From assembly GCF_958301595.1 (NCBI RefSeq), contig NZ_CATQJU010000001.1, positions 310,001 through 374,000 of the forward strand: 64,000 nucleotides of DNA, in the 5' to 3' direction. How positions within the stretch are numbered: the stretch's first letter is position 1; every line of letters begins with the position of its first letter. Shown here piece after piece: positions 1 to 64,000 of this stretch. The notes under the pieces are model-generated. The model had not been told where the DNA came from, did no database searches, and was given only the letters and a program-made list of their open reading frames with translations. The position numbers and the translations under genes are program-made. The stretch is from Porphyromonas vaginalis. Lineage in GTDB: Bacteria > Bacteroidota > Bacteroidia > Bacteroidales > Porphyromonadaceae.

Positions 1-74
1 AGAACCTGAATATGAATACCAACTACAAGCAAGGCATTGACGGACTCATCGAGCTAGTCCTAGAGCGTATCTAA
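1..74 (+). CDS. C-terminal end of an unidentified protein (5' truncated)
   Basis: An open frame enters from the left edge and ends at TAA 72-74. Only the last 23 residues are visible (ending GLIELVLERI), too few to name a family. The promoter of the next gene starts about 50 bp downstream, so this is the end of its transcription unit. The coding frame is supported only by the absence of stops and ordinary composition. Confidence 0.5.
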   Translation, partial: NLNMNTNYKQGIDGLIELVLERI

Positions 75-121
75 CAACAAGTAGAAGTAGCGTTTAACTG
101 AAAGTTAATCGGTCCTTCGGC

Positions 122-151
122 TTGTCGTATGACTATTTTTTTGTACCTTTA
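122..151 (+). promoter_or_regulatory. Bacteroidetes-type promoter for the YtxH-like gene
   Basis: TTG at 122-124, a 19-bp spacer, then TACCTTTA at 144-151. This matches the Bacteroidetes sigma-ABfr consensus TTTG-N19-TAnnTTTG except for the last base. Transcription would start near 157, giving an untranslated leader of about 145 nt. Confidence 0.55.
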
Positions 152-168
152 GAGTGTCAAGGTGATTT

Positions 169-250
169 CTCCTACTTTTACCCTTATATAGTAAATAGGA
201 GTAAGGGAGTACATCGAGACACTCTCTAGATCGTCAGATGCGATCTAGAG
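169..250 (+). other. Two hairpins in the 5' leader of the YtxH-like gene
   Basis: The first pairs CTCCTA..TTTAC at 169-181 with GTAAATAGGAG at 191-201. The second is a perfect 10-bp stem, CTCTAGATCG 224-233 with CGATCTAGAG 241-250, around a 7-nt loop. No T-run follows either stem, so they look like leader structures that could affect mRNA stability or translation rather than terminators. No known riboswitch class is recognised. Confidence 0.45.
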
Positions 251-301
251 AATGCATAAGCAAGGATAAATTATATTCACAAATCAAACAACAGAACAGA
301 T

Positions 302-625
302 ATGAATAACACAGGACGTATCGCATTAGGCATTGCCCTCGGTGCTGCTATCGGTGCAGCCATCACTTACCTCTCTGACCGTGACAAGCGTGATCGTCTC
401 TATGACGACCTCAGCACCACGGCAGACCGCACACGCGACTCGCTCGTAGAGGGATACTATGAGGCTAAGGATCGTTTTGAGACCTATCGCGACAAGCTAC
501 AAAAGCGTGGCGCGAAGTTTGCCGAGGAGGTTGAGGAGCAGTTCGATGAGACTGTGGACAAGGCTAAGGAGACAGCCAGCAAAGCTAAAGAGACTGTCGA
601 GGAAGCTAAAAAGGCAGTCAAGTAA
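302..625 (+). CDS. YtxH-domain small envelope stress-type protein
   Basis: A 107-residue protein with one glycine/alanine-rich membrane segment at about residues 5-24 (GIALGAAIGAAITYL), followed by a long, strongly charged amphipathic helix rich in Lys, Glu and Ala with heptad-like repeats (KAKETASKAKETVEEAKKA). This is the YtxH layout: an N-terminal membrane anchor and an extended helical tail. YtxH-family genes are often stress-induced, but the exact function is unknown. It has its own promoter and structured leader, and a terminator-like hairpin separates it from the next gene. The short length is normal for the family. Confidence 0.75.
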   Translation: MNNTGRIALGIALGAAIGAAITYLSDRDKRDRLYDDLSTTADRTRDSLVEGYYEAKDRFETYRDKLQKRGAKFAEEVEEQFDETVDKAKETASKAKETVEEAKKAVK

Positions 626-675
626 GCTCTCAAACTGAGACAATCTCCATTGAGCAATACAGACTCAAGAGAACT

Positions 676-750
676 AAAAGGGTAGCACGCTCATCCGCAC
701 AAGGGGACCACGGGTCACCGACGACAGATGAGTACGCTACCCTTTTGTTT
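676..750 (+). terminator. Probable rho-independent terminator after the YtxH-like gene
   Basis: AAAAGGGTAGC at 676-686 pairs with GCTACCCTTTT at 736-746, and the stem is extended imperfectly inward by CTCATC/GATGAG. TTTTGTTTTTG follows. The loop is long, so strength is uncertain. Confidence 0.6.
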
Positions 751-795
751 TTGCTTTCTATCCTCTGATCTCTAACATCTAACTTCTAACACCCT

Positions 796-1263
796 ATGGA
801 AGACTTCAAGATATCTCGCTTTATCCATCACACCAAGGAGTACCTCAAGGCGTACGCTCGCCGAGCAATCTACTCGAGCACCGACGCGGGCATGAAGCTC
901 GCTGGTAATCTCCTCACGATACTTCTAGTATTGTCGCTCATGCCGTTTGTGATCATACTCCTACTCTTCGCTGGAGTAGCTGGGATCAACACTTGGCTGG
1001 AGCTGGGCTGGGGATGGAGCTTCCTCATAGGTGCTGGAGTCTTACTACTACTGGTAGTCATCACGCTATTACTGCGCAAAGTCATCGTACGCACCATCAG
1101 CACCAGCATCTATCGCAAGATATACGACTCGCTAAGCAAGCTCGACGACAAGCTACGTCCACAGCCTATGCCATCAGACGTGGAGGACTCGAGCTACACA
1201 GCTAATGAAGGCAAAGAAGCCATCACACCCACCGACGAAGGACCCACCACGCTAACCCGCTAA
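796..1263 (+). CDS. Phage-holin-family-like inner-membrane protein
   Basis: A 155-residue protein with a charged N-terminal segment, two strong transmembrane helices at about residues 33-60 and 72-97, and an acidic, Thr/Pro-rich cytoplasmic tail. The two-helix hairpin with short basic flanks resembles the DUF1469 / holin superfamily III proteins that are common in Bacteroidetes next to YtxH genes. Family membership rests on architecture and on the YtxH neighbour. A lytic role is unlikely because no endolysin or phage gene is nearby. It is followed after 14 bp by a basic protein and is probably co-transcribed with it. Confidence 0.6.
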   Translation: MEDFKISRFIHHTKEYLKAYARRAIYSSTDAGMKLAGNLLTILLVLSLMPFVIILLLFAGVAGINTWLELGWGWSFLIGAGVLLLLVVITLLLRKVIVRTISTSIYRKIYDSLSKLDDKLRPQPMPSDVEDSSYTANEGKEAITPTDEGPTTLTR

Positions 1264-1277
1264 CCTGACCATCTAAC

Positions 1278-1718
1278 ATGAAGAAAAGAGTATCATATCA
1301 AGACTTCCAGAGACGTCAGAAACTTGCCGAGGCTGATCTAGTGATCGCTGAGCGCACCTGGCAGAGAGAGCTGGGCTATATCAAAGGGCTGGGCATCAAA
1401 AAGACAATTATCAATGAGGTAAAAGAACAGATAGCTCCTCGAGGCTCTCTGCTCAGTCGTCTGCTCACGCCATCCACACGTAAGCAGCGACGCAAGGGGA
1501 GCTCACTACTCTCCAAGCTGACGGGTGGCCCTAAGCAATCGACCTACAGCTCTCTGACGCAGGGCGAGCAAGAGGGAGCGACGACTCACGGAGCGACACG
1601 GCGAATCCTCGACACCGCTATGTCTCTCGCCAAGCCAATATTATGGACCGTAGGAATCGGTATGGCAAAAGGGTTTCTTCGCAGGAAGTTTAAGCCTCTT
1701 CGCTTTATCCTCCGCTAA
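1278..1718 (+). CDS. Basic hypothetical protein, third gene of the YtxH/holin cluster
   Basis: A 146-residue, strongly basic protein (motifs KQRRKGSS and LRRKFKPLRF) starting 14 bp after the holin-like gene. It has a long helical N-terminus and a moderately hydrophobic C-terminal stretch (about residues 113-130) that could associate with membrane. No recognised domain. In related bacteria such a third gene often follows ytxH and the DUF1469 gene, so it is probably part of the same envelope-associated unit. Function unknown. Confidence 0.6.
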   Translation: MKKRVSYQDFQRRQKLAEADLVIAERTWQRELGYIKGLGIKKTIINEVKEQIAPRGSLLSRLLTPSTRKQRRKGSSLLSKLTGGPKQSTYSSLTQGEQEGATTHGATRRILDTAMSLAKPILWTVGIGMAKGFLRRKFKPLRFILR

Positions 1719-1836
1719 GAAGCTCTCTAAACATCGTTATTCCCTTCATCTGACTTCCAGCTTCGCGCCTGTCAGCCTTAGACGTTTCTGACTGAGAGAC
1801 GCCAGTGCCACGAGAGGCACCAATTGCTTATTTCAT

Positions 1837-1844
1837 TATCTTTG
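1837..1844 (+). promoter_or_regulatory. Possible -7 element (TATCTTTG) before the secreted-protein gene
   Basis: TATCTTTG fits the Bacteroidetes -7 consensus TAnnTTTG, but no TTG lies 19-21 bp upstream (the nearest is only 10 bp away). The 1719-1940 gap otherwise holds a GC-rich leader and no gene. Confidence 0.35.
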
Positions 1845-1940
1845 CGGGGCGTAGCGAGAGGAGCGACATCCCACCGGGAGCGTGCAGTCGTCCCGCCTTG
1901 GGGTAGGCCTCTCTCAGCGCGGTATTTTTTCTGAAGCTTT

Positions 1941-2636
1941 ATGCACTTCAACTGTAGATATCTCCTTATTCTCTTGCTGCTCTTCGCTTATCGTCCGCTC
2001 GTAGCGCAGGAGCGAGCCGAGCTAGAGCAGCTTTACCAGCCTATCCTCGAGCGCCCGCTAGGCGTAGCTCCCGCCATCAGCGACAGCGCATGGGAGCAAC
2101 TCATACAGAAAGCACTAGACGCCCCCGATACCACCGTCACCCTACAGACCAAAGCACAGGAGTCTCTAAAGATGCGGATAGACAAGGCACATCTCTGCTG
2201 CACGATCTCCATATCGGGTCTACTCACCTACGAGCTACTACTCGCCCCTTGGCGCACGCAGGGCGAGCGACCCATACTACAGATCACGACCCTCGAGCAG
2301 CCCTATCGTGTGAGCCAGCTCACAGCCTTTCTACCCAAGCAAGAGAAGCAGTGGGTGCTAGATGCGACCATCCCATACACAGACTGGCTCATACATTCCG
2401 AGGAAAAAGAGTCCGATCCCTCCCCCTCTGAGGCTCTTTTGTCATCACTGACCGAGATGCCCATCGTACTAACCTTTGACACAGAGCAAGGTAGACGAAA
2501 GGTCCGGATCAGTGCCACTCCCTCTCTAGAGGGCTGGACAACAAAGGAGGAGGTCAAGCGCATCAAGCAACTCATCAGCATATCGCCCCAATCCTATCAA
2601 TTGACACGGAGGGGCATCTTGAAAAGAATCAAGTAA
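1941..2636 (+). CDS. Secreted hypothetical protein
   Basis: A 231-residue protein with a clear signal peptide at residues 1-22 (LLILLLLFAYRPLVAQ, cleavage after VA-Q likely). The mature part has mixed alpha/beta composition with no recognised motif. It ends 9 bp before the next gene, a membrane coiled-coil protein, and that gene overlaps a TolC-type gene, so the three probably form an envelope operon. Function unknown. Confidence 0.65.
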   Translation: MHFNCRYLLILLLLFAYRPLVAQERAELEQLYQPILERPLGVAPAISDSAWEQLIQKALDAPDTTVTLQTKAQESLKMRIDKAHLCCTISISGLLTYELLLAPWRTQGERPILQITTLEQPYRVSQLTAFLPKQEKQWVLDATIPYTDWLIHSEEKESDPSPSEALLSSLTEMPIVLTFDTEQGRRKVRISATPSLEGWTTKEEVKRIKQLISISPQSYQLTRRGILKRIK

Positions 2637-2645
2637 GATCACCCC

Positions 2646-3566
2646 ATGGCTAGACTAGATAATAAGCATATCAAGTATATCATCGCTGGAGCTGTCCTCG
2701 TGATGCTCCTCGTCATCGTTGGAGCGTGGCTATATATAAGGAGTGAGCGACAGCAGATGCAAAGCGTGCAGAGCGAGCTGGTCGATATGGAGAAGCAACG
2801 CATGCAGCAAGAGCTGGACGAGCTGGCAGCGCAGTATCAGCTCCAGTACGAGAAGCTCGCCTCAGCATCGGGCGAGACAAGTCTCTCATTTGACAATGAC
2901 GAGCTACTCGCTCAGCTGGAGAGCGAGCAGGAGCGTGTCAAGCAGCTAAGCCAAGAGCTAGCCACCGTCAAGGCATCCAACGCCAAGCGCATCAGTGAGC
3001 TAACGGGCGAGATCAATACGCTCCGAGCCTTACTCCGCAGCTACATCGTACAGATCGACTCACTCCATGCAACCAATGAGCGACTCGTAGCCGAGAATCA
3101 GCAGGTCAAGGAGGACTACTCACGCATCAGCAGCGAGGCCTCACGACTCTCACAGGAGAAGGCTGCACTATCTGACCAAGTTGCCATAGCAGCCCGCCTA
3201 GACCTCTCTGGGCTCTCCGTCTCTCCGCTCAATAGCCGTGGCAAGCGCACCTCACGCATAGACAAAGTGGAGACGCTGGCGGTATCCTTTACGCTCAAAA
3301 AGAATGTCACCGCACCCGTCGGCAACAAAGCGATCTACGTACGTATCCTCAACCCCAACGATATGCCGATGAGTGGCTCTGGCGGAGCCTTTAGCTTCGA
3401 GGGGCAGACCCTCCAGGCGACAGCCTCCAAGAGCATCGAGTACACAGGCGAGGATACTCCCGTCACCATCTACTATCAGATTACGCAGGCACTCCTCTCA
3501 GGGAGCTACCGAGCAGACATTTTTGCCGATGGACATCGCATCGGACACACCACCTTTACCCTATGA
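2646..3566 (+). CDS. Membrane-anchored coiled-coil protein
   Basis: A 306-residue protein with one N-terminal transmembrane helix (about residues 10-30, IAGAVLVMLLVIVGAWL). A Glu/Gln/Leu/Ser-rich coiled coil follows at about 35-185, and then a beta-rich C-terminal domain of about 100 residues. This is a Bacteroidales-type conserved hypothetical. The stop codon overlaps the start of the TolC-type gene (ATGATGA), so translation is probably coupled. Periplasmic placement next to TolC would suit an envelope-spanning role, but it lacks the membrane-fusion-protein signature. Function unknown. Confidence 0.65.
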   Translation: MARLDNKHIKYIIAGAVLVMLLVIVGAWLYIRSERQQMQSVQSELVDMEKQRMQQELDELAAQYQLQYEKLASASGETSLSFDNDELLAQLESEQERVKQLSQELATVKASNAKRISELTGEINTLRALLRSYIVQIDSLHATNERLVAENQQVKEDYSRISSEASRLSQEKAALSDQVAIAARLDLSGLSVSPLNSRGKRTSRIDKVETLAVSFTLKKNVTAPVGNKAIYVRILNPNDMPMSGSGGAFSFEGQTLQATASKSIEYTGEDTPVTIYYQITQALLSGSYRADIFADGHRIGHTTFTL

Positions 3567-4984
3567 TGAGAGCTCTATCGACACCCCTACGAGGACTACT
3601 CGCACTCGTCCTCAGTTGCACACTCACTGGCTCCCTCTTTGCACAGGCGGAGCCACTCACGCTGTCGCTACACGACTGCATCCGCTACCACCGAGAGAGT
3701 CCCGCGCCATCGGCACAGCTAGAGGCACAGCGACAAGCAGCCCACGCCACACGGCTCAAAGCGCAGAGCAACTTCTTCCCGCAAGTATCGCTATCAGGCG
3801 GATGGCTCTACACACCAGCCAAGCTTAAGCCCTTCTCCGTCGACATCTCCTCCTGGCTTCCACCCATGCAGATGCCCAACCTACCAGGCTTGCCTTCTCT
3901 AGGCGAAGTGCAGTCTTGGCTCGATGACAAGATGAGCCTCGAGCTAGGACACATATTCTACGGCTCCCTCTCTCTACGTCAGCCCATCTTCGCCGGTGGA
4001 CGCATCTACAACGGGGTACGCCTAGCGCAGATCGGCGAGCAAGCAGCCGAGTACCAGTGGACCATCCAGCAGCGTGGCGAGGAGGAGCAGATCGCCAAGA
4101 CCTATTGGCAGGCAGTACAGCTACAGGAGCAGCTCAAGGCGATCACGCAGTTCAACGACATGCTAGACAAAACGCTCGCGGACGTCTCAGCCATGAAGGA
4201 GCAAGGAGTCGTAGCTGATCGTGAGGTGGTCTCCGTACGGGTCAACCGCAACAACGCCAAGCTCCAAGAGGGCAAGCTACGAGAGGGATTGCAGGCTCTG
4301 CTCATCTTACTCAAGCATCAGTGCCGTATCCCAGCGGAGCAAGCCATAGAGCTTACTCCCGACTTCACGCTCGCCAGCCAGCAACCGATCGATCCATGCC
4401 AACCCAAGCTATACAGCACGGTCAATCCGATGGAGCGTGTCGAGCTCAAAGCCGCCAACCTCGCTGTCAAGGCGGAGCAGCAACGCGCTAAGATGGCTCT
4501 CGGCGAGATGCTCCCCGAGGTAGGCTTCACGGCACAGCTACTCACCATGTCGCCCAATCCTATGGATGGCTTTAAGAAGCAGTTTGGCACTACTTGGATG
4601 GTCGGTGTAGCCGTTCAGATCCCCATCACGGGCATTTACCAAGGTTGGCAGAGTCGCTCTGCCGCACTTGCCAGCCAACAGGTACGTCAGCTAGAGCTAC
4701 AAGACGCTGAGCGTGCCATCCAGATGCAAAACGAGCAGGCCTCACGGCAACTCACCGAGGCACTCGCCCGCTATGCCGAGACGGAGCAGATCCGCACCGA
4801 TGCACAACTCAACCTCGACCTCTCGACCGAGGGACACAAGGAGGGCGTCGTCACACTCGAGACGCTCTCACTAGCGCAGCGCAACTGGCTCGAGTCGGAG
4901 ATGCAGTACATCGATACCTTCGTCGCTGTGCGCCTCGCACAGGTCGCTGTCAACGTCGCCACCGGCCAGCCCCTCGACCTCTAG
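3563..4984 (+). CDS. TolC-family outer-membrane efflux protein
   Basis: A 473-residue protein with an N-terminal signal peptide (residues about 1-28, ending GSLFAQAEP). It then has the two-fold repeated OEP layout of TolC proteins: long amphipathic helices rich in Gln, Ala, Leu and Glu separated by strand segments (for example GSLSLRQPIFAGGR near residue 140, and a second barrel segment around VGVAVQIPI near 350). TolC proteins are trimeric outer-membrane channels for type I secretion or efflux. No inner-membrane pump or fusion protein is adjacent, so the partner is elsewhere. The start overlaps the preceding stop by 4 bp. A strong terminator lies about 100 bp downstream. Confidence 0.9.
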   Translation: MMRALSTPLRGLLALVLSCTLTGSLFAQAEPLTLSLHDCIRYHRESPAPSAQLEAQRQAAHATRLKAQSNFFPQVSLSGGWLYTPAKLKPFSVDISSWLPPMQMPNLPGLPSLGEVQSWLDDKMSLELGHIFYGSLSLRQPIFAGGRIYNGVRLAQIGEQAAEYQWTIQQRGEEEQIAKTYWQAVQLQEQLKAITQFNDMLDKTLADVSAMKEQGVVADREVVSVRVNRNNAKLQEGKLREGLQALLILLKHQCRIPAEQAIELTPDFTLASQQPIDPCQPKLYSTVNPMERVELKAANLAVKAEQQRAKMALGEMLPEVGFTAQLLTMSPNPMDGFKKQFGTTWMVGVAVQIPITGIYQGWQSRSAALASQQVRQLELQDAERAIQMQNEQASRQLTEALARYAETEQIRTDAQLNLDLSTEGHKEGVVTLETLSLAQRNWLESEMQYIDTFVAVRLAQVAVNVATGQPLDL

Positions 4985-5084
4985 ACTCTAACCTCTCCCG
5001 CCCGCACATCAACTCCTCTACGAGCCGACACTCTATGAGTCTATTGACTATGCAATAGGCTTATCACAACTAAGCATCTTCTAC

Positions 5085-5160
5085 AAAGGTCACGGATCGC
5101 GATCCGTGACCTTTTTTTGCGCTACGTGGAGAGACCGAGCATAGCGAAGGCGACACGACA
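5085..5160 (+). repeat. Direct repeat copy 1 containing a rho-independent terminator
   Basis: AAAGGTCACGGATCGC pairs with GATCCGTGACCTTT and is followed by seven T (5085-5118), a textbook terminator for the TolC unit. Together with the next 42 bp (GCGCTACGTGGAGAGACC...) it is repeated at 6389-6464 with about 6 mismatches in 76 bp. The two copies bracket the LRR gene at 5256-6335. Confidence 0.85.
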
Positions 5161-5194
5161 GTCGACATGACACTCAAACGACTTTACGAGAGCC

Positions 5195-5224
5195 TTGCTA
5201 TTTAGTTACAAATATGTATATTTG
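5195..5224 (+). promoter_or_regulatory. Bacteroidetes-type promoter of the BspA-like gene
   Basis: TTG at 5195-5197, a 19-bp spacer, then TATATTTG at 5217-5224, a full match to the consensus. The predicted start near 5230 gives a leader of about 25 nt before ATG 5256. Confidence 0.75.
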
Positions 5225-5255
5225 CAATAGGCATAACCACTAAAAGAATTAACGT

Positions 5256-6335
5256 ATGAAAAAAGCAACGCTCTTACTCTCACTAATCTCCTTATTGTTC
5301 GTGACCACTAGTGGGCTGCACGCAGCAATACCTATCTACGACTTTGACGCAGATGGACTGTTTTACAAGATAACCAATCAGGAGCAGTCAGAAGTCTATG
5401 TCACATCAGAGAAGCCCCGTGGAGGCTACACGAATAAGCCCGAGGGCGCTCTCATAATTCCTGAGAAAGTAACCCATGAAAATGTCGAGTACACGGTAAA
5501 AGGGATCGCCAACCAAGCCTTCTATATGTGTGATAAAATCACTAGTATCACCCTACCTAGCACTATAGAGAGCATCGGCAAGAAAGCATTCCTCGGATGT
5601 CATGGCATCCAGACCATTACCTTACCTAAAGGGGTCACTAAGCTTGGTGCATTGGCCTTTACTTCGTGCGCCAGCCTAGAGGCTATCAACGTGGACAAGG
5701 AGAACCCCTCCTACTCAAGTATCGATGGCGTACTATACAACAAGGATGCCTCCATACTAATCCTGTGCCCTTCAGGCAAGAGTGGCGAGTACATCATTCC
5801 CAATTCTGTACACGAGATCACGGCTCGTGCCTTCTATGGTTGTATCAAGCTATCTACTATGACCATACCATCTAGTGTAGAGCGTATCGGTAATGATGGA
5901 TTTTATGCCTGTAGCAAGCTTAGACAAATCTACTGTTATATCCCTGAGCCCTTGACTGGAGATGCTATCGGCACCTACGTATTCGAAAACGTCAGCACGG
6001 CAGCTATCGGAGGCTCCTGCATACTGTACGTACCAGCAGGTAGCGAAAAGGCATACGCTGAGGCACCACACTGGCGACTATTCGCACCAAATATCAAAGC
6101 GCTACCCGAGACTAGTATCTGCGAGACCTATCTCGACAACTTCCGCGTCATCGGCGGACGAGGCGAACTCACCATCTATGGGACCAACGCAGGTGATACC
6201 GTGGAACTCTATGACGTAAATGGCCAACTACTCACCACCCTTTACCTCCGTGGGGAGGAGCAACGCATATCAGTGCCGCAAGGGGTCTGTATAGTTAAGA
6301 GAGGGAGCGACTGCGTCCGCGTCCTCGTAGAGTAA
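5256..6335 (+). CDS. Secreted BspA-type leucine-rich-repeat protein with T9SS-like C-terminal domain
   Basis: A 359-residue protein. Signal peptide at residues 1-23 (ending SGLHA). From about 65 to 245 there are LRR_5/BspA-type repeats with the pattern I-x-x-x-A-F-x-x-C-x-x-L/I-x-x-I-x-[IL]-P (for example AFYMCDKITSITLP, AFLGCHGIQTITLP, AFYGCIKLSTMTIP). A linker follows, then a roughly 70-residue C-terminal domain with the T9SS type A pattern (VELYDVNGQLL... then VPQGVCIVKRG). BspA proteins of oral Bacteroidetes bind fibronectin, fibrinogen or other bacteria at the cell surface; that role is inferred here. It is a single-gene unit with its own promoter and terminator, flanked by two copies of a 76-bp repeat. 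Confidence 0.85.
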   Translation: MKKATLLLSLISLLFVTTSGLHAAIPIYDFDADGLFYKITNQEQSEVYVTSEKPRGGYTNKPEGALIIPEKVTHENVEYTVKGIANQAFYMCDKITSITLPSTIESIGKKAFLGCHGIQTITLPKGVTKLGALAFTSCASLEAINVDKENPSYSSIDGVLYNKDASILILCPSGKSGEYIIPNSVHEITARAFYGCIKLSTMTIPSSVERIGNDGFYACSKLRQIYCYIPEPLTGDAIGTYVFENVSTAAIGGSCILYVPAGSEKAYAEAPHWRLFAPNIKALPETSICETYLDNFRVIGGRGELTIYGTNAGDTVELYDVNGQLLTTLYLRGEEQRISVPQGVCIVKRGSDCVRVLVE

Positions 6336-6388
6336 ATGATCTAAAAGAGTGCGTCGATCACCCGACCGCCTCATATAGCTAAGCATAG

Positions 6389-6464
6389 AAAGGTCACGGA
6401 TCGCAGTCCGTGACCTTTTTTTGCGCTACGTGGAGAGACCGTGCATAACGAAGGTGGCACGACA
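6389..6464 (+). repeat. Direct repeat copy 2 containing a rho-independent terminator
   Basis: AAAGGTCACGGA pairs with TCCGTGACCTTT and is followed by a T-run (6389-6422), terminating the BspA-like gene. The unit through 6464 repeats 5085-5160 at about 92% identity. Confidence 0.85.
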
Positions 6465-6504
6465 ATCTACCCAAGACCTCCCCCTAGTCTTTGAAGATGA
6501 GATA

Positions 6505-6565
6505 ATCCCCACGTGGAGAATCTCAAATCGCCACTAAATATTTGAGATTCTCCTCCTGGATATCG
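6505..6565 (+). repeat. Isolated fragment of the CCACGTGG repeat family with a perfect inverted repeat
   Basis: GAGAATCTCAAAT at 6516-6528 pairs exactly with ATTTGAGATTCTC at 6540-6552. The left arm continues CCACGTGGAGAATCTCAAAT, very like the P1-P2 segment of the composite repeat at 14351-14382. It is probably a decayed remnant. The 6336-6771 gap holds only this, the terminator repeat and the next promoter. Confidence 0.6.
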
Positions 6566-6636
6566 CAGAATTGTCGTTTTTAACGCCAAAGCCTTCATAA
6601 GCTCGTAAGATTGGCGGGCGCAAATTTCTGAAACTA

Positions 6637-6667
6637 TTGCACTTCAAAAAATTATTCTCTATATTTG
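6637..6667 (+). promoter_or_regulatory. Bacteroidetes-type promoter of the five-gene LRR operon
   Basis: TTG at 6637-6639, a 20-bp spacer, then TATATTTG at 6660-6667. The leader to ATG 6772 is about 100 nt. No comparable promoter is seen in the short gaps between the five downstream genes. Confidence 0.75.
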
Positions 6668-6771
6668 CGGTACCGTTCTCCTCCTAAAGGTAGCCTCCTT
6701 AGACAGAGCTTTATACCCCTTAAAAAAGAACGATAACAACGAATCTACAAACACTAAATAATAACAACGCT

Positions 6772-9240
6772 ATGGGTTTGAAAACTACTACTTGGCAATC
6801 ATTAATCAAAGCTCGACGAATGCTCATCGGGAGCTTACTGACAGCGCTTGCGCTCATTCCATCTATGGGGGCTCTCAAGGCTCAAGAGCAGATCACGCTC
6901 GTCGCAGCCGCTGAACAAAATCAGTGGAAGATCACTGTGGAGGCCGACACCGAAGTGTGGGCCGACTGGAATGGCAACGGACAGAAGGACGACAACGAGC
7001 TACTCACCTCCGGACAGCTAGCTGAGCAGACGACCGCTGCGACCACACTCACTATTTACGGAGCGGTCAAGAAGCTCACTGCTCCGAACAACAACATTCA
7101 AGAGGTAAACCTCGAGCAGGCTACTTCGCTCATCGAGATTGACTTGTCGCACAACAACCTCGAGGAGATTGATGCGTCAAACTGCGAGAGCCTCTCTGTG
7201 GTCAACATGAGCTACAACCAGTGCGAGTGGCCCGACTTCTCGTCCAATGAAGGACTCACCAAGCTAGACTGTAGCTACAATGAAAGTCTGAGTGGCCTAG
7301 ATATCCCTGATGGACTCAAGGAGCTCAAGTGCAACAACGGAGCCCTCACCTCCCTATCTCTCTCCTCACTCTCTCAGCTCACCCTCCTAGACTGCTCGGC
7401 AAACCCATTTCAGTCTATAGATCTGTCTCAAAACACAGCACTTCAGTACCTCTACCTACGGGGCCTCGACCAGATACCTCAATTCGCCAGCGGGCTACAA
7501 ATATCTAACCTGACCAACCTCGTAGAGCTTGACTTCTCTGGATCTACGTTTACCTATGTAGAGCTTCCACCACAGTCTGAGAACATGAAGATCTTCAACT
7601 GTAGCAATACCAAGCTAGATATCTTCAATGTGGCTGGCTGCCCCAACCTTGAGGAGCTCTACGCTAGTGGCTCTATGATCGTGACGCTAGACATATCTGA
7701 AAACAACAACCTCAAGAAGCTCGTCTGCAACAAGACTCAGCTTAAGACGCTAAAAATGCCTAAAGCTTCGCAGCTAGAGTACATCGACATACACAACAAC
7801 CACTTGCTCCTCGATGGTATCAAGAAGTTTGTCCAGGAGCTCAATGACCGCACGGGTCTAGCAGAGGGCACCCTCATCCTAATCGACAGCTACGAAAAGA
7901 GCGAGCTCAACCCCTATGACGACGAGACACTACACGCTGCCATGGACAAGAATTGGGCTCCCTACGACTACAAAGCCGGCGAGAAGGGTGGTCTCAATCC
8001 TCTCAGACCATCTGACATGCCACTCTCTCCATACGTCACAGACCAGCCTAAGATCGTCCTAACGAGTGACGCCACATCAGGCCAGTGGGATCTCCAGATC
8101 GAGATGAAAAACAATGACGACAAGAAGTCCGTTTGGATCGATCGAAATGAGAATGGAAAGTACGACGAAGGCGAGGAGGTGACGGTCTTCAACAAGAGCC
8201 TACACTTCCCGCACGAGGCGAAGGTAATCACAGTATATGGCAATGTGCTGAATTTCTTCTGCTATGCCAACAGCCTCACAGCTCTCGACATATCCCAGTG
8301 TCCAGATCTAGAGATACTAGACGCCTCTGACAATAAGCTTGCAACGATAGATCTAAGCAAAAACGGCAAGCTCAGAGCACTCACACTACATGGCAATATG
8401 CTTACAGCGGTGGATCTGTCATACACGCCACACCTTTTCCGATTCTACTGCAACAAGAACAAGCTGACCCAGCTAGACCTCTCCAAGACTCCTGATCTGG
8501 TACAACTCAGATGCGGTAGAAACGAGCTGACCCAGCTAGACGTCTCGATGCTTACGCAGCTCAAGTACTTCGACTGTACGGGCAATAAGCTCACAACGCT
8601 TGACGTGACGCACTCAGAGGACTTGACCAACCTCCTTTGTGCAGACAACCAGCTCACATCTCTAGACCTAAAGGCATGCGCCGACCTTGAGGAGCTCACC
8701 TGCTACAATAACAAGATCGCCTCTGCGATTGACTTCACCAACTGCAAAGTCATTAGAGAGGTAAGCCTCTTTGGTAATCAGATCCAGAGCAAGGAGATGC
8801 TACAGACCGTCAGCTCACTGCCACAGAATGAGAAGGCTGAGAAGAAGGCGTTCTATGGTATCGATACGACCCTCGAGCCTAAGGACGGCAACGTAGTCAC
8901 CAAGAAGGCGGTAGCAACGCTTGCCGAGAAGGGCTGGATCTGCTACGACTTCCAAAATGGTGCCAACGCTGGTAAGAACGAGTACGCAGGCTCTGACGAT
9001 GTAGCCATCGACACGCCAGTAGCTCACACTGAGCAGATCATTTACCTCAGCAACTCTCAGGAGCTACTGATCCCGACATGCTACACAAGCGTAGCTATAT
9101 ACGATGCCACGGGTACGCTCATCCGCTCTCTAGAGGGTGCTAGCCGTGTAGACCTCTCTGAGTTACCAGCTGGACTATATGTCGTAACGGGCATCGCTGC
9201 CGACAGCGCAAGCACCGCTATGACGCTTGTCAAGGAATAA
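6772..9240 (+). CDS. Internalin-J-like LRR surface protein with duplicated module and T9SS-like C-terminal domain
   Basis: An 822-residue protein. N-terminal export signal at about residues 15-38 (ending GALKAQ). The body contains one module twice: a beta domain with an acidic Asp/Asn loop (VWADWNGNGQKDDNE near residue 60; VWIDRNENGKYDEGE near 452) followed by short LRRs (L-x-x-L-D-[CV]-x-x-N-x-L-T-x-L-D-[LI]) at about 95-360 and 490-690. Each LRR block ends in a cap with K-x-W-x-x-Y-D. The last 70 residues (about 752-822) fit the T9SS type A sorting domain (VAIYDATGTLI... LPAGLYVV). P. gingivalis InlJ is an established LRR protein of this kind, linked to biofilm. First gene of a five-gene operon; surface adhesion is inferred. 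Confidence 0.85.
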   Translation: MGLKTTTWQSLIKARRMLIGSLLTALALIPSMGALKAQEQITLVAAAEQNQWKITVEADTEVWADWNGNGQKDDNELLTSGQLAEQTTAATTLTIYGAVKKLTAPNNNIQEVNLEQATSLIEIDLSHNNLEEIDASNCESLSVVNMSYNQCEWPDFSSNEGLTKLDCSYNESLSGLDIPDGLKELKCNNGALTSLSLSSLSQLTLLDCSANPFQSIDLSQNTALQYLYLRGLDQIPQFASGLQISNLTNLVELDFSGSTFTYVELPPQSENMKIFNCSNTKLDIFNVAGCPNLEELYASGSMIVTLDISENNNLKKLVCNKTQLKTLKMPKASQLEYIDIHNNHLLLDGIKKFVQELNDRTGLAEGTLILIDSYEKSELNPYDDETLHAAMDKNWAPYDYKAGEKGGLNPLRPSDMPLSPYVTDQPKIVLTSDATSGQWDLQIEMKNNDDKKSVWIDRNENGKYDEGEEVTVFNKSLHFPHEAKVITVYGNVLNFFCYANSLTALDISQCPDLEILDASDNKLATIDLSKNGKLRALTLHGNMLTAVDLSYTPHLFRFYCNKNKLTQLDLSKTPDLVQLRCGRNELTQLDVSMLTQLKYFDCTGNKLTTLDVTHSEDLTNLLCADNQLTSLDLKACADLEELTCYNNKIASAIDFTNCKVIREVSLFGNQIQSKEMLQTVSSLPQNEKAEKKAFYGIDTTLEPKDGNVVTKKAVATLAEKGWICYDFQNGANAGKNEYAGSDDVAIDTPVAHTEQIIYLSNSQELLIPTCYTSVAIYDATGTLIRSLEGASRVDLSELPAGLYVVTGIAADSASTAMTLVKE

Positions 9241-9262
9241 TACAACGCTGTCTACGACTAAT

Positions 9263-10798
9263 ATGAATATAGTACACAACTTCTGGGCTTTAGCCCTACT
9301 ACTCTCTGTGGCTCTTCTGCCACAGAGAGCCTTCTCGCAAGACGTGCAGGGTCTCCCTAAGATGGAGCTACAGGTCATTCCTCAAAACGCCCTATCGATG
9401 GTCATCACGGTAGGCGACAAGGAAGCAACCATATATGTCGACGAGCACCGAGGCACTCTCGTTCCGCACAAAGTACCTGCGGGCGAGGACTACACCCTCT
9501 CAGTATCTTCAGCAACTAATGAGGCAACGATCTATGGAGAGCTTGTATCGGCCAAGATAATATCCCAAAAGGTTTTCCAGATAAAAGTCGATGGCATGAA
9601 GTCTCTAGAGGAGCTATCGGCTTTTTCATGTGGGCTTAACGATTTATCCCTCAAGGGTTGCGAGCGTCTTAAGTCTCTCTCCCTAATGCAAAACAATCTC
9701 TCCGAGCTATCTCTGGCTGAGACGCCAGCACTTCAAGAGCTCAATGTCGGGTACAACGTACTCCGTGAGCTAGACTGCTCGCCCTGTCCCAACCTACTCA
9801 AGCTCGTCTGTGGCAAAAACGACCTCACCAAGGTCAACATCTCTGGTTGCACTAAGCTTTACGAGATAAACGTACAGATGAATAAGAAGCTCACCGCACT
9901 CGATCTCTCCTCTTGCAAAGCACTGATGGGATTGACCTGCGCTAGTACTGGGATCACAGACATTGATGTCTCTGGATGCGAGAAGCTCACTTTCATAGAC
10001 TCCTCCTTCTCTCCCGTACAGCGACTCAAGGCGCGTGGCTGTAAGAGTCTCAAGACGCTCAACTGCTATCAAAACGATCTCTACAACATAGATCTCAAGG
10101 GGTGTGTGCGTCTGGACAAGCTGACGCTACAGCACAACCCTAACCTCGGCTTACTAGACATCACCACGCTCTCAAGTCTCGTCACGCTACTCTGCTCTGA
10201 CTGCGGACTAAAAGAGATCAAGATCGGTGATCTGCCTAGCCTCCAGGAGTTCTACAGTTTTGACAACAAGCTCGTTGCACTAGACTTCTCTGGAGCTCCC
10301 AACCTCCGTGAGCTACAGTGCGACAACAATCAGCTGCAGTCTCTACAGCTAGCCTCATCTATGCCCATGCTAGAGCTAGTCTCCGTTGTCAAGAACAAAC
10401 TCTCAGCCTGCGCTATCGACAGTCTCTGCGTAGCTCTCCCTGAGAAGGAGCAAGGCGGACAACTCCGCATCGCAGCCAACCCAGGAGCTCCGACGAGTAA
10501 GTCTTACTTCGCTGCTGACAAGGGCTGGACGATAGACATCCTCGGCGATGGCTCTGGCTGTAGCATCAATGTCGGCATAGAGTCTGTAGGTAGCACCGAG
10601 AGCCTCTGCCTTGTTGACGAGACAGGCATCACCCTGCTCCCCGAGAGCGCACAGGCAGACGTAGCTCTGTATACTATAGAGGGCGAGACACTCTATCGCT
10701 TCGCAGCTCAGGAGTCACGTCCCACACACCTCACACTACCCTCTGGGCGTTACCTGCTTAGAGTCGGCGAGATGACACGTCTCGTCATCATACCCTAA
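9263..10798 (+). CDS. Internalin-J-like LRR surface protein with T9SS-like C-terminal domain
   Basis: A 511-residue protein. ATG 9263 is preferred to an in-frame upstream start at 9227 that would overlap the previous gene, because it places a clean signal peptide at the N-terminus (NFWALALLLSVALLPQRAFSQ). LRRs run from about residue 110 to 385. Many are of the variant L-x-x-L-x-C-x-x-N-x-L-x-x-[IL]-[ND]-[LI]-x-G-C, ending each turn in Gly-Cys. The C-terminal 75 residues form a T9SS-like domain (VALYTIEGETLYRF ... LPSGRYLLRVG). It has a beta domain before the LRRs, but the acidic Asp/Asn/Gly loop of its paralogues is missing (IYVDEHRGTLVP instead). It follows its neighbour by 22 bp. Confidence 0.82.
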   Translation: MNIVHNFWALALLLSVALLPQRAFSQDVQGLPKMELQVIPQNALSMVITVGDKEATIYVDEHRGTLVPHKVPAGEDYTLSVSSATNEATIYGELVSAKIISQKVFQIKVDGMKSLEELSAFSCGLNDLSLKGCERLKSLSLMQNNLSELSLAETPALQELNVGYNVLRELDCSPCPNLLKLVCGKNDLTKVNISGCTKLYEINVQMNKKLTALDLSSCKALMGLTCASTGITDIDVSGCEKLTFIDSSFSPVQRLKARGCKSLKTLNCYQNDLYNIDLKGCVRLDKLTLQHNPNLGLLDITTLSSLVTLLCSDCGLKEIKIGDLPSLQEFYSFDNKLVALDFSGAPNLRELQCDNNQLQSLQLASSMPMLELVSVVKNKLSACAIDSLCVALPEKEQGGQLRIAANPGAPTSKSYFAADKGWTIDILGDGSGCSINVGIESVGSTESLCLVDETGITLLPESAQADVALYTIEGETLYRFAAQESRPTHLTLPSGRYLLRVGEMTRLVIIP

Positions 10799-10820
10799 CC
10801 ACCCAGTAAGTACACCAACA

Positions 10821-11855
10821 ATGAAGACAATTACACACAAGGCACTACTCCTATGCCTGATCTTACCCCTCATAGCCACAACCAGCTATGGACAAGAGGA
10901 GTTTGACCCCAACCGCTACCTAGAGCTCACGACGACGCTCAACGCAGGGGATAAGGTAGAGATCTCAGTCAGTAAAGATGCTTGGATCGACCTCAACGCC
11001 AATGGTCAGCAAGACGAAGGCGAAGTGGTCAGATTAAAGTCCGTAGACGGTCAGCCTGATCAAGGTATACAGAACTTTACCGTAACCCTATCGGCACAGA
11101 CCTTTAGGATCTATGGCAACTTTAACGAGATCATACTGCGTAGGTGGCGGCTCTCCAAGATCGACGTCAGTCGTATGACACAGCTCACCTACCTAGGCGT
11201 ACCTTATAGTAAGCTGGATGAGATCGACCTATCGGCACTCACCAAGCTCAAGAGCTTCGAGGGACGCAACAATCGGTTTACAGAGTTAGACCTGTCGCAC
11301 CAGCCTAACCTGGAGCTGGTAGAGGTCATCTCCAACGAGCTCACCCGTCTAGACCTCACCAAGAAGCCGCATCTCTACTACGTCGGTGTCGCACATAATG
11401 CGATACGAGACGAGGCGATGGACCTCATTGTTAATGCACTACCGATGCGTAGCGAAGGCGAGTTCAACGAAGGCCAACTATATGTCTACACGCTCAATGA
11501 GCCTACCGAAAAGAACTATATGACCGACCGTCAGGCTGCCATAGCTGACGGTAAGTATTGGAACGTGCAGGCCTGGGACAAGTCTCGTGGAGACTGGGTC
11601 AAGTACCTAGGAGAGCCCACGGCAATCACAGGCGTAGCACCCGCTCAGACGGAGCTTAGAGCCCTCTACTCAGGCTCGACACTCGTCCTCATAGGTACCA
11701 CCCTCGATGAGCCGGTGCAGATCTACGACTATTCGGGAGCTCTTCTAGCCTCCTTCGCTGGGGATCAGGAGACCACCACATACCCCATTGCACTACCTGC
11801 AGGTAGCTACATCATCACCCACTGCGGAGCGACAGCCACACTGCAAGTACTATAA
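10821..11855 (+). CDS. Short internalin-J-like LRR surface protein with T9SS-like C-terminal domain
   Basis: A 344-residue protein. Signal peptide at about residues 1-24 (ending TTSYGQ). The acidic loop AWIDLNANGQQDEGE starts near residue 53, followed by only about four LRR turns (100-190). Next comes the cap segment (DEAMDLIVNALP ... W-N-V) and a T9SS-like C-terminal domain (VQIYDYSGALLASF ... LPAGSYIITHCG). It has the same order of parts as the other operon members but with fewer LRRs. Third gene of the operon, 22 bp after the previous stop. Confidence 0.8.
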   Translation: MKTITHKALLLCLILPLIATTSYGQEEFDPNRYLELTTTLNAGDKVEISVSKDAWIDLNANGQQDEGEVVRLKSVDGQPDQGIQNFTVTLSAQTFRIYGNFNEIILRRWRLSKIDVSRMTQLTYLGVPYSKLDEIDLSALTKLKSFEGRNNRFTELDLSHQPNLELVEVISNELTRLDLTKKPHLYYVGVAHNAIRDEAMDLIVNALPMRSEGEFNEGQLYVYTLNEPTEKNYMTDRQAAIADGKYWNVQAWDKSRGDWVKYLGEPTAITGVAPAQTELRALYSGSTLVLIGTTLDEPVQIYDYSGALLASFAGDQETTTYPIALPAGSYIITHCGATATLQVL

Positions 11856-11891
11856 GTTTATCTCTCACAACAATCAAGCATATACTCAGCT

Positions 11892-12869
11892 ATGAACAAA
11901 CTAGCTACACGATTCATACCCCTCATACTACTCTTACTGCTACCACTCAGCACCCATCTGCGTGCTCAAGTGACGCCAGCACCTATCGATGGGCCTCGTA
12001 TTACCTTGACGACCGACCTACCCGCCGGCTCTAGTCTAGGTATAGCTTTCGTGCCACACGATGAGACCGTCTGGGTAGATGTCAATGGCAATGGCATCTG
12101 CGACAGAGGCGAGGGCAGAGCCAAGGACAACGTCGGCAAGACAAACATCATGATCGTCGTCCTTGTCAAGCCGAACGTCACAATCCATGGTCCCATAGAT
12201 GCGATCCGCTTTGGAGGACTAGATCTCACCGGGCTCGAGGTCACCAAGATGCCTAAGCTAAAAGAGATCCAGTGCTTCAATAATCGGATAGAGCGTCTAG
12301 ACCTCTCTGGCAGCACAGGACTACAAACGCTCTTTTGCTTTCAAAATAAAATTTCCTCGCTAGATCTCTCTGCATGTAAGGAGATAAACGACATACGTTG
12401 CTTCTACAATCAAATCGGAGAGGGACCGATGAATGCGCTGATGCGTAGCCTCCCCGACCGTACTGCAAAGAAGAAAGGACTCGTCATAGCACTCGACACG
12501 ACCATTCCTGATGAGAAAAACGTCTGCTCTGTAGATGCCGTCAAAGTCGCTCTAGATAAGAACTGGGAGGTCAACGATTTCCACGGGGACAAGCAGTCCT
12601 GGACAGGTGTGCCTTACAAAGGCTCTCCCTCTGCAATCCAAGAGTTGCTCCCAGACACCCCCATTGTCTACTATGACGGGGCTACTCATGCCCTAGTCTT
12701 GGCTGGCAATGCTGGTGCGCCTTACGCCCTATACTCAGAGACCGGCTTACTGCTAACATCAGGGGTACTAGACGCTAGCGGTCAGTACCAAATAGCGATG
12801 ACCGCCTATCCCGATGGAGCCTATATACTCAACATCGGAGGCGAGAGCTTTAAGATCTACCACATCTAG
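11892..12869 (+). CDS. Short internalin-J-like LRR surface protein
   Basis: A 325-residue protein. Signal peptide at about residues 1-25 (ending HLRAQ). Acidic loop VWVDVNGNGICDRGEG near residue 59, about three LRR turns at 110-170 (L-x-x-I-x-C-F-x-N-x-I-x-x-L-D-L), the cap (MNALMRSLPDR ... K-N-W-E-V-N-D-F), then a C-terminal beta domain (YALYSETGLLLTSG ... YPDGAYILNIGG) resembling T9SS sorting domains. Fourth gene of the operon. The cap segment closely resembles that of the third and fifth genes, so these are tandem paralogues. Confidence 0.78.
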   Translation: MNKLATRFIPLILLLLLPLSTHLRAQVTPAPIDGPRITLTTDLPAGSSLGIAFVPHDETVWVDVNGNGICDRGEGRAKDNVGKTNIMIVVLVKPNVTIHGPIDAIRFGGLDLTGLEVTKMPKLKEIQCFNNRIERLDLSGSTGLQTLFCFQNKISSLDLSACKEINDIRCFYNQIGEGPMNALMRSLPDRTAKKKGLVIALDTTIPDEKNVCSVDAVKVALDKNWEVNDFHGDKQSWTGVPYKGSPSAIQELLPDTPIVYYDGATHALVLAGNAGAPYALYSETGLLLTSGVLDASGQYQIAMTAYPDGAYILNIGGESFKIYHI

Positions 12870-12889
12870 GTCAGAGCTGTAATCCACGT

Positions 12890-12919
12890 GTGGCGTGTTT
12901 CCTAGAGGAGACACGCCAC
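12890..12919 (+). other. Strong intercistronic hairpin between LRR genes four and five
   Basis: GTGGCGTGTTTCCT (12890-12903) pairs with AGGAGACACGCCAC (12906-12919) with one mismatch, a near-perfect 30-bp palindrome. No T-run follows. It may act as a partial terminator, processing site or stability element lowering expression of the last gene. Confidence 0.5.
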
Positions 12920-12949
12920 TCCATCCACTACACACTAAATACATCAACT

Positions 12950-13960
12950 ATGTCTCGACATCATATCACATATTTCATCAGCCTCCTCTCGCTACTGGCA
13001 CTCCCAGTCCTTGGGCAGGATCCCTTCAAGCCAGTCTCTACCGATGGTGACCGCATCGTCCTAACCACCGCCATAGAGCGTGCTGACGAAATCTCATTCG
13101 TCATACGTCCTATAGAGCATGGCGTCTGGGTCGATCAGAATGGCGATGGCCAGTTTCAAAGAGAAGAGATGGCCAGCAATCCTGAAGATGACCTTGATGA
13201 GCCAGGACAATTCCTAGTATCCTTTCAGGTCACATCACCTCAGATTACAATCTATGGCAAGATAGACCAACTCATCATCCAAGACCGCAAAATAACCAAC
13301 GTAGACCTAACACACGCCACAGCACTCAAGACTCTAGAGGCGTACCGCAATGAGATATCCTCGATCATGATACCGGCAGGTCTACCACTAGAAGATCTCT
13401 GGCTAGCAGATAACAACTTGCAGGGGATAGACTTCTCCAATTGTAGCAAGTTGTGGTTCATAGAGCTCTACAACAATCAGATCTCAGAGCAGGCTATGAC
13501 TAAGGCCTTTAGCACCTTGCAACACGCAGCACCCGTTGCTAATCCCGAGCTAGACATCCCCGAGCCGACCATTCAAGTGATCGACACGCATAGCGACCAT
13601 GAGGGCAATGTATGCAACGTAGATGCTGTAGCTCATGCCAAGAGCCTCGGATGGGCTGTCTACGATCTAGCAGGAGACACGAAAGACTGGATTGGAGAGC
13701 CTTACGAAGGTTCGCCCGTGGGCATCACGCCTATCTCGTCGCACATGCCGACCTGTAGCCGTCTACCTGAAGCGATCAGACTAGACTCGCTAGAGCCTCA
13801 CAGCACCATCACACTCTACGATATGGAGGGACGCACGCTGCAAGAGTTCTCTACGTCCACGAGCTCCGTCACGATTCCTCTGGTAGCCGAGCAGTCTGCT
13901 ACACCCTACCTCCTCACGATCCAGTCGCCTGAGGGGCAGCGAGTGAGCCTCAAGCTCTAA
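12950..13960 (+). CDS. Short internalin-J-like LRR surface protein, last gene of the operon
   Basis: A 336-residue protein. ATG 12950 is chosen over an in-frame start at 12890 because it begins the signal peptide (ITYFISLLSLLALPVLGQ) and avoids translating the intercistronic hairpin. Degenerate acidic loop VWVDQNGDGQFQREEM near residue 58, about three LRR turns (105-170), and a cap with a Pro/Glu-rich insertion (NPELDIPEPTIQV). The C-terminal domain (ITLYDMEGRTLQEF) resembles the T9SS sorting domain. A terminator follows at 14018-14059, closing the operon. Confidence 0.76.
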   Translation: MSRHHITYFISLLSLLALPVLGQDPFKPVSTDGDRIVLTTAIERADEISFVIRPIEHGVWVDQNGDGQFQREEMASNPEDDLDEPGQFLVSFQVTSPQITIYGKIDQLIIQDRKITNVDLTHATALKTLEAYRNEISSIMIPAGLPLEDLWLADNNLQGIDFSNCSKLWFIELYNNQISEQAMTKAFSTLQHAAPVANPELDIPEPTIQVIDTHSDHEGNVCNVDAVAHAKSLGWAVYDLAGDTKDWIGEPYEGSPVGITPISSHMPTCSRLPEAIRLDSLEPHSTITLYDMEGRTLQEFSTSTSSVTIPLVAEQSATPYLLTIQSPEGQRVSLKL

Positions 13961-14017
13961 CCCGCATAGCGATCCACGGGTCGCAAAGGTTGCACCCTTA
14001 AGTAGCACTTATAGATG

Positions 14018-14059
14018 ATAGCCACGTAGGAAATTCGAAATCCCTACGTGGCTATTTTT
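14018..14059 (+). terminator. Rho-independent terminator of the LRR operon
   Basis: ATAGCCACGTAGG (14018-14030) pairs exactly with CCTACGTGGCTAT (14043-14055), followed by TTTT. The loop is AAATTCGAAATC. Confidence 0.85.
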
Positions 14060-14179
14060 CATTCCTTACATAGGGATTGAAAAGTTCCAAGAGGGAAACT
14101 ATTTTTGGAACACGTATCTATCACACGTTCAATACAATAAAACAATATACACCAATAGAGGCTAACGAATTGAGGAAAT

Positions 14180-14698
14180 CAGGGCTGACGCATTATAATC
14201 GCTCTGTCAGGGGCTACACATGAGCGACAAGCAAGGCATAGATGAGGTCACTATATATAATGTGTCACCCCTGCCCTCTAACCTCTAACCTCTAATCTCT
14301 AATTACATATCTTTACAGGGAAATTCGTCCGATTCCCTCCTTTCTCGAATATCCACGTGGGGAATCTCAAATCTCCACGTGGATGTTTTTCTTTTTCCAA
14401 GTGGGGGCGAATCATTTCTTCCGAAGTTTCATTTCATTCTTCCGAAGTTTCATTTCATTCCTCCGAAGAATTTTTTATTCTCCACGTGGAGTTTTTGAAA
14501 TATCCACGTGGAAATCACTTTTCCCCGACACGGAGTCGTTTTGATATGTAGTCAGCTCTAAATTATTGCAACGATCCAGCGTCGAATTTGCCCAGCCAGG
14601 GCTGACGCATCATAATCGCTCTTGCAGGGGCTACACATGAACGACAATCGAGGAGTAGAGAGGTCGATGTGTTCATTATATATAATGCGTCAGCCCTG
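14180..14698 (+). mobile_element. Intact 519-bp composite MITE-like element with CCACGTGG palindromes (R1)
   Basis: The outer ends are inverted repeats: CAGGGCTGACGCATTATAAT at 14180-14199 and its complement ending ATGCGTCAGCCCTG at 14698. They are the same ends as the ISAs1-family elements at 25676 and 28367. The unit is flanked by the 10-bp direct repeat TTGAGGAAAT (14170-14179 and 14699-14708), a target duplication. Inside are a left MITE arm (14180-14273), a CTCTAAY tract (14275-14300), CCACGTGG palindromes at 14353, 14375, 14397 (one mismatch), 14482 and 14504, 21-bp bricks at 14411-14468, and a right MITE arm (14597-14698). It carries no transposase and is presumably mobilised in trans. 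Confidence 0.85.
14411..14468 (+). repeat. 21-bp tandem bricks inside the composite element
   Basis: Nearly three copies of the unit CATTTCATTCTTCCGAAGTTT, with T/C variation in the CTTCCG/CCTCCG step. The same unit occurs three times at 25380-25437, four times at 42167-42240 and three times (inverted) at 54800-54860, so the number varies between copies. Confidence 0.85.
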
Positions 14699-14739
14699 TT
14701 GAGGAAATGGGTACAACTCCTCTTACGTCTGTTTTTTTT

Positions 14740-14747
14740 TACCTTTG
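14740..14747 (+). promoter_or_regulatory. -7 element TACCTTTG before the small membrane protein gene
   Basis: TACCTTTG lies about 50 bp upstream of ATG 14797. No TTG is found 17-23 bp upstream, so the -33 part is weak or absent. It lies just outside the composite element's target duplication. Confidence 0.45.
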
Positions 14748-14796
14748 CCGAGCAACGAAAGAGATCGATATCTGTCAGTAAGTCTATCCCTAAGTT

Positions 14797-15213
14797 ATGG
14801 CACTGTTTTTTCTTTTGTTACTTCCATATTATACACTAGCGAGGGGACTCAACACCCTACGCTTGTTCGGGCTATCTTGGAGCGATCTCAAAAGGGGGAA
14901 GACTCGATCGAACTCGCTCACCTCTAAACTAAAGTGCGCAGATATCTGTGACGGGGTCTTATTGATTGTGCTATCACTTGTTGCTTTAGTGGCTTTGTCT
15001 TCACTGTCACTGTACGAGGTCGGGGTACCTCTAGGATATAAACTTATAGGTAACACCTTCCTGCCTGGACTTTTTACAGGATGGGCTCTGGAGCTCTTAC
15101 GTTGCCATAGTGCTGACGGCTCATTCAATAGGAAGCAAGCAATCTTCCTCACCCTAACGATTGCGATCTTGCTAGGGTCGCTTTATTGGCTATGGGTTGA
15201 GGTGTCCTATTGA
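14797..15213 (+). CDS. Hypothetical inner-membrane protein
   Basis: A 138-residue, strongly hydrophobic protein with about four predicted membrane segments: residues 1-15, about 47-70 (GVLLIVLSLVALVALSSLSL), about 80-98 and about 116-136. A basic loop (KRGKTRSNSLTSKLK) separates the first two. No family recognised. The composite mobile element ends about 100 bp upstream, and codon use (more A/T-ending codons, unlike the GC-rich queD-porE block) hints at different ancestry. The start is uncertain; ATG 14797 is the first after the -7 element in this frame. Confidence 0.5.
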   Translation: MALFFLLLLPYYTLARGLNTLRLFGLSWSDLKRGKTRSNSLTSKLKCADICDGVLLIVLSLVALVALSSLSLYEVGVPLGYKLIGNTFLPGLFTGWALELLRCHSADGSFNRKQAIFLTLTIAILLGSLYWLWVEVSY

Positions 15214-15317
15214 GTCTGCTATCCAGTCCCAAGGGTTAGCATAAAGAAAGCTGTGTCAAAGCACTACCCATCAGCCTCTTGTAGGAGACTTGCGGGGGCT
15301 TCGTAGGGTGAGGGATC

Positions 15318-15348
15318 TTTGCGACAGTCTTCTTTTTCCTTACCTTTG
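15318..15348 (+). promoter_or_regulatory. Bacteroidetes-type promoter of the queD-queE-porE block
   Basis: TTTG at 15318-15321, a 19-bp spacer, then TACCTTTG at 15341-15348, an exact match to the consensus. The leader is short: transcription would start within about 10 nt of ATG 15361. Confidence 0.8.
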
Positions 15349-15360
15349 TGACACTTAACT

Positions 15361-15786
15361 ATGACGACAGTAGAGAGATATCACGATATAAGCATGGGAC
15401 ACCGTGTCGTGGGACACGAGTCGAAGTGCCGCCACCTACACGGACACAACTACCGGATACACTTCACCTGCTCCGCAGCACAGCTTGATGAGCTGGGGCG
15501 GGTGATCGACTTTGGCGTGATCAAAGAGCTCCTCTGCATGTGGCTGGAGGAGCATTGGGATCACAAGATGATGATCTACGATGAGGACCCGCTACTCCCC
15601 TCGCTACAGGAGCTGGTACCAGAGGACTTGGTCGTGGTGCCCTTTAATCCGACAGCCGAAGCAATGGCGCAATACCTCGTCGAGACGGTTGCTCCCGCAC
15701 AATTGGCCGGCACGGGCGTAACACTCGTCAGCTGTCGTGTCGAGGAGACGGCACGATGTAGCGCTACCTACTCACTACCTATATAG
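15361..15786 (+). CDS. queD: 6-carboxy-5,6,7,8-tetrahydropterin synthase
   Basis: A 141-residue protein of the PTPS/QueD family. It converts 7,8-dihydroneopterin triphosphate to 6-carboxytetrahydropterin, the step before QueE in queuosine (7-deazaguanine) synthesis. The active-site block is visible near the N-terminus: His14 in GHRVV, catalytic Cys23 and zinc ligands His27 and His29 in CRHLHGH. The conserved WDHK motif is near residue 60 and a terminal Glu is in CRVEETA. Length is normal. The gene is followed directly by queE (start 15788), so the two consecutive steps are co-expressed. Confidence 0.93.
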   Translation: MTTVERYHDISMGHRVVGHESKCRHLHGHNYRIHFTCSAAQLDELGRVIDFGVIKELLCMWLEEHWDHKMMIYDEDPLLPSLQELVPEDLVVVPFNPTAEAMAQYLVETVAPAQLAGTGVTLVSCRVEETARCSATYSLPI

Positions 15787-15787
15787 T

Positions 15788-16393
15788 ATGCAGTCGCTAC
15801 CGGTCAACGAGATCTTCTACAGCCTCCAAGGCGAGGGAGGACAGATGGGACGCGCGATGCTCTTCGTGCGTCTCTCGGGGTGCAATCTCTCCTGCGACTA
15901 CTGCGACACAGACTTTGCGGGGCATCGGCTTATGAGCGCTGCAGAGATTTTGGCAAAGCTGGAGGGCTACCCCTGCCGTGACATCCTCTGGACTGGTGGC
16001 GAACCGACCTTAGCACTGCAGGAGGAGCATATAGCTTTCTTTCACGAGCAGGGCTATCGTCAGTCTATTGAGACAAATGGCACACGCCCCGTGCCTCGGG
16101 GACTGGACTACGTCACCTGTTCGCCCAAACCAGAAGCAATAAGTGGCTTGCGGGAGCGTTTTGTAGATAACTACCCTGACGGCATCAATGAGGTGCGCTG
16201 GCCCCTACAACTAGCCGCTCCCCTACCCCCACCCATTGAGCAGCTGGCCGAGGCACGTCGTTACTACGTCAGCCCCGTAGAGGAGACGGGCGTAGAGATG
16301 TCGGCCGTTGTGGCGCGCTGTATGGACTTCGTCTTAGCCCACCCCGAGTGGCGGCTCAGCGTACAGCTACACAAGTTGCTAGGGTTTCGTTAA
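15788..16393 (+). CDS. queE: 7-carboxy-7-deazaguanine synthase (radical SAM)
   Basis: A 201-residue radical SAM enzyme that converts 6-carboxytetrahydropterin to 7-carboxy-7-deazaguanine, the precursor of preQ0 and queuosine. ATG 15788 is preferred over an in-frame start at 15737 because it begins right after queD and matches the family N-terminus (VNEIFYSLQGEG). The cluster-binding CX3CX2C motif is C32-x3-C36-x2-C39 (CNLSCDYC), and WTGGEPTL near residue 78 is the GGE motif for SAM binding. Other queuosine genes (queC, queF, tgt) are not in the window. Confidence 0.93.
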   Translation: MQSLPVNEIFYSLQGEGGQMGRAMLFVRLSGCNLSCDYCDTDFAGHRLMSAAEILAKLEGYPCRDILWTGGEPTLALQEEHIAFFHEQGYRQSIETNGTRPVPRGLDYVTCSPKPEAISGLRERFVDNYPDGINEVRWPLQLAAPLPPPIEQLAEARRYYVSPVEETGVEMSAVVARCMDFVLAHPEWRLSVQLHKLLGFR

Positions 16394-16408
16394 GTAAACG
16401 GTTTAACC

Positions 16409-18406
16409 ATGAAAGTCTCGTCGTCACATATTCGCTGGTTGCTCGTGCTACTTCCGTGCGCTATGGCGCTCTGTAGCTTGATGGGCTGCAAGAGTGTGAC
16501 GCTGAGCAAGGCGGAGCTGTACGACCATACGGGACGCTATGCCCTCGCAGCCGATAGCTACTACACGCTCTACCGCAAGACCTCTCGCAAGAAGCCGGAG
16601 CGACGGGCTTATCTAGCTTTCAAAGCAGCAGAGAATTACCGACGACTGGGCAACACGCCCCGTGCGCTCAACTGCTACAACCTAGCTCTCTCGGGGGACT
16701 ATCCCGACTCGATCCTCCACCTACGCATCGCTCAGGAGCTACAACAGCTGGGACGCTGGCGGGAGGCGGGTAAAGCTTACGAGCAGTTTCTAGAGTACTA
16801 CCCACACGACTACTTCGGACGCATAGGACTGGCGAGCGTGCATCAGGCTGACTCGCTCCTCGCCCACCCCACGGGGCACACGGTCGAGACGGATCGTCTC
16901 TTGATCTCGCCCTATGCGGAGTTTGCCCCTTGCTATGCGCCTGACGGCACGATACTCTACTTCACCAGTAGCCGTGTGCCTCTCCGTGATATGCTACAGG
17001 AGAGCGAGGTGACGGGGCTGGGGACGAACAATCTCTATATGATCAAACAGGACGCTACGGGTAAGTGGTCCCGCCCCGACAGCGTGCCAGGCAGTGTCAA
17101 TACGCCCGAAGATGAGGGCACCCCCTCCATCACGGCAGACGGCAACACGCTCTACTACTCTTACGCTGAGCAAAGCTCCACCTACGACCGCACCGTGCAG
17201 ATCTACAAAGCCTCCAAGTCTAGCCAAGGGGGCTGGGGCAAAGGCGAGTGCATACCCATCTGGGAGGACTCGCTACGTATGGCGGCGCACCCCGCCATTG
17301 ACGCTTCGGGACGATACCTTTACTTCGTGAGCGAGGGGGCTGGCCTAGGGGGCAAAGACCTTTACCGCATACTCCTCAGCGAGCATGGCTGGGGCAAGCC
17401 GGAGAACCTCGGCAACGAGATCAATACGCCTGGCGACGAACTCTTCCCCACGATGGTGGGCGACAGCACCCTTTACTTCTCCTCCAACGGACGTGTGGGT
17501 CTGGGCGGACTAGACCTATACAAAGCGCAGATGGACTCGCTCGGAGAGTGGCAGGTGACGCATCTGGGCGCTCCGATGAACTCCCCCGCCGATGACTACG
17601 CCATCACCTTTGCACCAAAGCCGCAGTCAGGCTTGGCAGAGGAGGGATACCTCTCCTCGACTCGTGGCGACCAGCGTGGACGACCACACCTCTACCGCTT
17701 CTCATTACCCGCCACCATCATCCGCATCGACGGCTTCGTGATGGACCGGGAGGGGTACGGCATCCCGCAGGCGACGGTACGCATTGCCGATGAGCAAGGT
17801 TTGCTCGCCACGCCCATTGTCTCGACACGTGACGACGGTTCTTTTGTCCTTGAGATTGCGGGGTCAAACCGCTACGTGCTACATGCCTCGCACCCGGACT
17901 ACCTCAACCAATACATGCCGCTCGTGACCGACAGCGCCACCGAGAGCACCGACTACTTGGTCGACTTTTACCTAGCTTCGCGCCTGCACTCGGAGCAGAT
18001 CCACGACATCTACTACGACTTCGACCGAGCTTCGCTACGCCCCGAGGGGAAAAAGAGTCTCGACTACCTCGTCACGCTCCTAGCGCAAAACCCCGACGTA
18101 CGCCTCGAGCTGAGCAGTAACACCGACCGCAAAGGTTCGCAGGCATACAATCAGAAGCTCTCGCAGCGTCGTGCGCAGAGTGTCGTCGACTACCTCATCG
18201 CCAAGGGCATTGCCGCCGACCGCCTAGAGGCTCGGGGCTATGGCAAGGAGCGTCCCTACGTAGTGAGCAAGGGGATGGCGGCGCGCTTCGACTGGTTGCC
18301 CGAGGGGCAGGAGCTAACGGCCGAATGGGTCGGCACGCTGACCGAAGAGCAGCAAGTCGTCTGCGACCAGCTCAACCGTCGCACCGAGTTTACCGTCATA
18401 CAATAA
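16409..18406 (+). CDS. porE: PorE-like T9SS lipoprotein (TPR, beta-propeller, CRD, OmpA)
   Basis: A 665-residue lipoprotein with a lipobox (LMGC, Cys27). The domains follow the order known for P. gingivalis PorE (PG1058): TPR repeats (about 40-150), a PD40/WD40-like beta-propeller (about 165-430, with strands such as LYFTSS, LYYSYA, LYFVSE, LYFSSN), a carboxypeptidase-regulatory-like domain (about 440-520), and an OmpA C-terminal peptidoglycan-binding domain (about 533-620, with YYDFDRASLRPEG). PorE is an established, essential T9SS component that tethers the system to peptidoglycan. The length matches. It sits 15 bp after queE. It is functionally linked to the LRR proteins at 5-14 kb, which carry T9SS-type signals. 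Confidence 0.85.
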   Translation: MKVSSSHIRWLLVLLPCAMALCSLMGCKSVTLSKAELYDHTGRYALAADSYYTLYRKTSRKKPERRAYLAFKAAENYRRLGNTPRALNCYNLALSGDYPDSILHLRIAQELQQLGRWREAGKAYEQFLEYYPHDYFGRIGLASVHQADSLLAHPTGHTVETDRLLISPYAEFAPCYAPDGTILYFTSSRVPLRDMLQESEVTGLGTNNLYMIKQDATGKWSRPDSVPGSVNTPEDEGTPSITADGNTLYYSYAEQSSTYDRTVQIYKASKSSQGGWGKGECIPIWEDSLRMAAHPAIDASGRYLYFVSEGAGLGGKDLYRILLSEHGWGKPENLGNEINTPGDELFPTMVGDSTLYFSSNGRVGLGGLDLYKAQMDSLGEWQVTHLGAPMNSPADDYAITFAPKPQSGLAEEGYLSSTRGDQRGRPHLYRFSLPATIIRIDGFVMDREGYGIPQATVRIADEQGLLATPIVSTRDDGSFVLEIAGSNRYVLHASHPDYLNQYMPLVTDSATESTDYLVDFYLASRLHSEQIHDIYYDFDRASLRPEGKKSLDYLVTLLAQNPDVRLELSSNTDRKGSQAYNQKLSQRRAQSVVDYLIAKGIAADRLEARGYGKERPYVVSKGMAARFDWLPEGQELTAEWVGTLTEEQQVVCDQLNRRTEFTVIQ

Positions 18407-18426
18407 TATATAGAGTGACCTAAGCA

Positions 18427-18993
18427 ATGATACATTACCAAGCGGACCCAGACTTAGCGGGCGTCTACCTCATCGAGCCAGACTGCTACGGCGATGCGCG
18501 TGGCTACTTTGCCGAGACTTACCGCACGGCAGACTTTGCAGCGACCGTCGCGCCTAGACCATGGGTGCAGGAAAACGAATCCTCCTCCGTCCGTGGCGTC
18601 TTGCGTGGTCTGCATCTCCAGCGAGGTGAAGCGAGCCAAGCGAAGCTGGTGCGCTGCGTCGTGGGCGAGATCATTGATCTGATCGTGGACCTACGACGAG
18701 ATAGTGCCACTTACGGGCAGTGGCGCAGCTATCATCTCTCGGAGACAAACCATCGGCAGCTCTACATCCCGAGAGAGTTCGCGCACGGCTTCCTCGTTCT
18801 CTCGGAGCAAGCGAAGTTTCTCTACAAAGTGGACAACGGCTACGCCCCCGAGAGCGAGCTCTGCATACGCTATGACGACCCACAGCTGGCGATACCCTGG
18901 GAGTCGTGGGGCATCGCACCCGAAGAGCTAATCCTCTCAGACAAAGACCTGCGGGGCATCTCCCTAGCCGACTACACCGCATCACGCTTTTGA
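18427..18993 (+). CDS. rfbC: dTDP-4-dehydrorhamnose 3,5-epimerase
   Basis: A 188-residue cupin-fold enzyme of the RmlC/RfbC family, which epimerises dTDP-4-keto-6-deoxyglucose in dTDP-L-rhamnose synthesis. Visible motifs: PDCYGDARGYFAETY near the N-terminus, the active-site stretch VRGVLRGLHLQ around residues 57-67, and PREFAHGFLVL with the conserved PxxxAHGF near 120. Length is normal. It follows porE by 20 bp and precedes rfbB. The other two pathway genes (rfbA, rfbD) are not in this window, so the pathway is split. Confidence 0.93.
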   Translation: MIHYQADPDLAGVYLIEPDCYGDARGYFAETYRTADFAATVAPRPWVQENESSSVRGVLRGLHLQRGEASQAKLVRCVVGEIIDLIVDLRRDSATYGQWRSYHLSETNHRQLYIPREFAHGFLVLSEQAKFLYKVDNGYAPESELCIRYDDPQLAIPWESWGIAPEELILSDKDLRGISLADYTASRF

Positions 18994-19004
18994 CACTTTA
19001 CGCT

Positions 19005-20150
19005 ATGACCTCATACCGACACACCTACGCCGTGACTGGAGCCGCTGGCTTCATCGGCACTAACCTCGCTTACTACCTGAGCGAAGCCCTCGCCTCCGAC
19101 GAGCGGATCGTCCTGATCGACAAACTAACCTATGCAGGCAACTACCGCTCCATCGAGCCGCTCATCGACAACGAGCGGGTCATCTTCGTGCAGGCAGACA
19201 TCTGCGATGCCGAAGCGATGGACGACCTCTTCACCCGCTACGCTCCGCACTACTTGATTAATCTTGCGGCCGAGAGCCACGTCGATCGGAGCATCGAGGA
19301 CCCCGCCATCTTCGTACGCACCAATATCCTCGGCGTGCAGACCTTGCTAGACACCATTCGCAACCATTGGTCTACCACCAGCGGGCGAGGCTCTTATCCC
19401 GTATGGCAGGAAGGACGCATGATGCTCCAGGTCTCTACGGACGAGGTGTACGGGTCACTCGGCAAGGAAGGCTTCTTTGTGGAGAGCACCCCCCTCGACC
19501 CACGCAGTCCCTACAGTGCTGCGAAGGCTTCGGCAGATCTCCTCTGCCAAGCAGCTGTGCACACGCACCATGCGCCAGTCGTTTGGACCAGATGCTCGAA
19601 CAACTATGGGCCCTACCAATTCCCCGAGAAGCTCATCCCGCTAGTTATCCGCCAGTGTCTCCTCGGCAAGGAGATACCGATCTACGGCACGGGCGAGAAC
19701 GTCCGTGACTGGCTCTACGTGACCGACCATTGTCGTGCGCTGCACCTCGTGGTGACTCAGGGGAAAGCTGGCACAGCGTACAATATCGGCGGGCACAACG
19801 AACATACCAATCTAGAGATAGTCCGTATCATCATCAACCAGCTACACGATCGTCTGAGCAAAGAGCCAGCACGTGCCGAGCGTATCTCTGAGATCTTAGG
19901 CGCTCAGGTTCAGCCCGAACTAATCAACGAGCAGCTGATCACCTTCGTTCGTGATCGTCTTGGTCACGACGCCCGCTACGGCATTGACCCCACCTTCATT
20001 CATCAGGAGCTAGGGTGGCTACCCTCGATCCCCTTTGCTGAGGGCATCGGCTACACGATCGACTGGTACCTCGACCACTTCGACTGGGTCAAGGGGATCA
20101 CCGATGAGGACTACCAGCACTACTACCAGCAGATGTACAGCGGACGATGA
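19005..20150 (+). CDS. rfbB: dTDP-glucose 4,6-dehydratase
   Basis: A 381-residue extended short-chain dehydrogenase. ATG 19005 is chosen over an in-frame start at 18906 that would overlap rfbC by about 90 bp. From 19005 the NAD-binding motif GAAGFIGTN falls at the expected N-terminal place. Other hallmarks are the catalytic STDEVYGS stretch (Thr/Asp/Glu) near residue 145, the YxxxK pair in YSAAK, and WTRCSNNYGPYQFPEKLIP, characteristic of RmlB. It catalyses formation of dTDP-4-keto-6-deoxyglucose, the substrate of RfbC. The length is slightly above average because of a C-terminal insertion. Confidence 0.95.
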   Translation: MTSYRHTYAVTGAAGFIGTNLAYYLSEALASDERIVLIDKLTYAGNYRSIEPLIDNERVIFVQADICDAEAMDDLFTRYAPHYLINLAAESHVDRSIEDPAIFVRTNILGVQTLLDTIRNHWSTTSGRGSYPVWQEGRMMLQVSTDEVYGSLGKEGFFVESTPLDPRSPYSAAKASADLLCQAAVHTHHAPVVWTRCSNNYGPYQFPEKLIPLVIRQCLLGKEIPIYGTGENVRDWLYVTDHCRALHLVVTQGKAGTAYNIGGHNEHTNLEIVRIIINQLHDRLSKEPARAERISEILGAQVQPELINEQLITFVRDRLGHDARYGIDPTFIHQELGWLPSIPFAEGIGYTIDWYLDHFDWVKGITDEDYQHYYQQMYSGR

Positions 20151-20704
20151 AGGTCTACGGCATAGACGACGAGTCTCGGCTCTTTTACAAAGGCGAAGCA
20201 CTCCTTCGCCCGGGCTACCCTTTCTTCGTTCCACACCTCGAAGCGGAGTGGTGCGCCATCCCTTCTCTCGCCATCAAGATAGGGCGAACGGGCAAGTGCG
20301 TGGCGCCTCCCTTTGCTGAGCGATACATCGAGGCATGCGCTGCTGGCTGGGACATCACCAGCCGCTCGCTACTCGCTGAGCTACGCAAGGCGAGCGCTCC
20401 CTGGGAGCGTGCTAAGGTGTACGACGGCAGTGCCGTAGCCCTCGACTGGCAGCCCCTTGACACAACGCTCGCAGAGTACTACACGCTAACCCTCTCTGAG
20501 CAGAGCTGGACGCTCTCCCGTACAGCAGTCTGCCAAGCGCTCTCGCTCCTCTCCGAGTGCCTCACCATTCACACGGGCGACGTGCTCCTACTCAACGCAA
20601 TCCCCATAACAGCGGCTCCCGCCATTGCCCCCGAGCAACAGCTCTCCCTCACGCTACAAGCTGGCGAAAAGCTTCGCTCCACTACCCTACTACGCATTAA
20701 ATAA
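20147..20704 (+). CDS. FAH-family-like protein
   Basis: A 185-residue protein overlapping the rfbB stop by 4 bp (translational coupling likely). It resembles the short fumarylacetoacetate-hydrolase-fold proteins of Bacteroidales: an opening with K-x-Y-G-I-D, a segment PFFVPHLEAEWCAIPSLAIKIGR, then WDITSRSLLAELRKASAPWERAKVYDGSAV, which is like the (F)TxRDLQ...G.PW...K.FD.SA signature. FAH-fold enzymes hydrolyse or decarboxylate small keto acids using a bound metal. Metal ligands are not clearly recognisable and the protein is shorter than usual. The substrate is unknown. Confidence 0.5.
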   Translation: MKVYGIDDESRLFYKGEALLRPGYPFFVPHLEAEWCAIPSLAIKIGRTGKCVAPPFAERYIEACAAGWDITSRSLLAELRKASAPWERAKVYDGSAVALDWQPLDTTLAEYYTLTLSEQSWTLSRTAVCQALSLLSECLTIHTGDVLLLNAIPITAAPAIAPEQQLSLTLQAGEKLRSTTLLRIK

Positions 20705-20740
20705 AGCATCAATATCGAATCGTCTTAAAACCCCTTCACT

Positions 20741-21388
20741 ATGGCTATTGTATCTCCCTCCCTCCTCAGTGCCGACTTCCTGCATCTCGCCGATGAGATC
20801 ACGATGATCAACGAGAGTCAGTGCGACTGGCTCCACATTGACGTGATGGATGGTGTATTTGTCCCGAACCTCTCCTTTGGCTTTCCCATCATTGAGGCGA
20901 TACGCCCCATCTGTCAGAAGCCTCTCGACGTGCATCTGATGATCGTCGAGCCGTGGAAGTTCATCGATCAGTTTGCCAAGCTCGGCATCCACATTATGAA
21001 TGTACACTACGAGGTGTGCCCTCACCTGCACCGCACGCTGCGTGCTATCCGTGAGGCGGGTATGCGTCCAGCCGTCACGCTCAATCCGCACACCCCCGTG
21101 GAGCTCCTCACCGACATTCTCTGCGAAGCCGACATGGTGCTCCTCATGAGTGTCAACCCCGGCTATGGCGGGCAAAAGTTTATCGAGCACTCTATCCGCA
21201 AGGTCGAGCGTCTGCGCAAAATGATCCAAGAGCAGGGACTCTCCACCCTCATACAGGTCGATGGCGGGGTCAACCTCGAGACCGGTCGCCAGCTCATCGA
21301 GGCGGGTGCCGACTCGCTCGTGGCGGGCAGTGCCGTCTTTAAGGCTCCCAGTCCTCAAGAGATGATTGCACAGCTACACGCCTTGTAA
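20741..21388 (+). CDS. rpe: Ribulose-phosphate 3-epimerase
   Basis: A 215-residue TIM-barrel enzyme interconverting ribulose 5-phosphate and xylulose 5-phosphate in the pentose phosphate pathway. Family motifs are present in order: PSLLSADF at the N-terminus, HIDVMDGVFVPNLSFG (metal His and catalytic Asp) near residue 33, DVHLMIVEP near 66, LMSVNPGYGGQKF near 137, and VDGGVN near 172 with the second catalytic Asp. Length is typical. The comEC gene follows within 50 bp. Confidence 0.97.
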   Translation: MAIVSPSLLSADFLHLADEITMINESQCDWLHIDVMDGVFVPNLSFGFPIIEAIRPICQKPLDVHLMIVEPWKFIDQFAKLGIHIMNVHYEVCPHLHRTLRAIREAGMRPAVTLNPHTPVELLTDILCEADMVLLMSVNPGYGGQKFIEHSIRKVERLRKMIQEQGLSTLIQVDGGVNLETGRQLIEAGADSLVAGSAVFKAPSPQEMIAQLHAL

Positions 21389-21430
21389 GCCACCTTGCAC
21401 TACCTCGTCCGAGGGCTACACGCCACAATC

Positions 21431-22951
21431 ATGCGCCCAGCATTGGTGACACTCCTGTCGCTAGTGCTGGGCATTTATCTAGGTAGTCTCGGGCTACTAG
21501 CAGCGCAGTGGTACTTCCTCGGCATCGCTGTGGCGACACTCCTCCTCGTCCTCTCTAGACTTTGGCGCAAAGCGCTCCTCGCCGGCTCCGCTTGGTACCT
21601 ACTTCTCCTCTGCTTGGGAGCTTGTCTGGCAACAATCCCCAAGGAACGGGTAGCGCAACTACCACAACCCAGCGAGAAAACGACCTACCTCGTCACCATC
21701 TCCCGTCCGCCCACAGCGCGTGAGCAGGGTTCCCGTGCCGAGGCTATCATCGAGCAGGCGACAGATCCGCGCGGTGCCGTCCTAGCTCACTGGAGTGGGC
21801 AGCGTATCATGCTATACCTATATAATGGATCGCTGCAACTCACGCCTCGCACCAGCTACCTCGTCCGTGGACGGCTCACACCTCTAGACCAAGTCTCCTC
21901 GCCAAGCTATCAGCACTACCTCCTCTCACGAAAGGTCTCGGGCATGCTATCCGCCTCCACCGCAGAAGCTTGCGATGCGCCAAGCACTACCCATTGGTCG
22001 CTCTGGGACCAATTACGCTACCGCGCCTACACCCTCCAGCAGCGCATCGGTGGCACGCTAGACGAGATTGACCGACTCACCCCGCTACAGCGAGAGACGC
22101 TCCGTGCTATCTGCCTAGGCGATCGCTCCGAAGGGACCGTCGTGGAGGCACAGTTTCGTTCCGTAGGCGTTGCGCACCTGCTGTCGGTCAGTGGCTTTCA
22201 CGTTGGGGTCGTCCTGCTACTCATCTACTGGCTCATACGCTATCCGCTACGGCTCATACGCAACGTCCACACCGCTTACCTTCTGCGCTGGAGCCTCACT
22301 CTCATAGCGGTATGGATCTACGCTTTCATCTGCGGACTCTCCATCCCGACACTCCGCGCCTCGCTTATGTTCTCCATCTTTGCTGTGGCACGTCTCTTGG
22401 GGCGCTCCACCGATCGGCTGAACGTCTGGGCGCAGGCGGCCGTCCTCCTGCTACTCATCTCACCCTACGCACTCTTTGACGTAGGCATGCAGCTCAGCTT
22501 CGGAGCGGTGCTAGCCATCTTCGTCACCTGGGGCGCACTCAACCAACGCATCACGCCGAGTAGCTCCCGTATCGTCAGCTACCTCTACTACCTCATCGTC
22601 ACGACCATAGCCGTACAACTCTTCGTCTGGCCTATCCTCGCACGCAGCTTCGGCACCACAGCCGTCTGGATGCTCCTCGCCAACCTCCTCCTGTCACCTC
22701 TCGCCACGCTGCTCATCATCATGGGGCTTGTCACCATGGGACTACTCGCCCTCGGGCTCACCACGAAGCTTCTACCGTTGCTCCTCGTCGTCGTGAGCGA
22801 TCTCACCAGCGGTGCGATGACACTCCTCGAGCAGCACTTCACCACTCAGCTCACCATCGCCATGCCACTCTGGCTCTGCATCGCTTACTACCTCCTCCTC
22901 TACGCCTGGGTGCAGTACCTCCTAGCCCGTCCCCGCCCCGTCCGCGTCTAG
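21431..22951 (+). CDS. comEC: ComEC/Rec2-family DNA uptake channel (lacking the nuclease-like domain)
   Basis: A 506-residue polytopic membrane protein. The diagnostic ComEC motif HLLSVSGFHVGVV follows AICLGDRSEG near residue 235, and further helices follow. ComEC forms the inner-membrane channel for single-stranded DNA during natural transformation. This version has the DUF4131-like N-terminus and Competence domain but no C-terminal metallo-beta-lactamase domain, which is common in Bacteroidetes. The start is uncertain: ATG 21431 is preferred, but TTG 21395 in the same frame would add 12 residues. Probably co-transcribed with rpe. Confidence 0.88.
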   Translation: MRPALVTLLSLVLGIYLGSLGLLAAQWYFLGIAVATLLLVLSRLWRKALLAGSAWYLLLLCLGACLATIPKERVAQLPQPSEKTTYLVTISRPPTAREQGSRAEAIIEQATDPRGAVLAHWSGQRIMLYLYNGSLQLTPRTSYLVRGRLTPLDQVSSPSYQHYLLSRKVSGMLSASTAEACDAPSTTHWSLWDQLRYRAYTLQQRIGGTLDEIDRLTPLQRETLRAICLGDRSEGTVVEAQFRSVGVAHLLSVSGFHVGVVLLLIYWLIRYPLRLIRNVHTAYLLRWSLTLIAVWIYAFICGLSIPTLRASLMFSIFAVARLLGRSTDRLNVWAQAAVLLLLISPYALFDVGMQLSFGAVLAIFVTWGALNQRITPSSSRIVSYLYYLIVTTIAVQLFVWPILARSFGTTAVWMLLANLLLSPLATLLIIMGLVTMGLLALGLTTKLLPLLLVVVSDLTSGAMTLLEQHFTTQLTIAMPLWLCIAYYLLLYAWVQYLLARPRPVRV

Positions 22952-22965
22952 CTACGCCCCCCCTA

Positions 22966-22996
22966 TTGCCTATTTGCATGAATAACACTACATTTG
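22966..22996 (+). promoter_or_regulatory. Bacteroidetes-type promoter, now separated from its gene by a MITE
   Basis: TTG at 22966-22968, a 20-bp spacer, then TACATTTG at 22989-22996. The expected transcript would start near 23002. A 175-bp repeat element was inserted at 23017, between this promoter and the lipoprotein gene at 23208. Confidence 0.65.
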
Positions 22997-23016
22997 CTGT
23001 AGAGGTTGTTCACTTA

Positions 23017-23191
23017 GAGACTGTTGCAAAAGTCAACAGTCTCACAATCTTGCTTGCAAGATTGTCTAGACTTTGCAGAAAGGATGAAGCGCAAGGCGCT
23101 GAGGGTGAGGTCTGAAGGGAGCATACCTCCGTATGTGACCGAAGCCGAATCCCGAAGGCAACACAGCGATTCGCCTTTATGCAACAGTCTC
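23017..23191. mobile_element. 175-bp MITE, family 2, copy 1 (TIR GAGACTGTTGCA)
   Basis: It starts GAGACTGTTGCAAAAG and ends TTTATGCAACAGTCTC, so the ends are inverted repeats of about 12 bp. The 5-bp direct repeat ACTTA flanks it (23012-23016 and 23192-23196). Inside are the hairpin GACTGTTG/CAACAGTC and the palindrome ACAATCTTGC-TT-GCAAGATTGT. Near-identical copies lie at 55003-55176 and 55774-55948. No transposase; the mobilising enzyme is unknown. Confidence 0.85.
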
Positions 23192-23207
23192 ACTTAACTA
23201 ACAGACT

Positions 23208-23657
23208 ATGCACAACAAAATCCCTAATCTCAGACAGATACTGTGCATGACCCTACTAGCCATCGGCGCAGTACTCGCAAGCGTCTCCTGTAGACAGGAA
23301 GTGCGCAAAGACCCAAGCGTGGCTCTTATTGGGACAGCCTGGGAAATGCTAGACACGCTCTATGATTCGAACGATACGCTAGTCGTATTGTCTACGTCAC
23401 TCCACTTCGAGAGTGCCACCGCAGGACACTATCTCCTGAAGATGGCAGATGATCCCGAAAGCATCACCTACCCGCTCCTATATAAGTATCTAGCAGCACA
23501 AGATTGCTACCAGATCTATTCCAACCTTCCTCCCGATGCCGGCATGATTATAGACACTTGCTGGGCCAAAGTGGACTGGGAGCACAACCTTCTCTGGTGC
23601 TACGAAGACAAAGATCTGAAAGATCAGGATCCAGACTTCTGCCGCCGCATCAAGTGA
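23208..23657 (+). CDS. Small hypothetical lipoprotein
   Basis: A 149-residue protein with a signal peptide and lipobox (LASVSC, Cys28). The mature region has no recognised domain; it has aromatic-rich, strand-like segments and several Cys residues (residues near 102, 117 and 130, and Cys145). The gene starts 16 bp after a MITE and ends exactly where the remnant of a CCACGTGG composite repeat begins, so it sits between mobile elements. Function unknown; an exported envelope role is inferred only from the lipobox. Confidence 0.6.
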   Translation: MHNKIPNLRQILCMTLLAIGAVLASVSCRQEVRKDPSVALIGTAWEMLDTLYDSNDTLVVLSTSLHFESATAGHYLLKMADDPESITYPLLYKYLAAQDCYQIYSNLPPDAGMIIDTCWAKVDWEHNLLWCYEDKDLKDQDPDFCRRIK

Positions 23658-23738
23658 CGCGTCAGCTCTCTAACTTCTAACTTCTAATCTCTAATAACAT
23701 ATCTTTACGGGGAGATTCGTCCGATTCCCTCCTTTCTC
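23658..23738 (+). repeat. Left part of CCACGTGG composite repeat R2, interrupted by an IS3-family element
   Basis: It begins with a MITE-arm remnant (GCGTCAG), a CTCTAAC/CTTCTAAC tract, then ACATATCTTTACGGGGAGATTCG and the CCGATTCCCTCCTTTCTC stretch seen in R1, R3 and R4. The sequence resumes at 25312 with CTCGAATATCCACGTGG, showing that one repeat was split. Confidence 0.85.
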
Positions 23739-23786
23739 TGTCCTCTCCTGAAATAGTACACAGTTGGGAAGCCAACCCCAACAACT

Positions 23787-24167
23787 ATGAAAGAAGAAAA
23801 AAGTAACCGAGGACGAAAGGGATATCCCCTAGATTTCAAGTGGAGAGTCATTGATGACCTCCTAGCCACTGGCGAGAGCATCGCCACGACCAGCCAGCGC
23901 TACGGCATTACCACACGCACCATTCGAAATTGGTTGCGTACCTTTGGAGTAGAGTTACCCAACCAAAGCAGCAGTAGCACTATGAGCAAGACAAACAAGA
24001 ACAAAGACGTAGATCCAGAGTACGCAGAACTCAAGCGCGAAAACGCTCGCCTCAAAGCAGCCCTCTTCCAGGCTGAGAGCAAGGCATTAGTCAACAAGAC
24101 ACTACTCGAAGTGGTCTTGAATCGCTACCACATTGATCTAAAAAAAAAGACCGATTTGCAGCCGTGA
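23787..24167 (+). CDS. IS3-family transposase OrfA (helix-turn-helix protein)
   Basis: A 126-residue protein. The N-terminal half is a helix-turn-helix DNA-binding domain (FKWRVIDDLLATGESIATTSQRYGI then TTRTIRNWLRTFG), which recognises the IS ends. The C-terminal half is a leucine-zipper-like helix (YAELKRENARLKAALFQAESKAL). It ends in LKKKTDLQP just past an A9G slippery run; a -1 shift there fuses it to OrfB. Alone it probably acts as a repressor, as established for IS3 OrfA proteins. Confidence 0.9.
   Translation: MKEEKSNRGRKGYPLDFKWRVIDDLLATGESIATTSQRYGITTRTIRNWLRTFGVELPNQSSSSTMSKTNKNKDVDPEYAELKRENARLKAALFQAESKALVNKTLLEVVLNRYHIDLKKKTDLQP
24140..24149 (+). promoter_or_regulatory. Probable programmed -1 frameshift site (A9G)
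   Basis: A run of nine A followed by G contains the A-AAA-AAG slippery heptamer near the end of orfA. A -1 slip continues as KKDRFAAVRQLEHAK, running straight into orfB. This is the standard IS3 way to make the OrfAB transposase. Confidence 0.75.
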
Positions 24168-25219
24168 GACAGCTTGAACACGCCAAAGTGAGAGATCAAA
24201 AGCTCTCCATAACCTACCTTTGTCAGCTACTAGAAGTCAGCCGCAAAGGCTACTACAAGCACACCTTCACCGAGCAAGACGAAGATGTCAAAGTAGCCTC
24301 CGTCCTACACTATTGCCAGTATGTGCGAAGTAAGCTCCACAGGGCAGGCGTAGACACCCTTCAGCAGTGTGCCAACGAATACTTCGAAGGAACCTTCCAA
24401 GTAGGTCGCGACTGGCTGTACAAAGTCTTAGGAGCCAACGATATGCTGCTGAGAAGTCGCAAGCGCAAGCGTCCACCCCAGACGACCAAAGGCGTGGTCA
24501 ATCACGGCTTCCAAGATCACCTGAACACCACCCCTAAATACATTGCCACTGACCATTGCCGGCTCACCGTCTCAGACATAACCTACGTCAAATGTTTAGG
24601 GGGCTTCGCATATCTCTCCCTGACGATGGACGCTTATAGCCGCATCATCACCGGCTTTGACCTGCAGCCCACGCTCTCCACAGAGGGCCCCTACAACGCA
24701 CTAAGACAGACCGTTGACTTCTACCAGAAGCATGGCTTTGACCTCAAAGGGCTCATCTTCCATAGCGACCGAGGCTGTCAATATGTCTCCAAGCAGATGA
24801 CCGACTACGAGGCCAGCCTAGGCATCGTAACCAGTGTCACCCAGACAGGCAACCCTCTCCACAACGCTATGGCAGAGCGACTTAACGGGATCATCAAGAA
24901 CGACTGGCTCTACAACTTCGAGGATAAGCCCATAGATCAAGTTCGAGAGATCCTCTCGCAAACGATTGCTCTCTATAACACAGCGCGTCCTCATCGAGCC
25001 ATCAACAAGAAGACTCCGATGCAGATGCTCATACCAGATTACCCCAACCCTATAACCACACAACCCTCTAAGAAACAGACATCTAAGAACAATTCACCAA
25101 AAGCTCCGAGCCTCAAATCTCCGAGCTCATGCCGCTTAACTCCACACAAAGACCTATCTTTGTGTACCTCCGCAGTAAAAACGACCACAAGTCGTGTACC
25201 CCAGCAAGAGCAAAACTAA
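24164..25219 (+). CDS. IS3-family transposase OrfB (DDE integrase core)
   Basis: A 351-residue frame opened by GTG 24164, overlapping orfA by 4 bp, but more likely made by -1 frameshifting from orfA. It has the HTH_21 segment (LLEVSRKGYYKHTF) and an rve integrase core with the catalytic triad: Asp in VSDITYVK, Asp in FHSDRGCQY and Glu in NAMAERLNG. The C-terminus is longer than usual and rich in Ser, Lys and Pro. Intact, so possibly functional. Confidence 0.92.
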   Translation: MRQLEHAKVRDQKLSITYLCQLLEVSRKGYYKHTFTEQDEDVKVASVLHYCQYVRSKLHRAGVDTLQQCANEYFEGTFQVGRDWLYKVLGANDMLLRSRKRKRPPQTTKGVVNHGFQDHLNTTPKYIATDHCRLTVSDITYVKCLGGFAYLSLTMDAYSRIITGFDLQPTLSTEGPYNALRQTVDFYQKHGFDLKGLIFHSDRGCQYVSKQMTDYEASLGIVTSVTQTGNPLHNAMAERLNGIIKNDWLYNFEDKPIDQVREILSQTIALYNTARPHRAINKKTPMQMLIPDYPNPITTQPSKKQTSKNNSPKAPSLKSPSSCRLTPHKDLSLCTSAVKTTTSRVPQQEQN

Positions 25220-25311
25220 CAAATGAGTACACTCACAGGACTAACAAAAATGACCCGAGTACCATCTCAGTAATACCTTCCCAACTGTGTACTTTTTTCA
25301 GGAAGAGGACA

Positions 25312-25564
25312 CTCGAATATCCACGTGGGGAATCTCAAATCTCCACGTGGATATTTTTCTTTTTCCACGTGGGCATGATTCATTTCTTCCGAAGTTTCAT
25401 TTCATTCCTCCGAAGTTTCATTTCATTCCTCCGAAGAATTTTTTATTCTCCACGTGGAGATTTCGAAATATCCACGTGGAAATCACTTTTCCCCGACACG
25501 GCGCCGTTTTTATATGTAGTCAGTTCTAAATTATTGTAACTCGCCGAGGTTGAATTTCACCAGC
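25312..25564 (+). repeat. Right part of CCACGTGG composite repeat R2
   Basis: It resumes the repeat cut at 23738. CCACGTGG palindromes lie at 25321, 25343, 25365, 25450 and 25472, all perfect, with three 21-bp bricks at 25380-25437. The conserved tail CCCCGACACGG...ATATGTAGTCAGTTCTAAATTATTG leads into the MITE arm at 25565. Confidence 0.9.
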
Positions 25565-25665
25565 CAGGGCTGACGCCTTATAATCGCTCTGTCAGGAGCT
25601 ACACATCAGCGACAAACGAGAAGTCGAGAGGTCGATGAACTCATTGTATATAATACGTCAGCCTG
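25565..25665. mobile_element. 101-bp MITE arm of R2 with ISAs1-type ends
   Basis: It starts CAGGGCTGACGCCTTATAAT and ends TATAATACGTCAGCCTG, imperfect inverted repeats equal to the ISAs1 ends next door. It aligns along its length with the right arm of R1 (14597-14698) and with 42367-42466. It is followed by the 10-bp GATTCTTAGA and then ISAs1 element A. Confidence 0.85.
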
Positions 25666-25675
25666 GATTCTTAGA

Positions 25676-26990
25676 CAGGGCTGACGCATTATAATTCTAT
25701 ATCGAAGATTTCCTCTGGAGTCATTCGTGCGAGCTTTTTCCTCAGGCGGAGCGATGATGTGCCTTTGAGCTTGTCTTTAAGCCGTTGAATGATAGTCAGG
25801 TTTATCTTGTTTATAATATTCATGTTCTGAGCTGCGTTGCGGGCTCTCTTGGTAGAGTAGTCCTCTCTAAAAAGCATATCCAGCATATAGTGTAGCTTGT
25901 TTTCCACAGCCCAATGTTCACGTATCAACTTGAAGACCTCCGCTCCGTCTGTCAGGCTAGAGATATAGAAGGTAGTTTCGCTGCTGGACTTATCTGTCTT
26001 CTTGTCCGTCCGTACTCTTGTCATCATATGGATACTTTTGAGCCCGTCCCACTTGTCTAAAGTCGAGTCTGGGTCTAGAGATAAAGGGTTTACGATGCTA
26101 CTCATCGTGCGCGTTTCTATTCGCCCGTGATCAAAGTCTTGCTGCTCTTGGTGCACTATGTGAGCATCGTAGAGGGGGCAGAAGAAGCTCTGCACCTCTT
26201 CCTTCGTTAGTCTCTGATTGTCTTTAACTTGAAGTATGTAGTCGCCCTCTTTTTCAACCACTGCCTTTGCGATCTCGGTCTGAGTGCCGATAGCGTCAAT
26301 GGTGATGACGGTATCTCGTAGATCTAGCGCCTTGAGAATCTTTTTAATGGCATTGATTTCGTTAGACTTACTAGAGATATATACCTGAGCCAATGAGGCT
26401 TGCTGATTGGGTTCAAAGGCTGTGACACAATGGCTATCGGCATCAAAGTCTAGCTTTTTGACGCCTCGCATCGTCTTACCATCTAGACAGATGTGCTTGC
26501 CAGTTGTTATCTCAAAGCTTTCCTCTAGGAAGGCTTTGTAGACTTGCTCTATCTGCTTGGGGGCAAGAAGGCTGATAGTCCGATTGAGCGTGTCGTGAGA
26601 GGGAACTCCCCAAGAACTCGACTCGCCTGATATACGCTCATATAGAGCCTCTAGATCATCTTTGTACTCCTCTGCATAGTCTTCTATTTCGTACCAAGAG
26701 GAGCAACCAGAAATAGTTGCCGTGAATACCGTCGTAAGGATGTATCCTAGGGGGAACTTTTTGCATCGATTTATGCGTGGGTCTTCGACCACTAGAAGCT
26801 GATTGAATATGCTCATAGAATTTATATATAGTATTGATTATCAGCTATAAAGATACGAAAAATCTACGACATGGACAAGCTTTTTGAAGAGAAAAATGAA
26901 GAGTTTTTGCGACTATATTGAGTTCTCTTTTTAGGCCCTTCATTCTCCCCTCAAGATCACAATCAGCTTTTCATTTATAATGCGTCAGCC
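25676..26990 (-). mobile_element. ISAs1-family element A (1318 bp with its last 3 bp at 28355-28357)
   Basis: The left end is CAGGGCTGACGCATTATAA (25676-25694); the right end reads TTATAATGCGTCAGCC up to 26990. There an IS4-family element interrupts the inverted repeat, and the final CTG lies at 28355-28357. Counting both parts gives 1318 bp, the same as copy B. The transposase gene is intact; its right end is broken, so mobility is doubtful. Confidence 0.9.
25689..26816 (-). CDS. ISAs1-family (H-repeat type) transposase, copy A
   Basis: A 375-residue transposase with the ISAs1/H-repeat hallmarks: an N-terminal PRINRCKKFPLGYIL segment, WGVPSHDTLNR, the catalytic-region motif LDGKTMRG near residue 130, VITIDAIGTQ near 170, and a C-terminal REHWAVENKLHYMLDMLFREDYS block with the catalytic Glu. 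The stop codon lies inside the terminal inverted repeat. It is about 97% identical by eye to copy B. It could supply transposase in trans to the MITEs with the same ends. Confidence 0.93.
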   Translation of the reverse strand: MSIFNQLLVVEDPRINRCKKFPLGYILTTVFTATISGCSSWYEIEDYAEEYKDDLEALYERISGESSSWGVPSHDTLNRTISLLAPKQIEQVYKAFLEESFEITTGKHICLDGKTMRGVKKLDFDADSHCVTAFEPNQQASLAQVYISSKSNEINAIKKILKALDLRDTVITIDAIGTQTEIAKAVVEKEGDYILQVKDNQRLTKEEVQSFFCPLYDAHIVHQEQQDFDHGRIETRTMSSIVNPLSLDPDSTLDKWDGLKSIHMMTRVRTDKKTDKSSSETTFYISSLTDGAEVFKLIREHWAVENKLHYMLDMLFREDYSTKRARNAAQNMNIINKINLTIIQRLKDKLKGTSSLRLRKKLARMTPEEIFDIEL

Positions 26991-28345
26991 CAATAGTGTC
27001 CTAAACGTTTTGCAGGATAAAGAGAAAAGGGTAGGTTTGTAATTGAGAAGAAAAACACAGCTAGTGAGAGCTGTCACAAACCACCCTTTTCAATGGCAAA
27101 TATAACACTATTCGCACAAGTAATCCGACTCATACCTCGAGAAATCATCCAACGATTAGTCAAGAAGCATGGCACAGACAAGCATGCAAAAGGCTTTAAC
27201 TCGTGGAGCCATTTGGTGACTATGATCTTCAGCCAATTCTCGAGTAGCGTGTCGCTACGTCAAATCTCAGAGGGGCTACAATCTGCCACGGGCAATCTCA
27301 ACCACCTAGGTCTATCACGAGCTCCCTCCAAATCCAACATCAGTTACCAAAACGCCAATAGGAGTTCCCAATTCTTCCAAGATGTCTTTTATGCACTCTT
27401 CCAATATTTGGGACAGCACGGAGATCTCAAGCAGATAAAGAAACGGCTGAAGGCGAAGGTTTGTCTTCTAGACTCAACCCTAATGTCCCTATGTCTCAGT
27501 ATGTATGACTGGGCTCTCTATACTCATACGAAAGGAGCCGTCAAGATGCATACAGTGCTTGATTTTGAGACACTTCTGCCTGAATTCGTCTGTATAAGCA
27601 ATGGCAAGGGAGCCGACAATACGATTGCCAAAAAGCTCCCCTTTGCCCGAGGAACCATCGTTGTAGCTGATCGAATCTACAGCGATACTGAGCTTCTGAA
27701 TCATTGGGACAGCACAGGTGTGATTTTCATCGTCAGAGGAAGAGACAACATCCAATTTGAGTCAATAAGGGAGAGAGATTTGCCTGATACGACATCTCAA
27801 GAGATACTGATAGATGAAGAGGTGAGACTGACAGGTGTAGAGACAGCGAGCAAGTACCCTAAGAAGATTCGTAGAATAGGCATCTACAATGTTCAAGGAG
27901 GTTACACGATTGACTTGTATACCAATGACTTTACGCATGCAGCCAGTACTGTTGCAGCGCTATATCGCTCACGTTGGAAGATTGAGATCTTCTTTAGAAA
28001 CCTCAAGCAAAACCTGCATATCAAGAGTTTTCTGGGAACTTCTCAAAACGCTGTCGAGATTCAGATTTGGACGGCTCTGATTACGATTCTCTTACTTCAA
28101 TATCTCAAGCGAATAGCAAAACACCCCTGGTGTCTCTCCAATTTAACAGCATCCTTGAGACTCAACACGTTCACCAAAATCGGCCTCTTTCAGTGGATAA
28201 ATGAGCCGTTTTCACCGCCTCCAGACGAGACCGAAATAGCATAGGGGGGATACCCCCGTTTTTACAGCAAATGTCAAGGGGCGATTGACCCGCTTGACAG
28301 CTATCTTACACCCATCGCCCGCAAAAAACGTTTAGGACACTATTG
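26991..28345 (+). mobile_element. IS4-family insertion sequence, 1355 bp, inserted in the ISAs1 copy A end
   Basis: Perfect 21-bp inverted repeats, beginning CAATAGTGTCCTAAACGTTT at 26991 and mirrored at 28325-28345. The 9-bp target duplication GCGTCAGCC lies at 26982-26990 and 28346-28354; it is part of the ISAs1 terminal repeat. One intact transposase gene. The perfect ends and target duplication indicate a recent insertion. Confidence 0.93.
27093..28244 (+). CDS. IS4-family transposase
   Basis: A 383-residue DDE transposase. The N-terminal region (DUF4372-like, with KHAKGFNSWSHLVTMIFSQFS) is followed by catalytic motifs: the first Asp in CLLDSTLM near residue 128, the second in VVADRIYSD near 193, and the YREK-type signature YRSRWKIEIFFRNLKQNL near 290 carrying the catalytic Glu. 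Typical of Bacteroidetes IS4 elements. Intact, with an 80-bp leader from the left inverted repeat. Confidence 0.92.
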   Translation: MANITLFAQVIRLIPREIIQRLVKKHGTDKHAKGFNSWSHLVTMIFSQFSSSVSLRQISEGLQSATGNLNHLGLSRAPSKSNISYQNANRSSQFFQDVFYALFQYLGQHGDLKQIKKRLKAKVCLLDSTLMSLCLSMYDWALYTHTKGAVKMHTVLDFETLLPEFVCISNGKGADNTIAKKLPFARGTIVVADRIYSDTELLNHWDSTGVIFIVRGRDNIQFESIRERDLPDTTSQEILIDEEVRLTGVETASKYPKKIRRIGIYNVQGGYTIDLYTNDFTHAASTVAALYRSRWKIEIFFRNLKQNLHIKSFLGTSQNAVEIQIWTALITILLLQYLKRIAKHPWCLSNLTASLRLNTFTKIGLFQWINEPFSPPPDETEIA

Positions 28346-28366
28346 GCGTCAGCCCTGATTCTTAGA

Positions 28367-29684
28367 CAGGGCTGACGCATTATAATTCCATTTCGAAGAT
28401 TTCCTCTGGAGTCATACGTGCGAGCTTTTTCCTCAGGCGCAGCGTTGATGTGGCTTTGAGCTTGTCTTTAAGCCGTTGAATGATAGTCAGGTTTATCTTA
28501 TTTATAATGTTCATGTTCTGAGCGGCATTGCGGGTTCTCTTGGTAGAGTAGTCCTCTCTGAAAAGCATATCCAGCATATAGTGAAGCTTGTTTTCCACAG
28601 CCCAATGCTCACGGATCAACTTGAAAACTTCTGTCCCGTCTGTCAGGCTAGAGATATAGAAGGTGGTCTCGCTGGTGGACTTATCTGTCTTCTTGTCCGT
28701 CCGTACTCTTGTCATCATATGGATACTTTTGAGCCCGTCCCATTTGTCTAAAGTCGAGTCTGGGTCTAGAGATAAAGGGTCTACGATGCTACTCATCGTA
28801 CGTGTTTCTATTCGCCCATGACCAAAGTCTTTCTGTTCTTGATGCACTATGTGAGCATCGTAGAGGGGACAAAAGAAACTTTGCACCTCTTCCTTCGTTA
28901 GCTTCTGATTATCTTTAACTTGGAGTATGTAGTCGCCCTCTTTTTCAACCACTGCCTTTGCGATCTCGGTCTGAGTGCCGATAGCGTCAATGGTGATGAC
29001 GGTGTCTCGTAGATCTAGAGCCTTGAGGATCTCTTTGATGGCATTGATTTCGTTCGACTTAGTGGAGATATATACCTGAGCCAATGAGGCTTGCTGGTTG
29101 GGGTCAAAGGCTGTAACGCAATGGCTGTCGGCATCAAAGTCTAGCTTCTTAACGCCTCTCATCGTCTTACCATCTAGACAGATGTGCTTGCCAGTTGTTA
29201 TCTCAAAGCTTTCCTCTAGAAAGGCTTTGTAGACTTGCTCTATCTGCTTGGGATCAAGAAGACTGATGGCGCGATTGAGCGTGTCGTGAGAGGGGACTCC
29301 CCAAGAGCTCGACTCTCCTGATATACGCTCATATAGAGCCTCTAGATCATCTTTGTACTCTTCTGCGTAGTCTTCTATTTCATACCAAGAGGAGCAGCCA
29401 GAGATAGTAGCCGTGAATACAGTTGTGAGGATGTACCCTAAGGGGAACTTTTTGCATCGATTTATGCGTGGATCTTCGACCATTAGAAGGTGATTGAATA
29501 TACTCATATTATCTGTATATAGTATTGATTATCAGCTATAAAGGTACGAAAAGTTTATGACATAGACAAGCCTTTTTGAGGGAAAATCAAAGAGTTTTTG
29601 AGGCTATATTGAGTTCTCTTTTTAGGCTCTTCATTCTGCCCTCAACGCCAAAATCAGCTTTTCATTTATAATGCGTCAGCCCTG
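28367..29684 (-). mobile_element. ISAs1-family element B, 1318 bp, complete
   Basis: The ends are perfect 19-bp inverted repeats, CAGGGCTGACGCATTATAA at 28367-28385 and its complement at 29666-29684. Flanks are ATTCTTAGA on the left and GATTCTTAGA (29685-29694) on the right, a 9-10 bp target repeat. The same GATTCTTAGA also separates the MITE at 25565 from element A. It lies 42 bp from the -7 element of aspA. Confidence 0.93.
28380..29507 (-). CDS. ISAs1-family (H-repeat type) transposase, copy B
   Basis: A 375-residue transposase nearly identical to copy A, with a few substitutions (LLMVEDPR for LLVVEDPR at the N-terminus; EIFEMEL for EIFDIEL at the C-terminus). The same motifs are present (LDGKTMRG, VITIDAIGTQ, REHWAVENKLHYML). 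Both copies are complete, and this one has both element ends, making it the best candidate source of active transposase for the related MITEs in this window. Confidence 0.93.
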   Translation of the reverse strand: MSIFNHLLMVEDPRINRCKKFPLGYILTTVFTATISGCSSWYEIEDYAEEYKDDLEALYERISGESSSWGVPSHDTLNRAISLLDPKQIEQVYKAFLEESFEITTGKHICLDGKTMRGVKKLDFDADSHCVTAFDPNQQASLAQVYISTKSNEINAIKEILKALDLRDTVITIDAIGTQTEIAKAVVEKEGDYILQVKDNQKLTKEEVQSFFCPLYDAHIVHQEQKDFGHGRIETRTMSSIVDPLSLDPDSTLDKWDGLKSIHMMTRVRTDKKTDKSTSETTFYISSLTDGTEVFKLIREHWAVENKLHYMLDMLFREDYSTKRTRNAAQNMNIINKINLTIIQRLKDKLKATSTLRLRKKLARMTPEEIFEMEL

Positions 29685-29725
29685 GATTCTTAGATCTCAA
29701 TAGTCGCAATAAGAAAATAAAGAGG

Positions 29726-29733
29726 TATCTTTG
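29726..29733 (+). promoter_or_regulatory. -7 element TATCTTTG of aspA
   Basis: TATCTTTG matches the consensus, but no TTG lies about 19-21 bp upstream. The expected -33 position falls at 29703-29706, just beyond the ISAs1 target duplication, so the insertion may have altered it. Confidence 0.5.
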
Positions 29734-29806
29734 CCAAACGGATTGTACAGTCACGCTTCGGTGACCGACCTTCACAGCGAAATACAGATAATACAACTAT
29801 ATAGAT

Positions 29807-31243
29807 ATGACGGCTAATAAGCAAATGAGAACCGAGGGCGACCTGCTAGGCGATCGCCAACTACCCGCAGACGCACTCTATGGGGTGCAGACGCTACGCG
29901 GTATGGAAAACTTTCAGATTAGCAACTTCAAGCTAAGCCAGTACCCTTACTTCATCCAGGGACTCGCTTACACCAAGTGGGGTGCAGCTGTCGCCAACCA
30001 CAGCGAGGGCATCCTGACCGATGAGCAGTACGAGGCTATCGTCTTCGCCTGCAAGGAGCTACTTGCTGGCAAGCATCACGATGCTTTTGCAGTGGATATG
30101 ATCCAGGGTGGTGCTGGTACGACAACCAATATGGCAGCCAACGAGGTGATCTGCAACATTGCCCTCCAGAAGATGGGACACAAGCCAGGCGAGTACAAGT
30201 ACCTCGCTCCCAATGATGGAGTCAACGCTTCACAGTCGACCAACGACGCCTACCCCACAGCTATCCACCTAGGGCTATACCCCAAGGGGCTAGAGGTGTA
30301 CAAGCATGTCGAGCAGCTCGTAGCAGCACTTCGTGCCAAGGCTGAGGAGATGAAGCACGTCCTCAAGATCGGACGTACGCAGCTACAGGACGCTGTGCCT
30401 ATGACGCTGGGACAGACCTTCCACGGCTTCGCTTCTATCCTGGAGGATGAGTTGCCAAGACTCAAGAGCGCCTGCGAGGAGTTCCTAACGGTCAATATGG
30501 GTGCTACCGCCATCGGTACCGGCATCGCCTCAGAGCCTGGCTATGCAGAGGCTTGTGTCAAGGCTTTGTCAGAAATCACTGGTTGGCCCGTCAAGCTGAG
30601 CGCTGACCTCGTCGGTGCTACGAGCGACACCTCTGTGATGATCGGCTACTCATCTGCACTACGTCGCATCGCTGTCAAGATCAATAAGATCTGCAACGAT
30701 ATCCGTCTCCTCTCTTCTGGTCCTAGAGCTGGTATCGGCGAGTTCAACGTACCCGCTATGCAGCCAGGCTCCTCAATAATGCCTGGTAAGGTGAACCCCG
30801 TTATCCCCGAGGTAATGAGCCAGGTATGCTACAAGGTGATGGGTAACGATACGACTGTCCTGATGGCTGGCGATGCTGCTCAGATGGAGCTCAACGCTAT
30901 GGAGCCCGTCATGGCTCAGTGCTGCTTCGAGAGCTCAGACCTGATGATGCGTGGTATCACAACCCTCATCGAGCGTTGTATCACTGGCATCACGCCCAAC
31001 GAGGAGCGTTGCCGCCAGCAGATTGAGGCATCGATCACGATTGTCACCGCACTCAACCCGATCATTGGTTACAAGAACTCGACCAAGATTGCCAAGGAGG
31101 CTCTTGAGACGGGCAAGGGTATCTACGAGCTAGTCCTAGAGCATGGCATCCTAGACAAGAAAGATCTCGACGAGGTGATGGATCCCAAGCACATGACCCA
31201 GCCCTCGAAGCTCGATCACATCAAGCCTAAGAAGCAACTGTAA
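29807..31243 (+). CDS. aspA: Aspartate ammonia-lyase
   Basis: A 478-residue enzyme of the fumarase/aspartase superfamily converting L-aspartate to fumarate and ammonia. Hallmarks: EGDLLGDRQLPADALYG at the N-terminus, GGAGTTTNMAANEV near residue 101, SQSTNDAYPTA near 145, the TLGQTFHG-type segment, and the superfamily signature GSSIMPGKVNP near 323 with the catalytic Ser loop. Aspartase rather than fumarase is favoured by the aspartase-like opening and overall sequence. In asaccharolytic Porphyromonas it would feed amino-acid fermentation through fumarate (inference). Confidence 0.95.
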   Translation: MTANKQMRTEGDLLGDRQLPADALYGVQTLRGMENFQISNFKLSQYPYFIQGLAYTKWGAAVANHSEGILTDEQYEAIVFACKELLAGKHHDAFAVDMIQGGAGTTTNMAANEVICNIALQKMGHKPGEYKYLAPNDGVNASQSTNDAYPTAIHLGLYPKGLEVYKHVEQLVAALRAKAEEMKHVLKIGRTQLQDAVPMTLGQTFHGFASILEDELPRLKSACEEFLTVNMGATAIGTGIASEPGYAEACVKALSEITGWPVKLSADLVGATSDTSVMIGYSSALRRIAVKINKICNDIRLLSSGPRAGIGEFNVPAMQPGSSIMPGKVNPVIPEVMSQVCYKVMGNDTTVLMAGDAAQMELNAMEPVMAQCCFESSDLMMRGITTLIERCITGITPNEERCRQQIEASITIVTALNPIIGYKNSTKIAKEALETGKGIYELVLEHGILDKKDLDEVMDPKHMTQPSKLDHIKPKKQL

Positions 31244-31299
31244 GCTCCTTAGACTGTAATAGGAAATAGGGACTACTAACCTTTTAGACCATATATATT

Positions 31300-31704
31300 A
31301 TGAAGAGATTAGCTTTAATCAGCTTTGCACTCGTCAGCATGCTGGCGTTTGCTGCTTGCTCTAGTCCTACGAAAAAGGCAGAGCGAGTCACCATGGACTT
31401 TGTCAATGCTCTCAACGCTAGCGACTACGACAAGGCTCGTAGCTACACGGCATCGGAGCAGGCTAAGGCTTATGTGGGGCTTGTTGAGTACTTTGACTCC
31501 GAAAAGTCTGACGACTCTGAAGAGGCAAAGGCAGCGAGAGCTAAGATCACGAGCCGTATCACCCGCACGGAGCAGCAACAGGACACGGTCATCTGCTATG
31601 TAGAGACCATCGAGCCTTCAGACAAGCCAGACACTATCAATCAGAAGGTGCTCCTCACCAAGGTGGACAACGAGTGGAAGGTCGTCGAAGTACCTATGAA
31701 GTAA
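31300..31704 (+). CDS. DUF4878-type small lipoprotein
   Basis: A 134-residue protein with a signal peptide and lipobox (AFAACSS, Cys20). The mature part matches the NTF2-like fold of DUF4878 proteins: VTMDFVNALNASDYDKARSYTASE, then a Lys/Glu/Asp-rich linker, ending in strands NQKVLLTKVDNEWKVVEVPMK. Such proteins are common in Bacteroidetes envelopes; the function is not established. It follows aspA by 56 bp with no clear promoter. Confidence 0.75.
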   Translation: MKRLALISFALVSMLAFAACSSPTKKAERVTMDFVNALNASDYDKARSYTASEQAKAYVGLVEYFDSEKSDDSEEAKAARAKITSRITRTEQQQDTVICYVETIEPSDKPDTINQKVLLTKVDNEWKVVEVPMK

Positions 31705-31752
31705 CCGAAGCAACTGCCACTCAGGCACGCGCACTCTAGACTTAATCTCTAG

Positions 31753-32400
31753 ATGAAGTCTATCTATCACAAGCCCCAAGAGCTAGCGAGGTCTCTCCGT
31801 CTACTGCTCTTGGGGCTTATATTATGTGGAGCTGCCGCTTGCTCTGCACACCACGAGCGAGAGACCATCGCTATCGATACAACATCTCTGCGGCCTGGTA
31901 GTCTCATACTGCGTCGTGGTGAGGGGATGCTCTCGACCTTCTTTAGCAAGATAGCCTCCGAGGGGCAACGCTACAGCCACTGCGGGATCATCGACTACGA
32001 CTCCACGGGTCAACGCTGGGTCGTATGGCACGCCTATCAGGATAGCTCGCTCGGTGCTGACGGTATCTTCCGTCAGTCGCTAGACAGCTTCGTGATGGAG
32101 TCGGAAGCGGTGGCTATCTATCCAGCTCTCGCACTAGACAGCTTAGGCTTGCAGAAGATGAGAGCATACATAGCACTGCATCGCCCTGGGGGGCAGTACC
32201 CCAAGAGGTTTGACTCGCACTTTGACCTCAGGGATACGACCACGCTCTACTGCACTGAGTTTGTCGCACTCGCTTACTGCGCCACTGAGCTCCCCGCATA
32301 TCAGGTACAGCCGACAGGGCACAATGTAGCGATCCCCTACACATATTATACGCTCGATGATTTAATCAAAACAGTCAACCCCTTGCACATTCAAAAATAA
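31753..32400 (+). CDS. YiiX/YebB-like NlpC/P60-superfamily cysteine hydrolase (lipoprotein)
   Basis: A 215-residue protein with a signal peptide and lipobox (CGAAACS). The mature domain fits the permuted papain-like YiiX/YebB family. It opens with LRPGSLILRRGEG and continues YSHCGIIDYD with the conserved His near residue 76, then FDLRDTTTLYCTEFVALAY near residue 160, where the Cys is the likely nucleophile. Family members hydrolyse amide or thioester bonds; the substrate is unknown. The final codons contain the -33 region of the next gene's promoter. Confidence 0.8.
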   Translation: MKSIYHKPQELARSLRLLLLGLILCGAAACSAHHERETIAIDTTSLRPGSLILRRGEGMLSTFFSKIASEGQRYSHCGIIDYDSTGQRWVVWHAYQDSSLGADGIFRQSLDSFVMESEAVAIYPALALDSLGLQKMRAYIALHRPGGQYPKRFDSHFDLRDTTTLYCTEFVALAYCATELPAYQVQPTGHNVAIPYTYYTLDDLIKTVNPLHIQK

Positions 32401-32412
32401 TGCGTACCTTTG
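32383..32412 (+). promoter_or_regulatory. Bacteroidetes-type promoter of the small Ala/Gln-rich lipoprotein
   Basis: TTG at 32383-32385, a 19-bp spacer, then TACCTTTG at 32405-32412. The -33 element lies inside the end of the preceding coding region. The leader to ATG 32446 is about 28 nt. Confidence 0.8.
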
Positions 32413-32445
32413 CACCAGTTACTAATCACTTATACTAAAGCTAAT

Positions 32446-32721
32446 ATGAAGAAGGTATTTGTACTTGTAGCTGCTGTTGCAGCTCTAAGCCTTGTTTCTT
32501 GCAACAAGGAGAACCAGAATCAGGACGCTCAGAATGCTGAGCAGAATGTTGAGAACGCTCAGGAGAATCTTGACGCAGCTGCTCAGGATCTACAGAACGC
32601 AGCTCAGGATGCAGCTCAGGTAGTTGCTGACGAGGCTAACGCTGCTGCTGACGCAACCGCAGAGGCTGCTCAGGACGCTGCTGACAAGGCTCAGGAGACT
32701 GCTGATCAGATCAAGAAGTAA
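32446..32721 (+). CDS. Small Ala/Gln/Asn-rich helical lipoprotein
   Basis: A 91-residue protein. ATG 32446 is chosen over an in-frame start at 32410 because the latter overlaps the -7 element and ATG 32446 begins a clean lipoprotein signal (AALSLVSC, Cys19). The mature part is a low-complexity amphipathic helix of repeated A-x-D-A-A-Q and N-A-E-Q-N-V units, reminiscent of Lpp-like or YtxH-tail helices. It has its own strong promoter and terminator, implying high, independent expression. A structural envelope role is inferred. Confidence 0.75.
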   Translation: MKKVFVLVAAVAALSLVSCNKENQNQDAQNAEQNVENAQENLDAAAQDLQNAAQDAAQVVADEANAAADATAEAAQDAADKAQETADQIKK

Positions 32722-32778
32722 ACACCAACTTCTCTAGATCATCGCAATCTGAGATAACCTAAGCAACCAAACTTTACG

Positions 32779-32818
32779 AAGGTCACCTAGTCCTCTTTAT
32801 GAGGGTTAGGTGACCTTT
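32779..32818 (+). terminator. Rho-independent terminator of the small lipoprotein gene
   Basis: AAGGTCACCTA (32779-32789) pairs with TAGGTGACCTT (32807-32817), and the loop contains a second stem CCTC/GAGG. Only TTT follows, so strength may be moderate. Confidence 0.75.
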
Positions 32819-33020
32819 GCTGTTGGATGTTGGCTATTGGATGCTGGCTGTTAGCTGTTAGCTGTTGGCTATTGGCTAGAGCTACTAGTGCCGCTAGGGA
32901 CACTAATGTCACTAGGGACACTAGTGCCACTAGAGAACTAGTCTCTAGACTCTAGACTCTAGCCTCTAACATCTAATCTCTAACCTCTAACCTCTAGTCT
33001 CTAACCTCTAATCTCTAATT
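32819..33020. repeat. Low-complexity tracts: GCTGTTGGCTATTGG, CACTAG and CTCTAAY repeats
   Basis: Three simple repeat types run in series: imperfect GCTGTTRGCTATTGG units (about 32818-32880), CTAGKGNCACTA units (32881-32945), and CTCTAAC/CTCTAAT heptamers (32950-33018). No coding potential is evident. CTCTAAY tracts also occur inside the composite repeats and at 43341-43392. Confidence 0.75.
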
Positions 33021-33024
33021 TTCG

Positions 33025-33032
33025 TACTTTTG
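33025..33032 (+). promoter_or_regulatory. -7 element TACTTTTG almost abutting a GTG start
   Basis: TACTTTTG fits TAnnTTTG, but no TTG lies 19-21 bp upstream. Transcription from it would begin near 33037-33039, at the predicted GTG start, implying a leaderless mRNA or a different real start. Confidence 0.45.
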
Positions 33033-33036
33033 GAGT

Positions 33037-34101
33037 GTGAAGACGAGACACTCCTGGCAATGGTGGCTGAAGAACTTCTTGCCACTCCTCATAGGGCTAG
33101 CGATACTGTTGTACCTCTATCGCCATCTAGAGCTCGCAGACACGCTACGCTTATTGCAGCATGGCGTGCGCTACGAGTATCTCCTCTTGTCACTACCTAT
33201 GGGACTCCTGGGCAATGCCACGCGAGGCTATCGCTGGCACCTCCAGATGCGACCGCTATACACCCCCCCGGCACGACCCATCAATCCGATCTTGATCACG
33301 ATCGGGAGCTATGCGGTCAACTTTGTCATACCTCGTGCTGGCGAGGTATGGCGCTGTACCGAGATGAAGCAACGAGAGGACTATACGCTCTCGGCAACGG
33401 TCGGCACGCTCCTAGTGGATCGTCTCTCAGATATGGTCGTTGTCCTAGCTCTCTTCGTGGCTATGATGCTGTTTCAGCCAGGGACTATATCGCAGATCTT
33501 AGCTGCTCAGGGCTTATCGCTCGGCGATAACTTAGGCGACCTCTTTTCGTCAGACTACACCACGGCTTGGCTGATAGCAGGCGTTTCACTCCTCGTCATC
33601 CTGCTGGTTCTCTATCGCTTCAGAAAGAGTCGCTTCATACAGCGTATACGAGAGAAGCTTCGCTCTGTACTGCAAGCCGCTTCGACCCTGAGAGGATGGC
33701 GCGCCTGGAGTCAGTTTATCGCACTTACGATACTCCTATGGCTCTTTTACTACTACTTCTTCTACCTTACATTTGGAGCTTTTGCCTTCACGGCTGAGCT
33801 GGGTCATCGGGTCGCTTTTGCCTCCTTTGTTCTCTCCACACTGATGATCGCTATCCCCACGCCGGCAGGTGTCGGCCCGTGGCACTATGCGGTGATTATA
33901 TCGCTGACAGCCTTTGGTGTGAGCGAGGCGGAAGCGGGGCTCTTTGCTTTGATTGTACATGCTGTACAGACGCTCTGGACCATTATTACGGGGATTATTG
34001 CTATATTTGCCTTACCAATAGTCAATAGACACTACAAACGTGCCTCCTCACTAGAAGACACTTCAAAAATAAAGAGAATAAGCTATGATGAACAAAGCTG
34101 A
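33037..34101 (+). CDS. Lysylphosphatidylglycerol synthase-type transmembrane (flippase-like) protein
   Basis: A 354-residue polytopic membrane protein of the YbhN/AglD2/LPG_synthase_TM family (UPF0104), with about eight transmembrane helices and the family segments NATRGYRWHLQM, PRAGEVWRCTEM and TPAGVGPWHYAVI. Such proteins are thought to flip or handle lipids or lipid-linked sugars; no synthase domain is attached here. The start is GTG 33037, since the next in-frame ATG would remove the first helices. It overlaps pepD by 17 bp. Confidence 0.8.
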   Translation: MKTRHSWQWWLKNFLPLLIGLAILLYLYRHLELADTLRLLQHGVRYEYLLLSLPMGLLGNATRGYRWHLQMRPLYTPPARPINPILITIGSYAVNFVIPRAGEVWRCTEMKQREDYTLSATVGTLLVDRLSDMVVVLALFVAMMLFQPGTISQILAAQGLSLGDNLGDLFSSDYTTAWLIAGVSLLVILLVLYRFRKSRFIQRIREKLRSVLQAASTLRGWRAWSQFIALTILLWLFYYYFFYLTFGAFAFTAELGHRVAFASFVLSTLMIAIPTPAGVGPWHYAVIISLTAFGVSEAEAGLFALIVHAVQTLWTIITGIIAIFALPIVNRHYKRASSLEDTSKIKRISYDEQS

Positions 34102-35545
34102 CTACCAAAAGCTCGCCCCCTCCACACTATGGGGCTATTTCTATGATCTCACACAGATACCCCGCCCCACAGGCCACTGTCAGGCTGTTAGGGAGTATGT
34201 CGTTGCCGAGGGTAAGCGACTAGGGCTAGAGACCCATGTAGATGAGGTGGGCAACGTGTTGATCCGTAAGCCAGCCACGCCAGGACTAGAGGATCGCCCC
34301 GTAGCTACCCTACAGGGACACCTAGATATGGTACCTCAGAAGAACTCGGACAAGGTACACAACTTCGAGACCGATCCTATCCAAACGATGCAAGAGGGCG
34401 ACTGGATCACGGCCGATGGCACGACACTCGGTGCGGACAACGGTATGGGAGTCGCCTTCTCTCTAGCAGTACTCGCCGATGACACGCTCAAGCATGGCCC
34501 CATCGAGGCGCTTTTCACCATTGATGAGGAGGTCGGCATGGACGGTGCCAACGGCCTTAAGCCTGGCTTTAGCAAGGGGGACATTCTCCTTAATATAGAC
34601 TCCGAGGTGGAGGGCGACCTCTTCGTCGGTTGTGCTGGTGGTATCGATGTCAACGTCTCTCTAGAGTACCAAGACAACCACGAGCCTGACGAGGACGAGA
34701 TAGGCGTACGCCTCACGATCAAGGGGCTCAAGGGTGGACACAGCGGTGTGGACATACACCTCGGTCGTGCCAATGCCAATAAGCTGATGGCGCGTCTCCT
34801 CAAGGAAGCCGTCTCGCAGTGCGGTGCTCTAGTAGCTGAGATCGATGGCGGTAACATGCGCAATGCGATACCTCGTGAGGCGGTCGCTCTGCTATCTGTC
34901 AAGGAGGACGACACCGAGGCACTCTGGGAGCTGGTATCCGACTACGAGGAGCTATTTAATAAGGAGTTTGCTGGGATAGAGAACCACATCACCGTCTCTC
35001 TAGAGCGTTGTGACCGTCCTAAGACGATCCTCCCCGACGAGATACAAGACGCGCTGATCCATGCGCTGAATGCTTGTCAGAATGGTGTCATCTCGATGCT
35101 CTCTGAGTTCCCCGACACGGTAGAGGCTTCGTCGAACCTAGCTCAGGTACAGGCTGGCGAGGGACACATCTCTGTCCGCTTCCTCGTCCGCTCCTCAAGT
35201 GACTCACGCAAGATGTGGGTCGCCTCTAGCATCGAGAGTTGCTTCCTACTGATGGATGCTCGCGTAGAGTTTGACGCTTCCTATACAGGCTGGCAGCCCA
35301 ATGCTGAGTCTCACATTATGCAAGTAATGTGTCAGGCCGCCAAGGAGATCTACGGCAAGGACCCTGCTGTCAAGGTGATGCACGCTGGCCTCGAGTGCGG
35401 TATCATACAAGGTGTCATGCCCGATATGGATATGATCTCCTTCGGTCCTGAGATCCAGCACCCACACTCACCCGATGAGCGTGTAAGCATCTCCTCCGTG
35501 GAGCGTAGCTACCGCATGCTCGTCCGTGCTTTGGAACTAATCTAA
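34085..35545 (+). CDS. pepD: Aminoacyl-histidine dipeptidase (PepD-like M20 peptidase)
   Basis: A 486-residue cytosolic metallopeptidase of family M20C that cleaves Xaa-His and related dipeptides. Metal and catalytic residues are visible: GHLDMVPQ near residue 79 (His and Asp), LGADNGMGVAFS near 119, DEEVGMDGA near 150 (Glu pair), the dimerisation domain with GLKGGHSGVDIHLGRAN near 218, and the C-terminal metal His in IQHPHSPDERV near 460. Length is normal. It overlaps the upstream membrane-protein gene; ATG 34088 is an equally possible start. A role in peptide catabolism suits an asaccharolytic anaerobe (inference). Confidence 0.93.
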   Translation: MMNKADYQKLAPSTLWGYFYDLTQIPRPTGHCQAVREYVVAEGKRLGLETHVDEVGNVLIRKPATPGLEDRPVATLQGHLDMVPQKNSDKVHNFETDPIQTMQEGDWITADGTTLGADNGMGVAFSLAVLADDTLKHGPIEALFTIDEEVGMDGANGLKPGFSKGDILLNIDSEVEGDLFVGCAGGIDVNVSLEYQDNHEPDEDEIGVRLTIKGLKGGHSGVDIHLGRANANKLMARLLKEAVSQCGALVAEIDGGNMRNAIPREAVALLSVKEDDTEALWELVSDYEELFNKEFAGIENHITVSLERCDRPKTILPDEIQDALIHALNACQNGVISMLSEFPDTVEASSNLAQVQAGEGHISVRFLVRSSSDSRKMWVASSIESCFLLMDARVEFDASYTGWQPNAESHIMQVMCQAAKEIYGKDPAVKVMHAGLECGIIQGVMPDMDMISFGPEIQHPHSPDERVSISSVERSYRMLVRALELI

Positions 35546-35558
35546 TCGATAATAACAG

Positions 35559-36449
35559 ATGAAAAAAGCTTTTGTATTCCCAGGTCAGGGCGCACAGTTC
35601 GTCGGTATGGGTCAAGAGATCTATACGAAGAGCGAAGCAGTACGCAAGCTCTTTGCTGAGGCGGACGAAGTGCTAGGCTTTGACCTAACCAAGACCATGT
35701 TTGAGGGTACTGAAGAAGACCTCAAGCAGACGAAGGTAACACAGCCCGCTGTCTTCCTCCACTCTGTGGCGATGACGGTGGCGCTCGGAGAGGCCTTCGC
35801 ACCAGACATGGTCGCTGGACACTCGCTAGGCGAGTTCTCGGCACTAGTTGCGAGTCGCGCCTTGCCTTTTGCAGATGCACTGCGACTTGTCTCTGAGCGT
35901 GCACTCGCTATGCAGGCCGCTTGCGAGGCACACCCCTCGACGATGGCAGCAATCATCGGACTGCCTGACGAAAAGATCGAGGAGATCTGCCGTGGTATCT
36001 CGGATCAGGTGGTGGTCCCTGCGAACTATAACTGCTCGGGTCAGGTAGTCATCTCTGGCACTATGGAGGGTATCGCTGAGGCTTGCGAGCAGCTCAAGGC
36101 TGCGGGGGCTAAGCGTGCGCTACCGCTCAAGGTGGGCGGAGCTTTTCACTCACCTCTTATGCAGCCCGCCAAGGAGCGTCTGCAGCGTGCTATCGAGTCA
36201 ACGACCTTTGCCGCACCAATCTGCCCGATCTATCAGAATGTAGACGCTCGCCCTCATACCGATGTGGAGGAGATCAAGGCCAATCTGATCGCTCAGCTTA
36301 CGGCTCCCGTACGCTGGACGAAGAGTGTCGAGGCGATGGTTGCCGATGGTGCTACGCACTTCGTAGAGCTAGGACCTGGCAAAGTCTTAGCAGGTCTTAT
36401 CGGTCGTATCGCAAGCGATGTGACCTGTGAGAGCTTGGCAACGATCTAA
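35559..36449 (+). CDS. fabD: Malonyl-CoA:ACP transacylase
   Basis: A 296-residue enzyme loading malonate from CoA onto acyl-carrier protein for fatty-acid synthesis. Motifs: FPGQGAQFVGMG at the N-terminus, the nucleophile motif GHSLGEFSALV near residue 88 (Ser), QVVISGTMEGI near 162, and GAFHSPLM near 194 with the catalytic His. It begins 13 bp after pepD and ends before a terminator at 36472. No other fab genes are adjacent; fabG lies 2.5 kb downstream on the other strand. Confidence 0.96.
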   Translation: MKKAFVFPGQGAQFVGMGQEIYTKSEAVRKLFAEADEVLGFDLTKTMFEGTEEDLKQTKVTQPAVFLHSVAMTVALGEAFAPDMVAGHSLGEFSALVASRALPFADALRLVSERALAMQAACEAHPSTMAAIIGLPDEKIEEICRGISDQVVVPANYNCSGQVVISGTMEGIAEACEQLKAAGAKRALPLKVGGAFHSPLMQPAKERLQRAIESTTFAAPICPIYQNVDARPHTDVEEIKANLIAQLTAPVRWTKSVEAMVADGATHFVELGPGKVLAGLIGRIASDVTCESLATI

Positions 36450-36471
36450 TGAATCTTTGCAAGAACTAAGG

Positions 36472-36519
36472 AGAGGACAAGTTCGGCTAGTCATCTAGTT
36501 GAGCTTGTCCTCTAGTTTT
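36472..36519 (+). terminator. Rho-independent terminator after fabD
   Basis: AGAGGACAAG (36472-36481) pairs with CTTGTCCTCT (36504-36513), followed by AGTTTTC. It separates pepD-fabD from cdd. Confidence 0.75.
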
Positions 36520-36546
36520 CATTCAGACATCTAAGTAGATAGTATT

Positions 36547-37026
36547 ATGAGCGATAAGGAGTTACTAATACCCTACACGCGGCTACCCCGCTCGGAGTGG
36601 CCAGAGGTTTACGGACGTCTCGAGGAGGCTGCCGTAGAGGCTACCCGCCGGTCGTATGCCCCGTATAGTCACTTTCACGTAGGAGCTGCGGCACTGCTAG
36701 AGGACGGCGAGATCGTGCTGGGGTGCAATCAGGAGAATGCCTCCTTCTCGCCCACGCTCTGTGCTGAGCGAACGGCGCTCTACGCCATCGGGGCGCACCA
36801 CCCAGGAGCTGTCGTGGAGCGGATGATGATCGTCGCTGAGACAGAGGGCAAGCGTGTCGAGGCGATCTCCCCCTGCGGCGTGTGCCGACAGGTGATGATG
36901 GAGGCTGCCAAGCGACAGGGCAAGCCCTTTGAGATAATCCTCTGCGGACCTGACGAAGCTATCGTTATCAGCGACTGCCGGCTCCTCTTGCCCTTTGCCT
37001 TTGATGGTTCAGATATTCCCTCGTAG
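36547..37026 (+). CDS. cdd: Cytidine deaminase
   Basis: A 159-residue zinc enzyme converting cytidine and deoxycytidine to uridine forms. It shows SYAPYSHFHVGAAAL near residue 38, the zinc and proton-shuttle motif CAERTALYA near 77 (Cys ligand and catalytic Glu), and the second zinc motif PCGVCRQ near 112. This is the homotetrameric short form; length is slightly above average because of an N-terminal extension. It is followed by a cytidylate-kinase-like gene, giving a small pyrimidine-linked pair. Confidence 0.95.
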   Translation: MSDKELLIPYTRLPRSEWPEVYGRLEEAAVEATRRSYAPYSHFHVGAAALLEDGEIVLGCNQENASFSPTLCAERTALYAIGAHHPGAVVERMMIVAETEGKRVEAISPCGVCRQVMMEAAKRQGKPFEIILCGPDEAIVISDCRLLLPFAFDGSDIPS

Positions 37027-37072
37027 GGCTAAGCGCGCCCACCATTTGTAGAGACCTATTTTCCATTAGTAT

Positions 37073-37711
37073 ATGGCTTATCGCATCATTACGATCAGTA
37101 GACAGTATGGCTGCGGAGCTCGCACCATAGGGCGTCAGCTCTCGGAGCAACTCGGCTTGACCTATTACGACAAGGAGCTCATCCGCATGATCGCTGAGGA
37201 GAGTGGCTATGCTGCCGACTATGTCGAGGAGCAGAGCGAGTACGCCTCGACATCGGGACTGGACTTCATGCCGATGTCTCACGGAGCGCTCTTCTCCGTA
37301 CCTATGACGGGACTCGTCGAGACACCTTCGGTGACCCGCTATCTCAACGATTTTATCCTCAAGATAGCTGAAGAGGGTCCCTGCGTCATCATCGGGCGCA
37401 GTGCCGACTACATCTTACGAGACCGGGACGACGTGCTCAACGTATTCCTCTATGCCGATGTCGAGGCACGTATCAAGACGCTCCTACAGCGAGGCGACGA
37501 AGCGACAGAAGACGAAGCGCGCAAGCGCATTGAGCAGTCCGACCGAGCACGCCGCAAGAACTACAAGCAGATGACCAATAGGGAGTGGGGCGAGTCGACC
37601 AACTACCACCTCTGCCTCAATACGGGAGCCTTCGGAGCGCCCTGCTGTACCGACATCATCGCGCACGCCTACCAGCTTCCCTGCGGTGGTGTGACCATTG
37701 GCAAAAAGTAA
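37073..37711 (+). CDS. Cytidylate-kinase-like P-loop protein
   Basis: A 212-residue protein of the Cytidylate_kin2 family (AAA superfamily). The P-loop is the variant RQYGCGARTIGRQL near residue 11, followed by the NMP-kinase-like GPCVIIGRSADYIL near 106 and the lid segment KRIEQSDRARRKNYKQM. These proteins are distinct from Cmk itself and their substrate is not firmly established. The pairing with cytidine deaminase supports a nucleotide-related role (inference). Confidence 0.8.
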   Translation: MAYRIITISRQYGCGARTIGRQLSEQLGLTYYDKELIRMIAEESGYAADYVEEQSEYASTSGLDFMPMSHGALFSVPMTGLVETPSVTRYLNDFILKIAEEGPCVIIGRSADYILRDRDDVLNVFLYADVEARIKTLLQRGDEATEDEARKRIEQSDRARRKNYKQMTNREWGESTNYHLCLNTGAFGAPCCTDIIAHAYQLPCGGVTIGKK

Positions 37712-37718
37712 ACCCACT

Positions 37719-38144
37719 ATGCGACTGACGGACAATTGGTTCAACGGCTTGGCCGAGAGCGAAGCTGGCCAGACGGCTCACCTGCATGTGCGTGATGAGC
37801 TGGAAGAGTTTCGCGCTACGGGCAAGTACCGCTTTGTGATCGAGATCGCTTACCCCTTTGATGGCGAGGGCATAGAGCCATCTGATACGGACACCGCACA
37901 GATAGAGGCGGTCGACGAACTGCTACAGACCGCTATGGAGCGGGACAAGATGGCGATCCTCGCAGCTTCTATCCTAGAGCCTGGGCGCAAAGTGTGGCTC
38001 TATGTGAGCCGCACGTACGACCCCTTCTTCGATCGTCTCGAGGAGGTGCTGGCGGAGCTGCCCCTCCTGCCACTACAGTTTGAGGTAGTCCAGGACTCCG
38101 ACTGGAGCTACTACCAGGAGCTACTGGACAAGCTACAGCCGTAG
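37719..38144 (+). CDS. DUF695-like protein
   Basis: A 141-residue acidic protein. ATG 37719 (7 bp after the previous stop) is preferred to an in-frame TTG at 37698 that overlaps it. It has the DUF695-type pattern: KYRFVIEIAYPFDGEGI, a long helix TAQIEAVDELLQTAMER, AASILEPGRKVWLYVSR, and a terminal DSDWSYYQELLDKL matching the DxxWxxYxxLL ending of the family. Function unknown. Probably co-transcribed with cdd and the cytidylate-kinase-like gene, ending at the shared terminator at 38206. Confidence 0.65.
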   Translation: MRLTDNWFNGLAESEAGQTAHLHVRDELEEFRATGKYRFVIEIAYPFDGEGIEPSDTDTAQIEAVDELLQTAMERDKMAILAASILEPGRKVWLYVSRTYDPFFDRLEEVLAELPLLPLQFEVVQDSDWSYYQELLDKLQP

Positions 38145-38178
38145 CCTAACAAACCACCCATATCCACAAATGCAAAAG

Positions 38179-38205
38179 GAGACTGTTGCAAAAGTCAACA
38201 GTCTC
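38179..38205. repeat. Solo end-hairpin of MITE family 2
   Basis: A 27-bp segment identical to the first 27 bp of the 175-bp MITEs (GAGACTGTTG...CAACAGTCTC). The rest of the element is absent. A reversed, shortened version lies at 52795-52820. Confidence 0.7.
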
Positions 38206-38246
38206 AAAAGGAGAGCCTCACACTAGGTGAAACTCTCCTTTTATTT
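38206..38246. terminator. Bidirectional terminator between convergent genes
   Basis: AAAAGGAGAG (38206-38215) pairs with CTCTCCTTTT (38233-38242); a T-run follows on the plus strand and the A4 gives T4 on the minus strand. It serves the plus-strand DUF695 gene and the minus-strand rluA-like gene. Confidence 0.8.
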
Positions 38247-38266
38247 TGTCTCGTCGGCTTGCTAAG

Positions 38267-38953
38267 TTACTTCGTATGGCTCAGCAAAGACCAAATAGCG
38301 TCGTCCTCAGGGTACGGCGCGACGACCTCTATATGCTCATGAGTGACGGGGTGCTCGAAGCTTAAGATACGCGCATGGAGCGAGATACCACCATCCTTGT
38401 TGCTCCGTGGAGCACCATACTTGAGGTCCCCCTTGATCGGGTAGCCCATGTGGCTCAGCTGCGTACGTATCTGATGATGCCGCCCCGTATGTAGCGTCAC
38501 GGCCAGCAGACTGTAGCGGTCGCCCACGGCGAGACGCTCGTAGGTAAGCCAGGCGCGCTTAGCCTCAGCGTGAGGCTCCGTCACGACGTAGCTCTTGTTT
38601 TGCTTGCGATTGCGATAGAGCAGATCCTTAGCCTCGCCCGCTTTCTGGGGAAAAGCTCCACAGACCACAGCGTGGTAGACTTTGTGGATCTCTCGTCGCT
38701 GAAACATAGCGTTGAGCCGTGCCAGAGCCTTCGAAGTCTTGGCAAAAAGTACCGCTCCCGACGTCGGTCTATCGATACGATGCGTGACCCCAACGAACGC
38801 CCGCCCAGGCTTGTCGTACTTATCGATGAGATAGCGCTCGACAAGCTCCGAGAGCGGTGTATCGCCCGTGCTGTCACCCTGTACGAGCATCCCCGCTGGC
38901 TTATTGACGATGAGGAGATGATTGTCCTCGTAGAGGATCTGTAGGTCAGGCAT
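38267..38953 (-). CDS. RluA-family pseudouridine synthase
   Basis: A 228-residue enzyme that isomerises specific uridines in rRNA or tRNA. The catalytic motif HRIDRPTSGAVLFAKT near residue 58 contains the essential Asp. Other family signatures are LYEDNHLLIVNKPAGMLVQGD at the start, KVYHAVVCG near 99, and TGRHHQIRTQLSHMGYPIKGDLKYG near 156. The catalytic domain stands alone with no S4 domain, so it is a short RluA/RluC-like member; the target base cannot be told. It follows fabG by 19 bp. Confidence 0.9.
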   Translation of the reverse strand: MPDLQILYEDNHLLIVNKPAGMLVQGDSTGDTPLSELVERYLIDKYDKPGRAFVGVTHRIDRPTSGAVLFAKTSKALARLNAMFQRREIHKVYHAVVCGAFPQKAGEAKDLLYRNRKQNKSYVVTEPHAEAKRAWLTYERLAVGDRYSLLAVTLHTGRHHQIRTQLSHMGYPIKGDLKYGAPRSNKDGGISLHARILSFEHPVTHEHIEVVAPYPEDDAIWSLLSHTK

Positions 38954-38972
38954 CGGTCTGCTTACTAAGGTA

Positions 38973-39722
38973 TTACATATTCATACCGCCGCAGCAGGAG
39001 AGCACCTGTCCTGTCATGTAGGAGGAGAGGTCGCTCGCGAGGAAGAGTGCCACATTGGCCACATCCTCAGGCTTGCCACCACGACGTAGCGGGATCTGCT
39101 TAGCCCACTCCTTGCGCACCTCCTCGCTGAGGACGGCCGTCATATCGCTCTCGATGAAGCCCGGAGCGATGCTGTTGGCACGGATACCGCGTGAGCCGAG
39201 CTCCTTAGCAACGCTCTTAGCCAGTGCGATCATACCAGCCTTAGAGGCGGAGTAGTTCACCTGACCCGCATTGCCCGATACACCGACGACGCTCGCCATG
39301 TTGATGATGCTACCCTGACGCTGCTTCATCATGACGGGAGCTGCGGCGTGGATCATATTGAAGGCGGACTTTAAGTTGACATTGATCACCGCATCCCACT
39401 GCTGCTCCGTCATACGCAGGAGCAGACCGTCACGGGTGATGCCAGCATTATTGACTAGGACATCTAGCTTGCCAAAGTCAGCGACGATCTGCTCCACGAG
39501 CTGATGCGCAGCCTCAAAGTCTGCCGCATTGCTCTCGTAGGTGCGTATCGTGACATCGCACTCCTTGGCTAGCTGAGCGTAGTAATCCTTTGCTTCGTCG
39601 GCAACCTTGAGGTCACTAATAGCTACATGGCATCCAGCCTCTGCATACTTCGTGGCAATCGCCTTGCCGATACCACGTGCTGCTCCGGTGATCAGAGCCA
39701 CTTTGTCCTGAAGTAGTTTCAT
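38973..39722 (-). CDS. fabG: 3-oxoacyl-[ACP] reductase
   Basis: A 249-residue short-chain dehydrogenase, the NADPH-dependent beta-ketoacyl-ACP reductase of fatty-acid synthesis. Motifs: GAARGIGKAIA near residue 14 (cofactor), NNAGITRDGLLLRM near 91 (FabG-characteristic), the catalytic Ser in MASVVGVSGNAGQ, YSASKAG near 157 (Tyr/Lys) and a C-terminal TGQVLSCCGGMNM (the usual end is VDGGM). It lies 5 bp after a TetR-family gene and 19 bp before the rluA-like gene in one minus-strand unit. Confidence 0.92.
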   Translation of the reverse strand: MKLLQDKVALITGAARGIGKAIATKYAEAGCHVAISDLKVADEAKDYYAQLAKECDVTIRTYESNAADFEAAHQLVEQIVADFGKLDVLVNNAGITRDGLLLRMTEQQWDAVINVNLKSAFNMIHAAAPVMMKQRQGSIINMASVVGVSGNAGQVNYSASKAGMIALAKSVAKELGSRGIRANSIAPGFIESDMTAVLSEEVRKEWAKQIPLRRGGKPEDVANVALFLASDLSSYMTGQVLSCCGGMNM

Positions 39723-39727
39723 AGATT

Positions 39728-40345
39728 CTATTGAGTTATAGGTTTTGTATTTGCATGATTGGTCAGTCCCTGTCTGAGTAGTTGCTTCATCGCAGCGATG
39801 ATGCGTAGGTAGTCCTCCTTACCATACTCATGGTGGTAGCGATTGATGTAAGGTGCCTCCAGACTCTTGAAGCTCTTGAGGAGTAGGTAGGCTGTCGAGT
39901 TGATATCTGGGACAAGTAGCTCTCCTCGATCGTGTCCCTCCTGCAGGATCCGCTTGAGCATATCGTACTCGCTCTGGTCATACTTGAGGCGAAGGCGCTC
40001 GATGTTGAAAGTGTCGCTAAAGAAGCTCGCATTGTGTTCACCCTGCCTCTGCACCGTCTTCTGGATCAGCTGCAGATGATTGTCCAGCAACACCATCAGC
40101 TTAGTAATCGCATCACCCGGACGAGACAGTACCTCACTCAGCGACTGGCTCATCAGACTGATCTCCCGCTCTATGACCGCCATAAGCAGCGCCTGCTTGT
40201 CCTTATAATAAGTATAGACCGTGCGCCGACTGCACCCCACAGCCTCTGCAATAGCGACCATGGTCGTCTCCTCGACTCCTTGCTGCACAAAGAGCGTGTG
40301 AGCCATTTGGACGATGCGCTGGCGCGTGTGTTGTGTAGAGGTCAT
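39728..40345 (-). CDS. TetR/AcrR-family transcriptional regulator
   Basis: A 205-residue regulator. The N-terminal helix-turn-helix (about residues 8-55: HTLFVQQGVEETTMVAIAEAVGCSRRTVYTYYKDKQALL) is typical of TetR. The C-terminal ligand-binding domain is helical and not assignable to a ligand class. It is the first gene of a minus-strand set with fabG, so a role in sensing acyl-CoA or fatty-acid state is plausible but only inferred. It is divergent from the histidine kinase at 40453. Confidence 0.88.
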   Translation of the reverse strand: MTSTQHTRQRIVQMAHTLFVQQGVEETTMVAIAEAVGCSRRTVYTYYKDKQALLMAVIEREISLMSQSLSEVLSRPGDAITKLMVLLDNHLQLIQKTVQRQGEHNASFFSDTFNIERLRLKYDQSEYDMLKRILQEGHDRGELLVPDINSTAYLLLKSFKSLEAPYINRYHHEYGKEDYLRIIAAMKQLLRQGLTNHANTKPITQ

Positions 40346-40384
40346 AAGTGCGTGATCGATAATAAAAGCGTGAGATATTCGTTA

Positions 40385-40392
40385 CAAAGATA
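40385..40392 (-). promoter_or_regulatory. -7 element TATCTTTG for the tetR-fabG unit
   Basis: On the minus strand TATCTTTG lies about 40 bp upstream of the tetR start at 40345. No clear TTG is found at the expected -33 spacing. Confidence 0.45.
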
Positions 40393-40452
40393 CAGCTTTG
40401 CGCCGAATGTACCCTTTGGGATCGAGCGCACGCCATTCTAATCCTCACCCAC

Positions 40453-41613
40453 ATGTCATCCTCCAGGAGATTACTCGGCTCCCTGCCTACCAATATACTA
40501 CTTGTCGTGCTGGCGCTCGTCGTGGCACTCCTCCCGCTCATCCTCTCGGAGCCACTCGTGAGACGCATGGCCGACGAGGAGCGACTCAAGATGCAGACCT
40601 GGGCCGAGGCAACCGAGTGCATAGCTAGCCAAAGTGACGAGCAGCTCAATGCCCTAGCCCTCCAAATCTTAGAGTCAAACACCACCATACCGCTCATCCT
40701 CACAGACAGCCTCGGGAATATCCTAGGATACAAAAACATTGACTCCGTGGCGGTCGCTCGTGACTCGACCTATCTGGAGAAGCGGCTCACAGCTTTTCGC
40801 TCTGGCTACGCACCCATCGAGATTGACTTAGGTACCGCTGGGCGCCAATACCTTTACTACAGCGACAGCAGTAATCTGAGGCGGTTGCTACGCTTCCCCT
40901 ATCTGCAGACAGGTATCTTCATCCTCTACATCATCATCCTCGTCCTCACCATTCGTAGCCTACTGCACTGGGAGCAGGACCGTATATGGGTCGGACTCAG
41001 CAAGGAGACCGCCCACCAGCTCGGCACGCCCATCTCCTCGCTTATGGCGTGGACCGAACTGCTCAAGAGCTACGACCTCCCCCCCGAGATCATCGAGAGC
41101 ATCGGCCAAGATGTCAATCGCCTCGAGCTGATCGCCCACCGTTTCCAAAAAGTCGGCAGCCTACCCGAGCTCACCCCCATAGAGCTCAACGGACTGGTCG
41201 CCACCTCCGTGCAATACCTCTCACGACGCATCTCCAGACAGGTAGAGATCGTCTTTGAGCCAGCACCCGAGGAGCTCTACTGCCTCATCACGCCCGACCT
41301 CATGAGCTGGGTCGTGGAGAACATCGTTAAGAACGGCGTCGACGCGATGGACGGCAAGGGCACGATCACCATCACCACGGAGGCTCACGGCAAGAACGCC
41401 TACCTCGAGATCACCGACACGGGCCGTGGTATGACACGCGCCACGCAGCGGATGATCTTCAAGCCAGGCTTCACCACCAAGGAGCGTGGCTGGGGGCTCG
41501 GCTTATCGCTCGCACGTCGCATCATACGTCACTACTTCCGCGGGCGCATCTACGTCAAGCGCTCCGAGCTACAAGTCGGTACCACCTTCCGGATCACCCT
41601 CCCCCTGCAGTAG
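40453..41613 (+). CDS. Membrane sensor histidine kinase
   Basis: A 386-residue kinase. Two transmembrane helices (about 13-35 and 154-176) flank a roughly 115-residue periplasmic sensor. The dimerisation/phosphoacceptor helix contains KETAHQLGTPISSLMAW near residue 192 (His is the likely phosphosite). The ATPase domain has the N box NIVKNGVDAM near 295, G1 DTGRGM near 326, the F box IFKPGFTTKE and G2 GWGLGLSLA near 346. No response regulator is adjacent, so it is an orphan in this window. The Gln-Leu-Gly-Thr after the His is a Bacteroidetes variant of the usual ELRTP. Confidence 0.9.
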   Translation: MSSSRRLLGSLPTNILLVVLALVVALLPLILSEPLVRRMADEERLKMQTWAEATECIASQSDEQLNALALQILESNTTIPLILTDSLGNILGYKNIDSVAVARDSTYLEKRLTAFRSGYAPIEIDLGTAGRQYLYYSDSSNLRRLLRFPYLQTGIFILYIIILVLTIRSLLHWEQDRIWVGLSKETAHQLGTPISSLMAWTELLKSYDLPPEIIESIGQDVNRLELIAHRFQKVGSLPELTPIELNGLVATSVQYLSRRISRQVEIVFEPAPEELYCLITPDLMSWVVENIVKNGVDAMDGKGTITITTEAHGKNAYLEITDTGRGMTRATQRMIFKPGFTTKERGWGLGLSLARRIIRHYFRGRIYVKRSELQVGTTFRITLPLQ

Positions 41614-41644
41614 CTCCCCTAGCCCACCCCCCTCGCCTTCTTTT

Positions 41645-41685
41645 CGGCCAAAAGTTGAAACGAAACACGGCCAAAAGTGGAAACG
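41645..41685 (+). repeat. Two 18-bp direct repeats with 23-bp period
   Basis: CGGCCAAAAGTTGAAACG (41645-41662) and CGGCCAAAAGTGGAAACG (41668-41685) differ at one base. They lie just after the histidine kinase stop. No gene is recognised between 41614 and 42640. Confidence 0.6.
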
Positions 41686-41789
41686 CCGAAAGAGAGCTTT
41701 CCGGTTTAAGCTGATAGCGAGCGGGTTAGAGCGAGAACCTCTGGAGTGTATCAATGACGCTTCCTAGAGAAGCAACGCTGCTGTGCGGG

Positions 41790-41990
41790 AGGCTAAAAGT
41801 TCTCACGTGTAAAATTCCAAACAGCTAGCTGGGAAGCAAAAATTCTCCACGTAGGCGCAAAATAAAACTTCGGAAGAATGAAATGAAACTTCGGAGGAAT
41901 GAAATCATAAGTCCGAAGAATTTTCCTGCGCCTCACTGGATAATCAGAGATCTCCACTGGGGTATTTTCGATTTCCTCCATAGAGTAGTT
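41790..41990 (-). repeat. Degenerate inverted copy of the CCACGTGG repeat core (R3a)
   Basis: On the minus strand this shows the 21-bp bricks (TTCATTCCTCCGAAG, CATTTCATTCTTCCGAAG) and worn palindromes (CCACGTAG, CCAGTGGAG, CACGTG). It lies immediately before, and opposite in orientation to, copy R3b. Confidence 0.65.
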
Positions 41991-41999
41991 GATGAGCTT

Positions 42000-42466
42000 A
42001 TTATATATAATGTGTCCACCCAGCTCTCCAAACTCTAGCCTCCAATCTCTAACTCCTAACCTCTAATCTCCATTTACATATCTTTACGGGGAAATTTGTC
42101 CGATCCCCTCCTTTCTCGAATATCCACTTGGATATTTTTCATTTTCCACGTGGGCGTCAAAAAATTCCTCCGAAGTTTCATTTCATTCTTCCGAAGTTTC
42201 ATTTCATTCCTCCGAAGTTTCATTTGATTCCTCCGAGGAATTTTTTCTTTTCCACGTGGGCATTTCGAAATATCCACGTGGAAATCACTTTTCCCCGACA
42301 CAGCACCATTTTAATATGTAGTCTGTTCTAAATTATTGTAATGAGCTGGCGTCGGATTTCGCCAGCCAGACTGACGCATTATAATCGCACTTTCAGGAGC
42401 TGCACATAACGACAAGCGAGGAATAGAGAGGTCGATAAGCTCATTGTATACAATGCGTCAGCCCTG
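42000..42466 (+). repeat. Partly decayed composite CCACGTGG repeat R3b
   Basis: A left-arm remnant (TATATAATGTGTCCACCC), a CTCTAAY tract (about 42020-42070), ACATATCTTTACGGGGAAATTTG, palindromes at 42124 (one mismatch; P1 and P2 apparently fused), 42146, 42252 and 42274, four 21-bp bricks at 42167-42240, the conserved tail, and a right MITE arm at 42367-42466 whose first end has lost GG (CAGACTGACGC). Confidence 0.85.
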
Positions 42467-42508
42467 CTTGATATGTCCTTTCAGACTTTTGTCGGACAGG
42501 AATAAAAA

Positions 42509-42548
42509 ATATCCACGTGAGAAATTGGGACGTTTCTCACGTGGATAT
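42509..42548. other. Perfect 16-bp stem hairpin with CACGTG core
   Basis: ATATCCACGTGAGAAA (42509-42524) pairs exactly with TTTCTCACGTGGATAT (42533-42548) around an 8-nt loop. It lies about 100 bp beyond the stop of the minus-strand GYF/CD225 gene and may act as its terminator, or be another relative of the CCACGTGG repeats. Confidence 0.65.
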
Positions 42549-42640
42549 CTGAAAGCGGTTGTTTTGTAGTCAGAATGCCCGACGAGACCTGATTAGTTGC
42601 TCTCGGTGGCAAGCCACCTGTCGGATAGCTAAGAGGCTGT

Positions 42641-43159
42641 CTACAAAGCTGCCGAGACTGCCGACGTAGCAGCAATAGCTATGGCTACGAAGATAGCTAT
42701 GGAAATACCTATGCACACAGCAGCTGCAATGGCAAGCCCCCTAGCCCACTGAAGCGACTTGCGACTTGCGTTCTCAGCCTCTGCGTAGTTGCCTCTATCA
42801 TAGTGTGTAGAGACCTGTATCGAGTAGATAAGCGGTATGATCCCTAGCGGAAAGAAGAATAAGACGCAGAGGATGCTCCACACAAGGTTGTCGGGTGGCA
42901 TTGCGGGTCGGTTTTGTGGCTGCATGGGGTTGCCATAGCCATACGGGGTGCCGTAAGCCGGAGCTCCTGCGTAAGGATTGGGACCAGGTGCTTGGTACCC
43001 AAAGAGGGGACGTAGCTCATCCAGAGTCTGAGCGGTACAAGCATCGCTCATTCCATCGACGCGTATTATAGTCTGGGGAGTAATCCTTCGTGCGGACAAC
43101 TCCTCAAGCGTGTAGGGACCTAGTTCTTGTCCATTGCAGACGATGTAGTACAGCCTCAT
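42641..43159 (-). CDS. GYF_2 plus CD225/dispanin-type membrane protein
   Basis: A 172-residue protein. An N-terminal GYF_2-like domain (about residues 1-50: YYIVCNGQELGPYTLEEL, Tyr/Gly-Pro-Tyr/Phe pattern) is followed by a Pro/Gly/Tyr-rich linker and a CD225/dispanin domain. That domain has two hydrophobic segments (about 90-112 and 142-168) around the conserved loop PLIYSIQVSTHYDRGNYAEAENASRKSLQWA. This fusion is frequent in Bacteroidetes, but its role is unknown. Single gene on the minus strand. Confidence 0.8.
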   Translation of the reverse strand: MRLYYIVCNGQELGPYTLEELSARRITPQTIIRVDGMSDACTAQTLDELRPLFGYQAPGPNPYAGAPAYGTPYGYGNPMQPQNRPAMPPDNLVWSILCVLFFFPLGIIPLIYSIQVSTHYDRGNYAEAENASRKSLQWARGLAIAAAVCIGISIAIFVAIAIAATSAVSAAL

Positions 43160-43340
43160 GCTTCTAGTTTATTTTATGATTTATATGAGCGAGATCGCAA
43201 AGCTTAGCGAAGCTCAGAATCTCTTTTTTGGGCTCAATCTATGTTCTTCGTACGCAAAGGTATGTAATCACTTGGACTTATACAATAGTGCTAGATGCTG
43301 CTTGTCGGGGTAGCAATAGCACGCTCGAAAGATGTGTCTC

Positions 43341-43392
43341 CCTCTACTCTCTAATCTCTAATCTCTAATTTCTAACCTCTAATCTCTAGTCT
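43341..43392. repeat. CTCTAAY heptamer tract before rsmA
   Basis: About seven imperfect CTCTAAT/CTCTAAC/TTCTAAC units in a row. It matches the tracts at 32950-33018 and those within the composite repeats. It lies just upstream of the rsmA promoter region. Confidence 0.75.
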
Positions 43393-43417
43393 CCCCTCTC
43401 CCTTGACGGAAAAGTTG

Positions 43418-43425
43418 TACTTTTG
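43418..43425 (+). promoter_or_regulatory. -7 element TACTTTTG of rsmA
   Basis: TACTTTTG lies 24 bp upstream of ATG 43449. The nearest upstream TTG (43403) is only 12 bp away, so the -33 part is poor. Confidence 0.45.
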
Positions 43426-43448
43426 GCACAACAACGAGCGAAAGAACT

Positions 43449-44264
43449 ATGGATTCTGTACGAGCGAAGAAATATCTGGGGCAGCACTTTCTCACGGATC
43501 GTGGTGCAGCACAGCGCATTGCCGACTCGATCGCCGACTATCTCGGTACGCCGATACTAGAGGTGGGCCCTGGCATGGGCGTCCTGACGCAGCCACTCCT
43601 AGAGGCGGGGCACGACCTGCAGGTGATCGACATAGATCACGAGAGTATCGAATATCTGCACCAGCACTTTCCGCAATTGAGCCAGGAGGGGCGGATCATC
43701 GAGGGGGACTTTCTCAAGCTCCCCGCTGAGGAGCTGATACCTGGTCGGGCGGACACGCCTTTTGTGGTGATCGGCAACTATCCGTACAATATCTCTTCGC
43801 AGATCTTCTTTCGCATCCTAGAGCTACGCGAGCGCATCCCTGCTGTAGCGGGTATGCTACAGCACGAGGTGGCACAGCGGCTGTGTGCCTCGCCTGGAGG
43901 GCGTGACTACGGCATCCTGAGCGTCTTGCTCCAGTGCTGGTACGACTGCGACTACCTCTTTAAGGTGTCTAAGCGTGACTTCAATCCACCGCCCAAGGTA
44001 GATGGCGGCGTTATGATCGCACGACGAAATAGTCGCACCGCACTACCCTGCGATGAGGCTAACTTCAAGCGGGTGGTCAAAACCGCCTTCGGACAGCGTC
44101 GGAAGATGCTACGCAATGCCTTGATGTCGCTCTTTGGCAAGGAGTTCCCCTACGCTGATCATGAGATCTTCACGCTTCGTGCGGAGCGTCTCTCGGTAGA
44201 GGACTTCATCGGCCTCACCTTAATGTACGAAGCTCTACCAACTGACAACCTAACAACACCTTAA
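43449..44264 (+). CDS. rsmA: 16S rRNA (adenine1518-N6/adenine1519-N6)-dimethyltransferase
   Basis: A 271-residue KsgA/RsmA enzyme that dimethylates two adjacent adenines in the 3' hairpin of 16S rRNA using SAM. Motifs: KKYLGQHFLTD at the N-terminus, SAM motif I EVGPGMGVLTQPLL near residue 38, motif II VIDIDHESI near 61, motif IV GNYPYNISSQIFF near 112 (N-x-P-Y/F-x-x-S catalytic loop), and the C-terminal KTAFGQRRKMLRNAL. Length is normal. It precedes an alkaline phosphatase gene by 11 bp. Confidence 0.96.
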   Translation: MDSVRAKKYLGQHFLTDRGAAQRIADSIADYLGTPILEVGPGMGVLTQPLLEAGHDLQVIDIDHESIEYLHQHFPQLSQEGRIIEGDFLKLPAEELIPGRADTPFVVIGNYPYNISSQIFFRILELRERIPAVAGMLQHEVAQRLCASPGGRDYGILSVLLQCWYDCDYLFKVSKRDFNPPPKVDGGVMIARRNSRTALPCDEANFKRVVKTAFGQRRKMLRNALMSLFGKEFPYADHEIFTLRAERLSVEDFIGLTLMYEALPTDNLTTP

Positions 44265-44275
44265 ATACAACCTTT

Positions 44276-45967
44276 ATGAAAAGCATCCTACGTATCTTAC
44301 TGCTGCTCCTCCCCACGCTCTCACTGCTGGGGCAGCAAAAGGAGTACCCCCTACCAGAGCGACCTGCGAAGAATGTGATCCTCCTTATCTCAGACGGCAC
44401 CTCGCTACCGACAGTCTCACTGGCACGCTGGTACCAGAGGGCGCTCGACCCTCAGGCGCAGCACCTATCGCTCGACCCTTACCTCTCGGGGAGTGTCATC
44501 ACCTACTGCTCCAATGCGCCTATCGGGGACTCGGCTCCGACCACCTCTTGCTATATGACGGGAGTTCCTTCGATCGATGGCTTTATCGCGACCTATCCGT
44601 ACAGCGAGCCACACAATGACTTGGTACCGCTCGACTCTTCGTGGGCTTATCGACCTGTCGTGACCCTTTTGGAGGCTGCCAAGCAGAAGCAAGGCAAGCG
44701 TATCGGGGTCGTCTGTACGTGCGAATTTCCCCACGCTACGCCAGCAGACTGCACGGCTCACTCGTCCTCTCGTAAGCTCTACAAGAGCATCGTGCCACAG
44801 ATGGTGGACAATGGCGTGGACCTCCTCCTAGGCGGTGGTACCTCGCTGATGACGAGCGAACTAAAGGAGCGTCTGAACCGCCAGGGCATAGCACTTTACC
44901 TCGATGATCTCGCAGCTATGCGGGTGCATCGAGGGGGCGGTATGTGGGCACTCTTCGACAAGATGGATATGCCGTACGACCTGGACAGGCGTTCGCTGGG
45001 AGACACGCTGCGCTATCCTTCGCTGGCTGAGATGACAGAGACGGCGATCCGTAATCTGGAGAACCCTAACGGCTTCGTGCTGATGGTCGAGGGTAGCAAG
45101 GTAGACTGGGCGGCTCACGCCAACGATCCCGTGACGATGGCTACAGAGTTTCTAGCTTTTGACAAGGCGGTTGCCGTGGCGCTGGACTATGCACAGCGGG
45201 ACGGGAATACGATCGTCCTCGTGACGGCAGATCATGGTAATAGTGGTATGAGCATCGGTCGTGTGGATCGGGGCTATGCGCGTCTGACACTCGATGAACT
45301 GATCATGCCGCTGACACGCTTTCGCTATAGCTCGGTAGAGCTGGGTCGCAAGACGAGCCAGACGGCTCTCTCACACTTGGCCGACAGTCTCTACAGCTGG
45401 AGCGGTATACGTCCTTCGGATGAGGAGCTGGCGGAGATCAATGCTGTCGAGGACTATGCCTGCTCGACACTCTCGGCTGAGCAACGCAAGGCGAAGTATG
45501 CGGAGCTGGGCTGGAGCCAGAAGTATCGTCTGAAGGAGTACTTTGTGGACTGGATGAAGCGTCACCTGCTCATTGGCTTTACAACGCATGGGCATACAGG
45601 CGAAGAGGTCTTTCTCGCTAGCTACACGCCACAGCAGTTGACACCGATCAGAGGTTGTGTGACCAACATTGATCTGCATAACTATATGCGTACGCAACTG
45701 GGGCTGGAGCAGACAATGCTGGAGCTGTCGGAGGAGTACTATGCGCCACACGATGCGCTCTTTCCTCAGGCTCAGTATGAGATAACGGGCGACCAGCCCG
45801 AGGAGAAGCGAATCACGATCCACTACAAGGGACACGCGATCGAGCTACGCGCCTACCAGCGCAGAGCATGGGTTGACGGGGTGGAGCAAGAACTCCCGAC
45901 GCCTGTTGTCTACGTCTCCGAGACGAACAAGTTTTACCTCTCTCGTAGCTTGGTGCGCCAGCTTTAG
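44276..45967 (+). CDS. phoA: Alkaline phosphatase (periplasmic)
   Basis: A 563-residue enzyme with a signal peptide (residues 1-19, ILRILLLLLPTLSLLGQ). It hydrolyses phosphomonoesters using Zn and Mg. Active-site elements: LLISDGTS near residue 38 (metal Asp), DSAPTTSCYMTG near 84 (Ser/Thr nucleophile region), MVEGSKVDWAAHANDP near 263, and VTADHGNSGM near 318. The C-terminal HGHTGEEV near 437 supplies the last metal His. Its stop abuts the stop of the convergent EamA gene with no spacer. Confidence 0.93.
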   Translation: MKSILRILLLLLPTLSLLGQQKEYPLPERPAKNVILLISDGTSLPTVSLARWYQRALDPQAQHLSLDPYLSGSVITYCSNAPIGDSAPTTSCYMTGVPSIDGFIATYPYSEPHNDLVPLDSSWAYRPVVTLLEAAKQKQGKRIGVVCTCEFPHATPADCTAHSSSRKLYKSIVPQMVDNGVDLLLGGGTSLMTSELKERLNRQGIALYLDDLAAMRVHRGGGMWALFDKMDMPYDLDRRSLGDTLRYPSLAEMTETAIRNLENPNGFVLMVEGSKVDWAAHANDPVTMATEFLAFDKAVAVALDYAQRDGNTIVLVTADHGNSGMSIGRVDRGYARLTLDELIMPLTRFRYSSVELGRKTSQTALSHLADSLYSWSGIRPSDEELAEINAVEDYACSTLSAEQRKAKYAELGWSQKYRLKEYFVDWMKRHLLIGFTTHGHTGEEVFLASYTPQQLTPIRGCVTNIDLHNYMRTQLGLEQTMLELSEEYYAPHDALFPQAQYEITGDQPEEKRITIHYKGHAIELRAYQRRAWVDGVEQELPTPVVYVSETNKFYLSRSLVRQL

Positions 45968-46888
45968 CTATACCTGCTTGAGTCGACGCATCAGTAGCGG
46001 CGACACGACTAGTAGCAGGACCGCTAGCAGGACGACGCCGATGCCGACACCTTGACCTAGGGAGAGTTCCTCGCCTAGAGCTAGTGCCCCGACGATGACG
46101 GCTGTGAGTGGTTCCAGCGCGCCCATGATAGCGGTCGGCGTGGAACCTATTCGCTGTACCGCCCAGACGAGCGTGATATTAGCGCAGACGGTCGGGATGA
46201 GTGCTAGCAGGGCGGTATAGATCCATTGCGTCGTATTGTCTAGGAGGAGGTTGGCGCCAGTCGCTTTGCAAAAGAGCGCAAAGAGTATGGCCGAAAGTCC
46301 CATGACGTAGGTGGTCAGCTTGAAGCTGCTCATCGGCTCTAGGCGAGAGTGCCGAAGGATCACGATGTAGGTGGCGTAGCAAAAGCCTGAAAAAAGTACC
46401 GTAAGCAACGGCCTGAGCGGTATGGAGGTCACATCTGACTCGAAGAAGCCAGAGATGAGCGATACGCCACCTAAAGCTAAGAGGACAGCCAGCCCCTGCA
46501 GTACATTGATCCGCTGACGAAAGACGACAAACATGAGTAGCACCACAAATGTTGGGTAGCTGAAGTGTAGCACCGTAGCGACTCCGGACGGCATGTGCTG
46601 GTAGCCCTCGATGAGCAGGAAGGAGGAGAAGAAGTACAAGACAGACAAGGCAAGCAGGATCAAGAAGCTTCGCCACGATACCCGTAGCGACTCTCTACGT
46701 ATCACGACGATGCTACCGACGATGAGTGCTGCAATGAGAAAGCGGTACATCAGCACGGTCCCCTCTGCCACGCCCTGCGACAGCACGGGTATGCTCAGCA
46801 GAGGTATCAGTCCAAAGGTGGCCGATGAGATGAGTCCCATCAGATAGCCCAGCCAGTCGGTCGAGGGGGTAGTTGTCTTGTCTGTCAT
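45968..46888 (-). CDS. EamA/DMT-family inner-membrane transporter
   Basis: A 306-residue protein with ten hydrophobic helices arranged as two EamA repeats (about residues 10-145 and 160-300). Typical DMT segments are visible: VLHFSYPTFVVLLMFVVFRQRINVLQGLAVLLALGG at the end of repeat one, and GSTPTAIMGALEPLTAVIVGALALGEELSLGQGVGI in repeat two. These proteins export small metabolites; the substrate is unknown. Convergent with phoA (zero-bp spacing between stops) and divergent from no gene. Confidence 0.88.
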   Translation of the reverse strand: MTDKTTTPSTDWLGYLMGLISSATFGLIPLLSIPVLSQGVAEGTVLMYRFLIAALIVGSIVVIRRESLRVSWRSFLILLALSVLYFFSSFLLIEGYQHMPSGVATVLHFSYPTFVVLLMFVVFRQRINVLQGLAVLLALGGVSLISGFFESDVTSIPLRPLLTVLFSGFCYATYIVILRHSRLEPMSSFKLTTYVMGLSAILFALFCKATGANLLLDNTTQWIYTALLALIPTVCANITLVWAVQRIGSTPTAIMGALEPLTAVIVGALALGEELSLGQGVGIGVVLLAVLLLVVSPLLMRRLKQV

Positions 46889-46919
46889 ATAATATGAGAT
46901 TATTGGGTCGTATAGAAAG

Positions 46920-46966
46920 GAGCCTCATTGCTCTAGTTACAATCGTACGCTAGACCAATGAGGCTC
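46920..46966 (-). terminator. Hairpin terminator of rpoD
   Basis: GAGCCTCATTG (46920-46930) pairs exactly with CAATGAGGCTC (46956-46966). Read on the minus strand it lies 45 bp after the rpoD stop, followed by CTTTCTAT, a weak T-run. Confidence 0.7.
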
Positions 46967-47011
46967 TTTATATGATAGCGTGATATGCGCCTCTGCTATC
47001 GAGCGAGACGA

Positions 47012-47878
47012 CTATCCAAGATATGCCTTTAGGTATTCGCAGCGGTCAGACTGCTTGAGACGGCGGATCGCTTTCTCCTTGATCTGACGCACACGCTCAC
47101 GAGAGAGCTTGGTGCGCTCACCGATCTCCTCGAGAGTCATCTCAGGACAACCGATGCCGAAGAAGCAGCGTAGCACCTCCGCCTCACGATCTCCCAGCTG
47201 ATCCAGGATACGATCTATCTCCGCAGAGAGAGACTCGTTGATCAGACTGCTATCGGTCGAGGGCGTGTCTTCATTGACCAGGACGTCTAGCATGTTATTG
47301 TCCTCACCCTCTACAAAGGGAGCGTCGAGCGACTGATGCTTGCCCTGCACCTTGAGTGCCTCACGGATCTTGTCCTCGGGGAGCTCCAGCTCAGCAGCTA
47401 TCTCCTGCGGACTAGGACGACGACCATTGAGCTGCTCGAACTTGACGATCGCCTTATTCATCTTCTGCTGCAGTCCCACCTGATTGAGCGGCAGACGCAC
47501 GATGCGTGACTGCTCTGCTAGTGCCTGCAGGATAGACTGACGGATCCACCATACAGCGTAGGAGATGAACTTAAATCCACGTGTCTCGTCAAACTTCTCG
47601 GCCGCCTTGATCATTCCAATGTTTCCCTCATTGATCAGGTCAGGAAGGCTCAGGCCTTGGTTCTGATATTGCTTTGCCACAGAGACGACAAACCGGAGGT
47701 TGGCCTCCACCAGCTTGTTCAATGCACGCCGATTACCACGATGTATCTCACGCGCCAGCTCCACTTCCTCTTCGGGAGATATGAGGCTCGTTCGCCCGAT
47801 CTCTTGGAGGTAACGATCCAGCGACGCACTCTCACGATTGGTGATCGACTGATTGATTTTTAATTGTCTCATTGCCAT
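47012..47878 (-). CDS. rpoD: Primary RNA polymerase sigma factor (Bacteroidetes sigma-ABfr type)
   Basis: A 288-residue sigma-70 protein. It begins with region 1.2 ([14 protein letters not shown]) and has region 2 with [33 protein letters not shown], region 3, and region 4.2 with [30 protein letters not shown]. Lack of region 1.1 and the short length are characteristic of Bacteroidetes primary sigma factors, which recognise the TTG/TAnnTTTG promoters noted in this window. The start could be Met3 (47872) rather than 47878. Single-gene unit with a terminator at 46920-46966. Confidence 0.94.
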
Positions 47879-48187
47879 GGCTATACTCGATTTAAAGGGT
47901 TAACTCTACAATACGTTCACGCACTCCAATCATCCACAGAAGAGCGCTGTACGCAAAGGGGTACAAATACTCAGTGTACTCAAACCGGTTGCAAAGGTCG
48001 TAAAAACAAATGACATGAACGACATTTGTAAGATACATTAACCTTTGAAGGTCTAAGCAATACTCTTTTGAAGCTCCTAGAGAGCGTTGGTTTAAGTCTC
48101 TAGAGGTAGCAACAGCTCCATCTCTCTGGTCTTTAGAGAGCCAAACGTCTAAAAGTTTATTTCATCACTCTAAGGTCGACTCCATAA
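47879..48187. other. Gene-free spacer between rpoD and the PBP1A gene
   Basis: This roughly 310-bp AT-richer spacer should contain the rpoD promoter on the minus strand. A GACCTTTG at 47992-47999 (minus) is close to the -7 consensus but lacks the TA. CTAGAGAG/CTCTAGAG repeats occur near 48080-48110. No gene or RNA is recognised. Confidence 0.4.
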
Positions 48188-50542
48188 TCACTCTAAGATA
48201 TCCTCCATAACGTCGTCGACAGCATCATCGACAGCGTCGCTCAGAGACTCGTGTAGGTCGACCGTTGCCTGCTCGCCACATGGAGAGAAGCCCGCAGGCA
48301 CGTTAAATGGCGTACTCGCCGAGTAGCCCAGCGATGGGTCTGCGTAGACAGCCTTCATAAAGTAGCCAAAGACGGGCAGAGCAGCCGAGGCTCCCTGACC
48401 ATACGCCATGGAGCGGAAGTGTATCGAGCGCTCCTCGCCACCGACCCAGCAACCGGCCACGATCTCTGGAGAGAAGCCGACGAACCAACCATCGCTGTTG
48501 CGCTGTGTCGTACCCGTCTTACCACCCAGAGGCATCGTCAGATTGTGTCGGAAGCGCAGTCGGCCACCCGTACCGCCATCAACCACGGCACGCATCATGT
48601 CGAGCATCTGCAGGGCTGCTCGTGCGGGAAGTACCTCCGTAAGATTGGCCGTAAAGGTCGCCACCACATTGCCATAACGATCCTCGATACGAGTCACAGG
48701 AATCGGATCAACGCGGATACCTTGATTGACAAAAGCACTGTATGCCGCCACCATCTCGCTGACCGTCACATCGGGCGTACCGAGAGCCACCGAGACGACA
48801 GGGTCTATGTCACCCTTGATGCCGAAGGAGTGGAGCAGTCGAACAAAGGTGTAGGGTGATGTGCGCCCCATCAGGTAGGCCGTGACCCAGTTAGAGGAGT
48901 TTTGCAGTCCCCACTTGATCGAGACCATCTCGCCCACCCGCTTAGCTCCAGTATTGCGCGGCGTCCACGCCTTGCCATTTGCATCATAGAGCGTGATCGG
49001 CTGATGCATCACCTGCTCACAGGGAGAGATACCCTGTATCATGCTGAGGGAGTAGAGAAAAGGCTTGATCGTCGACCCCACCTGTCGTCGTCCCTGCGAG
49101 ACCATATCATACTTAAACGTGCGGAAGTCCACATCTCCGACATAAGCCAGGATATTACCATTGTGCGGATTCATCGCCATGAAGCCCGTATGGAGGAAGC
49201 GCTTGTAGTATAGTACCGAGTCGCGAGGAGTCATCTCCTTGTCGACCCAGCCGTTGTAGCTCCAGACGCGCATCTTGCGCTTTTGGTCAAAGGTCTTGCG
49301 TATCTCCTCAGGCGACATGCCAAGCTTCTTGAGTGAGCGCCAGCGATCCGTGTTGTGTAGCGCACGCTCGATAGCATCTTTGCGTTGCTGTGCTGTCAGG
49401 TCGCTACTGTAAGGAGCCAGCTTAGAGCCCCGCATCTCACGATCGAAGTTAGGCTGTACGAACTCGCTCATGTGCTTCTGTACCGCCTCCTCAGCGTACT
49501 GCTGCATACGGCTATCTATCGTGCCGTAGATCTTGAGTCCATCGGCATAGAGATCGTAGTGAGATCCGTCAGACTTCTTGTTCTTCTGACACCACCCATA
49601 GATCGGCTGTGTCTCCCAGAGGAGCGAGTCGATAGCGTACTGCTCTTGATTCCACTGCGAGTAGTCACTTCTCTTAGGCTTCTTGGCCGTCAGTAGGAGG
49701 CGCACGAACTCTCTATAATAAGGAGCCAAACCATCGGAGTGCGTATTGCTGGTGAAGTTGAGATGTATCGGCTCAGCCATGGCAGTCGTGTAGGTCTCCT
49801 CGGAGATGTATCCTGCTTTCTTCATCTGTAGGAGTACCGTGTTGCGACGATTCAGCGGCGCCTCGCTGTCGGCGTGCAGGACAGGGTTGTAGAGCGAGGG
49901 GTTCTTGCACATACCCACCAGCATCGCTGACTCGTTTAGGTTCAGCTCTGAGGGCTTCTTGCCAAAGTAAGTCTGCGCAGCCGATCGGATACCGATAGCG
50001 TTGTAGAGGAAGTCAAACTGATTGAGATACATCGCTATGATCTCCTCCTTGGTGTAGTTGCGCTCCAGCTTGATCGCTATAACCCACTCGATCGGTTTCT
50101 GCAGGAGGCGCTGCAACGTCGATTTAGCATGAGGCGAGTATAGTTGCTTAGCCAGCTGCTGTGTGATGGTACTACCTCCACCACTAGCGGTATGGCGCAG
50201 CACACCACGCTTGATCACGGCACGCCCCACGCCTCGGATATCGACACCCGAGTGCTTGTAAAAACGCACATCCTCCGTAGCTACTAGAGCCTGCACCAGA
50301 GGCTCCGCCAGCTCGTCATAGCTCACGTAGATGCGATTTGTCGAGCCGTGCGCGTAGGATCCTAGTTGCACACCATCGTCCGAGATGAGCACAGAGGCAT
50401 ACTTGTCGATAGGGTTTTGCAACTGCTCCACATCAGGCATATAGCCTATGACTCCGTGCCAGATCAATATGAATATGATTAAGACCAAAGTCCAAAAGGC
50501 TCCAAAGAGCCACCACAGCACCTTGATGATCTTTCCTTTCAT
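48188..50542 (-). CDS. Class A penicillin-binding protein 1A (transglycosylase/transpeptidase)
   Basis: A 784-residue bifunctional peptidoglycan synthase. One N-terminal transmembrane helix (about 8-30) leads to a GT51 glycosyltransferase domain (TEDVRFYKHSGVD near residue 90 with the catalytic Glu, GGSTITQQLAKQLY near 121, RKPIEWVIAIKLE-like helix). The transpeptidase domain follows: SxxK nucleophile motif GSTIKPFLYS near 492, SxN in QNSSNWV near 551, and KTGT near 673. It closely fits the PBP1A family. The acidic C-terminal tail (residues about 760-784, many Asp and Val) is an oddity. Periplasmic face of the inner membrane. Confidence 0.94.
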   Translation of the reverse strand: MKGKIIKVLWWLFGAFWTLVLIIFILIWHGVIGYMPDVEQLQNPIDKYASVLISDDGVQLGSYAHGSTNRIYVSYDELAEPLVQALVATEDVRFYKHSGVDIRGVGRAVIKRGVLRHTASGGGSTITQQLAKQLYSPHAKSTLQRLLQKPIEWVIAIKLERNYTKEEIIAMYLNQFDFLYNAIGIRSAAQTYFGKKPSELNLNESAMLVGMCKNPSLYNPVLHADSEAPLNRRNTVLLQMKKAGYISEETYTTAMAEPIHLNFTSNTHSDGLAPYYREFVRLLLTAKKPKRSDYSQWNQEQYAIDSLLWETQPIYGWCQKNKKSDGSHYDLYADGLKIYGTIDSRMQQYAEEAVQKHMSEFVQPNFDREMRGSKLAPYSSDLTAQQRKDAIERALHNTDRWRSLKKLGMSPEEIRKTFDQKRKMRVWSYNGWVDKEMTPRDSVLYYKRFLHTGFMAMNPHNGNILAYVGDVDFRTFKYDMVSQGRRQVGSTIKPFLYSLSMIQGISPCEQVMHQPITLYDANGKAWTPRNTGAKRVGEMVSIKWGLQNSSNWVTAYLMGRTSPYTFVRLLHSFGIKGDIDPVVSVALGTPDVTVSEMVAAYSAFVNQGIRVDPIPVTRIEDRYGNVVATFTANLTEVLPARAALQMLDMMRAVVDGGTGGRLRFRHNLTMPLGGKTGTTQRNSDGWFVGFSPEIVAGCWVGGEERSIHFRSMAYGQGASAALPVFGYFMKAVYADPSLGYSASTPFNVPAGFSPCGEQATVDLHESLSDAVDDAVDDVMEDILE

Positions 50543-50617
50543 ACGAAAGAGTTTTTCTACTATAATATAAGAGTGAGAAGCCGACTGACGCAGCTCAGAG
50601 AGACAACCTCCGAGACA

Positions 50618-52657
50618 TTACTTCGCATGGATCTGAGGGAGAGATTTGCGTTCCTTGATCAGGCCAGCGTTGAAAGCGTGGAGGAGTTTCTCCAGATCGT
50701 CCACCTGCTGCTGTAGGTCAGCGCCCACATCAGTGTCGGCCACCAGCATGCGGTGTGTCGTGCGCTCTGAGATGACCGTCACGCTCTTGATATCCTCCAT
50801 CAGCTCTACCGCACGGCGCATCGTCGTAAAGGGCTCGTGCTGCACCAGCTGCATACCTTGCGAATTATAGATCAAAGTGTAGCCTGCGATGCCCGTACTG
50901 CTCTGATAGGCTCGGCTAAAGCCCCCATCGATGATCATCAGCTTGCCACCAGCTGCGATAGGCTTCTCGCCCTTGGCCACCTTGACCGGGACATGCCCGT
51001 TGATCACGTGACAGTCTTCGCCCTCTAGGCCAAACTCACGGAGGATCATCTCGATCGTCTCTCGATCCTGGCGATACTTAAAGTAGTAGCCCTTCGTCTC
51101 CGTATGGGTCTTCTTGTCAGCAACGAAGTAACGCTCGAAGGTGGTCATAGCAGACTTGTCAAAGAGTGGCGAGTCGGGGCCGCACCAGAGGTAGAAGATA
51201 TAGTCCACGGCAGCCTCATGCTTCGGATGACTATGCCTAGAGGGATGCGCCAGGCGCACCACACGATCTATCTCATCTAGTAGCGCACGACCACGTAAGG
51301 GCTGCGAGTCGAGGACACGCACCGCCTTGAGTTGTCCCGAGGCATCTAGCGGCATCGAGGCGTGGTAGAGCAGGTTGCCGTTGCACACGAGGTACATACT
51401 ACCGAGTCGATAGAAAGCGTCTATATGCGTATGAAGTCGCTCACTCGTAGCGAAGGAGCGGCGCAAGCGATCCATCACCTCCTCCTCTTGAGGCGTGAGA
51501 CGATAAGGATCCTTCGGATCGATCGTGGGGAAGTTCATATCGAGCATCTCATGCACACCATAGTCTTCGTTGGGATTGGTATGCGAGAGATCGACCGTGC
51601 CAGCCTCAAAGTCTATCTTGTGGAGTAGGTCACGCTCCTGCATCTGCCACTCCGGGTGGCGAGCGATCAACTGATGCTCCAGCTTGAACTGGATAATGCT
51701 GATCGCCTTGTGCATCTGGCTAATCAGGTAAATGCCCTTCTCATCGTACGAAGCATCTGAGTCTCCCAGCTTGGGCTTAAAGTAAGTACACGGATCACCC
51801 GCATAGACCTCACTAGCTAAGCGAGATAGTGGCATCAAGTTGATCCCGTATCCATCCTCGATAGTGTCTAGATTGGCATAGCGCAGAGCGATACGTATGA
51901 CGCAGGCTATGCACGCATCATTGCCCGCTGCAGCACCCATCCAGAGCATATCGTGATTGCCCCACTGTATATCTACATTGTGGTAGTCTAGGAGCGTATC
52001 CATGATGTACTGAGCACCAGGACCACGGTCGTAGATGTCGCCCACGATGTGGAGGCGATCTATGACAAGACGCTTGATCGTTGCTGAGATAGCGCAGATG
52101 AAGTCCTCCGCCTTGCCCGTAGAGATGATTGTAGAGATGATGCTAGAGATGTAAGCCGACTTGTTGGGGTTGACCCCGTCCTCGTGTAATAGCTCCTGGA
52201 TAATGTAGCTATACTGGGGCGGTAGCGCCTTGCGCACCTTCGAGCGGGTGTACTTCTCCCCCACCTTACGGCACACCTTGACGAGGCGATTGAGCGTCAC
52301 CTTGTACCACTCCTCGTTAATTTGGTCCGCCTCGTGGAGCTGCTCCAGCTTAGCTTGCGGATAGTATATCAGCGTAGCTAGCTCACGCATCTGTAGCTCC
52401 ATCATCTGCCCAGCAAAGACCTCGCGTATCTTACGCATCACGCTGCCGGAGGCATTCTTCAGCACATGATCGAAGGCCTCATGCTCACCATGCACATCTG
52501 CGAGAAAGTGCTCCGTACCCTTCGGAAGGCTTAGGATAGCCTGTAGATTGATGATCTCTGTAGAGACCTCGGCAGAGTTGCGAAACTGGTTAGAGAGGAG
52601 CTGGAGGTACCTCAAGTCGTCCTTTGCAGCCTGTATGTCAGTCTTGTCTTGCATCAT
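50618..52657 (-). CDS. fbp: Fructose-1,6-bisphosphatase class III
   Basis: A 679-residue class III FBPase, the gluconeogenic enzyme used by many Bacteroidetes and Firmicutes. It has the calcineurin-like metallophosphatase motifs: HFLADVHGEHEAFDHVLKNA near residue 47, GDIYDRGPGAQYIMDTLLD near 205, WGNHDMLWMGAAAGN near 230, and NGHVPVKVAKGEKPIAAGGKLMIIDGGFSRAYQ near 560. Length is typical. ATG 52654 is an alternative start (Met-Met). In an organism living on peptides this supplies hexose phosphates for the envelope (inference). Confidence 0.95.
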   Translation of the reverse strand: MMQDKTDIQAAKDDLRYLQLLSNQFRNSAEVSTEIINLQAILSLPKGTEHFLADVHGEHEAFDHVLKNASGSVMRKIREVFAGQMMELQMRELATLIYYPQAKLEQLHEADQINEEWYKVTLNRLVKVCRKVGEKYTRSKVRKALPPQYSYIIQELLHEDGVNPNKSAYISSIISTIISTGKAEDFICAISATIKRLVIDRLHIVGDIYDRGPGAQYIMDTLLDYHNVDIQWGNHDMLWMGAAAGNDACIACVIRIALRYANLDTIEDGYGINLMPLSRLASEVYAGDPCTYFKPKLGDSDASYDEKGIYLISQMHKAISIIQFKLEHQLIARHPEWQMQERDLLHKIDFEAGTVDLSHTNPNEDYGVHEMLDMNFPTIDPKDPYRLTPQEEEVMDRLRRSFATSERLHTHIDAFYRLGSMYLVCNGNLLYHASMPLDASGQLKAVRVLDSQPLRGRALLDEIDRVVRLAHPSRHSHPKHEAAVDYIFYLWCGPDSPLFDKSAMTTFERYFVADKKTHTETKGYYFKYRQDRETIEMILREFGLEGEDCHVINGHVPVKVAKGEKPIAAGGKLMIIDGGFSRAYQSSTGIAGYTLIYNSQGMQLVQHEPFTTMRRAVELMEDIKSVTVISERTTHRMLVADTDVGADLQQQVDDLEKLLHAFNAGLIKERKSLPQIHAK

Positions 52658-52688
52658 GTCTATCTATTACTAGGGATATAACACGCCT

Positions 52689-52722
52689 CAAAGTTACTAA
52701 ATAAAAGAAGACCGCGCGCCAA
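52689..52722 (-). promoter_or_regulatory. Possible promoter of fbp
   Basis: On the minus strand TAACTTTG (52689-52696) is preceded by TTG (52720-52722) with a 23-bp spacer, slightly longer than the optimum. It lies 32 bp upstream of the fbp start. Confidence 0.5.
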
Positions 52723-52794
52723 GTCGTGAGGTGCTAGTCTCGCATACTGGGCTGCCCGATGTCAGGATGCACTGCCGGCACTTCCGTCCTCACA

Positions 52795-52820
52795 GGAGAC
52801 TGTTGACTTTTGCAACAGCC
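52795..52820. repeat. Solo end-hairpin of MITE family 2 (reverse orientation)
   Basis: CTGTTGACTTTTGCAACAG is the reverse complement of the left-end hairpin of the 175-bp MITEs, here without the rest of the element. It lies between fbp and the PIN gene. Confidence 0.6.
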
Positions 52821-52876
52821 CTCATAGATCGCTCCTCGTATCAGAGGTCTAGATGTTACGATGCTTTGGGGTAGTC

Positions 52877-53392
52877 TCAAGAGTTGCTCCATAGGGTTAG
52901 ACGCTTGTCTATTTCATCTTTTGGCAAGCGGGTATTTCTGCTGAAGAGCTGTTGTAGCTTTTGGCAGGCGGTACTATGAGAGAGTATGCCTTGCTCGACT
53001 AGCTGGTCGAAAATATATAGTATGCCTCGGACGTCAATGTCCATCTCTTTAGCACTGCGCATCATCTTCTTGTCTCCAGTGAGTACGGTCGCGCTTAGCG
53101 TGATGCCTTGGTAGAGTACGGTGCAGTCTGTGAAGGAGAGCCCCTTGCGTTGTCTCTCGTCAAAGAATTGATACACCTGGGCCATAAAGCCTGGGGTGTC
53201 GAACTGCTCGACGATTAGTCCGCCTATGTCGTCGAGATAGGCTCTCTGCTGTTTGTCTCTCAGCTCGTGAAGTACAAATATATTGGTGTGTACCTGGTAT
53301 CCTAACTGCAGAAAGTCTTTGTAGAGGTCTAAGTCGATTAAGTCTATAAAGATGTTTGTGTCGCTAACGACAACGAGCTGTGTCTGACTCAT
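52877..53392 (-). CDS. PIN-domain ribonuclease-like protein (putative toxin)
   Basis: A 171-residue PIN-fold protein. The four acidic residues expected for Mg-dependent RNA cleavage are present: Asp in VVSDTNIFIDL near residue 10, Glu in LHELRDKQ near 43, Asp in SFTDCTVLYQG near 88, and Asp in VLTGDKKMM near 105. PIN toxins of type II toxin-antitoxin modules share this set. Its start overlaps the stop of the upstream XRE-ImmA gene by 4 bp, so the two are translationally coupled. Toxin activity is inferred. The C-terminal helical extension (about 130-171) is longer than in VapC. Confidence 0.8.
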   Translation of the reverse strand: MSQTQLVVVSDTNIFIDLIDLDLYKDFLQLGYQVHTNIFVLHELRDKQQRAYLDDIGGLIVEQFDTPGFMAQVYQFFDERQRKGLSFTDCTVLYQGITLSATVLTGDKKMMRSAKEMDIDVRGILYIFDQLVEQGILSHSTACQKLQQLFSRNTRLPKDEIDKRLTLWSNS

Positions 53393-54480
53393 ATATTGGC
53401 GTTTAGCAGATTGACGACTTGATCGGCTGGTATGCCTGCCTCTTGGAGATAGCTTTGAGCTTTAGCTTGGGTTATTAAGTCTAGGTCTAGCGCTTTGATG
53501 ACCAGTCTTGCGAAGCGGTTACTCTGAGGCTCTACATACCTACTCCTCTCTAAGATCTCTCGTAGCTCTTCGGACTTATTCTTCTTGATAAAATACCCTC
53601 TGCAATTACTCTGAGATATGAGCTGCATCTCACTTAAACGATATACGATAGCATCAATAGAGATGCCGTAGGTACTTTGTAACTCTATAAGTTCGGAGAT
53701 GGAAAATCTCTTCCTGCGACCTCCAAAAAACGCTCTGATGATGTCGTCTGGGAGTAACAGATGACTAGCAAATGCGGTGCAGAGCCTCTCGCCTTCTTTC
53801 TCAGAGATAGTCTCTAGGGAGCTTTTCAGGAGGAGGTGAGCGAATTCATGCAGTAAGGTCAGTCGCTTTCGTTCGGTACTCTCTATATTACTATTGTATG
53901 CGATGACGGGTATGACCTCATTGGCTAAGAAGCTAACCCCATCGAAGCCTTTTTTGCCAGCTACACCAATGACTTTGATGCCCATGGTCTCGAGTAGATT
54001 GGAGACATTTGATATGGGGGATAGACCTAACTGATAAAGTTGTCGAACTTGCTTTGCAACCTCTTCGATGTCTGCGGGTGATGCGATGACGTCTCTAGTT
54101 ATTGCGTCTCTATCGAAGGAGGTCTTGACATCCATGATCTCCTCTAGCTCTAGGTAATTCTCTAGCTGTCTCTCGATTTTCTGCCAGATCTTTTTGTCCT
54201 CTTTGCTGGAGAAGGCTTTTATCTTTCTAAAGTTTACTGACTCAATTATAGGGGTGTCTTGGTAGACGAAGTAGTCTATGGGTAGGTCAAGAGCTTCCGA
54301 TAGTGCTATGAGTGTAGCACCTGTAATCTCTTTACCTCCTCGCTCTAAGTTACTGATATGAGTATGAGACACTCCGACTTTGTCTGCAAGCTCTCTTAAG
54401 GTCATACCCCTCAAGGCTCGTCCTTTTCTGATTCGTTCTCCAGTTGACCGCTCCATACGTTTTAGTTCTTTTGTTTCCAC
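53389..54480 (-). CDS. XRE helix-turn-helix plus ImmA/IrrE metallopeptidase protein (putative antitoxin/regulator)
   Basis: A 363-residue fusion. The N-terminal XRE domain (about residues 14-72: IRKGRALRGMTLRELADKVGVSHTHISNLERGGKEI) is followed by a COG2856 ImmA/IrrE-type domain with the zinc motif HEFAHLLL near residue 213 and a downstream AFASHLLLP segment. ImmA/IrrE proteins cleave repressors or act as antitoxins; XRE-COG2856 proteins coupled to PIN genes were predicted as toxin-antitoxin pairs. It overlaps the PIN gene by 4 bp. A palindromic operator covers its own promoter, suggesting autoregulation. ATG 54459 is an alternative start. Confidence 0.87.
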   Translation of the reverse strand: METKELKRMERSTGERIRKGRALRGMTLRELADKVGVSHTHISNLERGGKEITGATLIALSEALDLPIDYFVYQDTPIIESVNFRKIKAFSSKEDKKIWQKIERQLENYLELEEIMDVKTSFDRDAITRDVIASPADIEEVAKQVRQLYQLGLSPISNVSNLLETMGIKVIGVAGKKGFDGVSFLANEVIPVIAYNSNIESTERKRLTLLHEFAHLLLKSSLETISEKEGERLCTAFASHLLLPDDIIRAFFGGRRKRFSISELIELQSTYGISIDAIVYRLSEMQLISQSNCRGYFIKKNKSEELREILERSRYVEPQSNRFARLVIKALDLDLITQAKAQSYLQEAGIPADQVVNLLNANI

Positions 54481-54484
54481 TTGG

Positions 54485-54536
54485 TGTAAACGCTTTCGTT
54501 TACAAAGGTAGCAATAAACTCCGAGTCTGTAAACAA
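54485..54536 (-). promoter_or_regulatory. Promoter overlapped by palindromic operator of the XRE-PIN pair
   Basis: The perfect palindrome TGTAAACGCTTTCGTTTACA (54485-54504) overlaps the minus-strand -7 element TACCTTTG (54503-54510). A third half-site TGTAAAC lies at 54528-54534, next to a possible -33 TTG (54534-54536, 23-bp spacer). Binding of the XRE protein to these sites would block polymerase. The leader to ATG 54480 is only about 17 nt. Confidence 0.7.
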
Positions 54537-54624
54537 GAAGAGGGGCGAAAACTAGATTTTAGAAGTTAGAGGAAAGGGCTAATTCCTGTTTTGAGGTGCT
54601 GGTGCTAGTCTAGACTGAAGCTGT

Positions 54625-54995
54625 CTAGTGAAATGAGCCCCGCCCGAAAGCGCGATTATGGTACGTTACTCCTGTCTGGGCAAATTCGACCCTCACTCGT
54701 TACAATAATTTAGAACTGGCTACATATCGATACGGGACTGTGTCGGGGAAAATGGATTTCCACGTGGATATTTCGAAATGCCCACGTGGAGAATAAAAAA
54801 TTCCTCGGAGGAATGAAATGAAACTTCGGAAGAATCAAATGAAACTTCGGAAGAATCAAAACGCCCCCACGTGGAAAATAAAAAATATCCACGTGGAGAT
54901 TTGAGATTCCCCACGTGGATATTCGATAAAGGAGGGAATCGGACAAATTCCCCTGTAAAGATATGTTATTAGAGGTTAGAGGGCAGAGGTGACTC
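54625..54995 (-). repeat. CCACGTGG composite repeat R4 (inverted; arms decayed)
   Basis: Five perfect CCACGTGG palindromes at 54770, 54782, 54867, 54889 and 54911, three 21-bp bricks (54800-54860), and the conserved ACATATCTTTAC and CCTCTAACC segments at the high-coordinate end. The right MITE arm is badly worn (54625-54675), and the left arm is cut where a family-2 MITE inserted at 55003. It lies between the XRE-PIN pair and a lipoprotein gene. Confidence 0.85.
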
Positions 54996-55002
54996 CCCAC
55001 GA

Positions 55003-55176
55003 AGACTGTTGCAAAAGTCAACAGTCTCACAATCTTGCTTGCAAGATTGTCTAGACTTTGCAGAAAGGATGAAGCGCAAGGTGCTGAGGGTGAGGTCTGA
55101 AGGGAGCATACCTACGTATGTGACCGAAGCCGAATCCCGAAAGCAACACAGCGATTCGCCTTTATGCAACAGTCTC
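55003..55176. mobile_element. MITE family 2, copy 2
   Basis: About 174 bp, AGACTGTTGCAAAAG...TTTATGCAACAGTCTC, nearly identical to 23017-23191. The flanks repeat CCACGA (54997-55002 and 55177-55182), consistent with a 5-6 bp target duplication. It inserted beside or into composite repeat R4. Confidence 0.85.
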
Positions 55177-55192
55177 CCACGAAGTTTTTCCC

Positions 55193-55200
55193 TACATTTG
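55193..55200 (+). promoter_or_regulatory. -7 element TACATTTG before a small lipoprotein gene
   Basis: TACATTTG lies 48 bp upstream of ATG 55249. The expected -33 position falls inside the end of the MITE and contains no TTG. Confidence 0.4.
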
Positions 55201-55248
55201 TACGCAGGGTGCGCTTGACACTGGCATGTACGGTTATAAAGAGAGATT

Positions 55249-55668
55249 ATGAAGGGTGGTTTAATAAGTTGGTTCGTTTGCATTTCCTCTGTATGCCTTA
55301 CCATTACTATTGTATTGGGATGTTCCAGTAGGAAGTATGTAGGTATGAACGCGGCTGACTGTACGAGAGAACTCAACAGCTTCCTTTGCGAAGAGTTTAA
55401 GCGCGAATATGATGGCGATTTCGATTCTATTAAATATGACATCAGATTCTTTGTAGCTCTATACCTACAAGAAAATGGGAACGTCGATTCAATAGAGGTA
55501 CTGTTGAGCAATCTCAATAGCTTCAATATCAATGAAGATAGAATAGTAAATAAGCTGCGGAAGAAAAAGTACACGTGTGTGGCTTATGTCTTTTATAGAT
55601 CTGAGATAAAGCCTGAAAGGATCACTTATCCTTTCAGTCCGAAGTTGCCTACGGATCGTGATAAATAA
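55249..55668 (+). CDS. Small hypothetical lipoprotein
   Basis: A 139-residue protein with a signal peptide and lipobox (IVLGCSS, Cys25). The mature region has a helix rich in Glu/Lys (ELNSFLCEEFKREYDG), followed by beta-strand-like segments (DIRFFVALYLQENGNVDSIEVLL) with the look of a TonB-C-like or regulatory-peptide fold, but no confident family. AT-rich codon use unlike the housekeeping genes, and mobile repeats on both sides, suggest acquired DNA. A hairpin follows at 55718. Confidence 0.6.
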   Translation: MKGGLISWFVCISSVCLTITIVLGCSSRKYVGMNAADCTRELNSFLCEEFKREYDGDFDSIKYDIRFFVALYLQENGNVDSIEVLLSNLNSFNINEDRIVNKLRKKKYTCVAYVFYRSEIKPERITYPFSPKLPTDRDK

Positions 55669-55717
55669 AAATCTGCTCACCTGACGGAGGAGCGATGCTC
55701 GCATGGAGGAAAAAAAT

Positions 55718-55751
55718 CTCCACGGAGGAATTAGTTTTTTCCTCCGTGGAG
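55718..55751. terminator. Strong hairpin, terminator for the minus-strand ccsBA unit
   Basis: CTCCACGGAGGAA (55718-55730) pairs exactly with TTCCTCCGTGGAG (55739-55751). On the minus strand it is followed by ATTTTTTT, a proper T-run, so it fits termination of the leftward ccsBA operon. A family-2 MITE at 55774-55948 now separates it from the ccsBA stop. Confidence 0.7.
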
Positions 55752-55773
55752 TGGATTTATCGCTTCGTAAGGG

Positions 55774-55948
55774 GAGACTGTTGCAAAAGTCAACAGTCTC
55801 ACAATCTTGCAAGCAAGATTGTCTAGACTTTGCAGAAAGGATGAAGCGCAAGGCGCTGAGGGTGAGGTCTGAAGGGAGCATACCTCCGTATGTGACCGAA
55901 GCCGAATCCCGAAAGCAACACAGCGATTCGCCTTTATGCAACAGTCTC
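55774..55948. mobile_element. MITE family 2, copy 3
   Basis: 175 bp, GAGACTGTTGCAAAAG...TTTATGCAACAGTCTC. Nearly identical to copy 1 except that the central palindrome loop is AA (TCTTGC-AA-GCAAGA) instead of TT. No clear target duplication. It sits 12 bp beyond the ccsBA stop. Confidence 0.83.
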
Positions 55949-55959
55949 AATAGGGAGCA

Positions 55960-58200
55960 TCAAGCGTAGCTGTGCATCCCGCCGAGGAAGAAGTTGACCC
56001 CGAAATAGGTGACCAGCACCGACACGAAAGCGATCAAGAGATAGACATGCAGGAACCTCTGCGAGCGGAAGCAGCGCAGCGACTCGCAGTGTAGTGGCAG
56101 GGCGTAGATGATGAGCGTGATGAGTGCCCACACCTCTTTGGGGTCCCAGCTCCAGTAGCGGCCCCACGAGACATTGGCCCAGACGGCTCCGATGAAGATA
56201 CCGATAGCCAGTAGCGCGACCGCTGGATAGAGGAGTAGTCTACTGAGTGCCTCTAGGTGCGTCCCGACGGTGGAGCGTCGCGACAGGATCAGCGCCATGC
56301 AACTATTGAGCATCATAAAGGCCAAGAGACTATACGCTATCATGATGACCAGCACATGGATGCTCAGTAGCGGCGAGTGAAGCACTGGCATCAGCGGGGT
56401 GATCTGCGGATTGCTACCCCCAAAGGAGGCAACCAAGAGCGACAAACCGCCCATGAGCAGACCAAAGGGGATCAGTACCCGATGCTTGCGCCCGGCGAGG
56501 ATGGTCAGTAGCAGTACGATCCAGGCTAAGGCTTGCATCGTCTCAAAGCCATTGCTCAGCGGCACATAGCCCGAGACGATCCAGCGCAGGATCACCATCA
56601 GGGTTAGGTAGAGCATACTGCCGTAGATGATGATCCAGATGCCCCACTTGACAAATGGTGGATCCACGAGTCGCCCCACGGAGAGCTGATAGGCCGTCCA
56701 GATGAAGAGCAAGATACCAACGGTGGCGAGTATCTTAGCGAGGAGTCCGATAAAAGGCGAGAGCTGGTTGTAGTAGATCTCGGAGCGAAAGCGCACAGCC
56801 GAGGGACAGCTCTCACCGCCCTCCTTGAGCTGGTACTGACGGAGCTTGACGAGGAAGTTTTGCGCCTCGTCCCATTGCTGCATGACGACCAGTTCGCTGA
56901 GGTAGTTAAAGCTCTTGCGTACGAAGGTCCACTGATCTAGCGGCATCTCTGCGGGTAGGTCGGTAGAGGCCGGATGGTACCACGCGATACTCCCATGGCT
57001 CTGTACGGGGAAGATCGCAAGCGACTCCCCTAGCCCTAAGCTCTGTATCACCTGACACTTCTCATGTGCCTCAAAGAGGGCCTTGCGTCCGGGCTGGTCG
57101 GGGTGCTGTATGTAGTTGTCCAGCAGAGCCTCCAAGCGGTAGTTACCCTGTGGATCAAAGAACTGTAAGTAGCTCACCCGCTGCCCCTCATAGCACTCGA
57201 GCAGCTTGCGTATGCTCCTATCTTTGATCCGTATCATCGGCTCATTGACCCAACTGTCATAGTAAAAGATCCAGCCCGCCAAGACTTGCTCGGCAGAATA
57301 GCCTCGGTAGCTACTGCGTCCATAGAGCTTCTCGGTAAACTCCTGTGCGTAGGTCTCTAGGGGACAGACTCGGTTGTTGTACAGGATATGCAACTCGCCC
57401 AAGCTTTTCGCCACACTAGCGGGGATCGTCTTGGGGAGTGGCGTCGCAGGAGTTTTTGCCTCTGCCGAGAGCGTACCACCAGCGAGGAGTATCAGGAGCA
57501 TCGCCACGGGAGAGACGAGAGCCTGCTTGAGGAGCTGTCTCACCTTATGACGGCGCGCGTACATACCCCCTACGAGACTGATCGCTAGGAGCGCATAGCC
57601 TAGGTAAGTGATGGCAATGCCCCACGGATCGTAAGCGATGGAGAGGATCGAGGAGGTCGTCTCTGGGTCGTAGCCTGACTGATAGAAGCGATAGAATCGG
57701 TAGCGGAAGATGCGATTCATCGAGACAGCACCACGAAGGCTCTTCGATCGCTCTTTGTCCTGAATGATGAGATTGCTCTGGTAGTCTAGCGGGAATTGGG
57801 TCCCTGTGTAGTAGGTCAGATCAAAGCGCTCCAAAGCGACCTCAAAGGGGAGGGTCAGTGTCTCTCCCTGCTCACTCTGATAGCTATCCGTAGGGCTGGC
57901 ACCCTCCTGGAGCTTGATCCGTCCATGTATGGCAGTCCAGCTAGTCACGCCAGCACCCAGCAAGATGACCAGCAGTGAGACGTGGATCATCCAGATCCAT
58001 AAGCGTCTGTAGAGCTTAGCCCGTAAGATATAAAGTAGTCCAGCACAGGAGAGTAGCACCCACAAGATGGTAAAGAGCGGGGAGCCATACCAATGCTCCT
58101 GCACGAAGGGCGTACCGTAAAGCTTTTCAACCACAGTGGCTGCCGCAAGGACAGCCACCGTGATGAGTAGTAGTATGAAGGGGAGCTTGCGCCACACCAT
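55960..58200 (-). CDS. CcsBA-type cytochrome c haem lyase (ResB-CcsA fusion)
   Basis: A 746-residue multi-pass membrane protein. The N-terminal half is ResB/CcsB-like (four helices, a large periplasmic domain about 215-490). The C-terminal half is CcsA with the haem-handling WWD motif WGRYWSWDPKEVW near residue 690 and conserved His residues near the flanking helices. System II CcsBA exports haem and ligates it to CXXCH motifs of periplasmic c-type cytochromes. Its clients are probably the two CXXCH-containing di-heme proteins encoded just upstream. It starts 26 bp after the di-heme gene stop. Confidence 0.9.
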   Translation of the reverse strand: MVWRKLPFILLLITVAVLAAATVVEKLYGTPFVQEHWYGSPLFTILWVLLSCAGLLYILRAKLYRRLWIWMIHVSLLVILLGAGVTSWTAIHGRIKLQEGASPTDSYQSEQGETLTLPFEVALERFDLTYYTGTQFPLDYQSNLIIQDKERSKSLRGAVSMNRIFRYRFYRFYQSGYDPETTSSILSIAYDPWGIAITYLGYALLAISLVGGMYARRHKVRQLLKQALVSPVAMLLILLAGGTLSAEAKTPATPLPKTIPASVAKSLGELHILYNNRVCPLETYAQEFTEKLYGRSSYRGYSAEQVLAGWIFYYDSWVNEPMIRIKDRSIRKLLECYEGQRVSYLQFFDPQGNYRLEALLDNYIQHPDQPGRKALFEAHEKCQVIQSLGLGESLAIFPVQSHGSIAWYHPASTDLPAEMPLDQWTFVRKSFNYLSELVVMQQWDEAQNFLVKLRQYQLKEGGESCPSAVRFRSEIYYNQLSPFIGLLAKILATVGILLFIWTAYQLSVGRLVDPPFVKWGIWIIIYGSMLYLTLMVILRWIVSGYVPLSNGFETMQALAWIVLLLTILAGRKHRVLIPFGLLMGGLSLLVASFGGSNPQITPLMPVLHSPLLSIHVLVIMIAYSLLAFMMLNSCMALILSRRSTVGTHLEALSRLLLYPAVALLAIGIFIGAVWANVSWGRYWSWDPKEVWALITLIIYALPLHCESLRCFRSQRFLHVYLLIAFVSVLVTYFGVNFFLGGMHSYA

Positions 58201-58226
58201 ATTTATATAGTATCTAGTGTGTGAAG

Positions 58227-59795
58227 CTATACAGCATTGATAAACTTGACAACCGCCTCACGATCCTTGCGATTGAGCTTGCGAAACTTCTCTACGGTAA
58301 AGCGAGCATCACTATTCTTAGCTCCATGCCACATGATCGCCTCGATCACATTGCGTGCTCGGCAGTCGTGCAGACGATCCTGGTGACCTGAAGCCTTCTG
58401 GCTCAGACCACGTCCCCAGAGCGGAGTGGTACGGCACCAACCTGTGCGGATATCGTTTTGCATGTGGAGCTTATGCTGGATTAGGTCGGTGTAAGGCCAG
58501 ATCTTTTGCTTAGGATAGCGTGGCATAGCCTTCTTGCCACCCTCGGTCAGTCCATACACATCCACGACGACATCGTCGCCCGTAGTCCAAGAGGGACGGT
58601 GGCAAGTGGCACAGCCTATCTCGGTGAAGAGCTGCTTACCACGCTGCACATCGGGTGCGTCGATATCTCTCGCAGCTGGCACCGCAAGACCACGTATCCA
58701 CACCATCAGATCGTAGCAAGCCTGTGCGTCCATCTCGACGGGCAGGTCTGTAGCTGTAAAGAAGTCGTAAATATCCTTCTCCACATTGCCTGACTTCTTG
58801 CGCTCTGGGAAGTATTTGTAAAACTGTGCCTGCACCTCGGGGTCTTTGCTTGCCGTCCGTGCGTAAGCCTCAGGTATGTAGAACTTACGAAACATCGGCG
58901 TGATGATGTTGGTTACCTCCCATAGGCTCACATTGGCAGAGAGCTTGGTAAAGTCACACGCATAGTCAAAGCGCATCGGGTGCCCTGCCGCGTCTACCCC
59001 CGTGGGGGCGAAGTCGTTGCCTGCCCAAATGGCGGGATTGAGCGGGGTATGCGGAGCCTCCTTGATATACTGCTGACGTATATCCTCATCGCTGATCGCA
59101 TCGAGTAGACCCGTGCCGTAGATGCCGATGGTAGACTCAAGCGTGACGACCGCCTGATCTATTGGATAGGGCTTACCATTCACCTCCAAAGGGGAGTAGA
59201 GCGCCTCTGCGGGCAGGTGTACCTCAGGATAGATGAGGTCGTAGGTCTCGCCATCGTCAAACTTATTGCCCCACTCGTCCGTGTAGGGGAGCCAGTCGAT
59301 AGTCATCTTCTTTTCGTCGATCATCGGCTTGAAGGGAGGTAGTGCAGCTGTCATAGGCACTAAGCCGAGCGAAGTAGCTATATTACCCTCTTTGTCCGTA
59401 ACGATGATGAGGCAGCCATTGCCCATCTGCTCACTATTGTAGCGTGTGACGCGCCTACCATGTCCATAGCCGGGGTGACAAGCCTCACACGAAGTGCGAT
59501 GATATAGAGGTCCCAACCCCGTAAAGGTGAGACCAGGTACATCGCCAGCAGCGTGCGCCGTCTCAAAGCGACGCTCGCCTTGCTTGAAGTTGGCATCTAG
59601 CCCAGCCAGAGCGATAGCCTCCGTGGGCTGCTCGAAGCAGGAGGAGGTGTTGTTGAAAGTAGTGCCGAGCTTACCTCCACTGTAGTACTCCTCGCTGAGC
59701 GTCTGAGGCGTGTCGCTACCACACTCCCGCTGACAAGCTGGTAAGCTAGCAAGGATGAGTGCTAGTAGAGCTAGCTGTGTAGTTAAGTGCTTCAT
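58227..59795 (-). CDS. Di-heme oxidoreductase family lipoprotein (DUF1111), copy 1
   Basis: A 522-residue lipoprotein (lipobox LASLPACQ) of the DHOR/DUF1111 family. Two CXXCH haem sites are visible: CEACHPGYGHG near residue 118 and CATCHRPSW near 397. The family signature DWLPYTDEWGNKFDDGETYDLIYPEV near 175 and the C-terminal WCRTTPLWGRGLS...RLHDCRARNVIEAIMWHG are intact. The family is annotated as thiol or di-heme oxidoreductase; the natural substrate is not established. It is a tandem paralogue of the next gene and lies directly upstream of ccsBA. Confidence 0.88.
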   Translation of the reverse strand: MKHLTTQLALLALILASLPACQRECGSDTPQTLSEEYYSGGKLGTTFNNTSSCFEQPTEAIALAGLDANFKQGERRFETAHAAGDVPGLTFTGLGPLYHRTSCEACHPGYGHGRRVTRYNSEQMGNGCLIIVTDKEGNIATSLGLVPMTAALPPFKPMIDEKKMTIDWLPYTDEWGNKFDDGETYDLIYPEVHLPAEALYSPLEVNGKPYPIDQAVVTLESTIGIYGTGLLDAISDEDIRQQYIKEAPHTPLNPAIWAGNDFAPTGVDAAGHPMRFDYACDFTKLSANVSLWEVTNIITPMFRKFYIPEAYARTASKDPEVQAQFYKYFPERKKSGNVEKDIYDFFTATDLPVEMDAQACYDLMVWIRGLAVPAARDIDAPDVQRGKQLFTEIGCATCHRPSWTTGDDVVVDVYGLTEGGKKAMPRYPKQKIWPYTDLIQHKLHMQNDIRTGWCRTTPLWGRGLSQKASGHQDRLHDCRARNVIEAIMWHGAKNSDARFTVEKFRKLNRKDREAVVKFINAV

Positions 59796-59925
59796 AAGGA
59801 TAAAGTGTTTGGGTGTATGTGTCTCCCCTCCCCTGACAGCTCATATCTATCATCATAATCTATTGCTTTGGCAAATGCTGGCTCAGGAGAGGGGTAGAAG
59901 TTAGTTAGAGTTTAGACTTTAGAGA

Positions 59926-61524
59926 TTAGATCGACTCGATGAAGGTGACGACAGCCTTGCGCTCCTCCTTGCTGAGCTTGCGAAACTTCTCAATAGCGGG
60001 CCGAGCATCACTAGTCTTAGCACCGTGCCACATGATCGCCTCGATCACGGTACGTGCACGGCAGTCGTGTAGACGATCGCTAGCTCCAGTAGCCTTCATG
60101 CTCAGGCCACGCCCCCACAGTGGAGTGGTACGACACCAACCTGTGCGAATATTGTTCTTCATCTGTAGCTGGTGCTGGATCATATCGGTGTAGGGCCAGA
60201 TCTTCTGATGCGGGTAGCGTGGCAGGAGACTAGCACGAGCACCTACGAAGAAATTGTTCGGGTCACGGATCTGATCTTCGCCCGTGGTCCAGGTAGGACG
60301 GTGGCAGGTAGCGCAGCCCATCTCCTCAAAGAGCTTCTTACCCTGTTGGAACTCTTTGCTATCAGCATCTCGTGCCGACGGGACGGCTAGTCCGCGGTGC
60401 CATACCATGAAGTCGATATACTCCTCGTCGGTCATATCGGCAGGGAGCTCGCTAGAGGTTAGGTAGTCGTAGATGTCCTTCTTGACATCACCGCTCTTCC
60501 GCCACTCTGGATAGTAGGTATAAAACTTAGCCTGTACCTCGGGATCTTCGGAAGCTACCTTAGCATAGGTAGGGGTCATATAGTGGTAGCGACGATCACT
60601 ACGAGTTACGTTGGTGATGTTCCAGATAGCATTAGCTCCAGGGCCATCCTGTATGCTACCACGTGTCAAGCCATAGGTGTAGCGGGGCAGGTACTTAGTG
60701 CCGTCACCCTGCTTTTTATTGACGTAGTACCTAACGAAGTCTCCGTCCTTCCAGATAGCGGGGTTGAGGTTGGCACCATGCTTTTCCTCCGTCTGATACT
60801 GAGCACGGAGGTCTTCGTCACTGATAGCGTCGAGCAGACCCGTGCCATAGATACCGATGGTGCTCTCGAGGCGGACGCGTAGATCGGAGTATGGGATATC
60901 CTTGCCCTTGGCCTGTAGAGGCACATAGAAGGCATCCTCAGGTATGGTCACCTCTGGGTAAATGAGGTCGTAGGTCTCGCCATCGTCAAACTTATTGCCC
61001 CACTCATCTGTGTAGGGGAGCCAGTCTATCTTGATCTTACGCTCATCAAGTGGTGCCTTAAAGGGTGGCGCAGCTTGCGTCTGAGGCATACCTGTGAGGG
61101 AGGATAGGTAGTTGTCGTTCTGATCCGTGAGGACGAGTAGATAGCCGTTACCTATGATGTTCGAGTTGTACTCGGTCTGTCTAGCACCATGACCGTAGCC
61201 AGGGTGGCAAGCGATACAGCTAGCACGTAGCCATAGGGGTCCTAAGCCACGCAGCGGGAAGTTTGGATCGGTAGAGGTGTCAAAGGGATTCTCGAAGAGT
61301 CGCTCTCCCCGCTTAAATCTAGCGACCAAACCAGCCTCCTCTACGGCAGGGGTAAACTGCTCGTAACAGGTGGCCGTGTTATTGAACGCGGTGCCTAGCT
61401 TTCCTCCGCTGTAATACTGCTCTTCGTATGGATTCGTTTCGCTTGGATCTGGACAATCAGAGCTACATGCACTCAGGAGAGCCAGACAGCCTATCAGGCT
61501 ACATATACTTAATACCTTGTTCAT
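59926..61524 (-). CDS. Di-heme oxidoreductase family lipoprotein (DUF1111), copy 2
   Basis: A 532-residue lipoprotein (lipobox CLALLSACSS). Same layout as copy 1: CIACHPGYGHGAR near residue 109, WLPYTDEWGNKFDDGETYD, CATCHRPTWTTGED near 408, and the C-terminal WCRTTPLWGRGLS motif. By eye about half the residues are identical to copy 1, so this is an older tandem duplication. It follows the imelysin gene by 87 bp, a gap holding a hairpin. Both copies presumably need CcsBA for haem attachment. Confidence 0.88.
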   Translation of the reverse strand: MNKVLSICSLIGCLALLSACSSDCPDPSETNPYEEQYYSGGKLGTAFNNTATCYEQFTPAVEEAGLVARFKRGERLFENPFDTSTDPNFPLRGLGPLWLRASCIACHPGYGHGARQTEYNSNIIGNGYLLVLTDQNDNYLSSLTGMPQTQAAPPFKAPLDERKIKIDWLPYTDEWGNKFDDGETYDLIYPEVTIPEDAFYVPLQAKGKDIPYSDLRVRLESTIGIYGTGLLDAISDEDLRAQYQTEEKHGANLNPAIWKDGDFVRYYVNKKQGDGTKYLPRYTYGLTRGSIQDGPGANAIWNITNVTRSDRRYHYMTPTYAKVASEDPEVQAKFYTYYPEWRKSGDVKKDIYDYLTSSELPADMTDEEYIDFMVWHRGLAVPSARDADSKEFQQGKKLFEEMGCATCHRPTWTTGEDQIRDPNNFFVGARASLLPRYPHQKIWPYTDMIQHQLQMKNNIRTGWCRTTPLWGRGLSMKATGASDRLHDCRARTVIEAIMWHGAKTSDARPAIEKFRKLSKEERKAVVTFIESI

Positions 61525-61551
61525 AACAACTTCCTCTTAAATACTATCATA

Positions 61552-61591
61552 CATCTGCAGGCATCCACTCTAGGGATTAAGCCTGCAGATG
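61552..61591 (-). other. Perfect 11-bp stem hairpin between imelysin and di-heme genes
   Basis: CATCTGCAGGC (61552-61562) pairs exactly with GCCTGCAGATG (61581-61591), loop 18 nt. On the minus strand it follows the imelysin stop by about 20 bp without a T-run. It may be an attenuator or a processing/stability element adjusting expression of the downstream genes. Confidence 0.55.
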
Positions 61592-61611
61592 TTATGACGG
61601 TTGGTTATTGA

Positions 61612-62757
61612 TTACTTCTGTACAGCCTCAATAGCTGCATCGATCTTCTCAAGGAGCGCATTGCACGCCTCGATGGCGGGCTTGGTTGCTTCCTTGGTTA
61701 GGTTATTGCGGAAGGGTGCTGGCATAGCAGCTACCGTCTTGATCGCATTATCTATAGCAGAGCGGATCTCCTTGTCTAGCTCGGGGTGATGCTGAGCCAT
61801 GTAGCTAGCCATAGAGTGCTTGTGGGCAGTGCCGTCGAGAGAGCCGTAGTAAGCATTGCGGACGCTACGGAGGTTGTCTGTGAAGTCCTCAATAGAGTTC
61901 CAGCTGTACCAAGACTCCACGTCTAGGACGTTGCCAGAGTTGACAGGGTCAGTAATCTTCGTGTTACCCACCTCATCGGTTATGTCGCTCGCACCTTGTA
62001 GGATCTGTACGAAGGCATCCTTCTGGCTCTTGTAGGTCGTATTGCCCTGCTCACCAGCGGCTATCATGATCTCGCCATAGTCCATTGTGGGGAGGAGCTC
62101 AGCATCCTCGAGGGTCTTCTTCTTAGCTGCGGTGATCTTGTCTACACCAGCCCAGCTAGCCTCTAGACGAGTAGCCTGACGAGCTAGATCCTCAGCAACA
62201 GCCGCATTGTAGATGCGCTCAGGCTCTGTGATCTCAGCAACCTTGCGAGGCTTACTATCTCTAAAGATCATGTACTCCACTGCGTGGAAGCCTAGTAGAC
62301 CATAACCTAGAGAAGCGAAGCCCTTGGCATCCGGACCCTCCTCCTTGAGCTCATTAAGGAGGTCTTCGTTCTGAAGGATGTTGTCTAGCTGATTCTTTTG
62401 CAGAGGCCAAGAGTCAATGTGCGGGTCGATATTGTAGTCGCCAGCCGCACCAAAGAGGATAGCCTCGCTTAGCTCCCAGTATGCACGTGCCTCAACCCAC
62501 TTCTTGCAAGCCTTGTCGACCAGCTCTTGGGAGGGACTCTTCATCAACTCCTGGCAGATACCCGAGAGCTCGATAGTATTGTCTGCTAGAGACTTGTAGG
62601 TGGGGACTACGACTCCGTGGACAAACTGCTCGAGGATGGCTGTCTGCTCTGGATCGAGCTGCTTTGCCTTGGGTTCGTCGCTCTCTTGACAAGAGACCAG
62701 GATGACGCCCACAACTGAGAGAAGGAGCATCTTAAAAATGTTGGTGTACTTATTCAT
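61612..62757 (-). CDS. Imelysin-family lipoprotein (IrpA/ICMP-like)
   Basis: A 381-residue lipoprotein (lipobox VILVSCQ). It has the imelysin fold: an all-helical domain with the conserved GFHAVEYMIF (GxHxxE motif, near residue 153) in place of the true protease site, DIDSWPLQKNQLD-like segments near 110-125, and a second half with SVRNAYYGSLDG. The family includes iron-regulated proteins of unclear function that bind metal or haem-related ligands. It lies 31 bp after a porin-like gene and upstream of two di-heme oxidoreductases, an arrangement that suggests an iron- or copper-linked redox system (inference). Confidence 0.88.
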   Translation of the reverse strand: MNKYTNIFKMLLLSVVGVILVSCQESDEPKAKQLDPEQTAILEQFVHGVVVPTYKSLADNTIELSGICQELMKSPSQELVDKACKKWVEARAYWELSEAILFGAAGDYNIDPHIDSWPLQKNQLDNILQNEDLLNELKEEGPDAKGFASLGYGLLGFHAVEYMIFRDSKPRKVAEITEPERIYNAAVAEDLARQATRLEASWAGVDKITAAKKKTLEDAELLPTMDYGEIMIAAGEQGNTTYKSQKDAFVQILQGASDITDEVGNTKITDPVNSGNVLDVESWYSWNSIEDFTDNLRSVRNAYYGSLDGTAHKHSMASYMAQHHPELDKEIRSAIDNAIKTVAAMPAPFRNNLTKEATKPAIEACNALLEKIDAAIEAVQK

Positions 62758-62788
62758 AGTTGACTGTATTGTGTTGAATTAAAAGAGT

Positions 62789-64000
62789 CTAGAAGTGAAA
62801 CATGCCAAAGTAGGCGATACCGAGGCTGATCGTCGGCTCATCGTTGAACTGCTTGTGCAGCATACGATGACTATACTCAGCCTTGATGACGATCTCAGGG
62901 ATCGGGTAGTAGTTCAGTCCGACGGTAAACTTCTGTCGCTCCCACTCCGGCTCGTCGGTCATACTAGGTACTACTTGAAACATGGAGTCGTAGTAGTCAT
63001 ACCGTCCGAAGAGGTAGAGGCGCTGCTTGAGCTGACGTAGCTTGGCCGAGGCTGAGAAGAGATCATATCCACCCTCCAGGCCAGCAGCTAGAGCCGCCTT
63101 GGCAACACTATTCTTGGGTGAGGGTGAGTCCTTGCGGGTCGTACGATTAGCCTTCGTGATCTCCATCGAGTCGCCTAGATGTCCGTAGTCCACATTGCCT
63201 CGCAAGATAAGCTGCGAATTGGCATACTGGAAGTCAAAAGCTCCGATACAGACGAGACCCTTGATATGGTCATACTTATTTGTCGCATTGAGCGTGTTGC
63301 GACCGCTCGTCCCGACGTAGCCGCTCAGGCTGAGACGCAGGTTGCGCACCGAGTAGTTGTCCACGCGCATAGCGCAGGCATAGTTTGTCGCCATCTTAAA
63401 CTCGTAGGGACTCCCCGCACCGCCATGGATCCAGTCCTTATTGTTAAAGCGGTCAGCATCTAGCCCGGCGATGCCCATCACCTCGTAACGCCAGTTGGGC
63501 AGCTTACCCCACAGGCCTATACCCGTCTCATGCCATGTGCAGGGCAGGATCGTGTTCTCACCCTCGGGGCGGTAGACCGTAAAGAACTCCGTCGGCATGT
63601 GATACGCATTGGTTGCTCCGACAGGCACCACCATGTGTCCGATGCGCAGGTTGAGCGCTGGTGAAAAGCTCTTCTGTAGCCAAAACTGCTCGAGAGCCAC
63701 CTCTCCACCGCGCTCTATCTCAGACTCGTACTCACCAGTCTCCTCCTCTTCGATCTCGACAGCACTCTCCGTGCCACCATGCTCAAACTCGATCTCAGAG
63801 CCTAGAGACCAACCATGACCAAAATCATAACCAACGAAGAAAACAACATGTGGCAAGTCTACCTGCCCGAAGCTACGAGCATCTTTGTAGAGTGCCGCAT
63901 CGGTGTAGCGCTTGAAGTTATTACTGTAAAACATCCTCGATGCGACAGCCTCTCCATACCCACCTAAGGTGAGTCGACGAGGAGTTGGCGAGGGAGCCTG
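62789..64000 (-). CDS. Porin-like outer-membrane beta-barrel protein (5' end outside window)
   Basis: At least 403 residues; the frame stays open to the right edge (…LTLGGYGEA near the edge), so the signal peptide and first strands are missing. The sequence alternates aromatic and polar residues in strands typical of phosphate-selective porin O/P-like barrels (for example LPHVVFFVGYDFG, LNLRIGHMVVPVGATN, WRYEVMGIAGLDADRF, FDFQYANSQLILRGNVDYG) and ends in YFGMFHF with a terminal aromatic Phe. It is the most upstream visible gene of the imelysin/DHOR/ccsBA set. The substrate is unknown. Confidence 0.8.
   Translation of the reverse strand, partial: QAPSPTPRRLTLGGYGEAVASRMFYSNNFKRYTDAALYKDARSFGQVDLPHVVFFVGYDFGHGWSLGSEIEFEHGGTESAVEIEEEETGEYESEIERGGEVALEQFWLQKSFSPALNLRIGHMVVPVGATNAYHMPTEFFTVYRPEGENTILPCTWHETGIGLWGKLPNWRYEVMGIAGLDADRFNNKDWIHGGAGSPYEFKMATNYACAMRVDNYSVRNLRLSLSGYVGTSGRNTLNATNKYDHIKGLVCIGAFDFQYANSQLILRGNVDYGHLGDSMEITKANRTTRKDSPSPKNSVAKAALAAGLEGGYDLFSASAKLRQLKQRLYLFGRYDYYDSMFQVVPSMTDEPEWERQKFTVGLNYYPIPEIVIKAEYSHRMLHKQFNDEPTISLGIAYFGMFHF

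Follow-up and report, generated by a model that had tools for sequence, protein, structure and literature searches.

A gene-less, composite-looking ISAs1-type miniature element with a palindrome array in a Porphyromonas uenonis-like clade

Introduction

MITEs are usually intergenic. Miniature elements in composite form are known as TIME-COMP, derived from Tn3 (PMC4133298). According to the available text of that report, a TIME-COMP consists of two non-autonomous miniature elements around a core and is moved whole by its outer ends, with duplication of the target. Its ends are of Tn3 type and its duplications of 5 bp, it measures 2.5-3.9 kb and its core carries genes, while its arms are identical or near-identical and of a kind that is also mobile alone. 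In TIME-COMP2, the two elements are in direct orientation.

Within the genus Porphyromonas, the closest described element is BrickBuilt, a MITE of P. gingivalis (PMC4596501). In the available part of its description, it is an intergenic, gene-less element of one Porphyromonas group with short bricks in tandem. It has IS5-type ends (GAGACC...), 23-nt bricks, 19 copies and a target duplication of inconstant length. The word ISAs1 is absent from the available text of a 2024 review of prokaryotic MITEs (PMC10969869).

Here, we analyse a mobile unit in a stretch of 64,000 nucleotides, called the window below, which covers positions 310001-374000 of a 2.52-Mb assembly. A preliminary description of the locus knew of no earlier account of this family in Porphyromonas. 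For the family of this unit, this agrees with the literature searched, which leaves out most subscription journals; the brick-bearing, IS5-ended BrickBuilt, however, had been published for P. gingivalis.

Results

Architecture of the unit

The features of the unit and of its relatives in the window are collected in Table 1. The preliminary description had proposed a unit of 519 bp with outer inverted ends and exact 10-bp TTGAGGAAAT repeats, in which two short arms (94 and 102 bp), each with ISAs1-like ends of its own, enclose a core of about 320 bp with CCACGTGG palindromes and 21-bp bricks. All these features are present in the letters. The outer ends at 14180-14197 and 14681-14698, which read CAGGGCTGACGCATTATA and the reverse complement of it, complement each other at 18 of 18 positions. 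The arms are direct repeats in the same orientation, each with its own pair of inverted ends; their identity is 87% over the first 63 bp and 79% between the two arms as a whole, less than the identity or near-identity asked of flanking elements. In the ORF list of the window, no ORF of at least 90 aa overlaps the unit, which is thus short and without a transposase gene, as a MITE should be.

Table 1. Coordinates of the mobile unit, of further family copies and of ISAs1-family elements in the window
Feature	Position	Strand	Remarks
Whole mobile unit	14180..14698	+	519 bp; non-autonomous ISAs1-type element
Target duplication, left copy	14170..14179	.	TTGAGGAAAT, 10 bp; single at the empty G001 locus
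Target duplication, right copy	14699..14708	.	TTGAGGAAAT, 10 bp
Left arm	14180..14273	+	94 bp; outer end 14180, inner end 14273 (2/14 mismatches)
Core	14274..14596	+	323 bp
Spacer	14274..14308	+	CTCTAAC-like 7-bp repeats; arm-core distance differs among copies
Palindrome array	14347..14515	+	CCACGTGG sites and CTTCCGAAG bricks, period 21-22 bp
Hairpin	14347..14388	+	17 pairs, then T-rich tract; terminator-like
Two exact bricks	14416..14457	+	21 bp each, TTCTTCCGAAGTTTCATTTCA
Right arm	14597..14698	+	102 bp; outer end 14698, inner end 14597 perfect over 14 bp
Further family unit	23668..25666	+	core cut into 23668-23738 and 25312-25564 by an IS3-family element; right arm at 25565-25666
Further core with right arm	42047..42466	+	core 42047-42366, right arm 42371-42466
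Further core copy	54676..54990	-
Full-length ISAs1-family IS	28367..29684	-	exact 10-bp duplication GATTCTTAGA; likely transposase source
Second ISAs1-family copy	25676..26993	-	right end disturbed beside IS4-type element

Outside the unit, a further hairpin (CCACGTAGG...CCTACGTGG) was observed at 14014-14060, after the ORF that ends at 13960; its tail is T-rich. It is kept in a related genome (G001) and resembles the palindromes of the array. An Rfam scan of 13900-15000 returned eight matches up to E 5, none of which reached the gathering score of its family. The match with the best E value, that of a virus RNA model to the 14014-14060 hairpin (E 0.0011; 26.6 against 35 bits), was set aside as chance.

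ISAs1 elements as a probable transposase source

Two transposases encoded in the window belong to the ISAs1 family, with scores of 287.1 and 283.5 bits against NCBIfam NF033564 (cut-off 70). Across the genome, seven matches span all 375 transposase residues. At their termini, the unit and the IS at 28367-29684 (transposase ORF 28380-29507) are identical for 20 bp on the left side and for 18 bp on the right, so that the unit has its terminal inverted repeats in common with a full-length IS of its genome, another mark of a MITE. Both also have a duplication of 10 bp. The IS differs from the unit in having a transposase gene, and their 60-base ends diverge beyond the terminal 18-20 bp. It had been proposed that the outer ends equal those of both full-length copies, each with a target repeat of about 10 bp. 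This is true of the 28367 copy in both ends and repeat, but the 25676 copy has the repeat only on its left flank (GATTCTTAGA), and its duplication is not demonstrable, since the right end of this copy, beside an IS4-type element, is disturbed. The two ISAs1 copies stand in tandem (25676-29684), with ATTCTTAGA between and around them, and the ORF of the IS4-type element lies at 27093-28244.

Partial transposase matches with 95-99% identity were retrieved from G001, G022 and G024, together with one of 66% from G001. G016 and G025 gave no transposase match, though both have units or related MITEs; this counts against the model, and in all five relatives the source may have been lost, fragmented by assembly or a different one. 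In the source genome, to judge from the ends and the length of the duplication, an ISAs1 transposase very likely moves the unit in trans.

Target duplications and empty sites

Ends, arms and cores were compared in 93 fetched stretches (after merging; 336,203 bases), which had been picked for holding cores or ends; the end search covered 100 of 192 ends and the arm search the best 40 of 128 candidates. Among 110 facing end pairs in these stretches, exact flanking repeats were 10 bp long in eight cases and 6 bp in one, and lengths of 5, 7-9 or 11-14 did not occur. A 10-bp duplication with at most two mismatches was detected at 13 of the 30 pairs that enclose a core (27 units), six of them exact, against a mean of 0.07 such pairs with shuffled flanks. 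Exact 10-bp repeats also flank two of three IS-sized pairs, and the duplication was found at none of the 24 pairs that are neither core-enclosing, arm-sized nor IS-sized. As in other MITEs, therefore, the duplication has the length of that of the IS (10 bp) and the copies are many (85 cores). The remaining 17 core-enclosing pairs show no recognisable duplication, which counts against the model; some of them are not true outer pairs, the 30 including pairs that are not the outermost ends of one unit, while age or recombination may account for others. Exact duplications also flank whole units in G022 (609 bp, L116) and G001 (520 bp, L121). Other full units likewise terminate at the CAGGG ends, as the preliminary description had expected.

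For the empty-site search, the flanks of 12 units were joined and compared with five relatives. At the locus of the window unit, G001 has AACGAATTGAGGAAATGGGTACAACTCC uninterrupted, with one TTGAGGAAAT and without the unit; about 66 extra bases of another repeat lie upstream of the insertion point. This single 10-mer at a related locus does not contradict the duplication. A second orthologous empty site corresponds to unit 1671964, where G022 has one CCGTATGGCA (94% over 490 bases). Unit 2004827 is nested in another MITE, whose unbroken form in G024 spans the junction. A match to that MITE crosses the join in three of the 12 units (1029436, 1671964 and 2004827) and begins just beside it in unit 2151133. 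In G001, the locus of the latter is devoid of both the unit and the sequence around the junction, and it was not counted as an empty site. Similarity of P. uenonis DSM 23387 and 60-3 to 12000-17000 starts only at 15334, and the contig of an uncultured Porphyromonas MAG starts at 14806, to the right of the window unit.

Considering the shared ISAs1 ends, the 10-bp duplication and the empty site, the unit moves whole by its outer ends. The duplications and the empty sites thus support the earlier proposal of one intact cassette whose movement uses ISAs1-type ends and duplicates 10 bp of the target.

Origin of the arms

It had further been proposed that two solo MITEs captured the core. Structurally, the unit is a composite: two complete miniature elements surround a core, and their outer ends are the ones used. 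Movement of the flanking elements alone was not detected, as target duplications were missing from all 53 arm-sized pairs of the 93 stretches (the arm search being limited to the best 40 of 128 candidates) and from all seven in loci of the relatives. Of the 114 arm matches in these stretches, 105 have a core on the same strand at a distance of at most 400 bases. For four of the other nine, long spacers put the core at 404-429 bases; the rest comprise one arm that abuts a core in inverted orientation, two ends of a different MITE (described below), an arm that is cut short and a degenerate one. None of these apparent solo arms in the 93 selected stretches was therefore retained as a mobile solo MITE.

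A tree was built from 83 arms (43 left, 36 right and 4 solo), arms with fewer than 75 aligned positions being excluded. In this tree, 29 of the 36 right arms group in a clade that contains no left arm (support 0.947), a pattern that points to a single ancient assembly. The other seven lie outside this clade, so that arms must sometimes have been exchanged. Mean identity is 0.75 between left and right arms, 0.80 within the left and 0.78 within the right arms. Mean mismatches to the 14-bp end are 1.81 (outer) and 3.74 (inner) in left arms and 1.50 and 2.36 in right arms, all of them inflated by arm limits that were extrapolated from BLAST matches. Inner ends are thus more decayed than outer ends on average, although the right arm of the window unit keeps a perfect inner end. 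The preliminary reading of a capture is therefore borne out in the construction of the arms as mini-MITEs, but the absence of duplications at arm-sized pairs, the closeness of most arms to a core and the right-arm clade speak against solo MITEs as the agents.

A related MITE with a 22-bp array was found in G024 and G025 (L119, L125 and L126; 341-385 bp, exact 10-bp duplications). It has the same ends as the unit, but it is simple, not composite, and has its own 22-bp array with a CTAGGAAACTTTAGTTTCATAC-like brick. Its first ~80 bp and last 22 bp are common to the arms of the unit, so that an arm resembles this MITE with the middle deleted. In the source genome, some units are inserted within the 22-bp-array MITE.

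The main rival holds that the arms arose by duplication of one end region within a single MITE, the composite look being secondary. Such a duplication predicts the shared orientation of the arms, and it agrees with arms that have no mobility of their own now and mostly lie within 400 bases of a core. However, each arm has a left-type and a right-type end, and duplication of one end alone leaves the inner ends unexplained; moreover, both arms resemble the G024/G025 MITE minus its middle. We regard this origin as possible, if rather unlikely. At slightly better than even odds, the sequences favour a composite that would have been assembled once from two mini-MITEs and then amplified whole.

Copies in the genome and genus

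We detected 85 whole or partial primary cores in the genome (more than 150 core positions aligned), of which 64 have at least 300 aligned positions; the 224 candidates of a first look are not equal to the copy number. The core was matched in seven of 26 Porphyromonas genomes, the source included, and hence in six of 25 others, one of them weak (G008, a single match). In G024 and G025, among the matches listed, most of those to the core fall on bricks. By the protein at 16409-18403, the nearest named records, in a listing from which the source genome may be missing, are an uncultured Porphyromonas MAG (98%), P. uenonis DSM 23387 (97%) and 60-3 (94%).

An IS3-family element of 1573 bp (23739-25311) interrupts a core copy in the window. 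The genome has 12 complete or almost complete copies of it, of which seven lie within family cores, each with a 3-bp duplication, and four of the other five were seen by eye in or beside other palindromic repeats. Its end sequence also adjoins arrays in G024 (L143 and L144; by eye). This pattern may partly be due to intergenic siting. Palindromic repeats (REP) are already known as insertion sites of IS elements (PMC1525189).

Core orientation is uneven along the chromosome: plus and minus copies number 26 and 11 below 1.0 Mb but 10 and 38 beyond it, with dnaA at 418. The 1.0-Mb boundary was set post hoc, and a split at 1.25 Mb gives 27/21 and 9/28. No such bias was evident by eye among 28 scored copies of G001. 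We treat it as an observation only, because the GC skew of the fetched stretches is too uneven to place the replication terminus. In G000, two unit copies (246478-247264 and 1508948-1509734) have a common right flank (TAAGGTGGAC) and different left flanks, and each has a full-length ISAs1 transposase match nearby, which suggests that the pair is part of a larger duplicated segment.

Core and palindrome array

The 60 nearly full cores of the genome have a mean identity of 0.86, somewhat above that of left and right arms, a value raised by collecting cores largely through likeness to the window core. An A-type subset of 48 cores, chosen for being more than 85% like the window core, has a mean of 0.89. 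The array is dispensable: a 447-bp unit at 1281813 is without it and has an exact duplication, so the array can be dropped without loss of movement. A 364-bp copy in G016 is also without the array and has no clear duplication.

The type of palindrome varies by genome in the copies read. The source genome has CCACGTGG. In eight array copies of G024 (L140-L147, with L143 interrupted on one side), central CCTCCGAAG-type bricks are kept and CCTAGG-type outer palindromes replace CCACGTGG, and the outer sequences of six from G025 (L151-L156) are different again. Across these array types, the inner CTTCCGAAG/CCTCCGAAG bricks vary little. In two further G024 copies, L148 and L149, the match extends across most of the core.

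These features raise the alternative of an intergenic element useful to the host, by terminator hairpins or as a protein-binding array, that is kept by selection while its movement is secondary. The array folds better than shuffled sequences (z -3.69 as DNA, -5.73 as RNA) and contains the 17-pair hairpin with its T-rich tail. The high likeness of cores relative to arms, the strand bias along the chromosome and the position of cores, none of the 74 with mapped neighbours lying inside an ORF of at least 120 codons, can be read in the same way. However, palindromes fold well irrespective of role, and terminator-like sites number one against 1.0 expected in shuffles (promoter-like sites, four against 1.8). 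In 59 distinct cores, neither of two array hairpins showed covariation: 945 of 1003 cells in one and 636 of 708 in the other were paired, no different from shuffles, and double changes were 0 and 4 against 1.9 and 3.5. We therefore make no claim of a selected RNA structure. Core identity is inflated by the way cores were gathered, an array-less unit moved too, and an intergenic position is usual among MITEs. Upkeep by host selection thus seems unlikely. It is more doubtful still, though conceivable, that, within one Porphyromonas clade, ISAs1-type MITEs spread phased palindrome arrays (21-22 bp, two helical turns) across the chromosome as mobile, re-tunable binding sites for a host protein, with palindromes that co-evolve with it.

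Separate construction of each unit, by currently mobile solo MITEs inserting beside a fixed core, would fit the complete mini-MITE structure of every arm, but is very improbable given duplications at 0/53 arm-sized as against 13/30 core-enclosing pairs and 0/7 in relatives, the right-arm clade with 29 of 36 members, and a right arm that, in the majority of the first 40 copies, joins the core at a nearly constant position.

Discussion

We put a rough probability of 0.88 on the overall reading of the unit as a non-autonomous MITE that is moved in trans via its outer ends, with arms from mini-MITEs, a single assembly, amplification as a whole and an array carried as a passenger. In this model, an ISAs1-family transposase would act in trans on the two outermost ends and duplicate 10 bp of the target. 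The arms would stem from a pair of mini-MITEs that share one orientation and each resemble a related MITE of the clade minus its middle. These may have come to flank the core once, in an ancestor, after which left arm, core and right arm would have been amplified together. The inner ends would then be leftovers, and the array probably passenger DNA that movement does not require.

With its empty sites in related genomes, the family shows how a composite-looking pair of miniature elements can turn into a fixed unit of about 0.5 kb that has no genes and leaves at least 85 cores in one chromosome. An ISAs1-type MITE family is now described for the Porphyromonas uenonis-like clade, and it may be of use in genome annotation, in explaining assembly breaks and as a source of strain markers. 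It also raises the question of why elements keep palindrome arrays whose sequence switches between genomes.

The unit can be compared with two known systems. With BrickBuilt (PMC4596501), it shares the intergenic position, the lack of genes, short bricks in tandem and restriction to one Porphyromonas group. It has ISAs1-type ends (CAGGGCTGACGCAT), palindromic units of 21-22 bp (the bricks being of 21 bp) and a 10-bp duplication, in place of the IS5-type ends and 23-nt bricks that define BrickBuilt, and is therefore not a member of that family. With TIME-COMP (PMC4133298), it shares two non-autonomous miniature elements around a core and movement as a whole through the outer ends, which duplicates the target; with TIME-COMP2, it also shares the direct orientation of the two elements. 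It differs from TIME-COMP in its ISAs1-type ends, its 10-bp duplication, its size of about 0.5 kb, the absence of genes, its diverged arms and the 85 cores found. Composite MITEs are thus already known from TIME-COMP, and what is new here are the ISAs1 ends, the very small size, the copy number and the exchangeable palindrome array.
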